Source of the DNA: Steroidobacteraceae bacterium
GTDB taxonomy: Bacteria; Pseudomonadota; Gammaproteobacteria; Steroidobacterales; Steroidobacteraceae
NCBI GenBank assembly: GCA_019634915.1
Contig: JAHCAN010000004.1
Coordinates: 1-64,000, forward strand
Direction: 5' to 3'
Length of the DNA: 64,000 nucleotides
The notes beneath the pieces are model-generated. The model was not told where the DNA came from. It made no database searches and saw only the letters and a program-made list of their open reading frames with translations. Shown one piece after another: positions 1-64,000 of this stretch; the first letter of the stretch is position 1, and every line of letters begins with the position of its first letter. Made by a program: the position numbers and the translations under genes.

Positions 1-754
1 TGTCGTAGCGCGCCTCGAGCGCGAGCGCCATCATCGCCTCCTCGAGCTTGCGGCCGAGCGTACGTCGCCCGTCGAGGAAGTAGCTCTTGACGAGCTGCTG
101 CGTCAGCGTGCTGCCGCCCTGTTCGACGCGGCCGGCGCGCAGGTTGGCCCACAGCGCGCGCGCGATCGCCTCGAGGTCCACGCCGAAGTGACTGTCGAAC
201 TTGCGATCCTCGACCGCCTTGATCGCCGCCGGCAGCAGTGGCGGCACTTCCTCGGGCGCCAGCACGATGCGGTCCTCGCCGTGGATCGGGAAGATGCTGC
301 CGATCAGCAGCGGATCGAGGCGGAAGACCGGGATCGGCTCGCCGCGCGCATCCTGCAGCGAGCTGATCGTGTTGCCTTCGATCGTGACCGCGATGATCTG
401 CGCCGGGCGCTGCTCGTCGGCGAAGCGAGCCGCGCGCACCGCGATCTCGAAGCGTCCGCGGCGGCGGTGGTAGGTGCCCGCGCGCGTGAGCCCGGCCGCT
501 TCGACGTAGTGCAGCCGTTCGAGCTCGGCGAGCAGGTCGTCGACCGGGAGGCGCAGGCCGGCGTACAGCTCGAGCGGCGCGGCGTAGACCTTCGCGGGCA
601 GCGTCCAGCGCCGGCCCTCGAACTGCCGGGCCACCATCCGGTCGTAGTGGAACAGGGCGATGCCGAAGGCGATCGCGGTGAGCCCGACCAGCGCGCCGAG
701 CGCGATCGCGCCGCGGCGCAGCCATTTCTTCGTGCGGGCGCGCAGCTTCGCCAT
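1..754 (-). CDS. mrcB: Penicillin-binding protein 1B, N-terminal part (runs off the window)
   Basis: Bifunctional peptidoglycan glycosyltransferase/transpeptidase of the inner membrane. About 251 residues are visible, and the C-terminal transpeptidase half lies beyond base 1. A basic cytoplasmic tail is followed by one membrane segment (about residues 15-37), a region that fits the UB2H regulatory domain (about 58-138), then the GT51 domain with EDRKFDSHFGVD (about 182-193, containing the catalytic Glu) and GGSTLTQQLVKSYFL (213-227). The UB2H-like segment before GT51 points to PBP1B rather than PBP1A. The ATG at 754 lies one base after the stop of the upstream patatin gene, so the two are probably co-transcribed. 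Confidence 0.93.
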   Translation of the reverse strand, partial: MAKLRARTKKWLRRGAIALGALVGLTAIAFGIALFHYDRMVARQFEGRRWTLPAKVYAAPLELYAGLRLPVDDLLAELERLHYVEAAGLTRAGTYHRRRGRFEIAVRAARFADEQRPAQIIAVTIEGNTISSLQDARGEPIPVFRLDPLLIGSIFPIHGEDRIVLAPEEVPPLLPAAIKAVEDRKFDSHFGVDLEAIARALWANLRAGRVEQGGSTLTQQLVKSYFLDGRRTLGRKLEEAMMALALEARYD

Positions 755-755
755 G

Positions 756-2975
756 TCAGTGGAAACCGGCGCGCACGTAGGAGCCGAAGGTCAGGTAGAA
801 CGAGCGATCGCCGGTGTCGGCATAGCCGAAGCCCAGGCGCAGCGGGCCGATCGGCAGCGGCACACCCATGAAGACGCTCCCGGCCCTGATCAGCTCGTCG
901 CCGCCGATGTCGTCGAAGTCGTCCCAGACGTTGCCCGCCTCGAGGCTCGCGCCGACGAACAGCGGCGTGCGCAGCAGCGCCGCGGTCGAGCCGAAGCTGC
1001 GGTAATACATCAATCGCGCGAACGCCATCTGGTTGCCGATCAGCTCGCCCTCGCCGAAGCCCGACAGGTAGGTCAGACCGCCTAGATTGGCATTGGTGCT
1101 GTAGGTATCGACGCCGTCGGGCGACAGCGAAGTGCGCAGGCCGAACGAGAACGTGTTGCGGCCCGCCGTCGCGGCCTGGTCCCAGGACAGGCGGATCAGG
1201 CCGCCGTGCTCGTGCGCGCCGAGCGCGCCGCCGAGCCGCGTGTAGCTCGCCTCGAAGCGCATGCCGCGGGTCGGAAAGGCGACGCTGTCGAGCGAATCGT
1301 ACAGCAGGCTCATGCCGATGCCGGAGACGTCGTCGCGCCGCGCATCCGGCAGTGACGGATCGCCGACCAGCCGCTTGGCGCGATCGTGGCTGCGTGCGGC
1401 GATCAGCGCGATGCGCGTGTTCTCGCCCAGGTCGCGGCCGAAGCGCAGTTCGCCGGCCGAGGTCTCGACGCGGTAGCGCGCGACCTCGTCGGCGCCGTCG
1501 CGCAGCGGCTGCGTGATCGCGAGGTAGGATAACTGCGGCGCGACGAACCAGCGCCCGAGCCGGCCGAATGGTGCGTAGAACTCCGACGTGAATCCGCTCT
1601 CGCGGCCGAGCTGCAGCAGGTTGCGCCACTCGGCGCCGGTCGAGCTGAGGCCGGTCATGCGCAGCTCGGCGTTGAACTGGTAGTCGTCGCGGCCGTTAAA
1701 GTCGTCCTCGAACTGCAGGCCGACGCGCAGGTAATTGGGCCCCCAGGCCTTGTCCACCGGACGCACGACGAGACCGTACTCGCCCTCGTGCTCCTCGAGC
1801 CGATAGTCGATGCGCTGGTAGGTACCGGCGCCGAACGCGCGCGCGACCTGCGCGCCGATCGCCTCGAAGCTGAACGCCTTGTTCTCCATCTGGCCGAGCC
1901 GGTCCTGCACGAGGCCGGCCGTGCGGCTCTGGTCACTGCGCACGTCGACGAAGGCGATGGCCGGATTGCCGAGCGGCTTGCGCGCCTGCGCGGCGCGGCG
2001 CGCGGTGAATTCCTCCGGCGACACGGCCAGCTGGCGCAGGCCGGCGAGCTGCTCCATCGCCGCGGCCTCGCCGGCACGCACCGCGTCGTCCACCTTTCCG
2101 AAGTCGAGCGAGGCGATGCCGGGCATGTCGGGCTTGATGACGACGTCGCGCGGCGTCAGCGTCGCGAGCACGCGCGCGGTCTCGCGATCGACCAGCCCAG
2201 ACAGCACCTGCATCAGCACCGATACCGGTGAGCCGAGCTTGTCCTCGGGCAACAGCGGCTCGCTGACGTTGACGACGATCAGCCGGTCGGCGCCCATGCC
2301 GCGCGCCACGTCGACCGGGACATTGTTCGTGACCATGCCGTCGACGAGCAGCCGGCCCTCGTAGCTGACCGGCGCGAAAGCGCCCGGGATCGAAGCGCTC
2401 GCGAGTACCGCGAGCGTCAGGTCGCCCTCGCCGAACACGACCTCCTGCGCCGTGCCGACGTCGGTCGCGACGCAGCGGAACGGAATCGGCAGCGTGTCGA
2501 AGTCGACGTACTCGGTGGTCTGCACGAGCAGCCCCCGCAGCACCAGGTTGAGCTTCTGGCCGATCACGATGCTCGGCGGCAGCTTGACGCCGCCGCGGCC
2601 GATGCCGATTTCCTGCGGGATCAGCTGCGCGAGATCCAACTCCTTCTCGCGCATCGGCAGCGCGTCGCGCGACGCGCCGTCGCGGAAGACGTCGCCCCAG
2701 TCCATGCCGTCGAGCACCTTCTGGATCTCGTCGACCGTGTAGCCCGAGGCATAGAGCGCGCCGATGATCGCGCCCATGCTTGTGCCGGCGATGTAGTCGA
2801 TCGGGATGCGCTCGCGTTCGATCGCGCGCAGCACGCCGATGTGGGCCGCGCCGCGCGCGCCACCGCCGCCGAGCACCAGGCCGATCTTCTCGCGCGCCCC
2901 GGCGGGTGGGGCGCAGCACATGATGATGAGTGCGGCGGCGGCCAGGGGCCGGCGCCACGAACCTGCTTGCCGCAT
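756..2975 (-). CDS. Patatin-like phospholipase with C-terminal beta-barrel (PlpD/type Vd-like)
   Basis: A 739-residue secreted esterase-barrel fusion. A signal peptide (about 1-27) precedes a patatin domain with the oxyanion motif GGGGARG (36-42), the nucleophile elbow GTSMG (64-68, Ser66) and the catalytic-dyad Asp in LLVDGMVTNN (about 213). Residues from about 335 look like a POTRA domain, and from about 415 to the end a 16-stranded BamA/TpsB-type barrel. This is the architecture of PlpD, where the barrel anchors or secretes the lipase across the outer membrane. The gene is followed after one base by mrcB and is divergent from the TonB-receptor-like gene at 3088. Whether the lipase is released cannot be seen. 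Confidence 0.9.
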   Translation of the reverse strand: MRQAGSWRRPLAAAALIIMCCAPPAGAREKIGLVLGGGGARGAAHIGVLRAIERERIPIDYIAGTSMGAIIGALYASGYTVDEIQKVLDGMDWGDVFRDGASRDALPMREKELDLAQLIPQEIGIGRGGVKLPPSIVIGQKLNLVLRGLLVQTTEYVDFDTLPIPFRCVATDVGTAQEVVFGEGDLTLAVLASASIPGAFAPVSYEGRLLVDGMVTNNVPVDVARGMGADRLIVVNVSEPLLPEDKLGSPVSVLMQVLSGLVDRETARVLATLTPRDVVIKPDMPGIASLDFGKVDDAVRAGEAAAMEQLAGLRQLAVSPEEFTARRAAQARKPLGNPAIAFVDVRSDQSRTAGLVQDRLGQMENKAFSFEAIGAQVARAFGAGTYQRIDYRLEEHEGEYGLVVRPVDKAWGPNYLRVGLQFEDDFNGRDDYQFNAELRMTGLSSTGAEWRNLLQLGRESGFTSEFYAPFGRLGRWFVAPQLSYLAITQPLRDGADEVARYRVETSAGELRFGRDLGENTRIALIAARSHDRAKRLVGDPSLPDARRDDVSGIGMSLLYDSLDSVAFPTRGMRFEASYTRLGGALGAHEHGGLIRLSWDQAATAGRNTFSFGLRTSLSPDGVDTYSTNANLGGLTYLSGFGEGELIGNQMAFARLMYYRSFGSTAALLRTPLFVGASLEAGNVWDDFDDIGGDELIRAGSVFMGVPLPIGPLRLGFGYADTGDRSFYLTFGSYVRAGFH

Positions 2976-3087
2976 GGGTCACCTCTCGCGCAAGCGTAGC
3001 GTGAAATCCGGCCGCGGTCGCGACGGACCCGAGCGATCGCCGCCGCCGATAATCGGTCGGTAATCCTCGTTCCGGCATGCTGCGGGC

Positions 3088-5109
3088 ATGCGGTTTCCGG
3101 TCCTCATCCTTTGCCTGTGGAGCGCCTGCGCCGGCGTGCTGGCCGACGACGCCTCGTCGAGCGTCAGCTCGTATCCCGCCGGGTTCTTCGCGCGCCTGCA
3201 GCCGTACTCGGCCTTCGACATGCTCGCGGTGCTGCCCGGCTTCACGTTCAGCGAAGTCGACGCCGACGTGCGCGGCTTCGCCGGCGCCGGTGGCAACGTG
3301 CTGATCGACGGCGTGCGCCCGGCGAGCAAGCAGGAGACGCTCGAGACGATCCTGCGCCGCATTCCGGCGAACACGGTCGAGCGCATCGAGCTGATCCGCC
3401 CAGGCACGCCGGGCATCGACATGCAGGGACGCGCGCTGCTCGCCAACGTGGTCCGCGTCCGCGGCGCCGAGACGCGCGGCTCGGCCGAAGCCGGAGTCGG
3501 CATGTTCGAGCGCGGCTACGATGCGCCGCGCGTCGCCGGCGAGCTGTCGCGCCAGAGCGGCACGCGGCGGCTCGAGCTGTCGGCCGCGCTGTTTCGCGAG
3601 TGGGACGACGAGCACGGCGTCGGCGGACGGCCGCGCGTGGCGCCGGATGGTGCGCTGCTGCGCGACGTCGGCTACCGGCAGTACGAAGGCTCGAAGGTGG
3701 CCGAGCTCGGTGCCGGCTACGACCTCGCGCTCGGCGGCGACGGGCGCCTGCGCGTCAACGGCGCCTGGCGGCGCGAGCGCTTCCACGCCGACATCCAGGA
3801 GATGCAACGCTGGCCCGATCCCGGCGAGGAGTTCGGTGCCGAGTTCGAGGATGCGAGGAACGGCGAACTCGGGTTGCACTACGAGCGCCCACTCGGCGAG
3901 CGGCTCGCGCTCGAGGTGTTCGGCATCCGGCGCGATACCGACGAGGACAATGGCGAGAGCAGCGCGGAAGGCGATGACTACTCGCTGTTCCGCGAGCGCC
4001 TGCGCGCGGCCGAATCGGTATTGCGCACGACGCTGCGCGGCAGCGGCGGGCGCTGGACGCTCGAAGGCGGCCTCGAGGCGGCGCTGAACACGCTCGATAG
4101 CCGCACCGCACTCACCGAGAATGGCCTCGACGTGCCACTGCCGACCGCGCGCGTGCGCGTCGAGGAGCGTCGTGCCGAGGCCGTGCTAGCGGCGACCTGG
4201 CGCATCGGCCCGGCGTGGACGCTCGAGGCCGGCTCGCGCTTCGAGCGCTCCGAGCTCTCGCAGAGCGGCGATCACCGGCTCGCGAAGTCCTTTTTCTATC
4301 CGAAGCCGCGCGCGCTGCTGTCGTGGACGCCGACCGCCGATGACCGCCTGCGCCTGCTGATCGAGCGCGAAGTCGGACAGCTCGACTTCGGGGACTTCGC
4401 GAGTTCCGCGTCGCTATCCGACGGCACGGTGACCGCGGGCAATCCCGACCTCGAGCCCGACCGTACCTGGCGCGCCGAGCTCGCCTGGGAGCGGCATTTC
4501 ATGCAGGGTGCCGGCGCGCTGGTGCTCGCGCTGCGCCACGAGCAGATCGAGGACCTGGTCGATCGCCTGCCGGTCGGCAGCGGTGCGGAGATCTTCGACG
4601 CCGTGGGCAACATCGGCGCGGGCCGGCGCGACGAGCTGGAGGTCGGCATCGACCTGCCGCTCGACCGCTTCGGCATCGCCGACGGCCTGTTCAAGCTGAA
4701 TGCACTGTGGCGCCGCAGCCGTGCGACCGACCCGGCGACCGGCCTGCAGCGCCGCATCTCGGAAGACGAGCCGTTCGAGGCCTCGGCGCATTTCTCGCAG
4801 CAGCTGCCGTTTCGCGGCAGCCGCTGGGGCGTCGACGTCACGTTCGCGAGCGAGGAGACCGAATACCAGTTCGACCGGATCCAGACCGACCGGCTCGGTA
4901 CGCGTCTCGACCTGTTCGCCGAACTGCGTCCCCGCGACGGCTGGACACTGCGGCTCGACGTGAAGAACCTGACCGACCGCGCGGCCAGGCGCACGCGCGA
5001 AATCCACGACGGCCTGCGCGGCAGCACGCCGCTCGACTACACCGACATCCGCACGCTCAGGATCGGGCCGTACGTGGAGCTGGTCGCGCGCAAGACGTTC
5101 GGCGGCTGA
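3088..5109 (+). CDS. TonB-dependent receptor-like outer-membrane protein
   Basis: A 673-residue outer-membrane protein. A signal peptide (about 1-20) is followed by a plug-type segment containing VLIDGVRPASKQETLETIL and IPANTVERIELIRPG, the usual plug signature in which a short gene product name loop is followed by VERIEL. The rest is aromatic/charged alternating beta-strand sequence typical of a 22-strand barrel. No clear TonB box (such as EEVVVTA) is seen before the plug, and the C-terminus is FGG rather than a terminal Phe, so energisation by TonB is uncertain. It stands alone, divergent from the patatin gene and convergent with a glutathione transferase gene. The substrate is unknown. Confidence 0.8.
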   Translation: MRFPVLILCLWSACAGVLADDASSSVSSYPAGFFARLQPYSAFDMLAVLPGFTFSEVDADVRGFAGAGGNVLIDGVRPASKQETLETILRRIPANTVERIELIRPGTPGIDMQGRALLANVVRVRGAETRGSAEAGVGMFERGYDAPRVAGELSRQSGTRRLELSAALFREWDDEHGVGGRPRVAPDGALLRDVGYRQYEGSKVAELGAGYDLALGGDGRLRVNGAWRRERFHADIQEMQRWPDPGEEFGAEFEDARNGELGLHYERPLGERLALEVFGIRRDTDEDNGESSAEGDDYSLFRERLRAAESVLRTTLRGSGGRWTLEGGLEAALNTLDSRTALTENGLDVPLPTARVRVEERRAEAVLAATWRIGPAWTLEAGSRFERSELSQSGDHRLAKSFFYPKPRALLSWTPTADDRLRLLIEREVGQLDFGDFASSASLSDGTVTAGNPDLEPDRTWRAELAWERHFMQGAGALVLALRHEQIEDLVDRLPVGSGAEIFDAVGNIGAGRRDELEVGIDLPLDRFGIADGLFKLNALWRRSRATDPATGLQRRISEDEPFEASAHFSQQLPFRGSRWGVDVTFASEETEYQFDRIQTDRLGTRLDLFAELRPRDGWTLRLDVKNLTDRAARRTREIHDGLRGSTPLDYTDIRTLRIGPYVELVARKTFGG

Positions 5110-5139
5110 GGCCCGCCGCGCCGCCTGCGCTCAGCCGCC
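5101..5139. terminator. Bidirectional terminator hairpin overlapping two stop codons
   Basis: GGCGGCTGAG (5101-5110) and CTCAGCCGCC (5130-5139) form a perfect 10-bp stem with a 19-base loop. The stem includes the TGA stop of the rightward gene and, on the other strand, the TGA stop of the leftward glutathione transferase gene. There is no T-tract, so it may act as a roadblock or mRNA 3'-end stabiliser rather than a classical intrinsic terminator. Confidence 0.55.
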
Positions 5140-5763
5140 CTGCGCGGCTGCGAGCTTCGCGTCGATCTCCCTGACACGCGCGACGGAGGGCCGCTGGTTC
5201 CAGCGCTCGACGTAGCCGGCGAGCGGCGGATCGGGGGCGACCAGGCCGAAGCCGGTGATCCAGGTCAGCGCGGTGCCCCACAGCACGTCGGCGGCGGTGA
5301 AACGCTCGCCGAGTACCCACGGCCCTTTCGCGAGCTGCCCCTTCAGCGTCGCGATCGTCGTGTCGAAATCGCCGTACGGCATCGTCCCGGGTCGCCCCGG
5401 TTCACGCTTCAGCGAGCGGTCGACGACGGCGGGCTCGAATGCCGAACCATAGAACACGAGCCAGCGCAGCCAGGGTCCGCGCAGAGGATCATCGGGCGCC
5501 GGAGCGAGCCCCGCCTGCGGGTAGAGATCGGCGAGATAGATGAACACCGCGACCTGCTCGGTGACGATCTGGCCGCGATGGCGGATCGCCGGCACCTTGC
5601 CCATCGGGTTCACCGCGAGATAGCCGGGCTGGCGCTGCTCGCCGGCCTTCATGTCGAGCACGTGCAGGTCGTAGGGCTCGCCGAGTTCCTCGAGCAGCGT
5701 CAGCGCGCCGCTCGAGCGGGTGTTCGGCGAGTGGAAGAGCGTGACCTTGTCGTTCGTCGCCAT
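5131..5763 (-). CDS. Glutathione S-transferase family protein
   Basis: A 210-residue cytosolic GST. The N-terminal thioredoxin-like half carries the catalytic-site region HSPNTRSSG (about 11-19), the cis-Pro segment GKVPAI (about 55-60) and the glutathione-binding acidic/Ser-type turn at VTEQVAVFIYL. The C-terminal half is helical, with the N-capping motif FTAADVLWG (about 154-162). Serine is the probable thiolate-stabilising residue. The substrate cannot be inferred. It lies downstream of the LptM-like lipoprotein gene on the same strand with a 22-base gap. Confidence 0.88.
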   Translation of the reverse strand: MATNDKVTLFHSPNTRSSGALTLLEELGEPYDLHVLDMKAGEQRQPGYLAVNPMGKVPAIRHRGQIVTEQVAVFIYLADLYPQAGLAPAPDDPLRGPWLRWLVFYGSAFEPAVVDRSLKREPGRPGTMPYGDFDTTIATLKGQLAKGPWVLGERFTAADVLWGTALTWITGFGLVAPDPPLAGYVERWNQRPSVARVREIDAKLAAAQGG

Positions 5764-5785
5764 CGGCGGTACCTCGATTGTGCGC

Positions 5786-5983
5786 TCAACGGGGCGTGGC
5801 GGGCCCGGTCTCCTTCGTCTCGTCCTTCTTCCCGTTGCCCTTCTCGTCGCCGGCGGGCGTGCCGGGGGCGGGACGGATGACCGCGGTGGGGCTGTCGTCG
5901 GGCAGGTAGAGCGGCCCCTTCTGCCCGCAGGCGGACAACAGCGCGAGCATCGCCGCCGCCGTGACGGGAACCGTGCGGATCAT
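5786..5983 (-). CDS. lptM: LptM-like small lipoprotein
   Basis: A 65-residue lipoprotein. The signal peptide ends in the lipobox LLSAC (acylated Cys19), immediately followed by GQKGPLYLPDD, the hallmark of the LptM/YifL family, which in enterobacteria assists oxidative maturation of LptD. After this the chain is low-complexity and Lys/Glu-rich. The start ATG overlaps the stop of the upstream DUF4870 gene (ATGA), so translation is probably coupled. In many gammaproteobacteria this gene lies between argH and lysA; here it is at the end of the arg operon without lysA. The family is clear from the motif; its role here is by homology. Confidence 0.82.
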   Translation of the reverse strand: MIRTVPVTAAAMLALLSACGQKGPLYLPDDSPTAVIRPAPGTPAGDEKGNGKKDETKETGPATPR

Positions 5984-6396
5984 GCGAACATCGTGCGCTT
6001 GTCGCGCAGCGCGATCCAGCCGCGCGCGACGCGGTAGATGATCCAGATCGCGATCACCAGCGCCGCGAAATAGAACGTGACGATGCCGAGGCCGAACAGC
6101 AGCACCAGCGGGGCCGAGACGATCGCGGCGACCGCGATCCACAGGAACGCGAACCAGAAGGTGCGGATCTGCCAGCGGAAGTGCGATTCGAGCCAGGTGC
6201 CGCGCGTGTCGGACCGGCGGATGTAGTTCATGATCACCGCGATGATCGACGGCAGGCCGAACACGAAGCTGCCGATCACCGTCGCGGGCCCGGTGACGCC
6301 GATCAGCACCGACAGGGCGTGCAGCCCGTAGATGATGTTCGTGTAGGTGACGAGGCCGGGATCGAGGCCCGCGGCCGGCTGGGTCGTGTCGGTCAT
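5980..6396 (-). CDS. DUF4870-type membrane protein
   Basis: A 138-residue integral membrane protein with about three to four hydrophobic segments (about 22-42, 45-60, 75-100, 103-125). The loop IRRSDTRGTWLESHFRWQIRTFW is characteristic of the DUF4870/Tic20-like family; function is unknown. It lies 44 bases downstream of the thioesterase gene and overlaps the lipoprotein gene by four bases. Confidence 0.8.
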   Translation of the reverse strand: MTDTTQPAAGLDPGLVTYTNIIYGLHALSVLIGVTGPATVIGSFVFGLPSIIAVIMNYIRRSDTRGTWLESHFRWQIRTFWFAFLWIAVAAIVSAPLVLLFGLGIVTFYFAALVIAIWIIYRVARGWIALRDKRTMFA

Positions 6397-6440
6397 CGCT
6401 GGTCCTCCATGCGGAACGGGTGCCGGTCGTCAGGGGCGGA

Positions 6441-6872
6441 TCATACCCGCCGGCGTTCCACCGTCGCCATCGTGATGCGCGAGATGCAGCTGAGGTGGCC
6501 GGCCGCGTCGCGGATCTCGATGCCCCAGACCTGGCTGCGCGCGCCGATGTGGTATGGGCGCGTGGTGCCGGTCACGAGGCCGCTGGTCACGGCGCGCAGA
6601 TGATTGGCGTTGATTTCCTGGCCGAGGCATATGTACCGGGCGGTATCGACGCAGCAGGCCGCCGCGGTGCTCGCGAGCGTCTCGGCGAGCGCCACCGAGG
6701 CGCCGCCGTGCAGCACGCCGTAGGGCTGATGCGTGCGTGCATCCACCGGCATCGTGCCGCGCAGGAAATCGTCGCCGATCTCGATGAACCGCATGTCGAG
6801 ATGCGAGACCAGCGTGTTCGCCGACAGCGCGTTCAGCTGCTCGAGCGTGGGTTGCCGGAACCAGATCGACAT
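6441..6872 (-). CDS. Hotdog-fold acyl-CoA thioesterase (YdiI/PaaI-like)
   Basis: A 143-residue single-hotdog thioesterase. The active-site segment PYGVLHGGASVALAE (about 50-64) carries the HGG motif and the catalytic Glu of the YdiI/MenI and 4-hydroxybenzoyl-CoA thioesterase type, and LGQEINANHLRA plus SQVWGIEI match the YdiI pattern closely. YdiI hydrolyses 1,4-dihydroxy-2-naphthoyl-CoA and many other acyl-CoAs, so the physiological substrate here is open. It begins two bases after the argH stop and so belongs to the arginine transcript, with no obvious metabolic link. Confidence 0.85.
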   Translation of the reverse strand: MSIWFRQPTLEQLNALSANTLVSHLDMRFIEIGDDFLRGTMPVDARTHQPYGVLHGGASVALAETLASTAAACCVDTARYICLGQEINANHLRAVTSGLVTGTTRPYHIGARSQVWGIEIRDAAGHLSCISRITMATVERRRV

Positions 6873-6874
6873 GC

Positions 6875-8062
6875 TTACTCCTTGCGCAGGCGTGCGCCGA
6901 TGCGGCGGTACGCCTCGCGAAACGGGATGCTTTCCTTCACCGCGAGCGCATTCGCTTCCTCGGCGGCGTGGATCGCCGGATCGAGCGTGATGTTCGCGGG
7001 CAGGAAGTGTACCGCGCCGAGCGCGGCCGCCATGACGTCGAGCGTCTGCAGGGCAGTATCGATGCCGCGAAACAGCGGCGCCTTGAGCAGCTGCAGGTCG
7101 CGCTGGTAGCCCGACGGCAGTTTCGCGAACACGCCGAGCGCCTCGACGAGACCGGCGTGCGCCGCGGCGGTGCGGCCGCGCACCAGCTCGAACACGTCGG
7201 GGTTGCGCTTCTGCGGCATGATCGACGAGCCGGTCGTGAACGCCTCGGGCAGCGCGACGAACGCGAACTCCTGCGTATAGAAAAGCAGCAGGTCGGCGGC
7301 GAGTCGGCCGAGGTCCTGCATCACGAGCGCGATCTCGAACAGCAGCTGCGCCTCGGCCTTGCCGCGCGAGAGCTGCACGGCGGTCACCGGTTCGTGCACG
7401 GCCGCGAAGCCGAGCGCCGCGCGCGTCGCGTCGCGGTCGATCGGCAGGCCGGGCGTGCCGTAGCCAGCCGCCGAGCCGAGCGGGCTCCGGGCCGTGCGCC
7501 GGTGCGCGAGCCGCAGCCCCTCGGCGTCATCGCGCAGTTCGGCGGCGAAGCCGCCAGCCCACAACGCAACCGTGCTCGGCATCGCCTGCTGCATGTGGGT
7601 GTAGCCGGGCAGCGCCGTGGCACCCTCGCGCGCGGCGAGCGCATCGAGCGCCTCGGCGACCTGCAGTGCGCCGGCGCGCAGCTGCTCGATCGCATCGCGC
7701 AGGTAGAGCCGCAGCGCGGTGAGCACCTGGTCGTTGCGCGAGCGGCCGAGGTGCACGCGTCCGCCGGCCTCGCCGATGCGTGCGGTGAGCCGTTTCTCGA
7801 GCGCGGTCTGGCCGTCCTCGTCGGCGAGCTCGACTCGCCACTCGCCGCGCGCATGGGCTTCGCCGAGAGCGGTCAGGCCGTCGCGGATCGCCGCGAAGTC
7901 GGCGTCCGACAGCAGCTTCTGCGCATGCAGCATCGCCGCGTGCGCGATCGAGGCGGCGACGTCGTAGCGCACCAGGCGCTCGTCGAGCGCGTAGTCCTCG
8001 CCCGCGGTGTAGGCGAGGACACGCGCGTCGAGCGGCGCGCCCTTGTCCCAGAGCGTGGTCAC
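6875..8062 (-). CDS. argH: Argininosuccinate lyase
   Basis: Last step of arginine synthesis: argininosuccinate to arginine and fumarate. A 395-residue fumarase/aspartase-superfamily protein with HLGRSRNDQV (about 103-112), the catalytic-loop region and the signature GSSIMPQKRNPD (about 278-289). It starts at a GTG whose last bases overlap the argB stop (GTGA). The protein ends shortly after the segment SIPFREAYRRIG, so the usual C-terminal subdomain of about 60 residues is absent; it looks complete because its TAA is followed by a coupled gene. It is the last recognisable arg gene of the operon. Confidence 0.93.
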   Translation of the reverse strand: MTTLWDKGAPLDARVLAYTAGEDYALDERLVRYDVAASIAHAAMLHAQKLLSDADFAAIRDGLTALGEAHARGEWRVELADEDGQTALEKRLTARIGEAGGRVHLGRSRNDQVLTALRLYLRDAIEQLRAGALQVAEALDALAAREGATALPGYTHMQQAMPSTVALWAGGFAAELRDDAEGLRLAHRRTARSPLGSAAGYGTPGLPIDRDATRAALGFAAVHEPVTAVQLSRGKAEAQLLFEIALVMQDLGRLAADLLLFYTQEFAFVALPEAFTTGSSIMPQKRNPDVFELVRGRTAAAHAGLVEALGVFAKLPSGYQRDLQLLKAPLFRGIDTALQTLDVMAAALGAVHFLPANITLDPAIHAAEEANALAVKESIPFREAYRRIGARLRKE

Positions 8063-8994
8063 GCGCCCTGGGCCTGCTGCTCGGCGACGCTGAGCGCGTT
8101 GATGTCGGCGACGATCAACGTGCCGGTCCCCTCGTTGGTGAACACCTCCGCGAGGATGCTCTCGGGCGACGTGTACGCGATCACGTGCACGCGCCGCACG
8201 CCGCCGCGGATCGCGTCCTCGATCGCCTTCGCCTTCGGCAGCATGCCGTCCTGGATGCTGCCGTCGTCGCGCAGCCGCTTCAGGCCGCGCAGGTCGGTGT
8301 ACGAGATCACCGACGTCGGGTCCTCCACACGCTCGAGGATGCCCGGCGCGCCGGTGCACAGGATCAGCTTCTCGGCGGCGAGCGCCGCGCCGACCGCCGC
8401 GGCGACGGTGTCCGCGTTGATGTTCAGCAGCGTGCCGCCGGCGTCGGCCGACAGCGGGCTGACGACCGGCATCAGGCCGTTGTCGAGAAGCTTGCGCAGC
8501 ACGGTCGTGTCGACCGAATCGATGTCGCCGACGAAGCCGAAGTCGACCGTCTCGCCATTGTCCATCTTCACCGCCGGTCGCCGGTGCGCGGTGACGAGCC
8601 CGGCATCGACGCCGCTGACGCCGACCGCATCGATGTTGAGGTCGCGGCAGATGCCGAGCACGCGCGTGTTGATCAGGCCGTTCAGCACCATCGCCGTGAC
8701 GTCGATCGAGCGCTGGTCGGTGATGCGCCGGCCCTGCACCATGCGGGTCGGCACGCCGAGCGCCTCGGTCAGCTCGGTCAGTTGCGGGCCGCCGCCGTGC
8801 ACGAACACGACGCGCACGCCGAAGTAATGCAGGATCGCGATCTGCTCGATCAGCGCGCGCGTGGCTTCCGCGTCGCCGAACACGGCGCCGCCCGCCTTGA
8901 TCACGAAGGTCTTGCCCTTGTACATGCGGATGTACGGCGCGGCGCTGCGCAGCGAGCGCACGGCGAGGGCCTGGTCGGCGCGGTGCTTGATCAT
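8059..8994 (-). CDS. argB: N-acetylglutamate (N-acylglutamate) kinase
   Basis: Phosphorylates N-acylglutamate, the second step of arginine synthesis. A 311-residue amino-acid-kinase-fold protein with the nucleotide/substrate loops FVIKAGGAVF, FVHGGGPQL and GRRITDQRSIDV, and the C-terminal ATP-site segment QDGMLPKAKAIEDA. There is no C-terminal GNAT domain, so it is not the bifunctional synthase/kinase found in Xanthomonas. An N-terminal extension of about 20 residues precedes the kinase core, as in arginine-inhibited NAGKs, but regulation cannot be confirmed. It starts 20 bases after argF' and overlaps the start of argH. Confidence 0.93.
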   Translation of the reverse strand: MIKHRADQALAVRSLRSAAPYIRMYKGKTFVIKAGGAVFGDAEATRALIEQIAILHYFGVRVVFVHGGGPQLTELTEALGVPTRMVQGRRITDQRSIDVTAMVLNGLINTRVLGICRDLNIDAVGVSGVDAGLVTAHRRPAVKMDNGETVDFGFVGDIDSVDTTVLRKLLDNGLMPVVSPLSADAGGTLLNINADTVAAAVGAALAAEKLILCTGAPGILERVEDPTSVISYTDLRGLKRLRDDGSIQDGMLPKAKAIEDAIRGGVRRVHVIAYTSPESILAEVFTNEGTGTLIVADINALSVAEQQAQGA

Positions 8995-9014
8995 TGCGGT
9001 CTCTTTCTGCTCCG

Positions 9015-10010
9015 TCAGGAAAGCATGCGATGCAGGACCGCCATCTGCGCGGTCATGCGGTTGTAGGCCTCGCGCTGCACGATGCTGCGCGGGCCGTCGA
9101 GCACGGCGTCGGTGACCGCGACATTGCGGCGCACCGGCAGGCAGTGCATGAACCGGCAGGCGGGGTCGGCCCTGCCGAACCAGTCCGGCGTCACGCACCA
9201 GTCGGCGAGTTTCGCGCGCAGCTTCGCGTCGCCTTCGGCGTCGCCGTAGTGCGTCGTCGAGCCCCATTCCTTCGCGTACAGCACGTGCGCGCCGGCGAGC
9301 GCGTCGTCGCGCTCGCTGGTCTCGCGCACCGAGCCGCCGGCCGCGTCGGCCGCGGCGCGCGCCTTCGCGATGATCGCCGGCGGCAGCGCGTAGCCCTCGG
9401 GCCGCAGCACGACGACTTCCATGCCGCGCATCGCGGCCATGTGCACGGCGGCGGCGGGCACCGCGAGCGGCAGCGCGCGCGGATGCGACACCCAGGACAG
9501 CACGAACTTGCCGTGCTGGGGCACCGCGAGATCGTCCATCGTCTTCCAGTCGGCGAGCGCCTGGCACGGATGGTTCATCGCCGACTCGAGGTTCAGCAGC
9601 GGCTTGTCGATCACTTCGGCCATCGCCGCGAAGCGCGTCTCGGCGAGATCGGCCGCGAGATCCCTGCCCTCGGCGAACGCGCGGATGCCGAGTGCGTCGC
9701 AGTACGAGGCGAGCACCGGCAGGCCCTCGCGCACGTGCTCCGCGGCGGCGCCGTCCATGATCGCGCCGAGGCGCGTCTCGAGCTGCCAGGTACCCTGGCC
9801 GGGCGTGATCACGAACGAGCTGCCGCCGAGGCGCGCCATGCCCGCCTGGAACGACGCGAGCGTGCGCAGCGACGGATTGAAGAACACGAGGCCGAGGATG
9901 CGCCCGGCGAGCGCGCGCGGCTCGGGATGCGTCTCGAGGCGGCGCGCGAGTTCGAGCAGCGCGACGATGTCGTCGCGGCTGAAGTCGGCGAGGTCGAGGA
10001 AGCGATGCAT
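9015..10010 (-). CDS. argF': N-acyl-L-ornithine carbamoyltransferase (acetyl/succinyl class)
   Basis: Transfers carbamoyl from carbamoyl phosphate to an N-acylated ornithine, giving N-acyl-citrulline. A 331-residue protein with the carbamoyl-phosphate loop FFNPSLRT (43-50), HPCQALAD (about 152-159), SWVSHPRALPLAVP and HCLPVRRN. These features, plus TWQLETRLGAIMDG (74-87), match AOTCase of Xanthomonas and SOTCase of Bacteroides and not ordinary OTCase, which has HPTQ-type and DxxxSMG motifs. The residue that sets acetyl (Glu92, X. campestris) versus succinyl (Pro90, B. fragilis) specificity aligns with Ala90 here. Overall the sequence looks closer to the Bacteroides enzyme. Acyl group undetermined. 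Confidence 0.88.
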   Translation of the reverse strand: MHRFLDLADFSRDDIVALLELARRLETHPEPRALAGRILGLVFFNPSLRTLASFQAGMARLGGSSFVITPGQGTWQLETRLGAIMDGAAAEHVREGLPVLASYCDALGIRAFAEGRDLAADLAETRFAAMAEVIDKPLLNLESAMNHPCQALADWKTMDDLAVPQHGKFVLSWVSHPRALPLAVPAAAVHMAAMRGMEVVVLRPEGYALPPAIIAKARAAADAAGGSVRETSERDDALAGAHVLYAKEWGSTTHYGDAEGDAKLRAKLADWCVTPDWFGRADPACRFMHCLPVRRNVAVTDAVLDGPRSIVQREAYNRMTAQMAVLHRMLS

Positions 10011-10024
10011 GCGGGGCCCGCGCG

Positions 10025-11152
10025 CTACAGCGCCGCGAGCGCCTCCTTCAGCAGATCGACGTGCGCCTCGCGCAGCACGTAGGGCGGCAGCAGCCGCAGC
10101 ACCTGCGGATCCGCGCTCGTGCCGGTCAGGATGTCGCGCCCGAGCAGTGCCGCCTGCACTTCCTGCGCGGGCCGCGACAGGCGCAGCCCGAGCAGCAGGC
10201 CCGCGCCCTGGAAACCAGTCACCGGGCCGACGCGGCATTGCGCGCGCATGTAGTCCGACACGCGCCGCACGTTGCCGAGCAGGTCTTCGCTCTCGATCGC
10301 CTCGATCACGGCCTCGATTGCCGCGCAGGCCATCGGCCCGCCGCCGAACGTCGTGCCGAGCGTTTCCATCTTCACTGCGGCCGTCACACGCGGCGCCATC
10401 AGCAGCGCGGCACACGGAAAGCCGTTGCCGAGCGCCTTCGCCGTCGTGATCATGTCGGGCCGCACGCCGTAGAGGTCGGCGGCGAACGCGCGACCGCTGC
10501 GGCCCATGCCACACTGCACTTCGTCGAAGATCAGCAGTGCGCCGACCTCGTCGCAGCGCCGGCGCAGCGCAGCGAGGAATTCCGTGCCCATGTCGAACGC
10601 GCCGCCGACGCCCTGGACCGGCTCGACGATCACGGCGGCCGTGTCATCGGTCACGTGCTGCGCGATCGCGGCCGTTTCACGCCGCGGGATCCACGCGACG
10701 TCGAACGGCGTGCGCGGATACGCGTGCCACTTCTCGCGCGCGCCCCAGGTCACGGCACCGGCGGCGGCGGTGCGGCCGTGGAAGGCGCCCTCGACCGCGG
10801 CGATCTGCGGCCGCGCGGTCATCCGGAACGCCATCTTCAGCGCATTCTCGTTGGCCTCGGCGCCGCTGTTGACGAAGAACACGCTGTCGTAGCCGCCGCC
10901 GGCGAAGGCGAGCAGGCGCGCGCCGGCGCGCTCGCGCACCGCCATCGGCACCGCGTTGCTCTGGAACTGGCAGGCGGCCGCCTGCGTCTGCAGCGCGCGC
11001 GTCCAGCCCGGATGGCCGTAGCCGAGCGCCGCGACCGCGTGGCCGCCATAGAGATCGAGCACGCGGCGCCCGTCGCGCGAATGCAGCCACACGCCTTCGG
11101 CGTGCTCGACTTCGAACGGGTACTGCGCGAAGACCGGCGCGAGCGCGCTCAT
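10025..11152 (-). CDS. argD: N-acylornithine aminotransferase
   Basis: PLP-dependent class III aminotransferase, fourth step of arginine synthesis. The 375-residue product has NSGAEANENALKMA (PLP phosphate binding), FDEVQCGMGRSG (Asp contacting the pyridine ring) and TTAKALGNGFP with the Schiff-base Lys. The start ATG at 11152 overlaps the argC stop (ATGA); an upstream in-frame start would lie inside argC and is less likely. argF' follows after 14 bases. It may use acetyl- or succinyl-ornithine, since ArgD enzymes commonly accept both. Confidence 0.93.
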   Translation of the reverse strand: MSALAPVFAQYPFEVEHAEGVWLHSRDGRRVLDLYGGHAVAALGYGHPGWTRALQTQAAACQFQSNAVPMAVRERAGARLLAFAGGGYDSVFFVNSGAEANENALKMAFRMTARPQIAAVEGAFHGRTAAAGAVTWGAREKWHAYPRTPFDVAWIPRRETAAIAQHVTDDTAAVIVEPVQGVGGAFDMGTEFLAALRRRCDEVGALLIFDEVQCGMGRSGRAFAADLYGVRPDMITTAKALGNGFPCAALLMAPRVTAAVKMETLGTTFGGGPMACAAIEAVIEAIESEDLLGNVRRVSDYMRAQCRVGPVTGFQGAGLLLGLRLSRPAQEVQAALLGRDILTGTSADPQVLRLLPPYVLREAHVDLLKEALAAL

Positions 11153-12216
11153 GTCCAGCCCGCCGCGGGTGCCGTCAGGCCGGCGGTTTCCGGCAGGCCG
11201 AACAGGCGGTTCATCCATTGCACGGCACCGCCGGCCGCACCCTTGTTCAGGTTGTCGACGACACAGGTCACCGCGACGGTGCGGCCGTTGGCCGCCGCGG
11301 TGAGGCGTGCGTAGTTGCTCGCGGCGACGTCCTTGACGTGCGGCGCCCCGGCGTCGACCTGCACGAACGGCGCGCCGCGGTAGAAGTCGCGAAACGCGCC
11401 GAGCACCTCGTCGCCGCTGCGCGGCGTCTTCAGCATCGCCTGCACGGTCACGTGGATACCGCGCGCGAATGGCCCGGAATGCGGCACGAACGCGAACTCG
11501 GCGGCGACGCCGCTCGCGAGCTGCGCGCAGGCCGCGATCTCGGGCGTGTGGCGGTGCGCGAGCGGGTTGTAGGCGTAGAAATCGGAGTGGCGCTGCGGGT
11601 GATGCGTGCCCTCGACCGGTTTGCGCCCGGAGCCGGTGCTGCCGGTCACGCCGGCGACGAACAGCGTCGGCTCGACGAGATCGAGCGCGAGCAGCGGCAC
11701 GCAGGCGAGCAGCGTCGCGGTCGAGAAGCAGCCCGGATGCGCAACGTGCCGGGTCGGCGCGCGCGCGAGGTGTTCCGGCACCGCGCAGATGAACTGTGCG
11801 AGGCGCGCCGGTGCGCCGTGCGCATGCCGGTACACGGCCGTGTAGGCGTCGGCGCTGCGATAGCGGAAGTCGGCCGAGATGTCGACGACGTGCGCATCGA
11901 CGCCGGCGGCCTCGGCGCGCGCGAGCAGCGCGTCGATCAGCGCCGCCGACACGCCGTGCGGTGCGGCGCCGAAGATCGCGACGCGCGGCAGGCCCGCGAG
12001 CAGCGCTTCGATTTGCGCCTGTGCGCTGAACTTCAGCTCGCCGAGTACCGGCGCCAGATGGCGAAATGCGTTCGCGACCGGCTCACCGGGCTGGCTGTCG
12101 GAGAGGACGCCGGCGAGATCGAAATGCGGATGGGCGGTGAGCAGGCGCAGCAGCTCGCCGGACACATAGCCGGTGCCACCGAGCACGATCGCCGGGATGC
12201 GCGCTGTATCGCTCAT
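11149..12216 (-). CDS. argC: N-acyl-gamma-glutamyl-phosphate reductase
   Basis: NADPH-dependent reduction of N-acylglutamyl phosphate to the semialdehyde. The 355-residue product begins with the dinucleotide-binding motif GGTGYVSGELLRLL (about 14-27) and has the catalytic Cys in HVAHPGCFSTATLLA (about 155-169), then GVTGSTGSGRKP. The chain is of the longer argC subtype. It overlaps the upstream P-loop gene and the downstream argD gene by four bases each, so it is translated as part of a tightly coupled string. Confidence 0.94.
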   Translation of the reverse strand: MSDTARIPAIVLGGTGYVSGELLRLLTAHPHFDLAGVLSDSQPGEPVANAFRHLAPVLGELKFSAQAQIEALLAGLPRVAIFGAAPHGVSAALIDALLARAEAAGVDAHVVDISADFRYRSADAYTAVYRHAHGAPARLAQFICAVPEHLARAPTRHVAHPGCFSTATLLACVPLLALDLVEPTLFVAGVTGSTGSGRKPVEGTHHPQRHSDFYAYNPLAHRHTPEIAACAQLASGVAAEFAFVPHSGPFARGIHVTVQAMLKTPRSGDEVLGAFRDFYRGAPFVQVDAGAPHVKDVAASNYARLTAAANGRTVAVTCVVDNLNKGAAGGAVQWMNRLFGLPETAGLTAPAAGWT

Positions 12217-13292
12217 CCGGCGAGCGCTTTCGCGGGCTTTGCGTGCAGGCCGACGGCCTCGATCAGATGATCGCCGAGCGCCACGCCCGAGCTGAGCGCG
12301 TTGAAGGCGGCGACCTGCATCTGCTCGCGGATGATGTCGACGCCGACCGCGTTGTCGGTCGCGGGGCCGGTGACCGCGCAGGGCTCGATGCCGAAGCGCT
12401 CGCGCAGCAATCGCACGCCGCCCCAGGCCGCGACCGGGTCGTTGGCCGAGAGCACGACCGCGGTGAGCACGCGGCGGATGTCCTCGCAGCCGAGGATCGA
12501 GTCGACGCCGTAGGTGCCCATCAGGCCGTCACCGAGCTCGAACACGATCACGTCCGGGCGCGCCGACGACAGCTCCGTGAGCATCGTGCGCGTCAGCGCC
12601 GGGCCGGTGCCCGGTGTCGTCGTGATTACGCCGAGGTCGGTGAAGATCATCGTGTTGCGCGCGCCGGCGTCGGCCATCGCGAGGATGTCACGGCGCAGCG
12701 AGACGCCGGTCGCCTTGAACGCATCGACGACGAGGCCGCGATGGCGCATGCGGCTGACGATCGAGCAGGCCGCCGCGGTCTTGCCGGCCTCCATGCAGGT
12801 GCCGGCGAGCGCGATGACCGGCACGCCGTGCGCATCGAGCGGCGCGTCGAAATCGAGCCGGCGTATGCCGGCGCGCGCCGGCACGCCGATGCGCTCGCCG
12901 AGGTAGGGGAACTGCAGCACGACGCCGAGCACGCGGCAGTCGAACGGCTTGCCCTTGTCGGGATTGACCGAATCGCAGATGCCGAGCACGCCGCCGATGT
13001 TGAGCATCTGGATCACATCGCCGGCCTGCAGCGACTCGGGCACATGCCCGGAGTAGCCGAACAGCGCCTTCCTGTGTCCGAGCGCGCCGACCACGATGTC
13101 GCCCTTGCCGAGCTTGGCCATGCGGCCGCTCGTCAGCTCGAGCGTGTTGTAGTTCGCCTTGTTGGTCAGCACCTCGACGACGATGATCACGCCTTCCTCG
13201 GACGGGATATCGGTCGAGATGCGCAGCTCGTGCGACAGGCCGGCGGCCTGCGTGACCGAGGCGATCTTGTCGACGACGACGGACTTCATCAT
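12213..13292 (-). CDS. Uncharacterised P-loop protein embedded in the arginine operon
   Basis: A 359-residue protein of unknown function, ATGA-coupled to argG upstream and argC downstream. Residues 1-145 look beta-rich, with KGDIVVGALGHRKALFGYSG (about 63-82). From about 157 there is a P-loop fold with GTCMEAGKT (164-172), whose GT-x4-GKT spacing is that of dethiobiotin synthetase (GTDTxVGKT) and DUF1611 proteins, then DAFKATG (190-196) and DVIVFELGDGLMGTYG (247-262), which by eye parallel the DUF1611 C-terminal domain. One characterised DUF1611 protein, DgcN, N-acetylates D-glutamate, so a role as acylglutamate synthase or in acyl-group handling is a hypothesis only. Family assignment is by eye. 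Confidence 0.75.
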   Translation of the reverse strand: MMKSVVVDKIASVTQAAGLSHELRISTDIPSEEGVIIVVEVLTNKANYNTLELTSGRMAKLGKGDIVVGALGHRKALFGYSGHVPESLQAGDVIQMLNIGGVLGICDSVNPDKGKPFDCRVLGVVLQFPYLGERIGVPARAGIRRLDFDAPLDAHGVPVIALAGTCMEAGKTAAACSIVSRMRHRGLVVDAFKATGVSLRRDILAMADAGARNTMIFTDLGVITTTPGTGPALTRTMLTELSSARPDVIVFELGDGLMGTYGVDSILGCEDIRRVLTAVVLSANDPVAAWGGVRLLRERFGIEPCAVTGPATDNAVGVDIIREQMQVAAFNALSSGVALGDHLIEAVGLHAKPAKALAG

Positions 13293-14506
13293 TTGCCTGC
13301 ACTCCGTGCGAGCGCGCCGGCGCGCGTGTGGAACACGCCGGGCAGCGCGACCAGCTTCGAGAAACCGAGCGCGTCGGCGGCGGACCACTCGCCGGCCGCC
13401 TCGCCGTACACGCCTTTCGATGCGGCCAGCAGCGACCAGGGCGAGGAGACGCCCTCGACGAACAGGTTCCCCGGGCGCAGCAGCACGCGCACGCTGCCGG
13501 TCACGCGCGCCTGCGAGGACAGCAGCAGCGCCTCGATGTCGCGGCACACCGGATCGAGCAGCTGGCCCTCGTGCACGAGGTCGCCATAGGGCTGCGCGAC
13601 CGACTCCTTGATGCGCTGCTGGCGCGCGGTCAGCACCAGCTTCTCGAGCTCGCGGTGCGCGGTGAGCAGCAGCTCGGCCCCCGGGGCCTCGAATGCGACG
13701 CGCCCCTTGGTGCCGATGATCGTGTCGCCGAGATGGATGCCGCGACCGATGCCGAACGGTGCCGCGAGCGCCTCGAGCGTCTCGATCACCTCGACCGGCG
13801 CGAGCGGGCGGCCGTCGACGCCGACGGGGCGGCCGGCTTCGAACTCGATCGTGTGCTGCTCGGGCGCGCGCGGCGTCGTGAAGGCGCCCTTCGACAGCAC
13901 CCACTGCTCCTCGGGGATGCTGCCGTCGGAGGTCAGCGTCTCCTTGCCGCCGATCGTGACGCCCCAGAGGCCGCGGTTGATCGAATACGCGGCGCCGGAC
14001 GGCGGCACCGGCAGCCCGCGCGCCTGCAGGTACTCGAGCTCCTCCTGGCGCTTGAACGCCTTGTCGCGCACCGGCGCGATGATCTCGAGTTCGGGCGCGA
14101 GCGTGCGCAGCGCGACCTCGAAGCGCACCTGGTCGTTACCGGCCGCGGTGCAGCCGTGGGCGATGCTGCGCGTGCCGAGCTTCCCGGCCATGCGCGCGAT
14201 CGTCTGCGCCTGCATCACGCGCTCGGCGCCGACGCACAGCGGGTAGAGCTGGCCGCGCCGCACGTTGCCCATGATCAGGAAGCGCAGCACCTGCTCGAAG
14301 TAATCGGCGCGCGCATCGACCTGGTGATGCTCGACCGCGCCGAGCGCGAGCGCGCGCTGCTCGAGCGCGCGCGCGGCGCCGGCGTCGATGCCGCCGGTGT
14401 CCACCGTGACGGTGATCACGGGGCGTCCGTACTGCTCGGCCACCCAGGGCACGAGGAACGAGGTGTCGAGTCCGCCCGAGTAGGCGAGGACGATGGGCTG
14501 GGTCAT
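13289..14506 (-). CDS. argG: Argininosuccinate synthase
   Basis: ATP-dependent condensation of citrulline and aspartate. The 405-residue protein starts with the PP-loop LAYSGGLDTSFLVPWV (about 7-22), followed by the citrulline/aspartate-binding segments GNVRRGQLYPLCVGAER and SIAHGCTAAGNDQVRFE, and GLWGVTIGGKE. It is the first enzyme gene after argR (nine-base gap) and overlaps the P-loop gene by four bases. Citrulline would be supplied by deacylation of the argF' product, for which no gene is seen here. Confidence 0.95.
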   Translation of the reverse strand: MTQPIVLAYSGGLDTSFLVPWVAEQYGRPVITVTVDTGGIDAGAARALEQRALALGAVEHHQVDARADYFEQVLRFLIMGNVRRGQLYPLCVGAERVMQAQTIARMAGKLGTRSIAHGCTAAGNDQVRFEVALRTLAPELEIIAPVRDKAFKRQEELEYLQARGLPVPPSGAAYSINRGLWGVTIGGKETLTSDGSIPEEQWVLSKGAFTTPRAPEQHTIEFEAGRPVGVDGRPLAPVEVIETLEALAAPFGIGRGIHLGDTIIGTKGRVAFEAPGAELLLTAHRELEKLVLTARQQRIKESVAQPYGDLVHEGQLLDPVCRDIEALLLSSQARVTGSVRVLLRPGNLFVEGVSSPWSLLAASKGVYGEAAGEWSAADALGFSKLVALPGVFHTRAGALARSAGK

Positions 14507-14515
14507 GGGTATGGG

Positions 14516-14974
14516 TCAGATCTTGAAGAGGGAGCGGAGACGCCGCCCGAGCGCGGCCTGGTCGCGCGCGTTCGCGGTGGCGATGAAGATCGTGTCGTCA
14601 CCGGAGATCGTGCCGACGACCTCCGGCCAGTTCGCCTGGTCGATCGCCAGCGCAACGCTTTGCGCCGCGCCGATGTTGGTGCGCAGCACCGTGAGCGCGG
14701 GGCCGGCAACGCGCAGGCTGCGCACGAAGCCCGCGAGCGCCGCGAAATCGCCGCCGGCGGGCCGCGCCTCCCCGGCGGGCAGCACGTAGCCGTCGGCCGC
14801 CTTCAGCACGCCGATCTCGCGCAGGTCGCGGCTGACCGAGGACTGCGTGACCGCATGTCCCTGCGAGCGCAGCAGGCGCACGAGGTCGGCCTGCTTGCGC
14901 ACGCTGCCGCCGCGCAGCAGCCGGGTGATGGCGCTGCGGCGTTCGTGCTGGTTGTGGTCCTGGCTCTGCTGCAT
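14516..14974 (-). CDS. argR: Arginine repressor
   Basis: A 152-residue ArgR. The N-terminal winged helix has the recognition-helix motif [16 protein letters not shown] (about 43-58); the C-terminal domain carries [14 protein letters not shown] (about 119-132), the arginine-binding and hexamerisation motif with the Asp pair. It is the first gene of the operon and its start codon lies within the nearer of two ARG boxes, so it should repress itself and the whole arg operon when arginine is plentiful. Only one Met is available at the N-terminus, which supports the 14974 start despite the very short predicted leader. Confidence 0.93.
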
Positions 14975-15006
14975 AATTAGCTAACAATTATGCATAAAGA
15001 TGCAGG
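14968..15006 (-). promoter_or_regulatory. Tandem ARG boxes (ArgR operator)
   Basis: Two 18-bp boxes separated by 3 bp, the classical ArgR layout. The distal box (14989-15006) has core TGCAT-AAAG-ATGCA, and the proximal box (14968-14985) has TGCAT-AATT-AGCTA, against the enterobacterial core TGAAT-N4-ATTCA. In addition TGCATAATT (14970-14978) and AATTATGCA (14986-14994) form a perfect 9-bp inverted repeat. The boxes cover the predicted -10 element and the argR start codon. Confidence 0.75.
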
Positions 15007-15015
15007 CTGCGTCAA
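14987..15015 (-). promoter_or_regulatory. Promoter of the argR-arg operon
   Basis: On the minus strand TTGACG (15015-15010) and CATAAT (14992-14987) are separated by 17 bases, a near-consensus sigma-70 promoter. The -10 lies between the two ARG boxes. Transcription would start near 14980, about six bases before the argR ATG, so the mRNA would be almost leaderless. Confidence 0.7.
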
Positions 15016-15024
15016 GCGGCGCCT

Positions 15025-15219
15025 GCGCAGCCGCGACGTTGCGGTCTCCGGCGGCGAGCGGGTCGAGCGCGGCGCCTGCGGCGCCGTGCCCTCGGCGCGG
15101 CGGCGCGAGGCGTGAATTTGAACTGTGGCAGCAGAATCCTTGCGCGGCGCCTCGCGCTGCTCGCCGCGCCTCGGCGCTCTCCACGCTCGCCGCCGGAGAC
15201 CGCAACGTCGCGGCTGCGC
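15025..15219. repeat. 195-bp element with perfect 36-bp inverted arms
   Basis: Bases 15025-15060 and 15184-15219 are exact reverse complements over 36 bases (arms beginning GCGCAGCCGCGACGTTGCGG). The 123-base interior is GC-rich with a shorter imperfect inverted repeat (around 15099-15112 and 15146-15157) flanking an AT-richer centre. It fills most of the 289-base gap between the dctM stop and argR. No clear target-site duplication is visible. It could be a MITE-like or palindromic intergenic element, a cruciform, or a large transcription barrier between the two leftward units. Confidence 0.85.
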
Positions 15220-15263
15220 CCGTGGCGGTTGGCGCGCGCATTGTGCGCGAATTCGTCAGCGGG

Positions 15264-16532
15264 CTACTGGAGGCGCTCCGGGAGCCATAGCGACAACGGA
15301 GGAAAGAGAGTCACCAGCGCAAGCAGTATCAGGAGCAGGGCCACGAACGGGATGAAGCCGCGCATGACTGTTGCGATCGGTAGTTGCGACACGCTCTTCA
15401 TTACGAAGAGATTCAGGCCTACCGGCGGCGTGAGTGCCGCCAGCTCCATGTTGACGACGACTACGATCGCGTAGTGAACGGGATGGATCCCGAGCGGACC
15501 AAGCAATGGAAGCACGATCGGCAGGGTGATCAGGATCGTCGAGATGATCTCGAGGAACATGCCGAGGACGAACATCACGAGATTCATGGCCAGAAGGAAC
15601 TGCAGCGGCGTCACGCCGCTTTGCTGGAACCAGCTGACGAGCCGCTCGGCGACTCCGGACAGGACGATCCAGTGGCCCAGCAGAACGGCGACACCGACCA
15701 GGATCAGGATGGCGGAGGCCGCGATCACCGCATCGCCGACCCATGCGAGGATCCTGAGCCCGCGGCACGTGCCGTTGAGCACGCAGATCACGATGGCGAC
15801 CAGGGCCGCCAGTGCAGAGGCTTCGCTCAGCGTCACGATGCCGGAGTAGATGCCTCCCAGCGCGACGATGGGCACGAGCATCGCCGGGATGACTTCGTAT
15901 GTCAGGCGGAGCTTCTCCCGCAACGGCAGGCGCTTCGGAGGCACGATCAGCTGCATGCGCCGCGTCACGAAGAGTATCCAGACGATGAACAGTGCACCCT
16001 GGATGAGCCCGGGGATCAACCCGGCGACGAAGAGCTTGCGTACGGACACTTCGGCGATCAGGCTGAATACGATCAGTGCGAGACTTGGCGGCAGAAGGAT
16101 GCCGAGCGTCGCCGACGCGCCCACGAGCCCGGCGCTGAAGCGGGCCGGGTAGCCACGTTGTGCGAGGGCGGGCAGCAGGATCGTGCCGAGAGCCAGCGCC
16201 GTCGCGGTGGATGATCCGGATACCGATGCGAACAGCGCTGCGGCAGCGACAGCGACTATTGCGACGCCGCCGCGAAAGCCGCCGATCCACGCCTCGGCGG
16301 CATTGACGAGGGCTGCGGCCATGCCCCCGCGTTGCATGAAGGTCGCGGCGGTCACGAAGAACGGGATCGCCGTCAGTGTGCTGGAGTTGAGCCGGTCGAC
16401 GAGTATCTGCGCTATGCCGCCGAGGCCGTGTCCCTCGACGAACAACAATGACGTCGCGGTAACGCCGAGTGCCAGGAACACGGCCGTGCCGGTCGCAATC
16501 AGGCCAAGCAACAACGCGAGCATGGTGATCAT
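15264..16532 (-). CDS. dctM: TRAP transporter large permease subunit (DctM)
   Basis: The 422-residue, roughly 12-helix membrane component that carries out Na+-coupled substrate translocation. It is hydrophobic throughout, with SSTATALALGTILLPAL and a second half containing GMFLEIISTILITLPIVLP and TPPVGLNLFV, the typical DctM repeat signatures. It overlaps dctQ by four bases and is the last gene of the leftward maoC-dctP-dctQ-dctM unit. TRAP systems usually import C4/C5 dicarboxylates and related acids, which fits the neighbouring CoA-dependent pathway genes. Confidence 0.93.
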   Translation of the reverse strand: MITMLALLLGLIATGTAVFLALGVTATSLLFVEGHGLGGIAQILVDRLNSSTLTAIPFFVTAATFMQRGGMAAALVNAAEAWIGGFRGGVAIVAVAAAALFASVSGSSTATALALGTILLPALAQRGYPARFSAGLVGASATLGILLPPSLALIVFSLIAEVSVRKLFVAGLIPGLIQGALFIVWILFVTRRMQLIVPPKRLPLREKLRLTYEVIPAMLVPIVALGGIYSGIVTLSEASALAALVAIVICVLNGTCRGLRILAWVGDAVIAASAILILVGVAVLLGHWIVLSGVAERLVSWFQQSGVTPLQFLLAMNLVMFVLGMFLEIISTILITLPIVLPLLGPLGIHPVHYAIVVVVNMELAALTPPVGLNLFVMKSVSQLPIATVMRGFIPFVALLLILLALVTLFPPLSLWLPERLQ

Positions 16533-17032
16533 TGCTGCCGGCGTTCCCGTGTGGCCGGGCCCGACATCGTGCGCGCCACCGTCAACAGGCGGACGGCGTA
16601 GCCGACCAGCATCAGAGCCATGCCGACTGGCATGGCGGCGTAGTAGAGCGCCAGTGGCAAGCCCAGCGTGCTTTCACTGCGCTCCCCGGTGGCGATCGAG
16701 AGAAGAACGATCCGCAGCCCCGCATAGCCCATCGCGAGCGTAAAGAGGATGCCGACGATCGCGTGGAACATCTCGAACGCGTGTTGCGCGCGCGGGCCAA
16801 GCCGCTCGACCAGAAATTCCGCGCGGATGTGGCCTCCGCGCCGTGCCAGGCTCCCGGCCGCCAGCCACAGCGCCCAGACACTCAGGTACACGACGACTTC
16901 CTCGCCCCAGTCGGGCGCGGCGGACGGATACAGATATCGCGCTGCCGTCGAATAGCCCGCCATGACGATTGCCAGCAACCCGAGCGCTCCGATGCCCAGC
17001 TGTTCGAACGGCATGGCGGGCGTCGTCTTCAC
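16529..17032 (-). CDS. dctQ: TRAP transporter small permease subunit (DctQ)
   Basis: A 167-residue four-helix membrane protein that pairs with DctM. Segments at about 12-32, 47-64, 90-110 and 130-152 are hydrophobic, and WGEEVVVYLSVWALWLAAG with RRGGHIRAEFLVERL is the family signature. Both ends are coupled by four-base overlaps: to dctP upstream and dctM downstream. Confidence 0.92.
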   Translation of the reverse strand: MKTTPAMPFEQLGIGALGLLAIVMAGYSTAARYLYPSAAPDWGEEVVVYLSVWALWLAAGSLARRGGHIRAEFLVERLGPRAQHAFEMFHAIVGILFTLAMGYAGLRIVLLSIATGERSESTLGLPLALYYAAMPVGMALMLVGYAVRLLTVARTMSGPATRERRQQ

Positions 17033-18066
17033 GGCGTATCTGCCTCTTCCTGCGCGGCCGCCAGCAGGCTTCGGGCGAGTTCGACGACATCCGCCGGTAA
17101 CCGCAACTGCTGCACGAGCCGCGGCTCGAACTGCAGCAGGCGCTCCCGTTCAGAGCGCGCTTCGGCTTCGGACAGAGAGCGAACCCGGATACCGTGATCG
17201 ACGGCAATCTCCCGGGCTCTCAGCTGGCGCTGCGCCGCGAGCTCGCGTGCATCGAGCATCGTCTCCCGCCATGCCTTGATGAACCGCGCCTGCGTATCCG
17301 GGTCCAGCCTCTCCCAGAACTCGCGGCGCACGAGCGGCATGTACTGCATGAACATGCTGCGCTCGACGAGGCCGTGACGAATGCCGACCTCCCAGAGCGA
17401 GCCGCTCTGCAGCGTCTCGAAGGATGTGGCCACGGCATCGATGTTCCCCTGGGACAGCCCCAGCGGGACGTCGGACCAGGGGATCGCGACCGGGCTCGCG
17501 CCCTGAAGACGAAACATCCGCAAAGCGGCCGCGCCCCCCGGTACCCGCACCTTCAGCCCGGCGAGGTCCGCGGGACTGGCCAGCGGGCGGCGGGTGCTGA
17601 AGACATTGATGTATCCCAGATCGAGGTTCGGGGCGAGAACCTTGACCGCCAGCCGCGCTTCCACCCGGTCGGCTACTGCCGCACCGAGCGGGCCGTCGAG
17701 CACGTGATGCAATACCTCGCGGGCCCGGCCGTAGAACATGGGCAGCGACGTGACGTTCGCGGCGGGCTCGAATCGCGCGACATACAGCGCCGTGGGCAGC
17801 GCCAGATCGACGTCACCCCACATCAGCGCCTTGATGACGTCGCGATCGCTGTAGAGCTGCCCCGAATCAAAGAGCCTGACGTTGAAGCGACCGGGCAGCT
17901 CGGCATCCAGCCGCTCGGCAAAATTGCGGACGACGTGGGTCCGAAGATGGTTCGGACCCGTATCGAGACTGATGCGCAGCTCCCGGGCGCCCTCTCCGGG
18001 CGGCGTCGCCGCCATTGCGAATGCACCGGCGGCAGTCAGTACGAGACCGGCGGCGATGCTGCGCAT
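17029..18066 (-). CDS. dctP: TRAP transporter periplasmic substrate-binding protein (DctP)
   Basis: A 345-residue extracytoplasmic solute receptor. A signal peptide (about 1-20, AGAFAMAA) is followed by the DctP fold with FAERLDAELPGRFNVRLFDSGQL, ADLAGLKVRVPG (the conserved carboxylate-binding Arg region) and PLGLSQGNIDAVATS. Ligand specificity cannot be read off, but an acidic substrate is expected. It lies 27 bases downstream of the MaoC-like gene on the same strand, tying import to CoA-ester hydration. Confidence 0.92.
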   Translation of the reverse strand: MRSIAAGLVLTAAGAFAMAATPPGEGARELRISLDTGPNHLRTHVVRNFAERLDAELPGRFNVRLFDSGQLYSDRDVIKALMWGDVDLALPTALYVARFEPAANVTSLPMFYGRAREVLHHVLDGPLGAAVADRVEARLAVKVLAPNLDLGYINVFSTRRPLASPADLAGLKVRVPGGAAALRMFRLQGASPVAIPWSDVPLGLSQGNIDAVATSFETLQSGSLWEVGIRHGLVERSMFMQYMPLVRREFWERLDPDTQARFIKAWRETMLDARELAAQRQLRAREIAVDHGIRVRSLSEAEARSERERLLQFEPRLVQQLRLPADVVELARSLLAAAQEEADTP

Positions 18067-18093
18067 GTCGATGACCCCGCGGCTGCAAGCCGT

Positions 18094-18615
18094 TCAGTAT
18101 GCAGCGTCGTCGTAGGGTTCGTGGCCGCGAAGATAGACGAGAAACGTCCGCGTGAACTCGCAGAAGACCGTGCCGTGCTGGTTCGTCCCGCGTGTCTTTA
18201 CCGTCACGAGCCCGTTGCCGGGCCGTGATTTCGACGGCCTCTTGTCCAGCACCTCGCTTTCGGAGTAGAGCGTGTCACCGCCGAACACCGGGCTCAGCAT
18301 GCGGATATCGGTCATGCCGAGATTCGCGGCGACCCGCCCGAAGGTCTTGGTCGTCATCGCGATGACGATGCCCAGTGACAGCGTGGTCACGACGAGGGGC
18401 TTGCCGAACTCGGTTCGCGATGCGTAGATCTCGTCGAAGTGGATGGCGGCCTGGTTGAGCGTCTGCATGCAGTGCAACGCATTCTCCGACTGATAAACGG
18501 TGCGGCCGGGCCGGTGCTGGAAGACCATTCCCGGTTCGAGATCCTCGTAGTCGACGCCGTTGCGCTCGCGATAGACGTTGTCGCCGATCTTCACATGTGA
18601 ATAGAAACTGTGCAC
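18094..18615 (-). CDS. MaoC-family enoyl/mesaconyl-CoA hydratase
   Basis: A 173-residue hotdog-fold hydratase. The first half has GMVFQHRPGRTVYQSENALHC, and the C-terminus LVYLRGHEPYDDAAY resembles mesaconyl-CoA and itaconyl-CoA hydratases of the MaoC type. The chosen start is a GTG at 18615, preceded by GGGGG about nine bases upstream and followed directly by the family-like HSFYSHVKIGDN; the reading frame stays open upstream but into implausible sequence. It heads the leftward operon with dctPQM and is divergent from the CoA-transferase gene, sharing its control region. A role hydrating an unsaturated C5 acyl-CoA is inferred from context. Confidence 0.82.
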   Translation of the reverse strand: MHSFYSHVKIGDNVYRERNGVDYEDLEPGMVFQHRPGRTVYQSENALHCMQTLNQAAIHFDEIYASRTEFGKPLVVTTLSLGIVIAMTTKTFGRVAANLGMTDIRMLSPVFGGDTLYSESEVLDKRPSKSRPGNGLVTVKTRGTNQHGTVFCEFTRTFLVYLRGHEPYDDAAY

Positions 18616-18678
18616 TGGTACTGCCCCCGTCCATGTCGCGGCCGGGCCAGGCACGGCTCGCGAAGATGGGCTATTCTT

Positions 18679-18696
18679 ATCCGGACATCCGGACAC
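18679..18696 (-). promoter_or_regulatory. Putative GntR operator O1
   Basis: On the minus strand GTGTCCGGATGTCCGGAT: two head-to-tail TGTCCGG units, each part of a TCCGGA palindrome, in the middle of the 142-base divergent region between the hydratase and CoA-transferase genes. It matches O2 (21699-21716) at 15 of 18 positions and shares its core with O3 (21822-21837). Confidence 0.6.
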
Positions 18697-18757
18697 GTCA
18701 ATCCCGTGCGGTGCCGCGGTATCCGGGCGCGCGCGCATCGCGGAAGGCCACAGCAGC

Positions 18758-19957
18758 ATGCTGCCATTGCAGAACGTACGCATCGTTGCCGTCGAACAGT
18801 ACGGCGCGGGGCCCATCGGTACGCTGTACCTCGCGAGCCTCGGGGCGGAGATCATCAAGATCGAGAATCCCCGGGACGGCGGCGATGTCTCGCGCAGCGT
18901 CGGCCCGCATTTCGTGGGCGGGGTGGAGCGTTCGGCGGCCAGCCTGTTCTTCCAGGGGCTCAATCACAACAAGAAGAGCCTGAGTCTGGATCTTTCCCGG
19001 GACGAAGGTCGCTCGGTGCTGCATCGACTCGTCGCCGGTGCGGATGCCCTGGCGTCCAATCTGCGCGGTGACGTGCCGGCCAGGCTCGGGATCACGTATC
19101 CGCAGCTTGCCGCGCACAACCCGCGGCTGGTCTGTGCGCACCTGACTGCCTATGGTCGGGAGGGGCCGCGGGCGGCGTGGCCGGGCTATGACTTCATGAT
19201 GCAGGCCGAGGCGGGGTATTTCACGCTGACCGGCGAGCCGGACGGGCCGCCCACGCGTTGCGGCCTGTCGGTCGTGGACTTCATGACGGGCCTCGCCATG
19301 GCATTCGGCCTGACCGCGGCACTGGTGGACGCACGCCAGACGGGCATCGGCCGCGACATCGACGTGAGCCTGTTCGACGTCGCCTTGTTCAATCTCAACT
19401 ACGTCGCCACGTGGTTCCTGAATGCGAACGTCGCGCCGCAACGGGCGCCGAGGTCGGCGCACCTGTCCCTGACTCCATGCCAGTTGTACCGTACCCGGGA
19501 CGGTCACATCTACCTGATGTGCAACAAGGAGAAGTTCTGGGAGTCGCTGTGTGACGAGATCGGGCATCCCGAATGGAAGGAGGATCCGCGCTTCGCCAGC
19601 TATGCCGCCCGTCTCGAGAACCGGGAGCAACTGACCCGGTTGCTGGACGCCGTGCTGGCCGGCCACGCGACGGCCGACTGGCTGGCTCGCTTCAAGGGGA
19701 AGGTGCCGGCGGCTCCCGTGCTCGATGTCCCGCGGGCTCTGGAAAATCCGTTCGTTGCGGACAGCGACCGGATTCAGCGCGTGCCGCTGACCGGAGACTC
19801 GGCCATCAAGGTCCTGCGCTCTCCGATCCGCTGCGAAGATCCCCCACCGACGCCGACCGCGGCGCCCCGGCTCGGCGAGCATACCGACGACATTCTGCAG
19901 TCCTTGGGTTACGATTCGGCCGCCATTGCGGAGTTGCGACGAAAAGGGACGATCTGA
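18758..19957 (+). CDS. Class III (CaiB/BaiF) CoA-transferase
   Basis: A 399-residue family III CoA-transferase, which moves CoA between carboxylic acids through an aspartyl-CoA intermediate. It begins with PLQNVRIVAVEQYGAGP, has the N-terminal family segment LASLGAEIIKIENPRDGGD (about 27-45) and LNHNKKSLSLDL, and the active-site stretch AWPGYDFMMQAEAGYFTLTG (about 141-160). Itaconate CoA-transferase of Pseudomonas and mesaconate/succinyl-CoA transferases belong here. Context (TRAP importer, hydratase, CitE-like lyase) makes it the probable activating step of a C5 dicarboxylate route. The GntR gene follows on the same strand. Confidence 0.92.
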   Translation: MLPLQNVRIVAVEQYGAGPIGTLYLASLGAEIIKIENPRDGGDVSRSVGPHFVGGVERSAASLFFQGLNHNKKSLSLDLSRDEGRSVLHRLVAGADALASNLRGDVPARLGITYPQLAAHNPRLVCAHLTAYGREGPRAAWPGYDFMMQAEAGYFTLTGEPDGPPTRCGLSVVDFMTGLAMAFGLTAALVDARQTGIGRDIDVSLFDVALFNLNYVATWFLNANVAPQRAPRSAHLSLTPCQLYRTRDGHIYLMCNKEKFWESLCDEIGHPEWKEDPRFASYAARLENREQLTRLLDAVLAGHATADWLARFKGKVPAAPVLDVPRALENPFVADSDRIQRVPLTGDSAIKVLRSPIRCEDPPPTPTAAPRLGEHTDDILQSLGYDSAAIAELRRKGTI

Positions 19958-20068
19958 CAGGCCATGTGTGAGGCCGGCGGGCGAACCCGGGGTTTCGCAG
20001 GGCAGGTCCAGAACAAGGTCGGGCTCCAGCAAGAGGTACGCATTCAGCATGTTTCCGGTGGTCTGCCA

Positions 20069-20839
20069 ATGACTCCGCCTGCCATCCGGCTTCGAGGTTC
20101 ACAGCCGCTGTACATGATGGTGGCCGCGCGTCTGGCCGCGGGCATTGCCGAAGGGAAGTATCCCGTGGGCTCGCGGATGCCCTCCGAGGGCGCGCTGTGC
20201 GAGCAGTTCAACGCCAGTCGATTCACCATCCGGGAAGCGATCAAACGGCTGCAATCGCTGGGTCTCGTCGACACGCGGCAGGGCACGGGTACCGAAGTGC
20301 TGTCGCGGCAGCCTACCGGCGGGCGTTTCGTCTACTCGTTCGATTCGGTGCAGGACTTTCGCCACTCGGTAGGCCAGTCGAGGCTCATCAACATCACCGG
20401 CAAGAAGGTCATCGCCAACCAGGGCATGGCCGACCAGATGCGCTGCCCGGTTCGTACACCGCTGTTCCGCCTCGAGGCGACCCGCGTCCTGCTGACCCGT
20501 GCGGGTCGCGCGGGCAAGCCCGTTGCGCTGTCGACGGTGCTGCTGCCCGCCGCGTACGCCGGCATCCTCGATGAACTGCCGCATTACGACCAGACGATCA
20601 GCGATCTGCTCGAGCAGCGCTACGGCGTGCAGACCGCGTCCATCGAACAGATCATCGAGCCCTGCATGTTCAGCGCGAAGGATGCAGGCAAGCTCGGCGT
20701 CAAGCCGGGCAGCCTCGGCCTGCGGTTCCAGCGCACCTACCTCGATCCGGGTGGTGAGGTCTTCGAGTACGCCATCAGCCTGCAGGCCGGGAACGAGGCG
20801 CGGCTGTCGATGACGATCCGCGCGAACATCTCCCGTTAA
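20069..20839 (+). CDS. GntR-family regulator with UTRA domain (HutC-type)
   Basis: A 256-residue transcription factor. The N-terminal winged helix has LYMMVAARLAAGIAEGKYP, PSEGALCEQFNASRFTIRE and GLVDTRQGTGTEV (about 13-80). The C-terminal UTRA ligand-binding domain spans about 100-250, with the late segment GLRFQRTYLDPGGEVFEYA. The ATG at 20069 places the helix at the usual distance from the N-terminus; an in-frame ATG at 19964, seven bases after the CoA-transferase stop, would add 35 atypical residues. It is likely the local regulator of the C5-acid genes, and perhaps of the TonB receptor unit, through the TGTCCGG-type sites. It converges on the CitE-like gene with a 3-bp overlap. Confidence 0.88.
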   Translation: MTPPAIRLRGSQPLYMMVAARLAAGIAEGKYPVGSRMPSEGALCEQFNASRFTIREAIKRLQSLGLVDTRQGTGTEVLSRQPTGGRFVYSFDSVQDFRHSVGQSRLINITGKKVIANQGMADQMRCPVRTPLFRLEATRVLLTRAGRAGKPVALSTVLLPAAYAGILDELPHYDQTISDLLEQRYGVQTASIEQIIEPCMFSAKDAGKLGVKPGSLGLRFQRTYLDPGGEVFEYAISLQAGNEARLSMTIRANISR

Positions 20840-21690
20840 CGGGCTTGCGCTGCCTCCCACAGCCGAAGCTGCCTGCGGGCCGAGTTGACGACCGGCAGAT
20901 CGATCATGCGGCCCCTGAACTGGCACGCGCCCGACCCGGCGGCCTCGAAAGCCGCGATCAGCTCACGCGCCTGCAGCGCCTGCCCTTCATCGGGCGCGAA
21001 AGCGGCATGCACGTCTGCGATCTGTTTTGGATGTACGCAGGTTTTTCCCGTATAGCCCAGTGCGGCTGACCGCCGTGTCTCGGATACCAGGCCTTCGCGG
21101 TCATCGAATTGCAGCCATGCGCCGTCGATCGCAGCCACTCGCGCCCTGCCTGCGGCCTGAACGAGCTGCAATCGCGCCAGCAGCAACGGCTCCCAGTCCA
21201 TGGCCACGCCCATATCGGCCGCGAGGTCGGCTGTCCCGAGGCCGAGCAGTTCGACGCCCGCCGCCATCGCCAGGCTCTCCAGCCGCGACAGTCCTGCGAG
21301 CGTTTCGACGAATGGTGCGATCCCCGGCGCCGGGCGGGACTCACCCAATAGTCCGGATACCCAGACGACCTCTTCCGCCGATTCGACCTTGGGCAGAACG
21401 ACCAGGTCGGGATATGCGCCCGACTGCGCCAGTTGCAGCAAGTCGCGGGTTCCGGTCTGCGTCTTCAATGCATTGATCCGCACCGCGATCTCGCACGCCG
21501 GGCGATTGTTCGCGAGAAATTCGAGTACGCAGGCTCGTGCCGCCGGTTTGTCCGGGCCGGGGACTCCGTCCTCCAGGTCGAGGCACACGATGTCAGCCCC
21601 GCTCGCGATCGCCTTGCCGAAGCGATCGGCCCGGTGGCCGGGAACGAAAAGCAGGCTGCGGCGCAGCCCCGTCTGTTGCGCGCGTGTCAT
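20836..21690 (-). CDS. CitE-like acyl-CoA lyase (HpcH/HpaI family)
   Basis: A 284-residue TIM-barrel lyase of the CitE/malyl-CoA/citramalyl-CoA lyase group. It opens with RRSLLFVPGHRADRFGKAI (about 9-27), has the metal-binding IVCLDLEDGVPGPDK (about 34-48) with ESAEEV and later acidic residues, the conserved RVAAIDGAWLQFDD, and GYTGKTCVHPKQI. With the class III CoA-transferase and MaoC hydratase it completes the three-enzyme set that converts itaconate to pyruvate and acetyl-CoA in Pseudomonas and Yersinia; substrate identity is inferred. The ATG at 21690 lies nine bases from operator O2. Confidence 0.9.
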   Translation of the reverse strand: MTRAQQTGLRRSLLFVPGHRADRFGKAIASGADIVCLDLEDGVPGPDKPAARACVLEFLANNRPACEIAVRINALKTQTGTRDLLQLAQSGAYPDLVVLPKVESAEEVVWVSGLLGESRPAPGIAPFVETLAGLSRLESLAMAAGVELLGLGTADLAADMGVAMDWEPLLLARLQLVQAAGRARVAAIDGAWLQFDDREGLVSETRRSAALGYTGKTCVHPKQIADVHAAFAPDEGQALQARELIAAFEAAGSGACQFRGRMIDLPVVNSARRQLRLWEAAQAR

Positions 21691-21698
21691 CGGCGAAA

Positions 21699-21716
21699 TT
21701 GTCCGGTTGTCCGTAT
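21699..21716 (+). promoter_or_regulatory. Putative GntR operator O2
   Basis: TTGTCCGGTTGTCCGTAT, two direct TGTCCG units, 9-26 bases upstream of the CitE-like gene start. It matches O1 at 15 of 18 positions. Confidence 0.55.
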
Positions 21717-21821
21717 CAGTCTGAGTATCGGCGGCTGAAACTCTCCCGGTCAACACGGCGTCGTGCCGCGGTCGATCGGCGGTTCGCGTCGGCCGTCCGG
21801 TGCGCACCGCTTGACTTCTCT

Positions 21822-21837
21822 GGATGTCCGGACAACA
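21822..21837 (+). promoter_or_regulatory. Putative GntR operator O3
   Basis: GGATGTCCGGACAACA, containing the palindrome TGTCCGGACA, typical of HutC-class half-site spacing. It lies about 150 bases upstream of the TonB-receptor start within a 297-base divergent intergenic region (21691-21987) where no gene is supported. Confidence 0.55.
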
Positions 21838-21987
21838 CTAACCAGCGACGATACGGGGGACTCGGTCTGCAATCGTCATCGGGAGCAGGCGGGTACGAGA
21901 CAACAGAAACGGCATCGACAGAGCGGCCCCGCCACCGCGCATTGCGTCGAGGTTGCGAGCCGGCCGGTTGATGTTCGGGAGGTCAAG

Positions 21988-24339
21988 ATGAGCGGACAGA
22001 TGAAGTGCCTGATGTTGCTGATGGCCGGGATCTTCACGCTGCCTTTGCACTCCGGCGCGCGCGCTGCCGAGGTCGGACTCGAAGAGGTGATGGTGACGGC
22101 GACGAGGCGCGAGGAGCGCCTGCAGGACGTGCCGGTGGCCGTCTCCGCAGTGACCGGGGATACCCTGAGCAGTATCGGTGCAAAGGAGCTCGCGGATTAC
22201 TTCCTGTTCGTGCCGAGCGTCAATCTCGCCAACAACCAGGTCGGCGAGCGCGGTGGGCAGAACATCGTCATTCGCGGCATCAGCAATTCCCGGACCGTGC
22301 TCACGACCGATGCCTCGATGCTGTCGGCCACCACGGGGTTCTATCTGAACGACATTCCGATCACGCCCGTGGATACGCAGTTGTTCGACGTCGATCGCGT
22401 CGAGATCCTGAGGGGCCCGCAGGGCACGTTGTACGGGGCCGGTTCACTGGGCGGCGCGATCAAGATGTATCACAAGCGCTCGAACCTCCACGACTTCGAA
22501 GCTGCCGTGCAGGGAACGGTCAACACGGTCGAGCGCGGCGGTCCCGGTGGAGACGTGAGCGGCATGATCAACGTGCCGATCCTGGAGGGCGTGCTCGGCG
22601 CGCGGATGGTGGCGAGCTATCGGACCCGGGATGGATTCATCGATTCGGTCAGGATTCCGCTGAGCAATCCCGTGGCCAATACGACCTATCCATTCAATTC
22701 CGACGTGGACGTGCGCCCGAGTTCGAATTCGGGCCGCGTCTGGGAGAATGCCAATTCCGCCACGTCCAGGGGAGCGCGGGTAGCCCTGCTTTACACGCCG
22801 ACCGATCGATTGTCGGTCGAAGCCGCCATGCTCTGGCAGGAGACACAGTCGGATGATCTGACCCTGTACAACCTGCACTACCAGAGGCCGATGCAGGAGA
22901 AGTTCATGCTGGAGCCGACATCCAGCGAAGTGACGCTGACGTCGCTCGACGTTTCCTACGATTTCGGACCCGCCGTCCTGACGTCGCTGACCGGCCTCTA
23001 CACTCGCGACTACGACGAGGTCGTCGACTACACCTTCGTCACGCAGGGAACCCGCGCGCCCGGCTACACGTACGTTCCGGCCGCGTCGACCCTGCAGACC
23101 ATGGCCGAGTGGAATACGGTGACCCAGGAGGTCCGGCTGCAGTCCAACCATCGCGACAGCAGCAATGCGTTCCTTCGCCGGCTCGATTGGGTCGTGGGGG
23201 CCTTCTGGATGCAGGAAGACCGGGACAACTGGCAGATCGCCGACGCTCCGGGCTGGGGCGTTGCCGCGCCGGCCAACCCGCTGCCGCTGGCGAATGACGT
23301 CCTGTCGGCATCAGACAATGCAGTCAAAGACTCGAGCAAGGCGCTGTTCGTCGATGCCACGTTCGACGTGACCGGGAAACTGGCAGTGGGTGCCGGCATC
23401 CGGTTCTTCAAGCTGAGTACCGAGCTCCATGGCGAGGCGGCGACTCCCACGACGCCGACCATCACGGATCGCCAGCACGAGGAGGATGGACACACGCCGA
23501 GGTTCTTCGCCAGGTACTCGGCGACGGATGACCTGATGTTATACGGCTCCTACAGCGAAGGTTTCAGGATTGGCGGCTCGACCCCGCCGATCAACTTCCA
23601 GACGGCTCCACAGTGCCTGCCTGTCGTCGAGGAGAATGGTCTGATGCCCTACGCGGGGGGATCCTTCTACTCTGATTCGGTGGAGACTACCGAACTGGGC
23701 GTGAAATCCGAGTTTCTGCGTGGTCGCATCAGGGCAAACGTCGCTGCTTATCATACCGACTGGTCGGATCTGCAGCAGCAGATCAGGTTGACCGGCTTCC
23801 CCGGCAGTCTTTGCACACAGGTGCTGACGGCGAACGTTGGCGCGGCGGAAGTGGATGGCGCGGAGCTCGAATTCTCCACGAGGGCGACGGATCGTCTCGG
23901 GCTTTCCGCCACCGTGGCCTACACGGACGCGAGGATCGTCGACCCCGGCCCGGGATCTGCGTTGGCCAAGGTCGGCGACCGCTTCCCGAACGTGCCCGAA
24001 TGGACCGCCAGCCTGATGGCGGACTACTCGGTTCCCAGCCAGGCGTTTGGCGGCAGCACCTTCTTTGTCCATGCGGATGCCCGCTACATCAGCGAAACCT
24101 CCCCACAGATCGGCAGGCCGGCCAATCCGCAGTTGATGCTGCCCGAGTACACGCTGGTCGGACTCAGAGGGGGCTTCACGTTCGGTGACAAGCCGACGAC
24201 CGTTACCCTGTTCATCGACAACCTCTTCGACGACGACGCATTCGTCAACGCCCGCGGCAGGGTGGGTGTTCCCACCGATGTATGGGTGACGCCATCCATG
24301 CCTCGCACCATCGGGCTTACCGTCCGCAAGGACTTCTGA
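21988..24339 (+). CDS. TonB-dependent receptor
   Basis: A 783-residue outer-membrane receptor. A signal peptide (about 1-27, HSGARA) is followed by the TonB box/plug start LEEVMVTATRREERLQDVPV (about 31-50), plug landmarks FDVDRVEILRGPQGTLYGAG and GSLGGAIKM, then a 22-strand barrel ending in TIGLTVRKDF with the terminal Phe recognised by Bam. The ATG at 21988 has GGGAGG about eight bases upstream. Two secreted tannase-family esterases follow on the same strand, so it probably imports their substrate or product. Putative operator O3 lies upstream. Confidence 0.93.
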   Translation: MSGQMKCLMLLMAGIFTLPLHSGARAAEVGLEEVMVTATRREERLQDVPVAVSAVTGDTLSSIGAKELADYFLFVPSVNLANNQVGERGGQNIVIRGISNSRTVLTTDASMLSATTGFYLNDIPITPVDTQLFDVDRVEILRGPQGTLYGAGSLGGAIKMYHKRSNLHDFEAAVQGTVNTVERGGPGGDVSGMINVPILEGVLGARMVASYRTRDGFIDSVRIPLSNPVANTTYPFNSDVDVRPSSNSGRVWENANSATSRGARVALLYTPTDRLSVEAAMLWQETQSDDLTLYNLHYQRPMQEKFMLEPTSSEVTLTSLDVSYDFGPAVLTSLTGLYTRDYDEVVDYTFVTQGTRAPGYTYVPAASTLQTMAEWNTVTQEVRLQSNHRDSSNAFLRRLDWVVGAFWMQEDRDNWQIADAPGWGVAAPANPLPLANDVLSASDNAVKDSSKALFVDATFDVTGKLAVGAGIRFFKLSTELHGEAATPTTPTITDRQHEEDGHTPRFFARYSATDDLMLYGSYSEGFRIGGSTPPINFQTAPQCLPVVEENGLMPYAGGSFYSDSVETTELGVKSEFLRGRIRANVAAYHTDWSDLQQQIRLTGFPGSLCTQVLTANVGAAEVDGAELEFSTRATDRLGLSATVAYTDARIVDPGPGSALAKVGDRFPNVPEWTASLMADYSVPSQAFGGSTFFVHADARYISETSPQIGRPANPQLMLPEYTLVGLRGGFTFGDKPTTVTLFIDNLFDDDAFVNARGRVGVPTDVWVTPSMPRTIGLTVRKDF

Positions 24340-24362
24340 ATTCCGGCCGGGGAGCAGATCAC

Positions 24363-26033
24363 ATGAAGGCAGCGTGGGTGACAGACCGGGCGCGGCTCGT
24401 CAGCGGGATTCCGGCCGTAGACGTTGCGCGCAGCATCGCATTGCGGCTTCAGGCGGCGATCGTGATCGTTGCGGGAATCGTCGGCGTCACGCCGGTCGCG
24501 GCTCAAACCTCTGCGGCATCGCAGGGGCCGGCCGCCGCCTGTGACGCCCTGAGAAACGTGGAATTCGAAGGTATCCAGGATGCGGTGACCCAGATCACGG
24601 CGACTCGAGTCGTGGGTGCCGAGGGTGAAGTGCCCGCACACTGCCGCGTCGAGGGATACGTGGCGCCAAACGTCGGGTTCGTTCTGCGCCTCCCGGGCAA
24701 GGCTGACTGGAATGGAAAGTTCAGTCACATGGCTCCCGGTGGATATGGTGGATCCACGGAAGTCATGGCTCCATGGTGTGATGTCGCGCTGAGTCGCGGG
24801 TATGCGTGCATCACGCAGAACACCGGGCATTGGGGAGTGTCGAGCGAATCCGTTTGGGCCTACAACAATCTGCAAGCGGAATTCGACTACGGCATCCGCG
24901 CGGCGAACGTGGCGACGATCGCCGGCAAGGCGATTACGGAGTACTTCTACGGGACGGCACCCGAGCGCTCCTACTTCATGGGGTGTTCCGGCGGCGGCAA
25001 GCAGGCGCTCGTTCAGGCGCAGCGCTATCCCTGGAACTTCGATGGCATCGTTGCCGTAGAACCTTCCAACCCGACGATCACGGGTGTGGTGCAACTCTGG
25101 AATGCCCTGGCGACCCACGATTCAGAGGGCAAGCCGCTCTTCACGACGGCAGATCTGCAGGTACTGCACGCTGGTGCAGTCAGGCAATGCGATGCACGCG
25201 ACGGTTTGGCGGACGGCATCATAGGTGATGCGCGGGGGTGCCGGTTCGATCCGGCGGTGCTGGCCTGCAAGGCCGGTCAGACATCGGGGTGCCTGTCGAA
25301 CGTCCAGATCGAGGCAGCCAGGAAAGTCTACGGCGGTCCCGTGACCTCGACCGGCAGAAAGATCTATTTCCCTACCTCTTTGGGAGGCGAAATGGGTAGC
25401 TACTTTACCGGCGGCCCGACCGGCATCGATTACAAGACGCAGTACTGGCGGTACATGGGGTTCACTCCGGACCCGGGTCCGAATTGGATGCCCAGGGACT
25501 TCAATTTCGACGTCGACTGGAAGCGATCCATGATGAAGGACGCCGTACTGGTCGCGAGCGACAATCCGGATCTGCGCAAACTGCGCACCGAGGGTCACAA
25601 GCTGATGATCATCCAGGGCGAGGAAGACTCGGGATTGCCCGGACCGCTGGTCACGATGGACTACTACGAAATGGTCGAGAAGATCCTGGGAGGACGTGTC
25701 GAGGCCCAGAAATCAGCGCGCCTCTTCGTGATTCCGGGACGCTCTCACTGTGTCGGCGGCGTCGGTGCAGCGGCCGTAGACATGTTGGGCACCATTGAAT
25801 CCTGGGTCGAGCAGGGTCAGGCCCCGGACATGATCATCGGTGCACACATGGAAGGCACCCTCGGCAATCCCGCCAAGGGGTTGTCGAGCGATTTCATCAG
25901 GCTGCCGAAGGATCTGTCCTCGGCGAAGTTCACGCGGCCTCACTACCCGTATCCGCTGCGGGCGCGATACAAGGGCGAGGGCGACCCGAACGACTATCGC
26001 AGCTTCGAAGCCGTCGATCCGGACTCGAAGTAG
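24363..26033 (+). CDS. Tannase/feruloyl esterase family protein, copy 1
   Basis: A 556-residue exported esterase. It carries the family's CS-D-HC arrangement: MGCSGGGKQ (nucleophile Ser next to a Cys), Asp in QGEEDSGLPG, and RSHCVGG with His next to Cys, the pair expected to be bridged by a disulfide. Its N-terminus is MKAA followed by a 28-residue insertion (WVTDRARLV...) before the hydrophobic signal core IVIVAGIVGVTPVAAQ; copy 2 lacks the insertion. Substrates of this family include hydroxycinnamate and gallate esters and phthalate half-esters. It starts 23 bases after the TonB receptor. The exact ester is unknown. Confidence 0.9.
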   Translation: MKAAWVTDRARLVSGIPAVDVARSIALRLQAAIVIVAGIVGVTPVAAQTSAASQGPAAACDALRNVEFEGIQDAVTQITATRVVGAEGEVPAHCRVEGYVAPNVGFVLRLPGKADWNGKFSHMAPGGYGGSTEVMAPWCDVALSRGYACITQNTGHWGVSSESVWAYNNLQAEFDYGIRAANVATIAGKAITEYFYGTAPERSYFMGCSGGGKQALVQAQRYPWNFDGIVAVEPSNPTITGVVQLWNALATHDSEGKPLFTTADLQVLHAGAVRQCDARDGLADGIIGDARGCRFDPAVLACKAGQTSGCLSNVQIEAARKVYGGPVTSTGRKIYFPTSLGGEMGSYFTGGPTGIDYKTQYWRYMGFTPDPGPNWMPRDFNFDVDWKRSMMKDAVLVASDNPDLRKLRTEGHKLMIIQGEEDSGLPGPLVTMDYYEMVEKILGGRVEAQKSARLFVIPGRSHCVGGVGAAAVDMLGTIESWVEQGQAPDMIIGAHMEGTLGNPAKGLSSDFIRLPKDLSSAKFTRPHYPYPLRARYKGEGDPNDYRSFEAVDPDSK

Positions 26034-26065
26034 TCCCGCTGAATTTCGGTCGAGGAGTAGGTCAC

Positions 26066-27628
26066 ATGAAGGCAGCGATCATCGCCGTTGCGGGATGCTT
26101 CGGTATCACGCCAGTCCTGGCTCAAACTGCGGCGTCGCAGGCGCAAATCACTGCCTGTGATGCCCTGAGAAAGGTGGATTTCGGATCCATCCAGGACGCG
26201 GCGACCCAGATCACGGCAACTCGAATGGTGGCGGCCGCTGGTGAGGTCCCTGCTCACTGCCGCGTCGAGGGTTACGTGGCGCCGAATGTCGGGTTCATCC
26301 TGCGCCTGCCTGGAAAATCCGACTGGAACGGCAAATTCAGCCACATGGCGCCGGGCGGCTACGGAGGGTCGCTGGAGGTCATGGCGCCGTGGTGTGACGA
26401 TGCCCTGCGCCGTGGCTATGCGTGCATCACGCAGAACACGGGGCATTGGGGGGCGACCTACGATGCCGTCTGGGCCTACAACAATCTGCAGGCCGAGTTC
26501 GACTACGGCATTCGCGCCGCGAACGTCGCAACGTTGGCCGGCAAGGCGATCACGGAGCAGTTCTATTCAGCAGCGCCAAGATACTCCTATTTCATGGGAT
26601 GTTCGGGTGGTGGCAAGCAGGCGCTCGTTCAGGCGCAGCGCTATCCGTGGAACTACGACGGCATCGTTGCCGTGGAACCGTCCAATCCCACGATTACCGG
26701 GGTCGTGCAGCTGTGGAATGCGCTGGCGACGCACGACGCCGAAGGCAAGCCGCTCTTCTCGCCCGCGGATCTGCAGGTGCTGCACGATGGAGCCGTCAGG
26801 AAATGTGATGGACGGGATGGACTGGAGGACGGTGTGATCGGTGACCCGCTGGGCTGTCGGTTCGATCCTGCCGTACTGGCCTGCAAAGCCGGTCAGACAT
26901 CGGGATGCCTGTCCGGGATTCAGGTCGAGGCGGCGAGGAAGGTCTACGGCGGCCCCGTGACGTCGACCGGTCGAAGCCTCTATTTCCCGACGTCGCTGGG
27001 CGGGGAAAAGGGCAGCTACTTCACCGGCGGCGAGACCGGCATCAACTACAAGACGCAGTACTGGCAATACATGGGGTTCACACCGGATCCGGGCCCGAAC
27101 TGGAAGCCCACGGACTTCAATTTCGACGTGGACTGGAAGCGCTCCTACATGATGGATGCCGTGCTCGTCGCGAGCGACAACCCGGATCTGCGCAAGCTGC
27201 GTGCCGAGGGTCACAAGCTGATGATCATCCAGGGCCTCGAGGATTCGGGGCTGCCGGGACCGCGCGTCACGACGGACTACTATGAGATGGTCGAAAAGAT
27301 ACTGGGCGGGCGCGCTGAAACCCAGAAATCGGTGCGGGTCTTCATGATCCCCGGACGCTCGCATTGTCGAGGCGGCGTCGGCGCGGCGGCCGTGGACATG
27401 CTGGGCAACATCGAAGCCTGGGTCGAACAGGGTCGCGCACCGGACATGATCATCGGTGCGCATGCTGAAGGCAACGACGTCGCCGATTTCATCAGGTTGC
27501 CGAAGGATCTGTCCTCTGCGAAGTTCACGCGGCCTCATTACCCGTATCCGCTGCGGGCGCGATACAAGGGCAAGGGTGACCCGAACGACTATCGCAGCTT
27601 CGAAGCCGTGGGACCCGACTCGAAGTAG
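26066..27628 (+). CDS. Tannase/feruloyl esterase family protein, copy 2
   Basis: A 520-residue paralogue of the preceding gene, nearly collinear over its whole length and sharing even the untranslated leader (a GGAG-containing stretch ending TCACATGAAGGCAGCG). The signal peptide is normal (MKAAIIAVAGCFGITPVLAQ). It retains GCSGGGKQ, GLEDSGLPG and RSHCRGG, so it should be active. It lacks the short segment GTLGNPAKG present near the C-terminus of copy 1. Tandem duplication is evident; differences cluster in the ends and loops, which may mean different substrates. Confidence 0.9.
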   Translation: MKAAIIAVAGCFGITPVLAQTAASQAQITACDALRKVDFGSIQDAATQITATRMVAAAGEVPAHCRVEGYVAPNVGFILRLPGKSDWNGKFSHMAPGGYGGSLEVMAPWCDDALRRGYACITQNTGHWGATYDAVWAYNNLQAEFDYGIRAANVATLAGKAITEQFYSAAPRYSYFMGCSGGGKQALVQAQRYPWNYDGIVAVEPSNPTITGVVQLWNALATHDAEGKPLFSPADLQVLHDGAVRKCDGRDGLEDGVIGDPLGCRFDPAVLACKAGQTSGCLSGIQVEAARKVYGGPVTSTGRSLYFPTSLGGEKGSYFTGGETGINYKTQYWQYMGFTPDPGPNWKPTDFNFDVDWKRSYMMDAVLVASDNPDLRKLRAEGHKLMIIQGLEDSGLPGPRVTTDYYEMVEKILGGRAETQKSVRVFMIPGRSHCRGGVGAAAVDMLGNIEAWVEQGRAPDMIIGAHAEGNDVADFIRLPKDLSSAKFTRPHYPYPLRARYKGKGDPNDYRSFEAVGPDSK

Positions 27629-27704
27629 CGCTGCTGCGGGTGGTGGGAGCCGGTACGACGTCTGTCGCCCATCCGCAGGGCCGCGGGGTCTGAGCGCAGC
27701 GGTC

Positions 27705-28136
27705 ATGTCTCGCGATGTCTACAGCGGAGACGATGCACTGATCGGGCTCACCGGTGAGCCCGACAGTACTCTGACCGCAGAGTTCTTCATCGAAGCCGAT
27801 GGTGACGTCGATGTGATCTGCCGGGTGGCGAGTGTGCTTCGGCTCGCCAATCGGGCCGTGACGCGGGGGAGTCTCATCAGTGACCAGGGTGGGGGCGTCA
27901 CCATTCGTGTCGAGATGGGCGGGCTCTCGCTCACTACGGTGGAGAACCTGCTGCGCAAGCTTTCTCAGTTGACCTGCGTGCTCGAGTCGCAGGCTCGCGT
28001 AACGGGCTCCGGGGCCCCTGCATCCTCCCGCATTCTGCGAGTGACGGACGAGGGGATAACCTTCCATGACTGCCAGGAGGCTCCGCAATCCGGGTGTCGA
28101 GAAGACGGGATACAGCAAGGGCGCCATTTCAGGTGA
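27705..28136 (+). CDS. Small ACT-like domain protein (tentative)
   Basis: A 143-residue cytosolic protein of unknown function. Residues about 20-100 follow a beta-alpha-beta-beta-alpha-beta order (LTAEFFIEA; DVDVICRVASVLRLANR; AVTRGSLIS; VTIRVEMGG; TVENLLRKLSQLTCV), the pattern of ACT domains such as the small subunit of acetolactate synthase. The last 40 residues look disordered. The ribosome-binding site is weak and the ATG is chosen because the domain starts shortly after it. It lies 76 bases after the second tannase gene and 69 before the coiled-coil gene. The domain call is by pattern only. Confidence 0.5.
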   Translation: MSRDVYSGDDALIGLTGEPDSTLTAEFFIEADGDVDVICRVASVLRLANRAVTRGSLISDQGGGVTIRVEMGGLSLTTVENLLRKLSQLTCVLESQARVTGSGAPASSRILRVTDEGITFHDCQEAPQSGCREDGIQQGRHFR

Positions 28137-28205
28137 ATACGCCGCATTTGGCGGCTGTCGCCCGGCTCCGCTGGCGATACCCTCGGGATCGAGGTGGCCG
28201 TCCGC

Positions 28206-28574
28206 GTGGATTATCTGTACTCGCTGTATGATGCGCTCGTGAGCATCGATGTCCCGTCCGACAAGGCGCGGGCGGTCGTCGATGCAATGGAGCGGGACAT
28301 GGGCACGACCCTGGCGACCAAGACCGACTTGCTGCTGCTCGAGCAGAAGCTGGATGCCCGGTGCGGCGCCATCGAGCAGCGGCTCGAGACGTTCCGCGAC
28401 GCGCTGCAGAAGGAAATCGGTGCGACGCGGGACACGCTGCAGAGAGACCATGAGTCGTTTCGCGGCTCGATGCAGAAGGACATGGAGCTCCTGCGCAGCG
28501 CCATGACCGTGCGCCTGGGATCGATGCTGGTGGTCGGGTTCACCCTGCTGTTCGCCGCACTGAAGCTGACCTGA
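28206..28574 (+). CDS. Coiled-coil membrane-anchored protein, paralogue 1 (DUF1640/CCDC90-like)
   Basis: A 122-residue protein: conserved head VDYLYSLYDALVSIDVPSDK, then AVVDAMERDM and ATKTDLLLLEQKL, a heptad-rich coiled coil, and a C-terminal membrane helix RLGSMLVVGFTLLFAALKL. The order (helical head, ATKxDL, coiled coil, terminal TM) resembles bacterial DUF1640/CCDC90-type proteins; function is unknown. The GTG at 28206 is preferred over the in-frame GTG at 28194 because VDYLYSLYD is also the start of paralogue 3. Paralogues are at 37943 and 44046. Confidence 0.78.
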   Translation: MDYLYSLYDALVSIDVPSDKARAVVDAMERDMGTTLATKTDLLLLEQKLDARCGAIEQRLETFRDALQKEIGATRDTLQRDHESFRGSMQKDMELLRSAMTVRLGSMLVVGFTLLFAALKLT

Positions 28575-28627
28575 CCCGCCGCGCGGTGGCACAATCGCGC
28601 CCTCATCGCGACGACCGGGGGTGTTTC

Positions 28628-31267
28628 GTGATCCGCCTGACCGCAGTCCTTCTCGTTTGCGCGGCGTTCACCGCCGGCGCCGAAGAATATCCCCATGGCC
28701 AGCTGTCGCGCGACGTCGTGCCGCAGCGCTATGCGCTTGCGCTGGACATCGACCCGCGCAGGACGACGTTCAGTGGCACGGCCGACATCGACGTCGTGAT
28801 CGGCCAGCCGACGCAACGCATCTGGCTGCACGGCCGCGGGCTGCGCGTGTCGGCGGCGACGTTGAGCGCAGGCGACGCCACCCTGCCGCTCACGTACACC
28901 GAGGTCGATACGGTGAACGGCGTCGCGCGGCTCGACTCGGCCACGCGGATCGCCGCGGGCCCGGCGACGCTGCACCTGGCTTACGAGGCCGACTTCGGCC
29001 GGGGCATGTCGGGCATCGGGCGCCTGCTCGCCGGCGACGAGGCTTATGTCTTCACGCAGATGGAGCCGATCGATGCGCGCGCGGCCTTCCCCGGCTTCGA
29101 CGATCCGCAGTTCAAGACGCCGTTCGAGGTGACCGTCGTCGCGCCCGAGGGCGACTTCGTCGTCTCGAATGCACGACTCGTGTCGCGGGGACCGGCCGGC
29201 AAGGGTCTCGTGCGCCATCGCTTCGCACCCACACTGCCGCTGCCGACCTACCTCGTCGCGTTCGCGGTCGGGCCGCTCGCTGTCGCCGAGGGCCAGCCAA
29301 TCGCCGCGCACGAGCTCGAGCGGCCGCCGATCCCGCAGCGCGGCATCGCGACGCGCGGCCAGGGCTCGAAGCTCACCTATGTGCTCGAACACACGCCGGC
29401 GATCGTCACTGCGCTGGAGGATTATTTCGGGATCGCGTACCCGTACCCGAAGCTCGACCAGATCGCCTCGCCCGACATGCCTGGTGCGATGGAGAATGCC
29501 GGCGCGGTGATCTATGGTGACAGTCTGTTGCTGCTCGGCGCCGATGCGCCGCCCGCGCAGCTGCGCGGGTTCTACGAGGTCGCCGCGCACGAGCTCGCCC
29601 ACCAGTGGTTCGGCGACCTCGTCACGCCGCGCTGGTGGGACGACATCTGGCTGAACGAGGCGTTCGCGTCATGGATGGGCGCGAAGATCGCGCACCAGCT
29701 GCGGCCCGACCTCTCGCCGGCGACGACGATCACCGACGATGCGCTGCTGGCGATGGTGACCGATTCGCAGCAGGCCGGGCGCCCGATCCGCCAGCCGATC
29801 AGCGACAACTCGCAGATCACGACCGCGTTCGACGACATCACCTACAAGAAGGGCGGTGGCGTGCTGTCGATGATCGAGTCCTACATCGGCCCGGAGAAAT
29901 TCCGCGACGGCGTGCGGCTGCATCTCGGGCGCCACCTGCACGGCAGCGCGACGGCCGACGACTTCTTCGCGGCGATGGCCGAAGCGGCGAAGGATCCGGC
30001 GATCATCGACGCGTTCCGCTCGTTCGTCGAGCAGCCGGGCCTGCCGCTGGTCACGGTCGAGCGGCATGCGAACGCTCTCTCGCTGGCCCAGTCGCGCTAC
30101 GCGCCGACCGGCTCGACGATCGCTCAGGGGCAGCTGTGGAAGATCCCGCTGTGCGTGAACTTCTACGGCGAGCGCGCCACCGCGAAGCGCTGCACGCTGA
30201 TGCGCGGCAGGCACGCGACGATGGGCCTGCCGCAGGGCATCGGCGCGATCGATGCGGTGATGCCGAACGCGGGCGGGGCGGGCTATTACCGCTTCGCGCT
30301 CGACGAGGCGTCCGCGGCCGCGCTGCTGGCGCGCGGCACGTCGCTGCCCGACAGCGAGGCGCTGGTGCTTGCCGACAGCATCAAGGGTGGCTTCGCATCG
30401 GGTAACGTGATCCTCGACACGCTGCTCGACGCGATGGCGTCCCTCGCGTCGCATCCGAGCCGGCAGGTGTCCACGTCGCTCGGCCTCGAGGCCCATGACA
30501 TCGCCAATCGCATGCTCGACGATGCGCAGCGCCAGGTGCTCGAGCGCCGTATCGGTGCCGCTTACGGCCCGCAGCTCGCGAAGCTCGGCGTCGTGCTGGA
30601 CGCCGCCGGCAACGCCGGCGACAGCGCCGAGACGCGCCTGCTGCGCCGCGCACTGCTGTTCCTCGTCGGCGTCGCTGGACGCGATGCCGACGTCCGGGCA
30701 CAACTGGCAGCCGCGGCGGCGAAGTCGCTGCAGGACCCGGCATGGCTCGACAGCGGCCTGCGCGATCGCGTGTGGACCGTCGGCGTGCAGGAGAAGGTGC
30801 CGGGTGTCGTCGACGCGCTGGTGAAAGCGCTCACCGGCGACGATTCGCTCGCCCGCGAGCAGGCGGCCTTCGCGCTCGGACTCGCGGACGATGCCGACGT
30901 CGCGGAACGCCTGCGCAGCGAGGTCATCCTGGATACGCGCGTGCCGGCATCGCAGGCGATGACGATACTCGCATTCCAGCTCGCACAGCCGGTCACGCGC
31001 GCGGCCGCCTGGCAATGGATGCAGCAGAGCGCGGGCCCGCTGGGCGAGCGCTTGCCGCAGTTCGCGCGACAGTTCCTGCTGCAGTTGCCCGCGCAGGCGT
31101 TCTGCGACCGGCAGTCCGCGGCCGATGTGAAGGCGTTTGCCGAGCGGAAGGTGAAAGAGTACGGGCAGGGCGAGTTGGTCGCGGCGCGCGCGGTCGAATC
31201 GATCGAGCTGTGCGCGGCGTCGAAAGCGCAGCACACCGCCGAGTTCGTCGCATTGACCGCAGATTAG
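28628..31267 (+). CDS. M1-family aminopeptidase
   Basis: An 879-residue zinc metallopeptidase. A signal peptide (about 1-20, ending TAGA) indicates export. The substrate-recognition motif GAMENAG and the zinc site HELAHQWFGDLVTPRWWDDIWLNEAFASW (HExxH-x18-E) are intact, followed by a Tyr-containing segment and a C-terminal ERAP1-like helical domain. It cleaves N-terminal residues from peptides, probably in the periplasm. The start is a GTG at 28628 directly preceding the hydrophobic signal core; an upstream ATG-like start would put charged residues before it. It converges with the flavoprotein gene, overlapping by four bases. Confidence 0.93.
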   Translation: MIRLTAVLLVCAAFTAGAEEYPHGQLSRDVVPQRYALALDIDPRRTTFSGTADIDVVIGQPTQRIWLHGRGLRVSAATLSAGDATLPLTYTEVDTVNGVARLDSATRIAAGPATLHLAYEADFGRGMSGIGRLLAGDEAYVFTQMEPIDARAAFPGFDDPQFKTPFEVTVVAPEGDFVVSNARLVSRGPAGKGLVRHRFAPTLPLPTYLVAFAVGPLAVAEGQPIAAHELERPPIPQRGIATRGQGSKLTYVLEHTPAIVTALEDYFGIAYPYPKLDQIASPDMPGAMENAGAVIYGDSLLLLGADAPPAQLRGFYEVAAHELAHQWFGDLVTPRWWDDIWLNEAFASWMGAKIAHQLRPDLSPATTITDDALLAMVTDSQQAGRPIRQPISDNSQITTAFDDITYKKGGGVLSMIESYIGPEKFRDGVRLHLGRHLHGSATADDFFAAMAEAAKDPAIIDAFRSFVEQPGLPLVTVERHANALSLAQSRYAPTGSTIAQGQLWKIPLCVNFYGERATAKRCTLMRGRHATMGLPQGIGAIDAVMPNAGGAGYYRFALDEASAAALLARGTSLPDSEALVLADSIKGGFASGNVILDTLLDAMASLASHPSRQVSTSLGLEAHDIANRMLDDAQRQVLERRIGAAYGPQLAKLGVVLDAAGNAGDSAETRLLRRALLFLVGVAGRDADVRAQLAAAAAKSLQDPAWLDSGLRDRVWTVGVQEKVPGVVDALVKALTGDDSLAREQAAFALGLADDADVAERLRSEVILDTRVPASQAMTILAFQLAQPVTRAAAWQWMQQSAGPLGERLPQFARQFLLQLPAQAFCDRQSAADVKAFAERKVKEYGQGELVAARAVESIELCAASKAQHTAEFVALTAD

Positions 31268-33156
31268 CCGATCACCTGCGTGCCGGTGAGTTCGCCGACC
31301 GCGCGATGCGCCTCGTCGATCGCCGCGTGCGCGTAGGCCGCCCAGGCCGAGTCGGAGTTCGCGAAGCCGATCGCGCTGTGGCGTGCGCGGGCGGTTTCGT
31401 TCGGCGGCGGGCCTTTGCGCGCCGGATCGAACAACGGGTTGTCGCCGCCCGAATAGCCGTGGCCCCAGCGATTCACCGTGATGGCCGCGATATCGCGCTC
31501 GGCATCGAAGCCGGCCGGGCCGACGATACGTGTCAGCTCGTCGCGCGCCTCGGCCTCGAAGCGCTCGAACGGCGCCGCGAGCAGCTGGCCGCGTGCGGCG
31601 CGCAGCGCCTCGCGCGGATCGAGCCCCGGCGCCAGCGGCACGGTCGGCACGTGCACCAGGTGCAGGACCATCGGCTCGTCGGGTGAGCGCGGGAAGCGGT
31701 AGCCGCCGAGACTCACCGGATAGTCGAGCTTGATGCGTGAATAGAAGCCGATCGCATTGGTCACTTCGTGCACGCCGCGCGCGACCCAGGGCCGCCAGTT
31801 GCGCACGGCGACCTTCACGTAGACGAGCGGCGCCTTGACGTTGAGCGCGAGCGCCTCGCGCTGCGCGGATGGCAGTTCGGGCAGGACATAAGGGGCCATC
31901 GAGTGGTAGGCCGCGAAGATCGCATGGCGCGAGCGCGCAGCGCGAAGCTTGCCGTCCTGTATATGGAAGGTCTCGACGCCATCTCCTGTATTGCGCATCG
32001 CGACCGCCGTCGCACGCAGCCGCAGGCGTATCCATGCGCCATCGGCGTCGAGGCGTGAGTAATCGAACGGCGCGAGCACGACATCCTCCATGTCGCGCCC
32101 TGGTGCGACACCGCGAATCAGCGAGCGCACGAGCAATCGCGCAATCGATGCGTTGCCGTCGGGGAAGTGATGGATGTAGGGATCGTTCATCCCGGCGTTG
32201 TCGGTGCCGTCGCCGAGCCCGAGACCCGCAAAGCCCGGATAGCCGCACTCCCGCGCCCACGACGCCGGTACCGCGTCGATGCCCGCCGCGAAAAAGTCGT
32301 GCGAGCGGTCCTGGAAGGTATCGGCAACGGCGACTTCGTAGCCGAGGATCTGCGTGATCCAGGCGCGATAACTCGTGCGCTCGAGCAGTGCGTGCTTCTG
32401 TGCGCTCGAGCGGCCCGCGAGCGGATCGCGCGTCGAGGTGTAGAGCTCGAGCAGCTGGCGCTTCGCGGTATCCGATACCGGAAAGTCGGCGATGAATGCG
32501 GCCACCGGCCGCGCGTTCAGGCGGTCGGGCGCAATATCGTCGGCGACCATGCGCAGCGGATCGCCGGTGACGAGGCGATCGACGCCGAAGCTCTCGCGCT
32601 TGAAGAGCAACCCGCGCGACAGGCCGAGCCCCGGATAGAGCCCGCGGTCGAAGGCGGTTTCGAAACGGTCGATGTCGACGCCGAGCGCACCCAGCAGGCC
32701 GAGCGCCTCGCGGCTGTACAGCGAGTGCGGCGATTGCAGCGACTCGCTGCCGCCGTAGGACAGCAGCGTGCGGCCGCCCACGGCGAACTCGTTGCGCTGC
32801 GCATGGCCGCCGAAGTCGTCGTTTGCCTCGAGCAGCAGGATGCGCGCATTGGGTTTCTCGCGCCGGTAGAACCATGCTGCCGCAAGACCGCTGATGCCGG
32901 CGCCGACGACGACCAGATCGAAGCGTTCATCGGGCACGACGCCGTCGAGCGCCGGGTGCTCGCCGTCGCGCAACGCGTGCGCGACGCTGAAGCTGTCGGC
33001 CGCGGAGCCACGAAATCCGCCGGCCGCGGGCGGGTAGAGTGCGCGGGCGGCCGGCGACGCGCACAGCAGATCGACCGGTGCGAATCCGGCCGCGATCGCG
33101 ACCGCGGCGCCGTTCAGGAAATCGCGCCGGCTGACGTCCTGTCGCATGCGATCCAT
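31264..33156 (-). CDS. Tat-exported FAD-dependent amine oxidase (spermidine dehydrogenase-like)
   Basis: A 630-residue flavoprotein. The N-terminus has a twin-arginine signal (SRRDFLNGAAVAIAAGFA, residues about 9-26), then the Rossmann FAD motif DLVVVGAGISGLAAAWF (about 80-96) with the ribose-binding LLLEANDDFGGHAQRNEF. The layout, length and C-terminal GFANSDSAWAAYAHAAIDEAHRAV match bacterial spermidine dehydrogenase/NAD(P)-binding amine-oxidase proteins. Substrate by homology only. The divergent gene at 33258 starts 101 bases away. Confidence 0.88.
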   Translation of the reverse strand: MDRMRQDVSRRDFLNGAAVAIAAGFAPVDLLCASPAARALYPPAAGGFRGSAADSFSVAHALRDGEHPALDGVVPDERFDLVVVGAGISGLAAAWFYRREKPNARILLLEANDDFGGHAQRNEFAVGGRTLLSYGGSESLQSPHSLYSREALGLLGALGVDIDRFETAFDRGLYPGLGLSRGLLFKRESFGVDRLVTGDPLRMVADDIAPDRLNARPVAAFIADFPVSDTAKRQLLELYTSTRDPLAGRSSAQKHALLERTSYRAWITQILGYEVAVADTFQDRSHDFFAAGIDAVPASWARECGYPGFAGLGLGDGTDNAGMNDPYIHHFPDGNASIARLLVRSLIRGVAPGRDMEDVVLAPFDYSRLDADGAWIRLRLRATAVAMRNTGDGVETFHIQDGKLRAARSRHAIFAAYHSMAPYVLPELPSAQREALALNVKAPLVYVKVAVRNWRPWVARGVHEVTNAIGFYSRIKLDYPVSLGGYRFPRSPDEPMVLHLVHVPTVPLAPGLDPREALRAARGQLLAAPFERFEAEARDELTRIVGPAGFDAERDIAAITVNRWGHGYSGGDNPLFDPARKGPPPNETARARHSAIGFANSDSAWAAYAHAAIDEAHRAVGELTGTQVIG

Positions 33157-33257
33157 TGTAGTGCAGGGCCTGCATGCGCGGCGCGGATGCTGCGTCGCCC
33201 GCGGTCGGTGATAGCATGCATCGCAAACGAGCCCCGGTTACGGGGCCAGGGGGAAAG

Positions 33258-34163
33258 ATGGCACGCACGATCTGTCGCGGCGGCGCGTTCGCGCTGGTCG
33301 CACTCTGGTTCACGGTCATGGCGGTGGCGCAGGACGACGAGGCGGCGTCCGTTTCAGCGGCGCAGCAGCGCACCGCTGCAGCATTCGCGGCCGCGCGCGA
33401 AGTGGCGGTGCACGGTCCGGCACAGCTGCCGTGGGTGAACGAGGCCACGATGTCGCTGCCCGAGGGCTTCATCTACGTGCCGCGCCCGCAGGCCGACCAG
33501 CTGATGGATGCGTTCGGGAACAGCTACGACGAGCGTTTCATCGGCCTGGTCTTTCCGGCGGGCGATGCCGGCTGGCTGGTCGTCGCCGAATACGAGCACT
33601 CCGGCCACATCGCCGACGATGAGGCGCGCGACTGGGATACCGACGAGCTGTTGTCGCAGCTGAAAGCCGGAACCAAGGAGGGCAACGAGCGACGCCGCGA
33701 ACTGGGCGTCGGTGAACTCGAAGTGCTGGGCTGGGCGGAAGAGCCGAGCTACGATCCCGCGACCCACCGCCTGATCTGGTCGCTCGCGGCGCGCGACACC
33801 GCGAGCGCGCCGGGCGAGCCGCAGACGATCAACTACAACACCTATGTGCTCGGCCGCGAAGGCTATGTCACGCTGAACCTCGTGACCGACAGCGAGGCGA
33901 TCGCGACCGACCGGGCCGCTGCGCACACGCTGCTCGCGGGGCTCGCGTTCGACCCCGGCCGTACGTATGCCGACTTCGACGCATCGACCGACAAGGTCGC
34001 GGCCTACGGCCTCGCGGCGCTCGTGGCCGGCGTGGCGGCCAAGAAGCTCGGCCTGCTGGCCGCGGCCGCGGCGTTCCTCGTCAAGTTCGGCAAGCTGATC
34101 GCCGTGGCCGTGCTCGGTGGCGGCGCGGCGCTGTGGAAGAAGCTGCGCGGCAAGCCTGCGTAG
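33258..34163 (+). CDS. DUF2167 family membrane protein
   Basis: A 301-residue protein with a signal peptide (about 1-25), a periplasmic beta-rich domain (PEGFIYVPRPQADQLM, LVFPAGDAGWLVVAEYEHSG, NYNTYVLGREGYVTLNLV) and one or two C-terminal membrane segments (about 250-290). These are the hallmarks of the DUF2167 family, whose function is unknown. The ATG at 33258 has GGGGGAAAG just upstream. Confidence 0.87.
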   Translation: MARTICRGGAFALVALWFTVMAVAQDDEAASVSAAQQRTAAAFAAAREVAVHGPAQLPWVNEATMSLPEGFIYVPRPQADQLMDAFGNSYDERFIGLVFPAGDAGWLVVAEYEHSGHIADDEARDWDTDELLSQLKAGTKEGNERRRELGVGELEVLGWAEEPSYDPATHRLIWSLAARDTASAPGEPQTINYNTYVLGREGYVTLNLVTDSEAIATDRAAAHTLLAGLAFDPGRTYADFDASTDKVAAYGLAALVAGVAAKKLGLLAAAAAFLVKFGKLIAVAVLGGGAALWKKLRGKPA

Positions 34164-34196
34164 GCGGTCGCGGCGGCATGCCGTAGCATCGATGCC

Positions 34197-34424
34197 ATGT
34201 CGCGCCGCCCGCAGCACAGGAGCCTGATCGAGCGTCTCTTCGACGGCGTGAGCCGCCTGCCGTGGTGGCTCAACGTACTGCTCGCGGTGGCGGCGTGGCT
34301 CGCGCTGGGGCGGGTGAGCGGACCCGAAGTACTGCACACGCTGGCGAAGTTCGCCCGGATCATCTTGCCGATGCTGTTTCTCGCTGGTGCCGGGATCGGA
34401 CTGCTGAGGCTGCGCTCGCGGTGA
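34197..34424 (+). CDS. Small membrane protein resembling the N-terminus of Mrr-type nucleases
   Basis: A 75-residue protein with two hydrophobic segments (about 24-40 and 52-70) after a basic head. The pattern RSLIERLFDGVSRLPWW-LNVLLAVAAW and FARIILPMLFLAGAG is reminiscent of the two-helix N-terminal region of membrane-linked restriction-endonuclease-like (Mrr) proteins, but no nuclease domain follows: TGA comes right after LRLRSR. It may be a truncated remnant or an independent small protein. The ribosome-binding site is weak. Confidence 0.5.
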   Translation: MSRRPQHRSLIERLFDGVSRLPWWLNVLLAVAAWLALGRVSGPEVLHTLAKFARIILPMLFLAGAGIGLLRLRSR

Positions 34425-34544
34425 CTGCGCTGACGGTGGACCGCACCATCGGAAAACCCTGATCGAGTGAGGTTCCCGGACCGGGACATACTCGATGCCG
34501 GCCAGTCCGGCCTGCAGCGGTTTCAACGAAAGGTGCGCCGTCCC

Positions 34545-35168
34545 ATGATCGATCTGTATACGACTCCGACCGCGAACGGTCTCAAGGCCTCGATCATGCT
34601 CGAGGAGGCCGGCCTCGAGTATCGCGTCCACAGAGTCGACCTCAGGAAGGGCCAGCATCTCGCGCCGGACTATCTCGCGATCAATCCAGTGGGGCGCGTC
34701 CCGGCGATCGTCGATCACGATACGGCCAGCGGCGCGCCGCTGACGGTGTACGGCACGGCGGCGATCCTGCTCTATCTCGCCGAGAAGTCGGGCCGGCTGA
34801 TGCCAGCCGATATCGAGGCGCGGGCCCGTGTCTTCCAGTGGCTCGGGATCATCCAGGCCGACATCGGCGCGGCCTACAGCAGCCAGTTCCTGTTCAAGGC
34901 ACTGGCGCCCGAGCCGCTGCCCTGGGCGATCGAACACTACGACGCGCTGTGTCTGCGCCTGGTCGCGCCGCTCGAACAGCAGCTCGGCAGGACCCGCTAC
35001 GTCGCCGGCGACGAGTACACGATCGCCGACGTGCTCGGCTATCCGCTGGCGACCGTGTCGATGCAACGCCATCCGGGCAATCTCGACGCGTATCCGAACA
35101 TGCGGCGCTGGGTCGCCGAAGTCGGTGCGCGGCCGGCGGTGCAGAAGGGCATGACGGTCGGTACCTGA
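34545..35168 (+). CDS. Glutathione S-transferase family protein (YfcG/Ure2-like)
   Basis: A 207-residue GST. The N-terminal segment MIDLYTTPTANGLKASIMLEE with Thr/Asn at the active site, AINPVGRVPAIVDHD and LTVYGTAAILLYLAEKSG is the nu-class/YfcG pattern, in which disulfide-bond reductase activity is common. The helical half carries YTIADVLGYPL (N-capping). The ATG at 34545 starts exactly at the thioredoxin fold; a start 78 bases upstream would add an unrelated head. Stand-alone gene. Confidence 0.88.
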   Translation: MIDLYTTPTANGLKASIMLEEAGLEYRVHRVDLRKGQHLAPDYLAINPVGRVPAIVDHDTASGAPLTVYGTAAILLYLAEKSGRLMPADIEARARVFQWLGIIQADIGAAYSSQFLFKALAPEPLPWAIEHYDALCLRLVAPLEQQLGRTRYVAGDEYTIADVLGYPLATVSMQRHPGNLDAYPNMRRWVAEVGARPAVQKGMTVGT

Positions 35169-35237
35169 TCGATCCCGCCGCGATGAGCGCTGCCGTCCGT
35201 GGGAGAGGGCGGCCGATAGGCGTCGTCCGGAAAATCA

Positions 35238-35253
35238 TATAACATCCGTTATA
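35238..35253. promoter_or_regulatory. Operator-like inverted repeat before the AbrB/Doc pair
   Basis: TATAAC-ATCC-GTTATA, a perfect 6-bp inverted repeat with a 4-base spacer, 17 bases upstream of the antitoxin start. The AT-rich block overlaps a probable -10 element. Toxin-antitoxin pairs of this kind repress themselves from such sites. Confidence 0.6.
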
Positions 35254-35270
35254 ACAACGGAGGCGCTGCC

Positions 35271-35492
35271 ATGAAGCTGAAAATCACCACGGTCGGCAAT
35301 TCGGCCGGCGTGATCCTGCCGAAGGAGCTGCTCGCGCGGCTGCGCGTCGGGAAGGGCGATGCGCTCTACGCGATCGAGGTACCGGACGGCGTCAAGCTCA
35401 CGCCCTTCGATCCGCAATTCGCCGCGCAGATGGAAGTGGCGGAGCAGGTGATGCGCGACCGCCGCGAGCTGCTGCGCAAGCTCTCGGAGTAG
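35271..35492 (+). CDS. AbrB/MazE-type antitoxin
   Basis: A 73-residue swapped-hairpin DNA-binding protein: KITTVGNSAGVILPKELLARL (about 3-23) is the AbrB/MazE signature, followed by an acidic and helical C-terminal tail that would wrap the toxin. GGAGG lies seven bases before the ATG. The Doc-type toxin begins five bases after its stop, so the two form a type II module. Confidence 0.9.
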   Translation: MKLKITTVGNSAGVILPKELLARLRVGKGDALYAIEVPDGVKLTPFDPQFAAQMEVAEQVMRDRRELLRKLSE

Positions 35493-35497
35493 CGGCC

Positions 35498-35950
35498 ATG
35501 ATCACCTGGATCGACAAACGACTGGCGCTCGCGATTCACGAACGCCAGATCGCCGAACACGGCGGGGAGGCTGGTGTACGGGACGAGACGCTACTCGAGT
35601 CTGCACTCGCGCGGCCGCGGCAGTTGTATGCTTATGGCATTCCACCGCCCGATCTCGCCGATCTGGCCGCGAGCCTGGCGTATGGCATCGCGCGCAATCA
35701 CGCGTTCGTCGATGGCAACAAGCGCACGGCAGCGGTCACGTGCGAAGCCTTTCTTCGACTCAACGGTGTGACGCTCGAAGCGACCGACACCGAGCTGTAC
35801 CCCGTATATCTGGCGCTCGCTACAGGGGAGCGGTCGGAGCAGGACTTCGCCGCCTGGCTGCGCGCGCATCTGCATGGGCCACCGCGAAGCGAAGTCCATG
35901 AGCCGCCGGTGCGCTATCCAGTCAGGCGGCGTGCCACGCGCGTACGATAG
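35498..35950 (+). CDS. doc: Death-on-curing (Doc/Fic family) toxin
   Basis: A 150-residue Fic-fold protein. The active-site loop HAFVDGNKRTAAV (about 68-80) fits HxFx(D)GNKR, the Doc version that phosphorylates EF-Tu rather than AMPylating. The helix GVRDETLLESALARPRQ is also typical. The C-terminus has about 25 extra basic, Pro-rich residues compared with phage P1 Doc. It is partnered with an AbrB-type antitoxin, a known alternative to Phd. Confidence 0.9.
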   Translation: MITWIDKRLALAIHERQIAEHGGEAGVRDETLLESALARPRQLYAYGIPPPDLADLAASLAYGIARNHAFVDGNKRTAAVTCEAFLRLNGVTLEATDTELYPVYLALATGERSEQDFAAWLRAHLHGPPRSEVHEPPVRYPVRRRATRVR

Positions 35951-36063
35951 ACGCAGCATGACTGCGACGTGCAAATCCGCCGTTTTGCGACAGTTTATCC
36001 ACTGTATCAGGATCAAGCAGACGCGCAGGCTCCGGGTTTGACAGTGGATCGGAGGGGCGTATC

Positions 36064-36261
36064 GTGCAACTGATGGTCGCGGAAACTGCAAAACAACGTG
36101 CACGCGCGCTCCTCGATGCCATGCCAGATACGGCGAAGTGGCGCGATATCCTTTACGCGCTCGAGCTTGCGGCGGACATCGAGCATGGAATTCGGGACGC
36201 CGAAGCCGGGCGCGTGGTCGACTCTCCGGCGCTGAGCAAGGAATTCGGACTCGAGCGCTGA
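36064..36261 (+). CDS. Antitoxin of a ParE/RelE-type pair
   Basis: A 65-residue protein with a helical pattern (AKQRARALLDAMPDTAKWRDILYALELAADIEHGIRD) and a C-terminal VVDSPALSKEFGLER. Such short helical partners, ending shortly before a RelE/ParE gene, are usual antitoxins. The start is GTG at 36064, with GGAGGGG about eight bases upstream. A toxin gene begins 12 bases after its stop. Confidence 0.75.
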   Translation: MQLMVAETAKQRARALLDAMPDTAKWRDILYALELAADIEHGIRDAEAGRVVDSPALSKEFGLER

Positions 36262-36273
36262 GGCGATGCTGCG

Positions 36274-36516
36274 ATGCGTGTCGTCTGGTCCGATCGCGCG
36301 ACTGCGATGGTTTCCCGTTTGATCGCCGCCGCCGACCGAATCGGCGCCGCGCCATACATTGGGCGCGCCCTGACATCCTGGGCCGACCGGGAGATCCGCG
36401 AGTTACTCGAGCGGCCCTTTCGCATCGTCTATGCGGTCGAGGCGGAGCGAATCGTCATTCTGACCGTCAAGCACTATCGCCAGCGGCTCGTCGATCGGCC
36501 GGGTGACTGGGAGTGA
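36274..36516 (+). CDS. RelE/ParE-family toxin
   Basis: An 80-residue ParE/RelE-fold protein: VVWSDRATAMVSRLIAAADRIG, then the core strand pair RPFRIVYAVEAERIVILTVKHYRQRL near the C-terminus. This fits ParE-like gyrase inhibitors or RelE-like mRNA interferases; which activity it has cannot be told. It is the second toxin-antitoxin module within 1.3 kb. Confidence 0.85.
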   Translation: MRVVWSDRATAMVSRLIAAADRIGAAPYIGRALTSWADREIRELLERPFRIVYAVEAERIVILTVKHYRQRLVDRPGDWE

Positions 36517-36545
36517 CGCCGTGCCCTCAGCGCGGAAAGGTGAGA

Positions 36546-37169
36546 TCACACCTCCAGCTGATACGTGACGTTCGTCCCGTCGACCACGATCACGCCGCGC
36601 CGCCGCAGCTCGTCGACCAGCGACTGCACCTCGCGCTCGCCGCCCTCCTTCGCGAACCGCGCCTTCAACGTGCTGGCCAATGTCCGCAGCTTGCGCGGCC
36701 GCGACGCCTTGAGGTTGCGCAGGTGCGTGATCACGGGCGCGAGCCGGTCGGCCGGCGGCGTCGCGGGCTTCGTGGCGGCCCCCGGTGCCGATGGGGCCGC
36801 TTTCACGGCTGGTACGTCGTCGAGCGACGTCAGGCGCCGGCAATGGAGGCCCTGGGCGTTCAGGTGCTTCAGCAGGATGTCGTAGTCACGGTCCTTCGAC
36901 AGGATGTAGATTTGCGCATCCGGCTGTTTCGCGAACAGGCGCCCGATGTAGCAGGCGATGTGCAGGTCGAGCGCGTTGCGGCCGGTACCGGCGATCTGCA
37001 CGTACTCGGCGCGCTCGCCGAGGATCTGCACGGTCTGCGCGAGATCGAACGGCACTTTCGACTGCTGGCTGCCGACGAAGATCTTGAGACGCACCGGCCG
37101 GCCCTGCAGCTGCCGCAGGTTCTTCGGCTGGACGTTCTCGAAGTCGATCAGGATGTAGGTTTCGGCCAT
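36546..37169 (-). CDS. NYN (PIN-like) domain protein with C-terminal OST-HTH-like region
   Basis: A 207-residue protein. The N-terminal NYN domain has YILIDFENVQPKNL (about 5-18; Asp9 is the first metal ligand), GRNALDLHIACYIG (about 62-75) and LSKDRDYDILLKHL (about 90-103), the acidic residues of a PIN-like RNase. An Ala/Pro linker is followed by a winged-helix-like region (about 145-207). It is probably an RNA-processing or RNA-degrading enzyme. Its ATG overlaps a potential start of the divergent GFA gene. Confidence 0.87.
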   Translation of the reverse strand: MAETYILIDFENVQPKNLRQLQGRPVRLKIFVGSQQSKVPFDLAQTVQILGERAEYVQIAGTGRNALDLHIACYIGRLFAKQPDAQIYILSKDRDYDILLKHLNAQGLHCRRLTSLDDVPAVKAAPSAPGAATKPATPPADRLAPVITHLRNLKASRPRKLRTLASTLKARFAKEGGEREVQSLVDELRRRGVIVVDGTNVTYQLEV

Positions 37170-37188
37170 GACGACGACGTTAGCAGAA

Positions 37189-37584
37189 ATGGCGCAGGCG
37201 GGTGGCTGTCGCTGCGGGCGTGTCCGCTATCGTGTCGCGGGCCCCGCGCGTGAGTGCTTCTTCTGTCATTGCACGAGCTGTCGCCGCTCCGCAGGCGCAT
37301 CCCCGGTTCCATGGGTGACCTTCGGGGCGGCCGGCTTCGGGCTCGTTGACGGCGAGCCGGCCGAATACGCGTCTTCGCGACAGGTGCTGCGCAGCTTCTG
37401 CCGTCATTGCGGCACGGCGCTCACGTACCGCCACTCGGCATTCCCGGACGAGATCGATGTGATGACGCTGTCGCTCGACGAGCCGGCGCCGTTCGCGCCA
37501 CGCCATCACCTGTGGGTCGGCGAGCGGCTGCCATGGATCGTGATCGGTGACGATTTGCCGCGCTACGCGGCTGACAGGGAATAG
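37189..37584 (+). CDS. GFA/CENP-V family zinc protein
   Basis: A 131-residue Mss4-like-fold protein with zinc-binding cysteines in GGCRCGRVRY, CFFCHCTSCRRSAG and FCRHCGTALTYR, the glutathione-dependent formaldehyde-activating (GFA) signature. Most members have no proven activity. The ATG at 37189 is preferred: an ATG at 37168 would overlap the start codon of the divergent NYN gene, although it is in frame and would add only seven residues. Confidence 0.85.
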   Translation: MAQAGGCRCGRVRYRVAGPARECFFCHCTSCRRSAGASPVPWVTFGAAGFGLVDGEPAEYASSRQVLRSFCRHCGTALTYRHSAFPDEIDVMTLSLDEPAPFAPRHHLWVGERLPWIVIGDDLPRYAADRE

Positions 37585-37635
37585 CGGATGCAGGCGATCC
37601 GGCTGGTCGCCGCGACTGCCTGCGCGGTCAGCCGT

Positions 37636-37836
37636 TCAACGCCGCAGCAGCCAGAGAATCAGCGACACGACCGCGCTCACGATCAGCATCGTCATGACCG
37701 GGAAGAAGAACCGGAACCCCGGCCGGTCGATCACGATGTCACCCGGCAGTCGAAAGAGCGGCAACAGCTTCAGCTGTGACCAGAAGAGGCCGGCGAGGAC
37801 GATCAGCGCTCCGATCGCGATGAGTGCGCGGTTCAT
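37636..37836 (-). CDS. DUF2905 family small membrane protein
   Basis: A 66-residue protein with two membrane segments (about 4-20 and 46-64) around the loop LPGDIVIDRPGFRFFFP, which is the DUF2905 signature. Function unknown. Stand-alone, between the GFA gene and coiled-coil paralogue 2, which is divergent from it. Confidence 0.85.
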   Translation of the reverse strand: MNRALIAIGALIVLAGLFWSQLKLLPLFRLPGDIVIDRPGFRFFFPVMTMLIVSAVVSLILWLLRR

Positions 37837-37942
37837 GGGCAGGGAATATACCCAGTAGTTCAGGAATCCGGGCACTTGCCCCTGAAACGGCGCTGCACGG
37901 ATGTTCGCTGTGGGTTCCATGCTCGAGGAAATGGCTGCTCGT

Positions 37943-38212
37943 ATGGATTCCCTGTACTCGCTGTATGATGCGCTGGTGAGCATCAACGTCCCGTCCGACA
38001 AGGCGAGGGCGGTGGTGGATGCCATGGAGCGCGACATGACGACGTCGATCGCTACGAAAGCCGACATGCAGATGCTGCAGCGCGAAATCGAAATCCTTCG
38101 ACGTGACGTGGCGAAGGACATGGAGCTCTTGCGCAGCTCGATCACGATCCGCCTCGGATCGATGTTGATGGTCGCCGTCAGCATCCTCTTCGCCGCCCTC
38201 AAGCTGACCTGA
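37943..38212 (+). CDS. Coiled-coil membrane-anchored protein, paralogue 2 (DUF1640/CCDC90-like)
   Basis: An 89-residue protein, the shortest of three paralogues. It has the same head (MDSLYSLYDALVSINVPSDK), AVVDAMERDM, ATKADMQMLQREI, a short coiled coil, MELLRSSITIRLGS and a terminal membrane helix ending FAALKLT. The ATG at 37943 aligns with the GTG starts of the other two; an in-frame ATG at 37901 would add 14 residues. Function unknown. It converges with the aspartic-protease gene. Confidence 0.75.
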   Translation: MDSLYSLYDALVSINVPSDKARAVVDAMERDMTTSIATKADMQMLQREIEILRRDVAKDMELLRSSITIRLGSMLMVAVSILFAALKLT

Positions 38213-38260
38213 GTCGTCGTTCCTTGCCCGTTGCGCGGGGCTCCTGACTCCGCAGCTCCG

Positions 38261-39220
38261 TCAGCGCACGAGCTTGATCTGCATCTCGTGTCGCCGGTAA
38301 TCGAGGATCAGCGTGTCGAGCACGCCGAGCACATCCATGCCGAGCATGATCGCGGGCTCGTCGGTGAGCCGCCAGTACTTGAAGATGTAGAGATCGATGA
38401 ACGTGATGTGGGCGTTGGCCACCTTGACGTTGCCGAGATAGATCGGCGGTACGCGGCTCGTCGGCCCTTCCTGGATGTCACCGGTGACGCCGATGAGCTT
38501 GTCGGCTTTCTCCTCGAGGCGGCGCCGTTCGAGCAGCAGCTCGCGCAACGCGAGATTACCGGTGGTCTGCTGCGCGCCAGTGTCGATGATCGCGCGCACC
38601 GGCGTGTTGCCGACGATCGCCTGGACGGTCGGCACATGGCCGCGGATCAGGCGGATCGGCAGCGTCGTGAAGCCGGGCGGTGCGCGCAGGTTCTTCGAGC
38701 GCGCGATCTCGATGCGATCCTTGCGGAATTCGATCAGGATGCGCCGGTTGCTGAGGCCGCGCGCGGCGAGTACGCCTTCGGCGCCGCCGAAGGCATCCTG
38801 GACGACCAGCACCCTGGCGGGCTCTATCGACAGGTCACCGATCCCGAGGCTTCCGACCTCGACGAACGGCACCCGTGCCTCGCCGGTCATGCCCCGGAGC
38901 AGCACCGTGTTCGCGCCTTCCAGCGGCAGGCCGAGGCGCGCGGCGGCCTCGGCGGTGACGGCCGAGTTGGTCGCGCCGGTATCGAGCACGAGCCGCAGCG
39001 GGCCCTCGCCGTTGACATAGACCGGAGCCCACACGCGGCCGATCCGGTCGCGCAGCGTCGGCGCGACGTAGCGCGGCTCGGGCGCGGCGACGATGACTTC
39101 TTCGGTGGGCGGGGCCTCGGCGGAGGGTGCCGGCTCGACCGCCGAGCCCGGCAATTCGGGCAGCGTCTGGGCGACTGCCGGCTGCAGCAGGAGTGCCGCC
39201 AGCGCGAGCGCGCGTGCCAT
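38261..39220 (-). CDS. Retropepsin-like aspartic protease family protein
   Basis: A 319-residue exported protein with a signal peptide (about 1-18, LLLQPAVAQ). It holds two pepsin/retropepsin-type motifs, LRLVLDTGATNSAVT (about 74-88) and VRAIIDTGAQQTTGN (about 208-222), each followed by a hydrophobic flap and a late hydrophobic-Gly strand (IMLGMDVLGVLDTLILDY). A single chain with two DTG lobes could form one pepsin-like active site. The ATG at 39220 gives a clean signal peptide. Confidence 0.85.
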   Translation of the reverse strand: MARALALAALLLQPAVAQTLPELPGSAVEPAPSAEAPPTEEVIVAAPEPRYVAPTLRDRIGRVWAPVYVNGEGPLRLVLDTGATNSAVTAEAAARLGLPLEGANTVLLRGMTGEARVPFVEVGSLGIGDLSIEPARVLVVQDAFGGAEGVLAARGLSNRRILIEFRKDRIEIARSKNLRAPPGFTTLPIRLIRGHVPTVQAIVGNTPVRAIIDTGAQQTTGNLALRELLLERRRLEEKADKLIGVTGDIQEGPTSRVPPIYLGNVKVANAHITFIDLYIFKYWRLTDEPAIMLGMDVLGVLDTLILDYRRHEMQIKLVR

Positions 39221-39312
39221 GTCGGCAGCATGGCCGGTCGTGCCGTTTTCGCGGCACGCCTGATGGAGCATCGGGGTCGGACTGCCGCTCGATGGCTTCA
39301 CGGCCTGATCCC

Positions 39313-40134
39313 TCAGTGGCGCCAGATTACCTCGACCGCATCGCCGGTGCGCAGCGTGCCGGGCTGCAGTACGGTCGCGTTCTGGCCGAACAGTACGCCT
39401 TTCAGGCTCCGGTCCCAGCGCAGCCGCTTGAGCGTCGGCAGTGGCTCGACGCCGCGCACGCCGGTCTCCTGGTCCGTCGTCGTCACGATGCAGCGCGTGC
39501 TCGGCTTCGCGAAGCGCAGCAATGTCCCGCCGATGCGCAGCCTGTCGATGCGATCCTCGTCCCATGGTTCGAGGCCGCCGAGCACGATGTTCGGCCGGAA
39601 ACGGTTCATCGGCAGCGATGCCTCACCGCGCTCGCCGATCGCGGCGTTCAGTGCCGCGAGCGATGCCGTCTGCGTGACCAGCACCGGGAAGGCATCGGCG
39701 AATTTCACCGGTGCATGGTCGTCGCGCGCATGGTCGGGGCTCGCATGCCGCACGGCATCCGTGGCAAAGCGCACCAGCCGCAGCGGGCGACCGACGATCG
39801 CCGCGATCCACGAGGCCGCTTCGTCGCCGGCGTCTTCGGACTCGCAGAAATCCTTCCATACCTGCACCGTGCGTCGCTCGCCGTGCCGATCGAGCGGGAT
39901 GTGCAACGGCGCGCGCCCCGGCGCGGACAGCCTCAGCTGCGCGGCGTCGAGCGTCGGCACGATGGTCGCGAGCACCGCGTCGCTGCGCTGCGTGACGAAC
40001 CTGCCGCCGGGCTCGGTGATCATCCACTCGCGGTCGTGGCGCACGCCCGACGGCAGCAGTTCGACGGCGTCGCACTCGATGCGACGGCAGCCCTTGACCG
40101 GGTAGAAGGCGAGCGACTCGATGCGGACGGCCAA
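39313..40134 (-). CDS. MOSC-domain protein (YcbX-like)
   Basis: A 273-residue molybdenum-cofactor-binding protein. An N-terminal MOSC beta-barrel (RIESLAFYPVKGCRRIE; HDREWMI) is followed by the MOSC domain with MNRFRPNIVLGGLEPWDED and the conserved Cys in FAKPSTRCIVTTTDQETG (about 211-228), the proposed Mo ligand. YcbX reduces N-hydroxylated base analogues, but there is no C-terminal ferredoxin domain here, so it needs a separate electron donor. Confidence 0.9.
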   Translation of the reverse strand: MAVRIESLAFYPVKGCRRIECDAVELLPSGVRHDREWMITEPGGRFVTQRSDAVLATIVPTLDAAQLRLSAPGRAPLHIPLDRHGERRTVQVWKDFCESEDAGDEAASWIAAIVGRPLRLVRFATDAVRHASPDHARDDHAPVKFADAFPVLVTQTASLAALNAAIGERGEASLPMNRFRPNIVLGGLEPWDEDRIDRLRIGGTLLRFAKPSTRCIVTTTDQETGVRGVEPLPTLKRLRWDRSLKGVLFGQNATVLQPGTLRTGDAVEVIWRH

Positions 40135-40213
40135 AGCTGCCGGACTCCGATCCCCGTAACCGGCACATCGTAACCCGGATCATGGAATTCAGCCGCGCTG
40201 AAGACGTGAGGCG

Positions 40214-40897
40214 TCAGCCGGCCTGGTCGCGGCGCTTCAGTTCGTCGAGGCCGGCGCGTAGCGCGGCGACTTCGGCTTCGAGCCGCTCGAGCCGATCGTC
40301 GATCGACGCGGCGTGCGTCGCCGGAGCAACGGACGGGGCGGCGACCGGCCGAGCCGGCGTGGCATCGCCGTCGACCGCGCCTTCGACGGGCCCGGTGAAC
40401 AGCTGCGCGTAACAGGCATCGCGCCGACCCGGCTGGCGCGGCAGGCGCACGACGATCGCGCCGCCCTCGCGTGTCGCAAGCACCTGCAGTGCCGTTTCGA
40501 CGTCGTCGGGTGCCGTGAGCGCGGCCATGCGCGGCACGCGCCCGCGCAGTTCCCCAGGCGTCTGCGGGCCGCGCAGCAGCAGCTCGCAGACGATCGCGAG
40601 CTCGACCGGCGTGAACCTGAGCGAGCCGTACTCGGTGTTGCAGAAGCACTGCTGGTACTTCGGCACGCGGCTGCCGAAGCCCGAGCGCTCGATCACGAGA
40701 TGCCTGCGCGATAGCGCATCGAGCGTGCGCTGCACTTCGTCCTCGTCGAGCACGAGCACCGGATCGCGGTTGCTCTTCTGGTTGCAGGCGCTGACCAGCG
40801 AATTGAGCGACAGCGGGTAGAGGTCGGGCGTGGTCACCTGCTTCTCGATCAGGCTGCCGATCACGCGCGCTTCGACGGGGCTCAGTTCGATTTTCAT
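40214..40897 (-). CDS. YceH family protein (DUF480)
   Basis: A 227-residue protein with two winged-helix repeats: LSPVEARVIGSLIEKQVTTPDLYPLSLNSLVSACNQKSNRDPV is the DUF480 signature, and the second repeat contains TPVELAIVCELLLRGPQTPGELRGR. The tail (about 195-227) is a short coiled coil, SIDDRLERLEAEVAALRAGL. Function unknown, possibly DNA binding. The ATG overlaps the stop of the upstream GIDE-like gene. Confidence 0.9.
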   Translation of the reverse strand: MKIELSPVEARVIGSLIEKQVTTPDLYPLSLNSLVSACNQKSNRDPVLVLDEDEVQRTLDALSRRHLVIERSGFGSRVPKYQQCFCNTEYGSLRFTPVELAIVCELLLRGPQTPGELRGRVPRMAALTAPDDVETALQVLATREGGAIVVRLPRQPGRRDACYAQLFTGPVEGAVDGDATPARPVAAPSVAPATHAASIDDRLERLEAEVAALRAGLDELKRRDQAG

Positions 40898-41769
40898 GCT
40901 GTGCACCTGGTGAGGGCGAACAGTATATAGACCGCGCCACCGGCGAACATCGCGAGGCCGAGCCAGGAGCGGCGCCGCACGCGCCGGGCGACCTGTTCTT
41001 CGCTGCGGCTCGAGACCAGCAGCGGCCTGCCGTCGTCCGGTTGCCGCAGCGTGTGCGTGATGTGCGCGTCCGGTGCGGCGGCGGCTTCGGCGCGCGACTG
41101 CGCCGCCGCGGTCTCGGCCTGCTCGCGCACGGCGGCGCGCGCGGCCAGCCGGGCGCACTCCCACTCCGCTGCATCGATGTGCCCGTCGCGGTTCGCATCG
41201 AAGCGCTCGTGCAGCTTCGCCTGGTCGCGCTTCCAGACGCGCAGCAGTTCGATCACGGCGTGCTCGGCCGCGACGCTGCCGTGCGCCAGCCCGGCGAGCG
41301 GCGGGCTGCGCCGTTCGAGGAAACCGAGCGCATAGAGCGGATCGCCGTCGCGGATCCGCCAGATCCTGTGCCGGCGCGAGCTGCCGTCCCTGATGATCGC
41401 ATCGGGATCCTGCTCCTCGTCGATCTGCGCCTCGCCCGGAATGATCAGGCAGCTGCCGCTGTCGTCCTCGAGCGCGAGCGCCTGCGTGCTCGACTCGCGG
41501 CGTTCGACCTGCCACTCGTTGTTGCGGCGCCGCTCGGTGACGACCTTGAACCACAGGCATGCCTCGCGCTGGATCGGGTCGCGCACCGGCGGCTCGCCGG
41601 CGCCGCGTGCGGTGCCGGACAGTTCGACATAGCCCTTGGCGGCCGTCGCGACCCGCGACGTCGCCGTGCCTTCGATCAGTGCGAGCGCGCGCATGTTCCG
41701 CCGCCACATCAGGTAGCCGCTGGCGCCGATCGCGAGCGCGCCGACGAAGACCTGCAGATCGTCAACCAT
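40894..41769 (-). CDS. GIDE-like membrane protein with an EF-hand loop
   Basis: A 291-residue protein. It has an N-terminal membrane segment (about 5-22) and a C-terminal one (about 270-288). The middle resembles the GIDE/MULAN BAM domain (GYVELSGTA, ACLWFKVVTERR, DDSGSCLIIPGEAQI). Unusually, it also has a perfect EF-hand calcium loop DANRDGHIDAAE (191-202, ligands at 1, 3, 5 and 12, Gly at 6, Ile at 8). No RING finger is seen. The stop of this gene overlaps the YceH start, and its start overlaps the LemA gene upstream. LemA and GIDE-like genes are frequent neighbours. Confidence 0.8.
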   Translation of the reverse strand: MVDDLQVFVGALAIGASGYLMWRRNMRALALIEGTATSRVATAAKGYVELSGTARGAGEPPVRDPIQREACLWFKVVTERRRNNEWQVERRESSTQALALEDDSGSCLIIPGEAQIDEEQDPDAIIRDGSSRRHRIWRIRDGDPLYALGFLERRSPPLAGLAHGSVAAEHAVIELLRVWKRDQAKLHERFDANRDGHIDAAEWECARLAARAAVREQAETAAAQSRAEAAAAPDAHITHTLRQPDDGRPLLVSSRSEEQVARRVRRRSWLGLAMFAGGAVYILFALTRCTA

Positions 41770-42292
41770 GCCGGAACTTCAGCGGCTCGGCGGCGCGGAA
41801 CGCGAACCAGCCGGCGAGCAGTCGCTGCGGAAACTGCCCGATCGTCACGTTGTTGATCCGCACGGTCTCGTTGTAGAACTCGCGCCGGTCGGCGATCGCC
41901 GTTTCGAGCGCCGCGATGCGTGCCTGCAGCGCAAGGAACTGCGTGTTGGCCTTCAGATCCGGGTAGCCCTCGGCGACGGCGATCACCCGCGCCGTCTCGG
42001 CGCGCAGTGCATCCTCGGCCGCGCCGACCGCGGTGGCGCTGGCGCGGTCGCGGGCGCCGACCGCGGCGGTACGCGCCGCGGTCAGGCGCGCGAGCAGCGT
42101 GGACTCGAAGCGCGAATACTGCCGGCACAGCTCGACGAGCTTCGGGATCTCGTCGTGGCGCTGCTTCAGCAGCACGTCGATGTTCGCCCAGGCCCGCGCG
42201 ACGTTGTGCTTGACCAGCACCAGCTGGTTGTACAGCGCGACGATGTACACGCCTGCCACGAACAGCAGCAGCAGCGCGATGTAGCCGGCCAT
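41762..42292 (-). CDS. LemA family protein, copy 1
   Basis: A 176-residue LemA-fold protein: one N-terminal membrane segment (about 3-20), then a long helical bundle with NQLVLVKHNVARAWANIDVLLKQRHDEIPKLVELC and AYPDLK-type segment EGYPDLKANTQFLALQARI, ending NETVRINNVTIGQFP. It is a paralogue of the gene directly upstream (42298) and lies between it and the GIDE-like gene. Its role at the envelope is unknown. Confidence 0.9.
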   Translation of the reverse strand: MAGYIALLLLFVAGVYIVALYNQLVLVKHNVARAWANIDVLLKQRHDEIPKLVELCRQYSRFESTLLARLTAARTAAVGARDRASATAVGAAEDALRAETARVIAVAEGYPDLKANTQFLALQARIAALETAIADRREFYNETVRINNVTIGQFPQRLLAGWFAFRAAEPLKFRHG

Positions 42293-42297
42293 CGGGC

Positions 42298-42870
42298 TCA
42301 GTCGTTGAACAGCGCCTTGACGCTGACGTCGGTCTTCTCGGCGTCAGCGAACTCGAGCAGCTTCGCCGGCCTGAAGCCGAACAGACCCGCGATGATCGAG
42401 GCGGGGAACTGCTCGATCGTCGCGTTGTTGACGTTCACGGCCTCGTTGTACAGCTCGCGCCGGTCGGAGATGCCGGTCTCGAGCGCGCTGATGCGCGTCT
42501 GCAGTTGCTGGAACGAGGCGTTGGCCTTCAGGTCGGGATAGGCTTCGGCGACCGCGAACAGCCTGCCGAGCCCGCTGCGCAGGCTGCCCTCGGCGGCGCT
42601 GACGCCCGCGACGTCGCCGGACTCGCGCGCCGCGTACACGGCATTGCGCGCCTGCATCACCTTCTCGAGCGTCTGCTGCTCGTACTGCATGTATTGCCGG
42701 CAGGTATCGACGAGCTTCGGCAGCTCGTCGTGCCGCTGCTTCAGCAGCACGTCGATGTTGGACCATGCGGTCGCGACGCGGTGCTTCAGCGCGACCAGGC
42801 GGTTGTAGAGCCCGATGCCGCCGAAGGCGACGGCCGCGACGATGACGATGAAGACCAGTGTGCCGAGCAT
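42298..42870 (-). CDS. LemA family protein, copy 2
   Basis: A 190-residue LemA protein with the same architecture as its neighbour: N-terminal membrane anchor (about 3-21), VALKHRVATAWSNIDVLLKQRHDELPKLVDTC, AEAYPDLKANASFQQLQTRIS and NEAVNVNNATIEQFPASIIAGLFGF. The C-terminus continues with an acidic tail absent from copy 1. The two genes are five bases apart and probably arose by tandem duplication. Confidence 0.9.
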   Translation of the reverse strand: MLGTLVFIVIVAAVAFGGIGLYNRLVALKHRVATAWSNIDVLLKQRHDELPKLVDTCRQYMQYEQQTLEKVMQARNAVYAARESGDVAGVSAAEGSLRSGLGRLFAVAEAYPDLKANASFQQLQTRISALETGISDRRELYNEAVNVNNATIEQFPASIIAGLFGFRPAKLLEFADAEKTDVSVKALFND

Positions 42871-42888
42871 GGACCTGACCCCTTCCGT

Positions 42889-43887
42889 TTATGCCTGCAC
42901 GAGCAGTTCGTACGAGCGCAGCCGCGCCGCGTGATCGTAGACGTTGGTGACGATCATCAGCTCGTCGGCGCCGCAGTCTGCCGCCATCGCGGCGAGCCGC
43001 GCGCGGACTTCCTGCACATTTCCGACGACCGTGAGCGCCTCGTAGCCCCGGACGGCCTCGCGCTCGGCGGGCGTGTACGGGTAGGCGAGCGCTTCCTGGG
43101 GGCTCGGCAGCGGTTCGAACTGCCCACGCCGGATGCGCAGCCATGCGAGCTGCATCGTCGCGGCCAGCTCGCGCGCCCGCGCCGTCGTTTCGGCGCATAC
43201 GACCGCGGCGCCGAGGATTGTGTGCGGCTTCGCGAACTGCGCCGAAGGCGTGAAGTGCTCGCGATAGGCGCGGAACGCAGGCGCAGCCGGCGACGGACTG
43301 AAATGGCTCGCGTAGCTGTAACCCATGCCCGCCTTGCCGGCATAGGCGGCGCTCGCGCCGCTCGAACCGAGGATCCAGATCGGCGGCAGCGGCACGTCGT
43401 CGGGCATCGCGCGCACATTGCGAAACGGATGATCGTCCGCGAAGCGTTCCGGCGCGGCGAACGCGAGCAGCTCCGCGACGAGGTGCGGGAAGTCCTCACC
43501 GTCGAACGCGCGCAGCGCGCGCGAGGCATTCGGGTCGGCGCCCGGAGCGCGGCCGAGTCCGAGATCGATCCGCCCGGGATGGAGCGCGGCGAGCGTGCGG
43601 AACGCCTCCGCGACGCGCAGCGGTGCGTGGTTCGGCAGCATGATGCCGCCCGAACCGACCCGGATGCGCTGCGTCGCCGCCGCGGCATGCGCGATCAGGA
43701 TCTCGGGTGCGGAACTCGCGACGCTCGGCATGCCGTGGTGCTCGGCGAACCAGTAGCGCACATAGCCGAGCCGCTCGGCGAGGCGCGCGAGATCGACGCT
43801 GCGGCGCACGGCGACCGACGGCGGCGTGCCGCCCGGTACCGGCGCGAGATCGAGGACCGAGAGCGGCGGCAGCATGCGGTCAGTCAC
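42889..43887 (-). CDS. Luciferase-like flavin-dependent oxidoreductase (LLM class)
   Basis: A 332-residue TIM-barrel flavin monooxygenase-type protein close to E. coli Yhb[20 protein letters not shown] (about 8-26), [50 protein letters not shown] and [16 protein letters not shown]. It binds FMN; the substrate is unknown. It is the first gene of the leftward group with the LemA pair, 18 bases upstream of copy 2. Confidence 0.92.
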
Positions 43888-44045
43888 CGCGCGCCCGGCG
43901 GGCGGCTGCGGAGGGTGGAATGGGGTCGCGTCTCGTCACGGCGCTGCGCTCCGGGCCGCCCGAATGGGCCGGGCCGCCCCATTTTGCCGTGTTTACGCCG
44001 CAAATGGGGCTGCCGGCGCAATGCGGGCGCAGGGATACTGGCCCC

Positions 44046-44624
44046 GTGGATTATCTCTACTCGCTGTATGATGCGCTCGTGAGCGTCAACATCCCGCCCG
44101 ACAAGGCCCGGGCGGTGATCGATGCGATGGAGCGCGACATGAGCGGCATCCTGGCGACCAAGAGCGACCTCGACAACAAGTTCCTGCTGCTGAAGCAGGA
44201 AATATCGGGCGCTCGCACCGAGCTCAAGCAGGACGGCGCCAGCCTGCGCACCGAGCTCAAGCAAGCCAACGCGAGCCTGCGCACCGAACTCAAGCAGGAC
44301 AACGAGAGTCTGCGCACCGAGCTCAAGCAGGGCAATGCGAGCCTGCGCACCGAGCTCAAACAGGACATCGCGAGTCTGCGCACCGAGCTCAAGCAGGGCA
44401 TGGCGGGCCTGCGTACCGAACTCACGCAGGAAATATCGGGCGTACGCACCGAGCTCAAGCAGGACATGGCGGCGTTTCGCAGCGAAGTCGCCCAGGAATT
44501 CGCGACCACGCGCGCGCTCGTGGCGAAAGACCTCGAGCTGCTGCGCACCTCGATGACCATCCGCCTCGGCTCCATCGTCGCCGTCGGCATGGGCATGCTG
44601 TTCGCGGCGCTAAAGCTGGTCTGA
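44046..44624 (+). CDS. Coiled-coil membrane-anchored protein, paralogue 3, with expanded 11-residue repeat
   Basis: A 192-residue protein. Head VDYLYSLYDALVSVNIPPDK, AVIDAMERDM and ATKSDLDNKF as in paralogues 1 and 2, then about nine copies of an 11-residue unit based on SLRTELKQDxA (residues 55-153), then DLELLRTSMTIRLGS and the terminal membrane helix ending FAALKLV. The GTG at 44046 aligns with paralogue 1. The 5' flank shares TACGCCGCA and TGG-GGCTG blocks with paralogue 1, so the control region was copied as well. It overlaps the convergent acetyltransferase gene by 15 bases. Function unknown. Confidence 0.82.
   Translation: MDYLYSLYDALVSVNIPPDKARAVIDAMERDMSGILATKSDLDNKFLLLKQEISGARTELKQDGASLRTELKQANASLRTELKQDNESLRTELKQGNASLRTELKQDIASLRTELKQGMAGLRTELTQEISGVRTELKQDMAAFRSEVAQEFATTRALVAKDLELLRTSMTIRLGSIVAVGMGMLFAALKLV
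44208..44504 (+). repeat. 33-bp coding tandem repeat (about nine units)
   Basis: Each 33-base unit encodes an 11-residue coiled-coil step. The most regular units, in the middle, share GCGCACCGAGCTCAAGCAGG with variation mainly at the unit ends. Eleven-residue periodicity corresponds to a right-handed or straight coiled coil (hendecad). The near identity of the central units implies recent slippage or unequal recombination. Confidence 0.9.
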
Positions 44625-45119
44625 CGAGAGCTTGCGCTGCATCAGCACGACATCGAGCCAGCGATCGAACTTGTAGCCCACGTTGTGGAACGTGCCGACG
44701 TGCGCGAAGCCGAGCGCACCGTGCAGGCCGATCGAGGCGTAGTTCTGCGAGTCGCCGATCACCGCGAGCATCTCCCGCAGGCCGCGCGCGGTGCAGAGCG
44801 CGATCACCTCGTGCATCAGCGCATGGCCGACGCCCCGTCGCTGCGCCTCGGGCGCGATGTACACGGAACTCTCGCAGGTGTACCGGTAAGCCGCGCGGGC
44901 CCGGAACTCGCTCGCGTAGGCGAAGCCGACGACCTGTCCGTCGGCCTCCGCGACGAGGAACGGGAAGCGCCCGCCTGCGGTGATCTGCCGCCAGCGCGCG
45001 GTCATCTCCTCGACGGTGGGCGGCACCTCCTCGAACGTGCCGGCGCCGTGCAGCACGTGGTGGGCGTAGACCGCCTGCACCGCGGGCAGATCCGCGAGCG
45101 TGCAGGCGCGCACCTGCAT
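44610..45119 (-). CDS. GNAT acetyltransferase (phosphinothricin acetyltransferase-like)
   Basis: A 169-residue GNAT protein: VRACTLADLPAVQAVYAHHVLHG, FEEVPPTVEEMTARW, FAYASEFRARAAYRYTCESSVYI, then the acetyl-CoA motif QRRGVGHALMHEVI and GDSQNYASIGLHGALGF. This is the PAT/bar-like subfamily acting on amino-acid analogues such as methionine sulfoximine. Its start codon shares one base with the pntB stop (TGATG), so it may be translated from the pnt transcript. Confidence 0.88.
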   Translation of the reverse strand: MQVRACTLADLPAVQAVYAHHVLHGAGTFEEVPPTVEEMTARWRQITAGGRFPFLVAEADGQVVGFAYASEFRARAAYRYTCESSVYIAPEAQRRGVGHALMHEVIALCTARGLREMLAVIGDSQNYASIGLHGALGFAHVGTFHNVGYKFDRWLDVVLMQRKLSSDQL

Positions 45120-46507
45120 CAGCCGATCGCCTTGACCGCGCCGATCAGTTCGGCGACGGCTTTCTGCCCGTCGCCGTAGAGCATGCGCGTGTTGTCGAGA
45201 TAGAACAGGGCGTTCTCGATGCCGGAGAAGCCCGCGCCCTGGCCGCGCTTCACCACGATGCAGTTCTTCGCCTTGTCGGCATTCAGGATCGGCATGCCGT
45301 AGATCGGGCTCGACTTGTCGTTGCGCGCGACCGGATTGACGACGTCGTTCGCGCCGATCACGAGCGCGACGTCGGCGGTCTCGAACTCGGCGTTGATCTC
45401 GTCGAGATCGGCGATCAGGTCATAGGGAACACCCGCTTCGGCGAGCAGCACGTTCATGTGCCCGGGCATGCGCCCGGCCACCGGATGGATCGCGAATTTC
45501 ACGTTGACGCCGCGATCGAGCAGCAGCTGCGTCAGCTCCCACACCTTGTGCTGGGCCTGCGCCACCGCCATGCCGTAGCCGGGAATGATGATCACCTTGC
45601 TCGCGAAGGCCATCATGACGCCGACGTCCGATGCCTCGATCGGCTTCATGCTGCCGCTCACCTCGCCGGCGGCGCCGCCGCCCGCTTCGCCGAAGCCCGA
45701 GAACAGCACGTTGCCGAGCGAGCGGTTCATCGCCTTCGCCATCAGCTGCGTCAGCAGCGTGCCGGCCGAGCCGACCACGGTGCCGGCGATGATCATCGCC
45801 GCGTTGCCGAGCACGAAGCCCTCGAACGCGACCGCGAGGCCGGTCAGCGCGTTGTACAGCGAGATCACGACCGGCATGTCGGCGCCGCCGATCGGCAGCG
45901 TCATCGTCAGGCCGAGCACCAGCGCGAGCACGAAGAAGGCCGTGATCACGCCCGCCGATGCGTTCAGATGCAGCGCGACCATGGTGCCCAGCGCCAGCGC
46001 GCCAGCGAGCAGCAGCAGGTTCAGCGCCTGCTGGCCGCCGAAGCGGAACGAGCGCTTGATCAGGCCCTGCAGCTTGCCGAACGCGATCAGGCTGCCACTG
46101 AACGACACGCCGCCGATCAGGCCGCCGGCCACCGCGAGCACCATCGTGACGAGACCGTGCTCGCCGCCCTTGTACAGCTCGACCGCGGCGATCGCCGCCG
46201 CAGCGCCGCCGCCCATGCCGTTGTAGAGCGCGATCATCTGCGGCATGTCGGTCATCGCGACGCGCTTGCCGCTCCACCATGCGAGCAGCGAGCCGACGAC
46301 GATCGCCGCGAGGATCAGCGGGTAGTTCGTCATCCCCGGATACAGGAACGTGACGAGGATCGCGAGCAGCATGCCGGCGCCGGCCCACAGGATGCCGCTG
46401 CGCGCGCTGACCGGCGAGCTCATGCGCTTCAGGCCCATGATGAACAGGAACGCGGTCAGCAGGTAGCTCGCCTGGATCAGCAGGTCCGCGGAGAAGGCAG
46501 ACGGCAT
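45119..46507 (-). CDS. pntB: NAD(P) transhydrogenase subunit beta
   Basis: A 462-residue membrane protein of the proton-pumping transhydrogenase. Residues about 1-260 form the beta-subunit membrane bundle; the C-terminal domain III binds NADP(H), with IIPGYGMAVAQAQHKVWEL, HPVAGRMPGHMNVLLAEA, ADVALVIGANDVVNP and VVKRGQGAGFSGIENALF. It lies one base downstream of the small pntA subunit gene. Together the three genes make the enzyme that links NADH, NADPH and the proton gradient. Confidence 0.96.
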   Translation of the reverse strand: MPSAFSADLLIQASYLLTAFLFIMGLKRMSSPVSARSGILWAGAGMLLAILVTFLYPGMTNYPLILAAIVVGSLLAWWSGKRVAMTDMPQMIALYNGMGGGAAAAIAAVELYKGGEHGLVTMVLAVAGGLIGGVSFSGSLIAFGKLQGLIKRSFRFGGQQALNLLLLAGALALGTMVALHLNASAGVITAFFVLALVLGLTMTLPIGGADMPVVISLYNALTGLAVAFEGFVLGNAAMIIAGTVVGSAGTLLTQLMAKAMNRSLGNVLFSGFGEAGGGAAGEVSGSMKPIEASDVGVMMAFASKVIIIPGYGMAVAQAQHKVWELTQLLLDRGVNVKFAIHPVAGRMPGHMNVLLAEAGVPYDLIADLDEINAEFETADVALVIGANDVVNPVARNDKSSPIYGMPILNADKAKNCIVVKRGQGAGFSGIENALFYLDNTRMLYGDGQKAVAELIGAVKAIG

Positions 46508-46508
46508 G

Positions 46509-46817
46509 TCAGTGGGCTCCCTTCGCGCCGCGGGCCTTTGCGCCGCTCGACTTGAACATCTCGAGCATGCGCTCGGTGACGACGTAGCCGCCGACCGCGT
46601 TGCCGGCGGCGAGCAGCACGCCGATGAAACCGATGGTCTTCTCGAGCGTGGTGTCCGCCTGGCCGAGCGCCACCATCGCGCCGACCAGCACGATGCCGTG
46701 CACGAAGTTCGAGCCCGACATCAGCGGCGTGTGCAGGATCACCGGCACGCGCGCGATGACCTCGTAGCCGGTAAAGGCCGCGAGCATGAAGATGTAGAGC
46801 GCCACGATACCCGTCAT
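46509..46817 (-). CDS. pntAB: NAD(P) transhydrogenase subunit alpha, membrane part
   Basis: A 102-residue, three-helix membrane protein corresponding to the C-terminal membrane domain of E. coli PntA: LYIFMLAAFTGYEVIARVPVILHTPLMSGSNFVHGIVLVGAM. The alpha subunit is therefore split into two genes, as in many alphaproteobacteria. It ends with a basic tail (KSSGAKARGAKGAH). Confidence 0.94.
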   Translation of the reverse strand: MTGIVALYIFMLAAFTGYEVIARVPVILHTPLMSGSNFVHGIVLVGAMVALGQADTTLEKTIGFIGVLLAAGNAVGGYVVTERMLEMFKSSGAKARGAKGAH

Positions 46818-46878
46818 AACAGAACTCCCTGGGCGATCTGGCGGCGATCGGCCGTGGACGGCCGGCAGTCGCCAGCCG

Positions 46879-48000
46879 TCAAGCCATCGCCTTCGCCGTC
46901 GCCTCGTGCCGGATCGCGCCGTCGTGCGTCAGGCAGGACTGCGCGAACACCTCGTCGTTCCAGTCGATGTCCAGCTCGCCGCCCTTGAGCGCCGGCGAGA
47001 GGAAATTGAAGAGGTTGCGCGCGTACATCTCGCTCGCGTTGTAGGCGAGCTGCGCGGGCAGGTTCACCGGGCCGATGATCCGGACCCCCTGGTGCACGAG
47101 CGTTTCGCCGGCGCGGGTCAGCTCGCAGTTGCCGCCCTGCTCGGCGGCGATGTCGACGACCACGGAGCCGGCGCGCATGCGCTCGACCGCCGCGCGCGAC
47201 ACGATCTTCGGCGCCGGACGGCCGGGCACCGAGGCGGTCGTGATCACGGCGTCCGCCGCCGCGATGCGCGCATCGAGCACTTCCTGCTGCTTCGCCTTCT
47301 CCTCGGCGGTCAGCTCGCGTGCATAGCCGCCGCTGCCCTCGGCCGAGACGCCGACGTCGACGAACTTCGCGCCGAGTGATTTCACCTGCTCCTTCGTCGC
47401 GCTGCGCACGTCGTAGGCCTCGACCACGGCGCCGAGGCGCCGCGCGGTCGCGATCGCCTGCAGGCCCGCGACGCCGGCGCCGATCACCAGCACCTGCGAG
47501 GGCCGGATCGTGCCCGCCGCGGTCGTCAGCATCGGCATGAACTTCTGCAGGTGGTCGGCGGCGATCAGCACGGCCTTGTAGCCGGCGATCGCGGCCTGTG
47601 ACGACAGCGCGTCCATCGACTGCGCGCGCGAGATGCGCGGCACGAACTCCATCGCGAAATGCGTGATGCGCGCATCGCGCAGCGCCTTCACTTCGGCATG
47701 TTTCGCGTGCGCCTGCGCGTAGCCGACCACGACCGTGCCGGGTTTCAGCGCGCCGATCTGCGCGCTCGTGAGCGGTTGCACGGTCAGCAGGATGCTGGCT
47801 GCGGCGAGCACCGAGGCCGCGTCGTCGGCCCAGTCGACCTTCTGGTACAGCGCGTCTGGGAACTGGGCGGCGACGCCCGCGCCCCGCTCGATGAGCACGC
47901 GCGCACCGAGCGCGGCGAACCTGGCGGCGACCTCGGGAACGAGGCTCACACGCGATTCCTGGGGAGCGCTTTCGCGCAGCACCCCGATCGTTACCGGCAT
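46879..48000 (-). CDS. pntAA: NAD(P) transhydrogenase subunit alpha, NAD-binding part
   Basis: A 373-residue soluble domain I. It begins VTIGVLRESAPQESRVSLVPEVAARF (alanine dehydrogenase/PNT signature) and has the Rossmann motif VLVIGAGVAGLQAIATARRLGAVVEAYDVR (about 169-198), the mobile-loop region, and KIVSRAAVERMRAGSVVVDIAAEQGGNCE. First gene of the leftward pnt operon, followed after 61 bases by the membrane part. Confidence 0.95.
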   Translation of the reverse strand: MPVTIGVLRESAPQESRVSLVPEVAARFAALGARVLIERGAGVAAQFPDALYQKVDWADDAASVLAAASILLTVQPLTSAQIGALKPGTVVVGYAQAHAKHAEVKALRDARITHFAMEFVPRISRAQSMDALSSQAAIAGYKAVLIAADHLQKFMPMLTTAAGTIRPSQVLVIGAGVAGLQAIATARRLGAVVEAYDVRSATKEQVKSLGAKFVDVGVSAEGSGGYARELTAEEKAKQQEVLDARIAAADAVITTASVPGRPAPKIVSRAAVERMRAGSVVVDIAAEQGGNCELTRAGETLVHQGVRIIGPVNLPAQLAYNASEMYARNLFNFLSPALKGGELDIDWNDEVFAQSCLTHDGAIRHEATAKAMA

Positions 48001-48122
48001 CTAACGGGCTCCCTGCATTCGACGGCGGCGTGGCTCATCAGCCACGCTCCGGGAAATGTCTCGTAGAATTAGTGTCTTGCGACATTGAATTGTGGCACAA
48101 ACCTGCATTATCTTACAGCTCA

Positions 48123-48797
48123 ATGGACGGCATCGATCTCGACTACGCCGACCGCGGGTCGGTCCGCGATCTGCAGATCGTTGCGAGCGCGTCCGGCCAC
48201 CCGCTCTCCCAGTTCGTGCTCCGCACCGACATCGCGGGCATGCCGCTCGAGTGGATCGACTACCGCGAGGCGGCCCGGCTCTATCACCAGGACCAGGTCG
48301 CCTACACCTGCGGCCGATCGATCATCCGGCTCTGCGGCGGCACGAACGCGCGCACCGGAGAGCGCACGATACTCGATGTCAATTCGATCGTCGCGACGAT
48401 CGGTCATACCGGCAATCCCGGCAACACGCGCCACGACTACGTGCCGCCGCTCAACAACCAGACGCTGTTCCGGCGCGACGCCTTCCTGTGCATGTACTGC
48501 GCGCAGCGCTTCCCGGCGCGCGAGCTGTCGCGCGACCACGTCCGGCCGTTCAGCCAGGGCGGCAAGGACAGCTGGACCAACGTGGTCACGGCCTGCCGCC
48601 GCTGCAACAACCTGAAGGCCTCGCGCACGCCCGAGCAGGCGCACATGCAGCTGATCGCGGTGCCGTTCACGCCGACCTACGCCGAGTACATCTTCCTCAA
48701 GGGCCGCCGCGTGCTCGCCGACCAGATGCAATACCTGCTCGCGCACTTCCCGCGCAGCTCGCCGCTGCATGCACGGATCCAGAGGTGGATGGCCTGA
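48123..48797 (+). CDS. HNH endonuclease
   Basis: A 224-residue protein with an HNH nuclease domain: CMYCAQRFPARELSRDHVRPFSQGG, WTNVVTACRRCNNLKASRTPEQAHM (two CxxC zinc knuckles, catalytic His of DHV, Asn of TNVV). Upstream (residues about 30-120) is the region usually found with this COG1403-type family. It is often a housekeeping-like single gene; its role in repair or defence is unproven. The ATG at 48123 follows an AT-rich region. Confidence 0.88.
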   Translation: MDGIDLDYADRGSVRDLQIVASASGHPLSQFVLRTDIAGMPLEWIDYREAARLYHQDQVAYTCGRSIIRLCGGTNARTGERTILDVNSIVATIGHTGNPGNTRHDYVPPLNNQTLFRRDAFLCMYCAQRFPARELSRDHVRPFSQGGKDSWTNVVTACRRCNNLKASRTPEQAHMQLIAVPFTPTYAEYIFLKGRRVLADQMQYLLAHFPRSSPLHARIQRWMA

Positions 48798-48824
48798 CAC
48801 GCCGTTGGCGGTAAGCTCCCGGCC

Positions 48825-49718
48825 ATGCTCTACCTGGTCGACGCCTCCGTCTACGTGTTCCGCGCCTGGTACTCGATGCCGCCCGACATGGCGGACGGCG
48901 ACGGCCGCCCGACCCACGCGCTGTTCGGCTTCGCGCGCTTCCTCGGTGACCTGATCGAGCGCGCGCGGCCGGAGTATCTCGCGGTCGCGTTCGACGAGAG
49001 CCTGACGTCGTCGTTCCGCAACCAGCTCTACCCGGCCTACAAGGCGAACCGCGACCCGGCACCCGCCGAGCTGCTGTGGCAGTTCGCGCGCTGCCGCGAG
49101 TTCTGCGAGCTCGCCGGCGTGCGTCACCTGTCGAGCCGCGAGTACGAGGCCGACGACATCATCGGCACGCTCGCCACACGCGGCCGGGCGCGCGGGCTGC
49201 CGTTCACGGTCGTCACGCGCGACAAGGACATGGCGCAGCTCGTGCGCGACGGCGACGTGTACTGGGACTATGCCGCGAACGCGCGCTACCGGTACCATGA
49301 GATCGAGGGCCGCTTCGGCGTCGCGCCCGAACGCTTTGCCGACTGGCTCGCGCTGACCGGCGACAGCGTCGACAACATTCGCGGTGTGCCGGGTGTCGGG
49401 CCGAAGACCGCGACGGCGATCATGCGGGAATTCGCGACGCTCGAGGCGCTGTACGACGACCTCGAGCGCGTGCGCACGCTGCCGATCCGGGGAGCGGCGA
49501 AACTGCCGGAAAGGCTGAGCGAGCATCGCGACGCGGCGTTCCTTGCCCGCAGGCTGACCGCGATCGCCTGCGACATGCCGCTCGATCTCGAGCCTGCGGC
49601 GCTGCGCCCGCGCGCGCCCGACATGCCCGCGCTCACGGGCTTCTTCGACCGGCTCGGCTTCGGGCCGATGCTGCGCCGCCAGGCCGAGCGGCTCGCGGCG
49701 CTCGCTACGGAATACTGA
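48825..49718 (+). CDS. 5'-3' exonuclease (Xni/Pol I N-terminal-domain type)
   Basis: A 297-residue FEN-superfamily nuclease: LYLVDASVYVFRAWYSMP (about 2-19), FDESLTSSFRNQLYPAYKANR, YEADDIIGTLATRGRARG, FTVVTRDKDMAQLV (metal-binding Asp residues) and the helix-hairpin-helix GDSVDNIRGVPGVGPKTATAIM. Equivalent to the 5'-nuclease domain of DNA polymerase I as a free protein. It follows the HNH gene by 27 bases, and converges with the DUF4097-type gene with a 14-bp overlap. Confidence 0.92.
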   Translation: MLYLVDASVYVFRAWYSMPPDMADGDGRPTHALFGFARFLGDLIERARPEYLAVAFDESLTSSFRNQLYPAYKANRDPAPAELLWQFARCREFCELAGVRHLSSREYEADDIIGTLATRGRARGLPFTVVTRDKDMAQLVRDGDVYWDYAANARYRYHEIEGRFGVAPERFADWLALTGDSVDNIRGVPGVGPKTATAIMREFATLEALYDDLERVRTLPIRGAAKLPERLSEHRDAAFLARRLTAIACDMPLDLEPAALRPRAPDMPALTGFFDRLGFGPMLRRQAERLAALATEY

Positions 49719-50472
49719 CCTTGCCCGCGACGCCGCGGTGCGTGATGCCGCCGCTGCCGTCGCTGTCGACCGTGAAGTCGCCGCCGACGTCCGCGACGTC
49801 GATGCTGCCCGAGCCATCGTTGCCGACCGTGACGTTGCCCTTGACGCCGGTCACGCGGATGCCGCCGGAACCGTCGCTGCCGATCTCGACGTTGCCGCCG
49901 ACGTCGTGGATCGTGATGTCGCCCGAGCCGTCGAACGTGACCGTGACGTCGCCGCGCGCGCCGTTGACCTCGATGTCGCCGGAACTGTCCTTGATCACTG
50001 CGCTGCCGATGTCGCGCACCTCGATGTCGCCGGAACTGTCGGTGAGATCGAGCCGCTCGACACCGGTGATGTGCGTGTCGCCGCTCGAGTCGCGCACCTC
50101 GATCGGCAGCTGCGCCGGCACGGCGATGCCGACATTGATGTACGCATAGGAATTGCCTATCGTGACGACGTTGTCGGTATTGCCGATGCCGGCATCGACG
50201 TAGACGATGTCGCCCTCGCGGCGCACTTCGAGCTTGAGTCGCTCGAACAGCGGCTGGGATGACGCGCAGGCGCTGCCTTTGGCGACCACGCGCTGCGCGT
50301 CGGACCGGCCGACGATGCTGAGGTCGCCAGGGCCCGTGTTGACCACGACTTTGGTGACACCTGCCGCGTCGGCCGCGCCGTCGTAGTTGGCGGCCAGCTT
50401 GCAGGCGGCGTCGGCTGCGCCGGCGGCGAGGGTCGCGAACGCGAGGCAGGTGAGCATCAGGGGTGTCCGCAT
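49705..50472 (-). CDS. Exported DUF4097-like beta-solenoid protein
   Basis: A 255-residue secreted protein with a signal peptide (about 1-22). From about 115 to the end it is built from repeats of about 19-20 residues such as DSSGDIEVRDIG and DGSGGIRVTGVKGNVTVGN, with Asp/Ser/Gly turns between short strands, which predicts a parallel beta-helix or blade. DUF4097 proteins share this pattern, and their role is unknown. There are only two cysteines in the mature N-terminal part. The acs gene is divergent, 82 bases away. Confidence 0.82.
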   Translation of the reverse strand: MRTPLMLTCLAFATLAAGAADAACKLAANYDGAADAAGVTKVVVNTGPGDLSIVGRSDAQRVVAKGSACASSQPLFERLKLEVRREGDIVYVDAGIGNTDNVVTIGNSYAYINVGIAVPAQLPIEVRDSSGDTHITGVERLDLTDSSGDIEVRDIGSAVIKDSSGDIEVNGARGDVTVTFDGSGDITIHDVGGNVEIGSDGSGGIRVTGVKGNVTVGNDGSGSIDVADVGGDFTVDSDGSGGITHRGVAGKVSIP

Positions 50473-50554
50473 GGATTTCTCCTTGTGTCCCACGTTGGAT
50501 GCAATCTCCGTCCCGGAGGTTGCGAGGCCGAGGTCGATCGATCGGGGGTAGCGA

Positions 50555-52669
<2,115 letters not shown>

Positions 52670-52690
52670 CGGAACACATCTGCGCCGCAA

Positions 52691-52724
52691 CGCCAGGGCT
52701 ACCGGTCATGGAGTGGCCCTGGTG
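52691..52724 (+). terminator. Possible terminator hairpin after acs
   Basis: CGCCAGGGC (52691-52699) and GCCCTGGTG (52716-52724) pair over nine positions (one G-T) around a 16-base loop, followed by CTTTCGCTTG, a weak T-rich run. It lies 22 bases after the acs stop in the 234-base gap before the sigma-factor gene. Confidence 0.45.
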
Positions 52725-52903
52725 CTTTCGCTTGCGCATGCAGGTCGTCGGGCAGGCGCGCCGTCCGGGATTTTGCCCCATTCAAGACTAGGATGAATGA
52801 CAGCGGGAAATCCTCACCCCTGTCGAAAAAATAAATCCCGTGCGGAATTTGCGCGCCGGCCGGTGTTACTTTGGGCGTCGGAGACCGGGCAACATAGTGC
52901 GCA

Positions 52904-53503
52904 ATGTCAGAAGTCCTGAGAATCTTCCTCGAGAACGAACGGGGGATCCGGCGCTGGCTGTCCCGATTGCGCGTCGCTCCGCAGGATATCGAGGACCTGC
53001 TGCAGGAGACCTTCGTGCGCGGGTTCGCTGCCGAGATCAAGGGTGACATCTCCGAGACGAGAGCCTATTTGTTCCGGATCGCCAAGAACGTGGCGCTCGA
53101 GAGGCAAAGGAGGGCCGCGTACGTTCACACCGAGGCGATCGAGGATTCAGGGAACCAGGATCTCATCCTCGACGAAGGGCAGGCCACGCCGGAAGACTGG
53201 CTCGACGGGCAGCGCAAACTCGCCCTGTTCGCGCACGCGCTCGCCCGTCTGTCCCCCCGTTGCCGGACCGCATTCATCATGCGCCGCATGGAAGGCCTGA
53301 ACTACAGGCAGATCGCCACCCGGATGAATATCAGCGTAAGCGCAGTCGAAAAGCATGTCGCGTCCGGACTCCTGAGCTGCAGCATCTATCTGCGCGAGCA
53401 TGGGTATCAGCCGCCGAGCCCTGGTTCGTTGTCGCCCACGGGTGACGGGAAGAGAAAGAGGGCGGGGGTTGCCAGGGAACTGGCGGATCGACGCGATGAA
53501 TAA
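52904..53503 (+). CDS. ECF sigma factor (FecI-like)
   Basis: A 199-residue sigma-70-family extracytoplasmic-function factor. Region 2 is near the N-terminus (DIEDLLQETFVRGFAAEI and TRAYLFRIAKNVALERQRR, about 28-72), and region 4 is LARLSPRCRTAFIMRRMEGLNYRQIATRMNISVSAVEKHVASGL (about 114-158). Followed by a FecR-type regulator (8-bp overlap) and an STN-domain TonB receptor, it should be released by the receptor signal to transcribe the downstream uptake genes. Confidence 0.93.
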   Translation: MSEVLRIFLENERGIRRWLSRLRVAPQDIEDLLQETFVRGFAAEIKGDISETRAYLFRIAKNVALERQRRAAYVHTEAIEDSGNQDLILDEGQATPEDWLDGQRKLALFAHALARLSPRCRTAFIMRRMEGLNYRQIATRMNISVSAVEKHVASGLLSCSIYLREHGYQPPSPGSLSPTGDGKRKRAGVARELADRRDE

Positions 53504-54530
53504 GCCGATTGACAACATCGTGCCGCTGCCGAGCACGGAGGCAATTGAAGCGGAAGCTGCGGCCTGGCTCGTGCTGCTGGATCGCGGGGAGGTATCGCCC
53601 GCGAGCTTGGCCGAGTTCAAGCGCTGGCTCAACGCCAGCGAGCGCCACAGGACTGCGTTCGCGTCGCTTTCGGCCCTGTGGGACGACCTCGCGATACTCG
53701 ACGAACTGAACGACATCGCCGCCTCGAACGAGGCTCTGCCGCTGCATCGGGTCACGCGCCGACCTTGGCTGGCCGGGCTGGCCGCGTCGGTCGCTTTGCT
53801 GGTCGCGGTCGGCAGCGGGATGTTCTATCTGCACGGACGCGGCGCGCAGGATTCGGTCCGGCTGTACGCGACCGCAACCGGCGAGCAGCGCACAGTCGAG
53901 CTGGTGGACGGCTCCAGGGTCGAACTGAACACGGGAACCCGCATCGAAGTCGCATTTTCCGGCCAGCTGCGGCGCGTGCGCCTGATTGAAGGCGAAGCCT
54001 TCTTCGAAGTCGCCCATGACCAGCGCCGTCCATTCGCGGTGGCGGCTGGAGACAGCCTGGTCGAGGCGGTCGGCACCGCCTTCAACGTCAGGCTCAGGGA
54101 CGAGAATGCCGTCGAGGTCACCGTCGAAGAAGGACGAGTGGCGGTCGCGACCGCGGTGGGGACCGCAAAGCGCGTTGAGCAGGCCGGGGTCAGCCCGCGC
54201 GCCATGCTTTCGGCCGGGCAAAGTACGATGTTCACCGAAAGGGTGGAGGCGATCGTGCAAATGCCGGCAGCCGAGCTCGACCGCAAGCTCGCTTGGCGCA
54301 GCGGCCTTCTTGTCTACGCCGGCACGCCTCTTTCCGAGGTCGTTGCGGACATCAGCCGATACACCGACATGACGATCGAGATACCGGACCAGGCGCTGGC
54401 CCGCAAGCCCGTCGGCGGCTATTTCCGCGTCGGGCAGATCGAGGCTCTTCTCGAGGCGCTGGAGCTGAACTTCGCCATCAGCGTCGAGCGGGTCGGCCCG
54501 AATCATGTTCGGCTGCATCAGGCGTCATGA
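53496..54530 (+). CDS. FecR-type anti-sigma/sigma regulator
   Basis: A 344-residue single-pass inner-membrane protein. The cytoplasmic DUF4880-like head (AEAAAWLVLLDRGEVSPASLAEFKRWLNAS, about 20-49) precedes a membrane segment (about 89-110, LAGLAASVALLVAVGSGMFYL), then the FecR domain (TGEQRTVELVDGSRVELNTGTRI; EGEAFFEVAHD; VGTAFNVR) and a C-terminal DUF4974-like STN-fold region (about 260-344). It transmits occupancy of the receptor's STN domain to the sigma factor. Overlaps the sigma gene by eight bases. Confidence 0.93.
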   Translation: MNKPIDNIVPLPSTEAIEAEAAAWLVLLDRGEVSPASLAEFKRWLNASERHRTAFASLSALWDDLAILDELNDIAASNEALPLHRVTRRPWLAGLAASVALLVAVGSGMFYLHGRGAQDSVRLYATATGEQRTVELVDGSRVELNTGTRIEVAFSGQLRRVRLIEGEAFFEVAHDQRRPFAVAAGDSLVEAVGTAFNVRLRDENAVEVTVEEGRVAVATAVGTAKRVEQAGVSPRAMLSAGQSTMFTERVEAIVQMPAAELDRKLAWRSGLLVYAGTPLSEVVADISRYTDMTIEIPDQALARKPVGGYFRVGQIEALLEALELNFAISVERVGPNHVRLHQAS

Positions 54531-54627
54531 GGACAATCCGGCGCCCGTACTGATCACAGTGCATGCCATACGCGATCCAGGCGGAGGGGAAATGCGCATT
54601 GCTGGAGAATAATTCGGGAAGGTCACT

Positions 54628-57600
54628 GTGGATTTGAACGTCTCAAACCACCTATACAGTGGGGCCAGCGGCAGAAGTGCCAAGTGGTACGAGACGCGGC
54701 CAGTCGGCAAGGCAAGGACCATCCTGCGGCGCTACGCCGTGCAGTGGTTCGTGGTCGCGTGGGCGATCGCGTCGATGTGCGCATACGGGCAGGAGCGCGA
54801 ACGCGAGTATGTTTTCGACGTTCGCGAACCCACCCTTGGTGCAGCGTTGGGCGCCATCGCGCGGCAGACGAACCTCTCGGTCCTTTATCCCTACGAACTG
54901 GCTGATGTGCGCAGCGTCAACCCCGTGCACGGTCAATACACCGCGCGCGAGGCGATAGACGTGCTGTTTCGTGACACGGGGATCTCCGGTGGCCTCACGG
55001 AGGGCGGGGTGATCCGTGTCTCTCTCTCCGGACAAGAACCACCTGTCGGCCAGGAGAGCAGCGTGCCCATAAAACGTGTCGGAAAGAAGTCCTTCCTCGC
55101 GGGCGTTTCGAGCCTGATCGTCGGCATCGCCGCTTCGGCGCAGGAGGCGGGCCCCGCCGACGCAGCGACTGGCGAGGGAAGCGACCAGGTCCTCGAGCAG
55201 GTGGTGATCGTTGGCTCCCAGATCAAGGGTGCGAAGGTGACGGACACGTTGCCGGTCACGCTGATCAACTCGGCCGACATCGAGGTTCTTGGCGCCGGGG
55301 CCGGCGAGGAGATCTTCCGTTACCTGCCGTCGCAGGGATCCATGGCCTTCAGCGGCGACAAGGATTCCGGTGGGCTCAACAGTGCGCGCGGCGACGTCGG
55401 TTCGATCAACCTCAGGTCCCTCGGCACCGGCAATGCGCTGGTGCTGCTGAACGGCCGGCGGGTAGTGCTGCATCCGGGCACGCAGGCCGAGGGTGGCACA
55501 CCGGTGGTCACGCCGAACCTCAATGCGCTGCCGACCGGGGGTATCAGCAGGATCGAACTGCTGCGCGACGGCGCCTCGGCCATCTACGGTGCCGATGCGG
55601 TCGCCGGCGTCGTCAATACCGTGCTCAAGGAGGAATTCGAAGGGCTGGAGCTGACCGCACGCTACGGTGGATACGATGGTGTCGATGCCGGCGCGCTGAC
55701 GCTCAGCGGCTATGGTGGATTCAAGCTCAACGAAGGTCGCACCAGCGTGACGCTGTTCGGCAGCTACTACGACCGCGACGGCATCACCAGCCTGGATCGT
55801 TACTATTCCGCGAACGAAGACAAACGCCCGCTGCTCGAGGGGACAGCCTTCGAGGGCGACTCTCAGTTCAACAATACGTCGACCAGCGGCCCCTGGGGCC
55901 AGTTCGTCGCCAGCCAGCCGGTTTCCCAGAACGGCACGCTCGTCACCTCGTCGGCCGGCGTCTTTCACGTCCAGCCGACGTCGCTGTCCGGATGCCGGGC
56001 CGGCCTGGGATCCAATATCTGCATCGATGATGGTTCGCTCGATAGCGCCCTGCGCTACAACCGTGCCAATACGACGCAGCCCGCTGCGGACCTGAAGCGC
56101 TACAATTTCTTCGCCTTCGGCAGGCACGCGCTCGACGGTGACAAGGATCTCTACGGGGAGCTCTCCTACTACCGCGCCGACTCGACCAAGCCGCGCGACG
56201 GCTCGCCACTGCAGTCCGCCGTGCCGATCACCATTTCGAGAACGAGCTACTACAATCCGTTCGGCGCGGTGCTGCTGCCCGACGGCACGCCCAATCCGAA
56301 CCGGCTGCCGGGCATCGACGCTCCTGCCGAGGGGCTTGATGTCGTGGTCGGCGGCCCCTCGGGGCGCTACGCGATCATCGACGGCGGGCCCCGCTTCGCC
56401 AATGTCGAGAACACGAGCTGGCGCGGCCTGATCGGCATGCGCGGCACCGTCTGGAGCGGCTGGAATTTCGACAGCGCAATCCTCTACTCGACTGCCGAGA
56501 CCCACGACGTCAGCCCAGGCAGCGTCAGCAACACGCTGTTCCAGCAGGCGCTCAACCGCTCCACGCCGGACGCGTACAACCCGTTCAACGGCGGCGACAT
56601 CAACAACCTGTCGGGGCTCGACACGACCATGAATCCGCAATCCGTGCTCGACACGTTCCTCGTGACGGCACGGCGTGACAGCAGCACCAGCCTGCTGCTG
56701 GCCGACTTCAAGCTGTCCAAGCCGTCGGTGTTCTCGTTGCCTGCGGGAGACGTCGGTGCCGCGCTCGGCGTCGAAGTGCGCCGCGAGACCTACGAGGACG
56801 ATCGCGACGACCGCCTGGACGGCACGCAGAAGTTCACTGATGCGATCACCGGCGAAGTGTTCGACACCGACGTGCTGGGGCAAAGCGGCACGCTGGACAC
56901 CAAGGGTGACCGTGACACCGTATCGGCGTTTGCCGAGATCTACGCACCGCTCGTGTCAGCGTCACAGGGCATTCCGCTGGTTCGCAGCCTTGACATGCAG
57001 CTCGCTGCCCGCTACGAGCGGGCGTCGGACTATGGCGACGTGCTGGTGCCGAAAGCAGCGCTGTCGTGGCGGGTGTTCGATCCGCTGCAGATCAGGGCGT
57101 CCTACTCGGAAGGCTATCGTGCGCCCAATCTCGAGGTCGTCAACGCCACCGCGCTGGTTCGCGGCAGTGACAGTATCGATTGGTATCGGTGCCAGGCGCA
57201 GGTCAATCTCGGACAGATTTCCTCCCTCAGCGCCTGCAGCCAGATCCAGCGCGTGTATGGCACGCGCAGCGGCAATGCCGACCTGAAGCCGGAAACCAGC
57301 CGCAACTATTCAATCGGCGCGGTTTTCCAGCCTGCTGTCTTCGACCGCAACCTGATATTGACCGTCGACTACTACGACATCAGCCAGGAGGACATCGTCG
57401 GCATTGCCGGGGACGACATCCAGGTAGCCCTGGATTTCGTGCGACGCCTGAACGGATCGAACAACCCGGCTATCGTGCGCGCGGCGCCCACCGCCGACGA
57501 TGTCGCGTTCTTCGCTGGCTCGGGTCTCGACCCGGTCGGGACCATCGTCGCCATGAGCGACCCGTACTACAACATCGAATCGCGTTCGTCGCGAGGCCTG

Positions 57601-58104
57601 GAGTTCGGCATCTACTATGATTTGCCGGGCACGCGGTTGGGCGACTTCGATTTCAAGCTCGATGCATCGCATCTGCTGGAGGTCAGGCAGAAGCCGACCC
57701 GCAATGCCCTGGAGATCAGAGCCGAAGAACTCGCCGATTCCATCGCCCTGTCTGGCGCGGGCAGCCTGCTCGAACTGGATGGTTATCCCGCCTGGCGTGG
57801 GCTGGCCCGCGTGTCCTGGCGCTATGGCAAGCTCGGCGCCGGACTGGCGCTGAACTACATTGGCAAGTTCTACGATCCCAGTGCGACCCAGGACATTACC
57901 GGGGAGCCCTTCCGGGTCGATAGCTGGGTCACAGCCAACCTGCACCTGCAGCTGGCCCTGAGCCGGGGGGTGCGTCTGCGCATCGGCGCGAACAACATCA
58001 CCAACGAGGCGCCGCCGCTCGCAGACGAAGAGCATGGCTACTACACCGACTACCACGACAACCGTGGCCGCTTCCTGTACGGCGAGATCCAGGTGTCGTT
58101 CTAG
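54628..58104 (+). CDS. TonB-dependent receptor with N-terminal STN signalling domain
   Basis: A 1158-residue transducer. A signal-type hydrophobic stretch (about 37-53, ending AYGQ) precedes the STN domain (about 58-133; FDVREPTLGAALGAIARQT). Then comes a second signal-peptide-like stretch, KRVGKKSFLAGVSSLIVGIA (149-168) ending ASAQEA. LEQVVIVGSQ (189-198) is the TonB-box region, followed by the plug (LVLLNGRRVVLHPG, ISRIELLRDGASAIYGADA) and the barrel, ending GEIQVSF with terminal Phe. The GTG start is chosen because it precedes the first signal stretch. The CapA-like gene begins at the next base. Confidence 0.93.
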   Translation: MDLNVSNHLYSGASGRSAKWYETRPVGKARTILRRYAVQWFVVAWAIASMCAYGQEREREYVFDVREPTLGAALGAIARQTNLSVLYPYELADVRSVNPVHGQYTAREAIDVLFRDTGISGGLTEGGVIRVSLSGQEPPVGQESSVPIKRVGKKSFLAGVSSLIVGIAASAQEAGPADAATGEGSDQVLEQVVIVGSQIKGAKVTDTLPVTLINSADIEVLGAGAGEEIFRYLPSQGSMAFSGDKDSGGLNSARGDVGSINLRSLGTGNALVLLNGRRVVLHPGTQAEGGTPVVTPNLNALPTGGISRIELLRDGASAIYGADAVAGVVNTVLKEEFEGLELTARYGGYDGVDAGALTLSGYGGFKLNEGRTSVTLFGSYYDRDGITSLDRYYSANEDKRPLLEGTAFEGDSQFNNTSTSGPWGQFVASQPVSQNGTLVTSSAGVFHVQPTSLSGCRAGLGSNICIDDGSLDSALRYNRANTTQPAADLKRYNFFAFGRHALDGDKDLYGELSYYRADSTKPRDGSPLQSAVPITISRTSYYNPFGAVLLPDGTPNPNRLPGIDAPAEGLDVVVGGPSGRYAIIDGGPRFANVENTSWRGLIGMRGTVWSGWNFDSAILYSTAETHDVSPGSVSNTLFQQALNRSTPDAYNPFNGGDINNLSGLDTTMNPQSVLDTFLVTARRDSSTSLLLADFKLSKPSVFSLPAGDVGAALGVEVRRETYEDDRDDRLDGTQKFTDAITGEVFDTDVLGQSGTLDTKGDRDTVSAFAEIYAPLVSASQGIPLVRSLDMQLAARYERASDYGDVLVPKAALSWRVFDPLQIRASYSEGYRAPNLEVVNATALVRGSDSIDWYRCQAQVNLGQISSLSACSQIQRVYGTRSGNADLKPETSRNYSIGAVFQPAVFDRNLILTVDYYDISQEDIVGIAGDDIQVALDFVRRLNGSNNPAIVRAAPTADDVAFFAGSGLDPVGTIVAMSDPYYNIESRSSRGLEFGIYYDLPGTRLGDFDFKLDASHLLEVRQKPTRNALEIRAEELADSIALSGAGSLLELDGYPAWRGLARVSWRYGKLGAGLALNYIGKFYDPSATQDITGEPFRVDSWVTANLHLQLALSRGVRLRIGANNITNEAPPLADEEHGYYTDYHDNRGRFLYGEIQVSF

Positions 58105-59220
58105 ATGACACGCAGCGGCGGGCGTGTGCTCCTGTCGTTCGTGGCGGCTGCATTGCTGGGTGGCTGCGTCGGGCTCGACGGGACCTCGCCCGGCCCTGCG
58201 GACGCGAAGGACGGGCAGATCCGGATTGCCTTCACGGGACAGTCGCTCATCAAGCATGATCCGCGCCGCTACGTGCAGCATCCGCTGGCGTCGGTACGCG
58301 CGCAGTTGGCTGCCGCGGATATCGTCTTCACCAACCTCGAGGTCGCGGTCAATACCGCCGATCAGCGCTGCGCCGCCACCAAGCAGGGCCGCTTCTTTCA
58401 CAGCGGCTCCGCCGACGTCGTCGAGTTTCTGGCCACCATTGGCGTCGATCTTGTTTCAGTGGCGAACAACCATTCCTGGGATCTCGGCGCCTGCGGGATC
58501 ATGGCGACGCGAGACAGTGTGCGGGCGGCGGGCATGGCACCCGCCGGCACCGGGGCAACGCTCAATGAGGCGCTGCAGCCGGCTATCGTAGAATCCGGCG
58601 GCCTGCGAATTGCGCTGGTGGCAGTTGCCACGACCCGACTGCCAGCCGATGCCGCGGCGACGCCGACCCGCGCTGGTGTCAACGTCCTCGCCGTCGCTGA
58701 CCAGGCGGCATGGGCCCGCAACATCGACGCCATTCGCGCGGCCAGCCGGCAGGCCGATCTCGTCATCGCCTACCAGCACTACCAGATCCGCGACGGCGGG
58801 GACTTCCAGCAGGCGTGGGCCAGGGCGGCGATCGACGCCGGCGCCGACATCTACGTCAGCCACGGCCACCCGGAACTGGGCGGCGTCGAGCTCTATCGCG
58901 GCGGCCTCATCCTCTACAATCTCGGGAACTTCGTGTTTCATACCCGTACCGAGGCCGGTTACTACGAACCGAAGGCTTGGCGAAGCGTGATCGCCGAGGT
59001 GACGGCCGATGCAGCCGGACTGAAAGAGGTCGTGTTCACGCCGCTGCTGCTCAACGAGATCGGAGCCGGGCAGAATTTCCTGGAGACCCGCGGCCTGCCC
59101 GAAGTTGCGGCTGGCGAGGAGGCAGCGTCGATCCTGTCGACATTGAAGCGATTGTCCGGGTCGTACGGCGATCGAATGGTCGTCGACGGTGAACGGGCGC
59201 GCCTGGCATTGCGCCCTTGA
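58105..59220 (+). CDS. CapA-family lipoprotein (PgsA-like metallophosphatase fold)
   Basis: A 371-residue protein with a lipoprotein signal (lipobox LLGGC, acylated Cys21). The CapA domain has IRIAFTGQSLIK, VFTNLEVAV (Asn-Leu-Glu metal region), VSVANNHSWDLG (the conserved NNH), LVIAYQHYQIR and VSHGHPELGGVELYRGGLILYNLGNFVF (the GHxH/NLGNF motifs). CapA/PgsA proteins work in poly-gamma-glutamate synthesis or cleavage. The ATG directly follows the receptor stop codon, so it is translated with the receptor. No pgsB/C synthesis genes are present, which makes a hydrolytic or binding role more likely. Confidence 0.85.
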   Translation: MTRSGGRVLLSFVAAALLGGCVGLDGTSPGPADAKDGQIRIAFTGQSLIKHDPRRYVQHPLASVRAQLAAADIVFTNLEVAVNTADQRCAATKQGRFFHSGSADVVEFLATIGVDLVSVANNHSWDLGACGIMATRDSVRAAGMAPAGTGATLNEALQPAIVESGGLRIALVAVATTRLPADAAATPTRAGVNVLAVADQAAWARNIDAIRAASRQADLVIAYQHYQIRDGGDFQQAWARAAIDAGADIYVSHGHPELGGVELYRGGLILYNLGNFVFHTRTEAGYYEPKAWRSVIAEVTADAAGLKEVVFTPLLLNEIGAGQNFLETRGLPEVAAGEEAASILSTLKRLSGSYGDRMVVDGERARLALRP

Positions 59221-59303
59221 AACTGTCTCGCCACGCAGCCGCCGGCAAGGCGCCCGCGCACCTGTTCCGGCCGAAGCTGCAGGCCCAGAAGCGGAGATGA
59301 CGG

Positions 59304-60758
59304 ATGAAATCGACTGCAAACCTGATGGTTACCATCGCGGCCATTGCCGTGGCATCGAGCGCCGGCGCGCAGGAGAGCCCGCCTCAGCAGCCGCCCGAGA
59401 CGGACTTCGTGTTCCAGCAGGTCGACGCCTATGCCCCCACGTCGAACCGGGTGGCGCGACAGATCTGGGAATGGGCGGAGGTCGGCTACAAGGAGGAGAA
59501 GTCGTCGCGGCTGCTGCAGCAGGAACTCGCCGCGGAAGGATTCTCCATCGAGAAGGGCGTCGCCGGGATCCCCACCGCCTTCATCGCGAGCTGGGGTACT
59601 GGGCCGACGGTGATCGCGATTCTCGCCGAGTTCGATGCCCTGCCCGGTATCAGCCAGGACGCCTTGCCGCGTCGGCAGGAGATTGACGGCAAGAAGGCGG
59701 CACACGCCTGTGGCCACAATCTGTTTGCGGCCGGCTCGCTGTCCGCCGCAGTTGCGGTCAAGCGCTGGCTCGAGCAGACCGCTACGCCGGGTGTCGTCCG
59801 CCTCTACGGCACGCCGGCCGAGGAAGGTGGTAGCGGCAAGGTTTACATGGTGCGCGCCGGTCTCTTCGACGATGTCGACGTCGCGCTGCACTGGCACGCC
59901 GACGACCAGAATACCGCCGCGGCACGCACGTCGCTCGCCAACCGTTCGGCGAAATTCCGCTTCCGGGGAATTGCCGCCCACGCTTCGGGTGCGCCGCAAA
60001 GAGGGCGTTCCGCGCTCGACGGTGTGGAGGCCATGAATTTCATGGTCAATCTGATGCGCGAACACGTGCCGCAGGAGACGCGCATTCACTATGTCATCAC
60101 CAACGGGGGAGCAACCCCCAACGTGGTACCGGATTTCGCCGAGGTCTTCTATTACGTGCGTCATCCGCAGACCAGTCGCGTCAGGGAGCTTTGGACCCGG
60201 GTCGAGGCTGCGGCAAAAGCAGGCGCGCTCGGGACAGGCACGAAGGTCGACTGGGAAATCATTCACGGCAACAACCCGGTGCTCGTCAACGAGACGCTCG
60301 CGAAGATGATGGACAGGAAACTGCGAATCGTCGGCGGCGTGACCTATACCAGCGAAGAAGAGGCATTCGCGCGCGCACTGTACGCGACCATCAATGAACC
60401 AAACGGCAAGATCGGCGATCAGCTGACCGTGCAGCCTTACAGACGCTCCATCGGCGGCGGCTCGACCGATGTGGGTGATGTTTCCTGGGCGACGCCGACG
60501 GTCGGGGTCAGGACCGCTACCTGGGTACCCGGTACGCCCGGCCACTCATGGCAGGCCGCCGCTGCGAGTGGTTCATCGATCGGCCTGAAGGGAGCGCAGT
60601 CGGCGGCCAAGACACTGGCACTGGCGGCAGTGGAGCTGTTCCAGAGTCCAGAACTGCGCGACGCTGCCCGCAGGGAGTTCGTCGAGGCCAGGGGGGCGGA
60701 CTACGAGTACGTCTCCTTGCTCGGCGAGCGCAAGCCGCCGCTGGATTACAGGGATTAG
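59304..60758 (+). CDS. Exported M20-family amidohydrolase (AbgB-like)
   Basis: A 484-residue metallo-amidohydrolase with a signal peptide (about 1-22, ASSAGA). It has ILAEFDALPGISQ, AHACGHNLFAAGSL (metal-binding His region), YGTPAEEGGSGKVYMV (catalytic and metal-binding Glu pair) and LHWHADDQNTAAA, and a bacterial dimerisation domain with FRGIAAHASGAPQRGRSALDGV. The order and spacing match AbgB, which cleaves p-aminobenzoyl-glutamate, and related peptidase-like deacylases. Its location after a TonB receptor and a CapA-like lipoprotein suggests hydrolysis of an imported glutamyl or amide compound. Confidence 0.88.
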   Translation: MKSTANLMVTIAAIAVASSAGAQESPPQQPPETDFVFQQVDAYAPTSNRVARQIWEWAEVGYKEEKSSRLLQQELAAEGFSIEKGVAGIPTAFIASWGTGPTVIAILAEFDALPGISQDALPRRQEIDGKKAAHACGHNLFAAGSLSAAVAVKRWLEQTATPGVVRLYGTPAEEGGSGKVYMVRAGLFDDVDVALHWHADDQNTAAARTSLANRSAKFRFRGIAAHASGAPQRGRSALDGVEAMNFMVNLMREHVPQETRIHYVITNGGATPNVVPDFAEVFYYVRHPQTSRVRELWTRVEAAAKAGALGTGTKVDWEIIHGNNPVLVNETLAKMMDRKLRIVGGVTYTSEEEAFARALYATINEPNGKIGDQLTVQPYRRSIGGGSTDVGDVSWATPTVGVRTATWVPGTPGHSWQAAAASGSSIGLKGAQSAAKTLALAAVELFQSPELRDAARREFVEARGADYEYVSLLGERKPPLDYRD

Positions 60759-60878
60759 GGCGGCGATGCAGAACGCGGCAACGCGAGGGATCCGGCGACG
60801 TAAGATGCCCGATCACCGCTAGCAGTGCCTCCGGCGCGCGAGCGGCGCTGGAAATGGCTTGGCAAGCGAGCGGTCAAT

Positions 60879-61217
60879 ATGGCGACCATTTCGTGGGACG
60901 ACTTCGCGAAGATCGAACTGCGGGTAGGCCGCATCATCGAGGCGGAGCCGTTCCCGGAGGCGCGCAAGCCGGCCTACAGGCTGCTCGTGGATTTCGGCCC
61001 GGAAATCGGCCACAGGAAATCGAGTGCGCAGATCACGCAGCTCTATGCGCCGGACGCGTTGCGGGGCAGGCTGGTCGTGGCGGTGGTCAATTTCCCGCCG
61101 AAACAGATCGGGCCGTTCATGTCCGAATGCTTGGTCACGGGCTTTCACAATGAGCGCGGAGAGGTCGCCCTGTGCGTGCCCGACCAGGCGGTGCCCCTCG
61201 GGACGCGGCTGCTCTAG
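60879..61217 (+). CDS. csaA: CsaA-like tRNA-binding chaperone
   Basis: A 112-residue OB-fold protein of the EMAP/Arc1p tRNA-binding type: FAKIELRVGRIIEAEPFPEARKPAYRLLVDFG, the conserved KSSAQITQLY, VVAVVNFPPKQIGPFMSECLVTG and PDQAVPLGTRLL are the CsaA signature. CsaA acts as a chaperone for preprotein export in Bacillus. The ATG at 60879 is chosen because the family begins just there; an upstream in-frame start at 60825 would add 18 basic residues. Confidence 0.92.
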   Translation: MATISWDDFAKIELRVGRIIEAEPFPEARKPAYRLLVDFGPEIGHRKSSAQITQLYAPDALRGRLVVAVVNFPPKQIGPFMSECLVTGFHNERGEVALCVPDQAVPLGTRLL

Positions 61218-61245
61218 AAGGGGCCTTTGAGTCCGGCAGCCACCC

Positions 61246-61273
61246 TTGACATGCGAATGAGAATTATTAGCAT
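61246..61273 (+). promoter_or_regulatory. Promoter with Fur box
   Basis: TTGACA (61246-61251) and TAGCAT (61268-61273) are spaced 16 bases. Between and across them GCGAATGAGAATTATTAGC (61253-61271) matches the 19-bp Fur consensus GATAATGATAATCATTATC at 14 positions. Iron-replete Fur should block RNA polymerase here. The AT-rich block contrasts with its GC-rich surroundings. Confidence 0.7.
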
Positions 61274-61279
61274 GTACGG

Positions 61280-61507
61280 GTGCTGGAGACCCCCGATCAT
61301 TCGACGCTGACCCGCGTCATTCTCGAGGACGGCTGTTGCTGCGAGCTCGCGCGGCTCGACGGCGTGCTCGAGCGGATCTGTGCCGCGCTCGAATCGGTGC
61401 CGGCGGACCAACGCCGCGAAGTTGGGCGCGCGCTGCTCGGCATGGCGGTCGCTTATATTGGCAATCATGGCGCTGCAGCCCTTCCATCTCGCGATACCGG
61501 TGCATGA
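61280..61507 (+). CDS. Small Cys-rich protein under a Fur-type promoter (tentative)
   Basis: A 75-residue reading frame starting with GTG at 61280, right where transcription from the Fur-box promoter is expected, so it could be leaderless. The sequence [32 protein letters not shown] has three adjacent Cys and one more in an amphipathic helix; there is no signal peptide. It is not bacterioferritin-associated ferredoxin (no CxC...CxxC pattern). It overlaps the first 41 bases of the VOC gene in another frame. Function unknown; could be an iron-responsive small protein or only a leader frame. Confidence 0.45.
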
Positions 61508-61889
61508 CCTCGCAGCCGCGCGCGCGTTCTACGGCGCGCTGTTCGGCTGCCCGGAAGGGCGCAGCGCCGACGAGTGGGTGGACTTCGACTTCTTCGGCCA
61601 TCAGCTCGTCGCGCACCTCGACCCGGCCGCGCGCGGGCGCGCCGCACACCACAATCCGGTCGACGGCCACGACGTGCCGGTGCCGCATTTCGGCGTCGTG
61701 CTCGAGTGGCGGGACTGGCAGGCGCTCGCCGACCGGCTGCGCGCCGCCGGCACGGCGTTCGTCATCGAACCCGGCATCCGCTTTCGCGGCCTGACCGGCG
61801 AGCAGGCGACGATGTTCCTGCGTGATCCTTCGGGCAACGCGCTCGAATTCAAGGCGTTTCGCGATCCGTCGCAGCTGTTCGCCCGTTGA
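61467..61889 (+). CDS. VOC (glyoxalase/dioxygenase) superfamily protein
   Basis: A 140-residue protein with two beta-alpha-beta-beta-beta modules: [22 protein letters not shown] (first metal-ligand His), [18 protein letters not shown] and [15 protein letters not shown] (Glu ligand). This is the glyoxalase/bleomycin-resistance fold; substrate unknown. The ATG at 61467 begins just before the fold. There is no good ribosome-binding site, so translation may depend on the overlapping Cys-rich frame. It converges with the CoA-transferase gene, overlapping by 41 bases. Confidence 0.86.
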
Positions 61890-64000
61890 GCCGCCGCAAT
61901 GCGAGCGCGACGAGGCGCTGCGCGAGCCGCTCGCGCCAGCCGCGCGGTGCGGCGAGGCCCATGCGCTCCAGCGCGTGGCGCATTCCGGGATCGGCCGGGT
62001 GTCGCAGCGCCGAGGCGAGCACGCGCAGCCTGCCCGTGCGCGTCGCGCTCGCGGCCGACAGCGCCTGCAGCGCCTTCGACAGCAGGATCTCCTCGCGCGT
62101 CAGGTCGGTGCCGAACGGATAGTCGCTGAACAGGCCCGCCTCGCGCGGCGCGGCGAACGTCGCCTCGAGCCGCGCCGGCGTGTTGTGGCGATGCGCGTCG
62201 GCGATGCGGTAGTCGCGCGGCAGCTTGCCGGCGGTCTTCGCGGCGGCGAGCAGCGGCTGCTGGAAGCGCGAGTCGGCGATGTCGAGCAGGCGTGCGATCA
62301 CCTCGGCGTCGGTCGCGCCGCGCAGGTCGGCGACACCGTATTCGGTGACGACGATGTCACGCAGGTGCCGCGGGATCGTCGCCTGCGCGTAGTTCCAGAC
62401 GATGTTCGACGTGAGCCGGCCCGCCGCCTCGCGGGTCGCGCGCGCGCAGATCACCGCGCGCGCGCCGGGCAGCGCATGCGCCATCGCGACGAAGTTGTAC
62501 TGGCCGCCGACGCCGCTGACGACGCGGCCGTCCGCGAGCGTGTCGGACACCGCCGCGCCGAGCAGCGTGACCATCATCGCCGTGTTGACGAAGCGCGCGT
62601 CGCGCCGCTGCAGGCGGCGCAGCTCGTGGTCGTCGCCGAGCAGCTGGTTGACGAAGCCGACGCCGCACATGTCGATGCGCCGCAACTCGCGCTCGGGCAT
62701 CTCGCGCAGCTTGGCGTAGAAGCCGCGCGGCCCGAGGAAGAATGCCGAATGCGCGACGACGCCGCCCTTCAGCTCGCGACCGAGGCAGCCGGCGGCGAGC
62801 GCGCGACGGGCCGCCGCGTCGCCGAGGTCGGCGCTGATCCACTCGCCGTCGGGACTGCGGATGCGCCCGTCGCGGTAGCGCGTCTCGGCGCGGAACACGC
62901 CGAAGCGGCGCAGTGATTCGAAGCCCGCCGCGTCGAGCCGCGGGCCGACGCCGGCGTCGGCGAGCGCCTCGAGGATGCCGGCGTCGAAGCGCTCGCCGAT
63001 GCGCCCGCTCGCGAGCAGGCGCGTGAGCGGCAGCGAGTCGTAGACGTGCCGGCGCAGGATGCCGGCGCGCAGCAGGTCGAGCATCTGGTCGACCAGCATC
63101 TCGGTGCAGGCATAGAGCCCGGTGCCGAACGGCGCGCTCTCGGTCGCGACGCCGCCGAGCGCCTCGAGTGCGGCGCGCCAGGCCGCGTTCTGCTGGTGCC
63201 GCAGCAGCAGCGCGTAGACGAGCGCATCGCCGAGCTCGCCGATGCCGATCTGCAACGTGCCGCCGTCGCGCACCAGCGCGCTGACGTGCATCGCGATCGC
63301 GTGGTCGACGGTGCGCAGCGGCAGATTCGGCGGGCCGAACAGTTCGTAGTCGTAGCCCGGGTGATCGATCAGGAAATCGAAGCGCTCGGGCGATACGCAG
63401 GCCGCGCCGAACATGAACGGCATGCGCGGATGCACGGCGCCGATCAGCACCAGCTCGCGGCCGGCTGCCCGTGCGGCGTCGATTTCGGGCAGCAGGTCGA
63501 CGATCACGTCGGGATTGGAGCCGAACGACAGTTGCAGCTCGCCGCCGCTGCCGCGCTTCGCGACGTTCTGCGCGATCACGTTCGCGCCGCGCGCGAGGAA
63601 GTCCCGGCCGACGTGCGTGTAGTTCGCCGCGAGGTAGTCCTGCTGCGCGCGCTCGACGCCGAGCCAGGCCCCCGGCTCGAAGTAGAACTCGATCACCTCG
63701 ACGTTCGGCGGCAGCGCGCCGCGCTTCGCGGCCTGCACGTACTCGAGCTCGGGGTAATCGGCGAAGACGCGCTCGACGATCGGCTCGAGCAGGCGGCGCT
63801 CGAGGTCGCTGCGCGCGCGCGGCCGCGTCAGCGACAGCGCGGTCAGGATCGTCAGCTCGAGCGACGGGTCGCCGAGCGCGCGCCGGTAGAACTCGTTGGC
63901 GAGCAGGTTCGGCTTGCCGATGCCGAGCGGCAGGCCGAGCACGACGCGCCGCCCGACGCGCGCGAGCGTGGCGTCGACGCATTCATCGATCGTGCCGAAG
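61849..64000 (-). CDS. Acetyl-CoA hydrolase/transferase family protein, partial at the N-terminus
   Basis: A class I CoA-transferase-type protein, at least 716 residues, open to the right edge of the window (visible start ...[12 protein letters not shown]). It has [15 protein letters not shown] and the C-terminal domain with [19 protein letters not shown], the segment carrying the usual glutamate nucleophile of succinyl-CoA:acetate CoA-transferases (EYGVADLRG). It is longer than the 500-residue Cat1/ScpC types, with extra N-terminal sequence. It could move CoA between acetate, succinate or similar acids; the reaction is not known. No internal start is proposed because coding evidence continues to base 64000. 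Confidence 0.87.

Follow-up and report, generated by a model that had tools for sequence, protein, structure and literature searches.

The arginine operon and its unassigned gene

The window, a stretch of 64,000 nucleotides from a Steroidobacteraceae genome, carries an arginine operon on its minus strand in the order argR, argG, X, argC, argD, acylornithine carbamoyltransferase, argB, and argH. X denotes here the gene, and its protein product, to which no known arginine enzyme corresponds. The features of the operon and the basis on which each was named are as follows.

14516..14974, minus strand: argR, arginine repressor (PF02863 and PF01316 above cut-off)
13289..14506, minus strand: argG, argininosuccinate synthase, in ATGA overlap with X (TIGR00032 above cut-off)
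12213..13292, minus strand: X, candidate N-acyl(succinyl)glutamate synthase of a P-loop family (sequence, family searches, conservation, fold)
12777..12803, minus strand: P-loop GTCMEAGKT, X residues 164-172 (sequence and alignment)
11149..12216, minus strand: argC, N-acyl-glutamyl-phosphate reductase, in ATGA overlap with X (TIGR01850 above cut-off)
10025..11152, minus strand: argD, acylornithine aminotransferase (PF00202 above cut-off; in NCBIfam closest to acetylornithine transaminase, though short of that model's cut-off)
9015..10010, minus strand: acylornithine carbamoyltransferase, predicted N-succinylornithine type (NF003384 above cut-off; residues A-P-A)
9741..9743, minus strand: carbamoyltransferase Ala90, equivalent to X. 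campestris Glu92 (alignment)
9468..9470, minus strand: carbamoyltransferase Pro181, equivalent to X. campestris Asn185 (alignment)
9117..9119, minus strand: carbamoyltransferase Ala298, equivalent to X. campestris Lys302 (alignment)
8059..8994, minus strand: argB, acylglutamate kinase without a fused NAT (TIGR01890, kinase part only, positions 2-280; genome without PF04768)
6875..8062, minus strand: argH, argininosuccinate lyase with a short C terminus (TIGR00838 above cut-off)

X is a real open reading frame of 359 codons plus a stop, as an earlier, sequence-only reading of this DNA had it. That reading described X as coupled to both neighbors, and we confirmed both ATGA overlaps: the start of X, ATGATG, encloses the argG stop (TGA, 13289-13291), and the argC ATG at 12216 overlaps the TGA that ends X (12213-12215). 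Its observation that the operon has no recognizable acylglutamate synthase or deacylase also held, as family searches for GNAT, ArgJ, and M20 genes found none in the operon. Of 39 other relatives, 31 have an X gene 59-90% identical to that of the window, and among 115 loci that match X strongly (fetched by two routes, near-identical loci included), 111 showed the argG-X-argC arrangement. The four exceptions comprised two contig ends and two loci in which argR adjoined X. Given this conservation and position, the gene is not a chance feature.

Three further observations concern the locus. The ArgH of the window (6875-8062) is short: of the 69-residue C-terminal domain ASL_C2 it matches a stretch of just ~26 residues, with a score under the cut-off. 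Outside the operon, positions 15264-21807 of the window hold genes that we named by eye as a TRAP-type transporter, a CoA-transferase-like protein, a MaoC-like hydratase, a CitE-like lyase, and a GntR regulator, perhaps a set for C5-dicarboxylate breakdown. Two contigs titled Klebsiella pneumoniae (L007 and L021; CAMCBU010000002.1 and CAMAQZ010000052.1) carry the X-type arg operon, with X 82% and 80% identical to that of the window, and their titles look like those of mislabelled metagenome bins.

Family searches and predicted fold of X

No Pfam or NCBIfam family matched X above its cut-off, in agreement with the earlier statement that it is no known arg enzyme. The sole Pfam match was DUF1611 (PF07755), at 15.5 bits against a cut-off of 25, where true members score 187-262 bits; the sole NCBIfam match was ProV, at 16.6 bits against a cut-off of 444. 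The DUF1611 N-terminal domain (PF17396, DUF1611_N, Rossmann-like) had no match at E ≤ 1, and the models show a beta-rich N-terminal domain in X. The DgcN equivalog NF041892 was unmatched at E ≤ 0.1, while the same library placed one DgcN-type protein (L197) above cut-off and a second (L196) just under it. X was likewise rejected as a dethiobiotin synthetase (no BioD model at E ≤ 1 in Pfam or E ≤ 0.1 in NCBIfam) and as a known N-acetylglutamate synthase (no GNAT, ArgJ, or PF04768 domain matched).

Across 31 X-family members scanned against Pfam at E ≤ 1, DUF1611 was found in 23 (best 1.9e-5), MobB in 18 (best 4e-4), and PF13500, like TIGR00347 a BioD family model, in one (0.012). The alignment of X with DUF1611/DgcN proteins by hhalign was weak (probability 21.5%). 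A PDB search with the single X sequence gave nothing at E ≤ 1, and a profile search gave chance-level matches to BioD, endolysin, and MobB. The window's genome also encodes a true DUF1611 protein on another contig (G000:C2:40732-41319; L189 and L195), so that X represents a separate family.

The AlphaFold2 model of X was confident (mean pLDDT 92.6, pTM 0.89). Foldseek against the PDB placed the dethiobiotin synthetase BioD (3of5) first, at E 7.2e-7, followed by HypB and SRP GTPases, with the DUF1611 protein 2obn at rank 23 (E 7.5e-5) among the best 50 of 131 matches at E ≤ 0.001. X is thus predicted to consist of a BioD-like P-loop core and an N-terminal beta domain, an assignment of fold class and not of enzyme identity. 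The beta domain, of ~130 residues, folds confidently on its own; it matched no PDB entry at E ≤ 0.001 and therefore gives no functional hint. All 26 arg-type X sequences aligned share G164, K171, T172, K193, D202, D219, D247, E252, and D285 without variation. The same residues are invariant in all five aligned paralogues, and so mark the wider family, not a role in arginine synthesis.

These results divide the earlier suggestion of a BioD/DUF1611 likeness: the P-loop core stood, by Foldseek, whereas membership of DUF1611 did not, with that family below cut-off, its N-terminal domain absent, and the DgcN model unmatched. BioD, an ATP-dependent carboxylase with a P-loop, is the best PDB fold match for the core, and its P-loop and following lysine align with those of X in a profile match at chance level (E 0.29). 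The two proteins are ~13-14% identical with a TM-score over the query of only 0.38, and X differs in its additional N-terminal domain and in its place in arginine operons. DgcN, reportedly described in the original work as a D-glutamate N-acetyltransferase, is labelled an N-acetyltransferase by NCBIfam. Its P-loop core is similar to that of X, with a short common stretch at the P-loop ending in F(K/R)ATG (BLASTP E 0.024), but two DgcN-type sequences have GKK and GKM where X has GKT. In the two loci that we typed DgcN adjoins the racemase DgcA, whereas X adjoins arg genes: one locus, from the window's family, has a DUF1611 gene next to a DgcA-type racemase (L196; DgcN 472.7 against a cut-off of 480, DgcA above cut-off), and the other, from another genome of the class, has a DgcN-DgcA pair with both above cut-off (L197). 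The enzyme name D-glutamate N-acetyltransferase also appears in the available text of PMC11747546.

Genome distribution of X and of known first-step enzymes

With the first acylation glutamate is committed to arginine, and feedback control of the pathway usually acts at this point. The window assembly (2.78 Mb, 58 contigs) is 78.6% complete, so absences in this genome alone prove little, and relatives were used. The set comprised 40 genomes including the window's own, from the best 80 of 311 relatives, and 33 of the 40 are at least 90% complete. X (at least 59% identity) was present in 32 of them and a kinase-fused NAT in six; none had both. The two with neither gave no argB-like match, which all 32 X genomes have. 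ArgJ was found in none of the 40, by a search that was positive in 10 of 14 control genomes, and ArgA was above cut-off in none, as compared with one of the 14 controls. PF04768 was found in 0 of 14 controls, and the relatives that it matched serve as its positive controls. Weak GNAT-region matches occurred in six of the 32 X genomes. The sequence-only reading had named, as what would refute it, a complete argA/argJ and argE elsewhere in the genome together with a fold match to an unrelated enzyme; of these genes, argA was not above cut-off, and argJ was not found, in the window's own genome or in the 39 relatives.

A sample of 296 genomes of the order gave the same picture, with X in 238 (E ≤ 1e-60), NAT in 22, and both in none. 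At this threshold 13 of the 251 genomes matching X, which had a weaker match alone, were not counted; five of these 13 carry NAT. The handles of 25 no-match genomes were deduced from gaps in the match list. Of the 36 genomes with neither X nor NAT, 29 had no argB-like match, and in the remaining seven the contig breaks off within the arg operon, either where X would stand or ahead of it; a truncated X is visible in two of the seven. ArgA was searched for in the 40 relatives, these 36 genomes, and six others, and ArgJ in the 40. Three genera in the order sample, g28, g31, and g64, were without X, NAT, and an argB-like match in 5/5, 7/10, and 9/10 genomes, while the rest of g31 (three genomes) and g64 (one) keep NAT; the pattern suggests loss of the X/NAT arginine route.

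The two operon types differ throughout, with the NAT-type argG 33-40%, argB 26-31%, and argC 26-31% identical to those of the window. The exclusion of X and NAT may therefore reflect replacement of the whole operon, and alone it does not tell which missing step X fills. One can then argue that each operon has to be complete, and where the NAT type has a synthase and a deacetylase, the X type has neither and has one extra gene, X. X and NAT are mutually exclusive in these genomes, and their distribution lends good support to the earlier proposal of a non-homologous first-step acyltransferase, with ArgA, ArgJ, and NAT sought in the window's genome and its 39 relatives.

We also considered that X might do no acyl chemistry and serve the arginine operon as a regulatory or accessory NTPase. 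SRP GTPases and HypB, a metal-chaperone NTPase, are among its fold matches, and its beta domain has no known match, all of which would suit such a protein. This role would, however, leave the first step without a recognized enzyme in the 32 relatives with X, in which ArgA, ArgJ, and NAT were sought, and it sits poorly with the strict separation of X and NAT over 296 genomes and with the lack of argB in most genomes that have neither (29 of 36); we regard it as quite improbable.

X beyond the window's order

Among 369 sampled genomes of the class, 20 gave a match to X at E ≤ 1e-20, of which five belong to the window's order, four are distant X proteins from other orders (44-47% identity), and 11 are weak paralogues. 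All four distant X genes sit among arg genes, and the three with enough sequence have an order different from that of the window, argD-carbamoyltransferase-argB-argH-argG-X-argC. In the four genomes the argB matches span the kinase part only and ArgA was above cut-off in none, with weak GNAT-region matches elsewhere in two; local tblastn found no NAT in the fetched stretches of the four. A plasmid search gave three distant matches of 26-30% identity.

Specificity residues of the carbamoyltransferase

The window carbamoyltransferase passes the NCBIfam N-acetylornithine model NF003384. In the available text of PMC4581275, acetylornithine enzymes have Glu92, Asn185, and Lys302 (X. campestris), and succinylornithine enzymes have A, S, P, V, or Q at the first position, P at the second, and V, I, or E at the third; the GapMind paper, in the part available, relies on the first of these positions, where it reads S, P, A, or V as succinyl (PMC7311316). 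The residue columns were set here by PDB alignment, in which entries differ mutually at positions 92 and 302. The window enzyme has A, P, and A, that is, two succinyl-type positions and a third, Ala, of neither type.

The same holds for most of its relatives. Among the 87 carbamoyltransferases associated with near X, 78 have A-P-A and nine A-P-V, and the three associated with distant X have P-P-E (two) or V-P-E (one). The seven NAT-type enzymes have E-N-K (six) or E-N-Q (one), keeping the first two acetyl-type residues in 7/7. At least two of the three succinylornithine-type residues were thus present in 90 of 90 X-associated enzymes, and all three in nine of the 87 near and all three distant ones. 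The third residue in the other 78 near-X enzymes falls outside V/I/E, yet is not the acetyl-type Lys. The 87 include near-identical loci; at 80% identity the set reduces to 34 near-X, seven NAT-type, and three distant representatives. NAT-type and distant-X enzymes formed clades of their own (support 1.00 and 0.998) in a tree that, being unrooted, does not show which state is older. These specificity residues suggest that the acyl group is probably succinyl rather than acetyl, and in this respect our reading departs from the acetyl chemistry of DgcN to which the earlier proposal had appealed.

In an acetylated pathway X would instead make N-acetylglutamate, as a new synthase with acetyl-CoA or with acetate plus ATP as its donor, and the Ala at the Glu92 position would be a product of lineage drift. 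The distribution of X against NAT, ArgA, and ArgJ speaks for this reading equally, the NCBIfam name of the carbamoyltransferase agrees with it, and so does the third-position Ala, which is not V, I, or E, in 78 of 87. Against this, every one of the 90 X-associated enzymes has Pro in place of Asn185 and one of A, P, and V in place of Glu92, which the near and distant lineages reach by different residues that all lie within the succinyl set, and none of 32 X genomes has an acetyl-type deacetylase above cut-off. We consider acetylation by X rather improbable.

Removal of the acyl group

The Xanthomonas-type deacetylase NF006439 was above cut-off in six of six NAT genomes and in none of the 32 X genomes, in which we recognized no dedicated deacylase. 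DapE, the M20 succinyl-diaminopimelate desuccinylase, was the best M20 match in all eight X genomes typed, at more than 500 bits; the typing covered these eight genomes, leaving out the fetched stretches L153 and L160. Five X genomes (G010, G013, G019, G025, and G034) have an untyped M20 match scoring 80-147 bits to the deacetylase model (cut-off 345), and in these genomes it could represent an additional deacylase. In L017 and L069, where argB and argH are separated by extra DNA, that DNA had no match to three M20 queries. In Bacteroides the candidate N-succinylcitrulline desuccinylase is a distant relative of DapE, according to the available text of PMC7311316. With DapE present in the typed X genomes and a DapE relative as the Bacteroides candidate, DapE is a reasonable candidate by analogy and may be the enzyme that removes the succinyl group.

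The lack of the Xanthomonas-type deacetylase leaves room for X itself as a deacylase, the second role offered by the sequence-only reading, or for a recycling enzyme that passes succinyl from N-succinylcitrulline to glutamate in an ArgJ-like cycle, the first acylation then falling to something unrecognized. X does also track the missing deacylase (NF006439 in 6/6 NAT and 0/32 X genomes). Against this role speak its P-loop core and the search results, in which neither a hydrolase family among its sequence matches nor a metallohydrolase among the best 50 of 131 fold matches was found. DapE could do the removal, and one group of paralogues ~30% identical to X adjoins its own M20 gene, so that this type at least does not replace a deacylase. 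Acyl removal by X has become the less likely of the two earlier suggestions, and we judge it unlikely.

A putative succinylated arginine pathway

On evidence that is computational throughout, X is most likely an arginine-pathway gene, from an unassigned P-loop family, that encodes the first enzyme, with succinyl the likelier acyl group. In its full form, to which we give slightly better than even confidence, the proposal is that X is an N-succinyl-L-glutamate synthase unrelated to GNAT and ArgJ enzymes, and that it opens an arginine pathway whose intermediates are N-succinylated. X would join succinyl to the amino group of L-glutamate; ArgB, ArgC, ArgD, and the succinylornithine-type carbamoyltransferase would take the acylated chain to N-succinylcitrulline; and a desuccinylase outside the operon, plausibly DapE, would strip the succinyl group ahead of ArgG and ArgH. 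X would in this way stand in, without kinship, for the GNAT-type enzymes (ArgA and the kinase-fused NAT) and for ArgJ.

From its fold and conserved residues X is predicted to bind ATP-Mg, and its acyl donor may be activated succinate instead of succinyl-CoA. We lean slightly towards ATP plus succinate as the donor because the core is of the BioD type, with acyl-phosphate chemistry, the GKT loop is intact, and K193, D219, and E252 are invariant. A more specific version, in which the P-loop family makes N-succinyl-L-glutamate from glutamate, succinate, and ATP, would amount to a CoA-free succinylated arginine pathway, standard in much of one gammaproteobacterial order, with DapE shared with lysine synthesis. 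This version is speculative, and we hold it as somewhat doubtful.

Two known systems come close. X. campestris works by the kinase-fused NAT acetyl route. The Xanthomonas-type NAGS/NAGK, argB fused to NAT (PF04768), is likewise the first step of an arg operon with the same kind of acylornithine carbamoyltransferase; it differs from X in that its GNAT-type domain is fused to the kinase and its pathway is acetylated, the carbamoyltransferase having Glu-Asn-Lys/Gln and the operon type a dedicated M20 deacetylase. ArgA2 of Bacteroides (BT3761) is, in the available text of PMC9026213 and PMC7311316, a proposed N-succinylglutamate synthase and would, like X, open a succinylated arginine pathway that has a succinylornithine carbamoyltransferase; ArgA2 belongs to the GNAT family, whereas X is a P-loop protein in Gammaproteobacteria. 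The other unrelated ArgA replacements proposed in the part of PMC9026213 available are the GNAT ArgA2 in Bacteroidetes and ArgA3, a relative of N-acetylcysteine deacetylase, in Veillonella and Dialister, and neither is described there as a P-loop protein. Our literature search, with subscription papers largely outside its reach, found no description of X.

If the proposal is true, X would supply the step missing from arginine synthesis in the sampled genomes that carry it, more than two hundred in number. Succinylated arginine synthesis, which the sources available to us treat mainly in Bacteroidetes, would extend to Gammaproteobacteria, and the acetyl-type annotation of the carbamoyltransferases in X operons would be corrected.

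Paralogues of X

Paralogues with ~30% identity to X lie at L180:7397-8476, L181:6961-8034, L184:466-1581, and L135:7719-8864. The L180 paralogue adjoins an ABC transporter gene (Pfam), next to which is a gene that is weakly alpha/beta-hydrolase-like, below cut-off. The neighbors of the L135, L181, and L184 paralogues resemble those of L180 by eye, and these clusters are uncharacterized. A second group, in L131-L134 and L183 (52-54% identical to the L133 member), is the one paired with an M20 gene, which is glutamate-carboxypeptidase-like; the pair in L131 has a flavin-reductase-like gene next to it.
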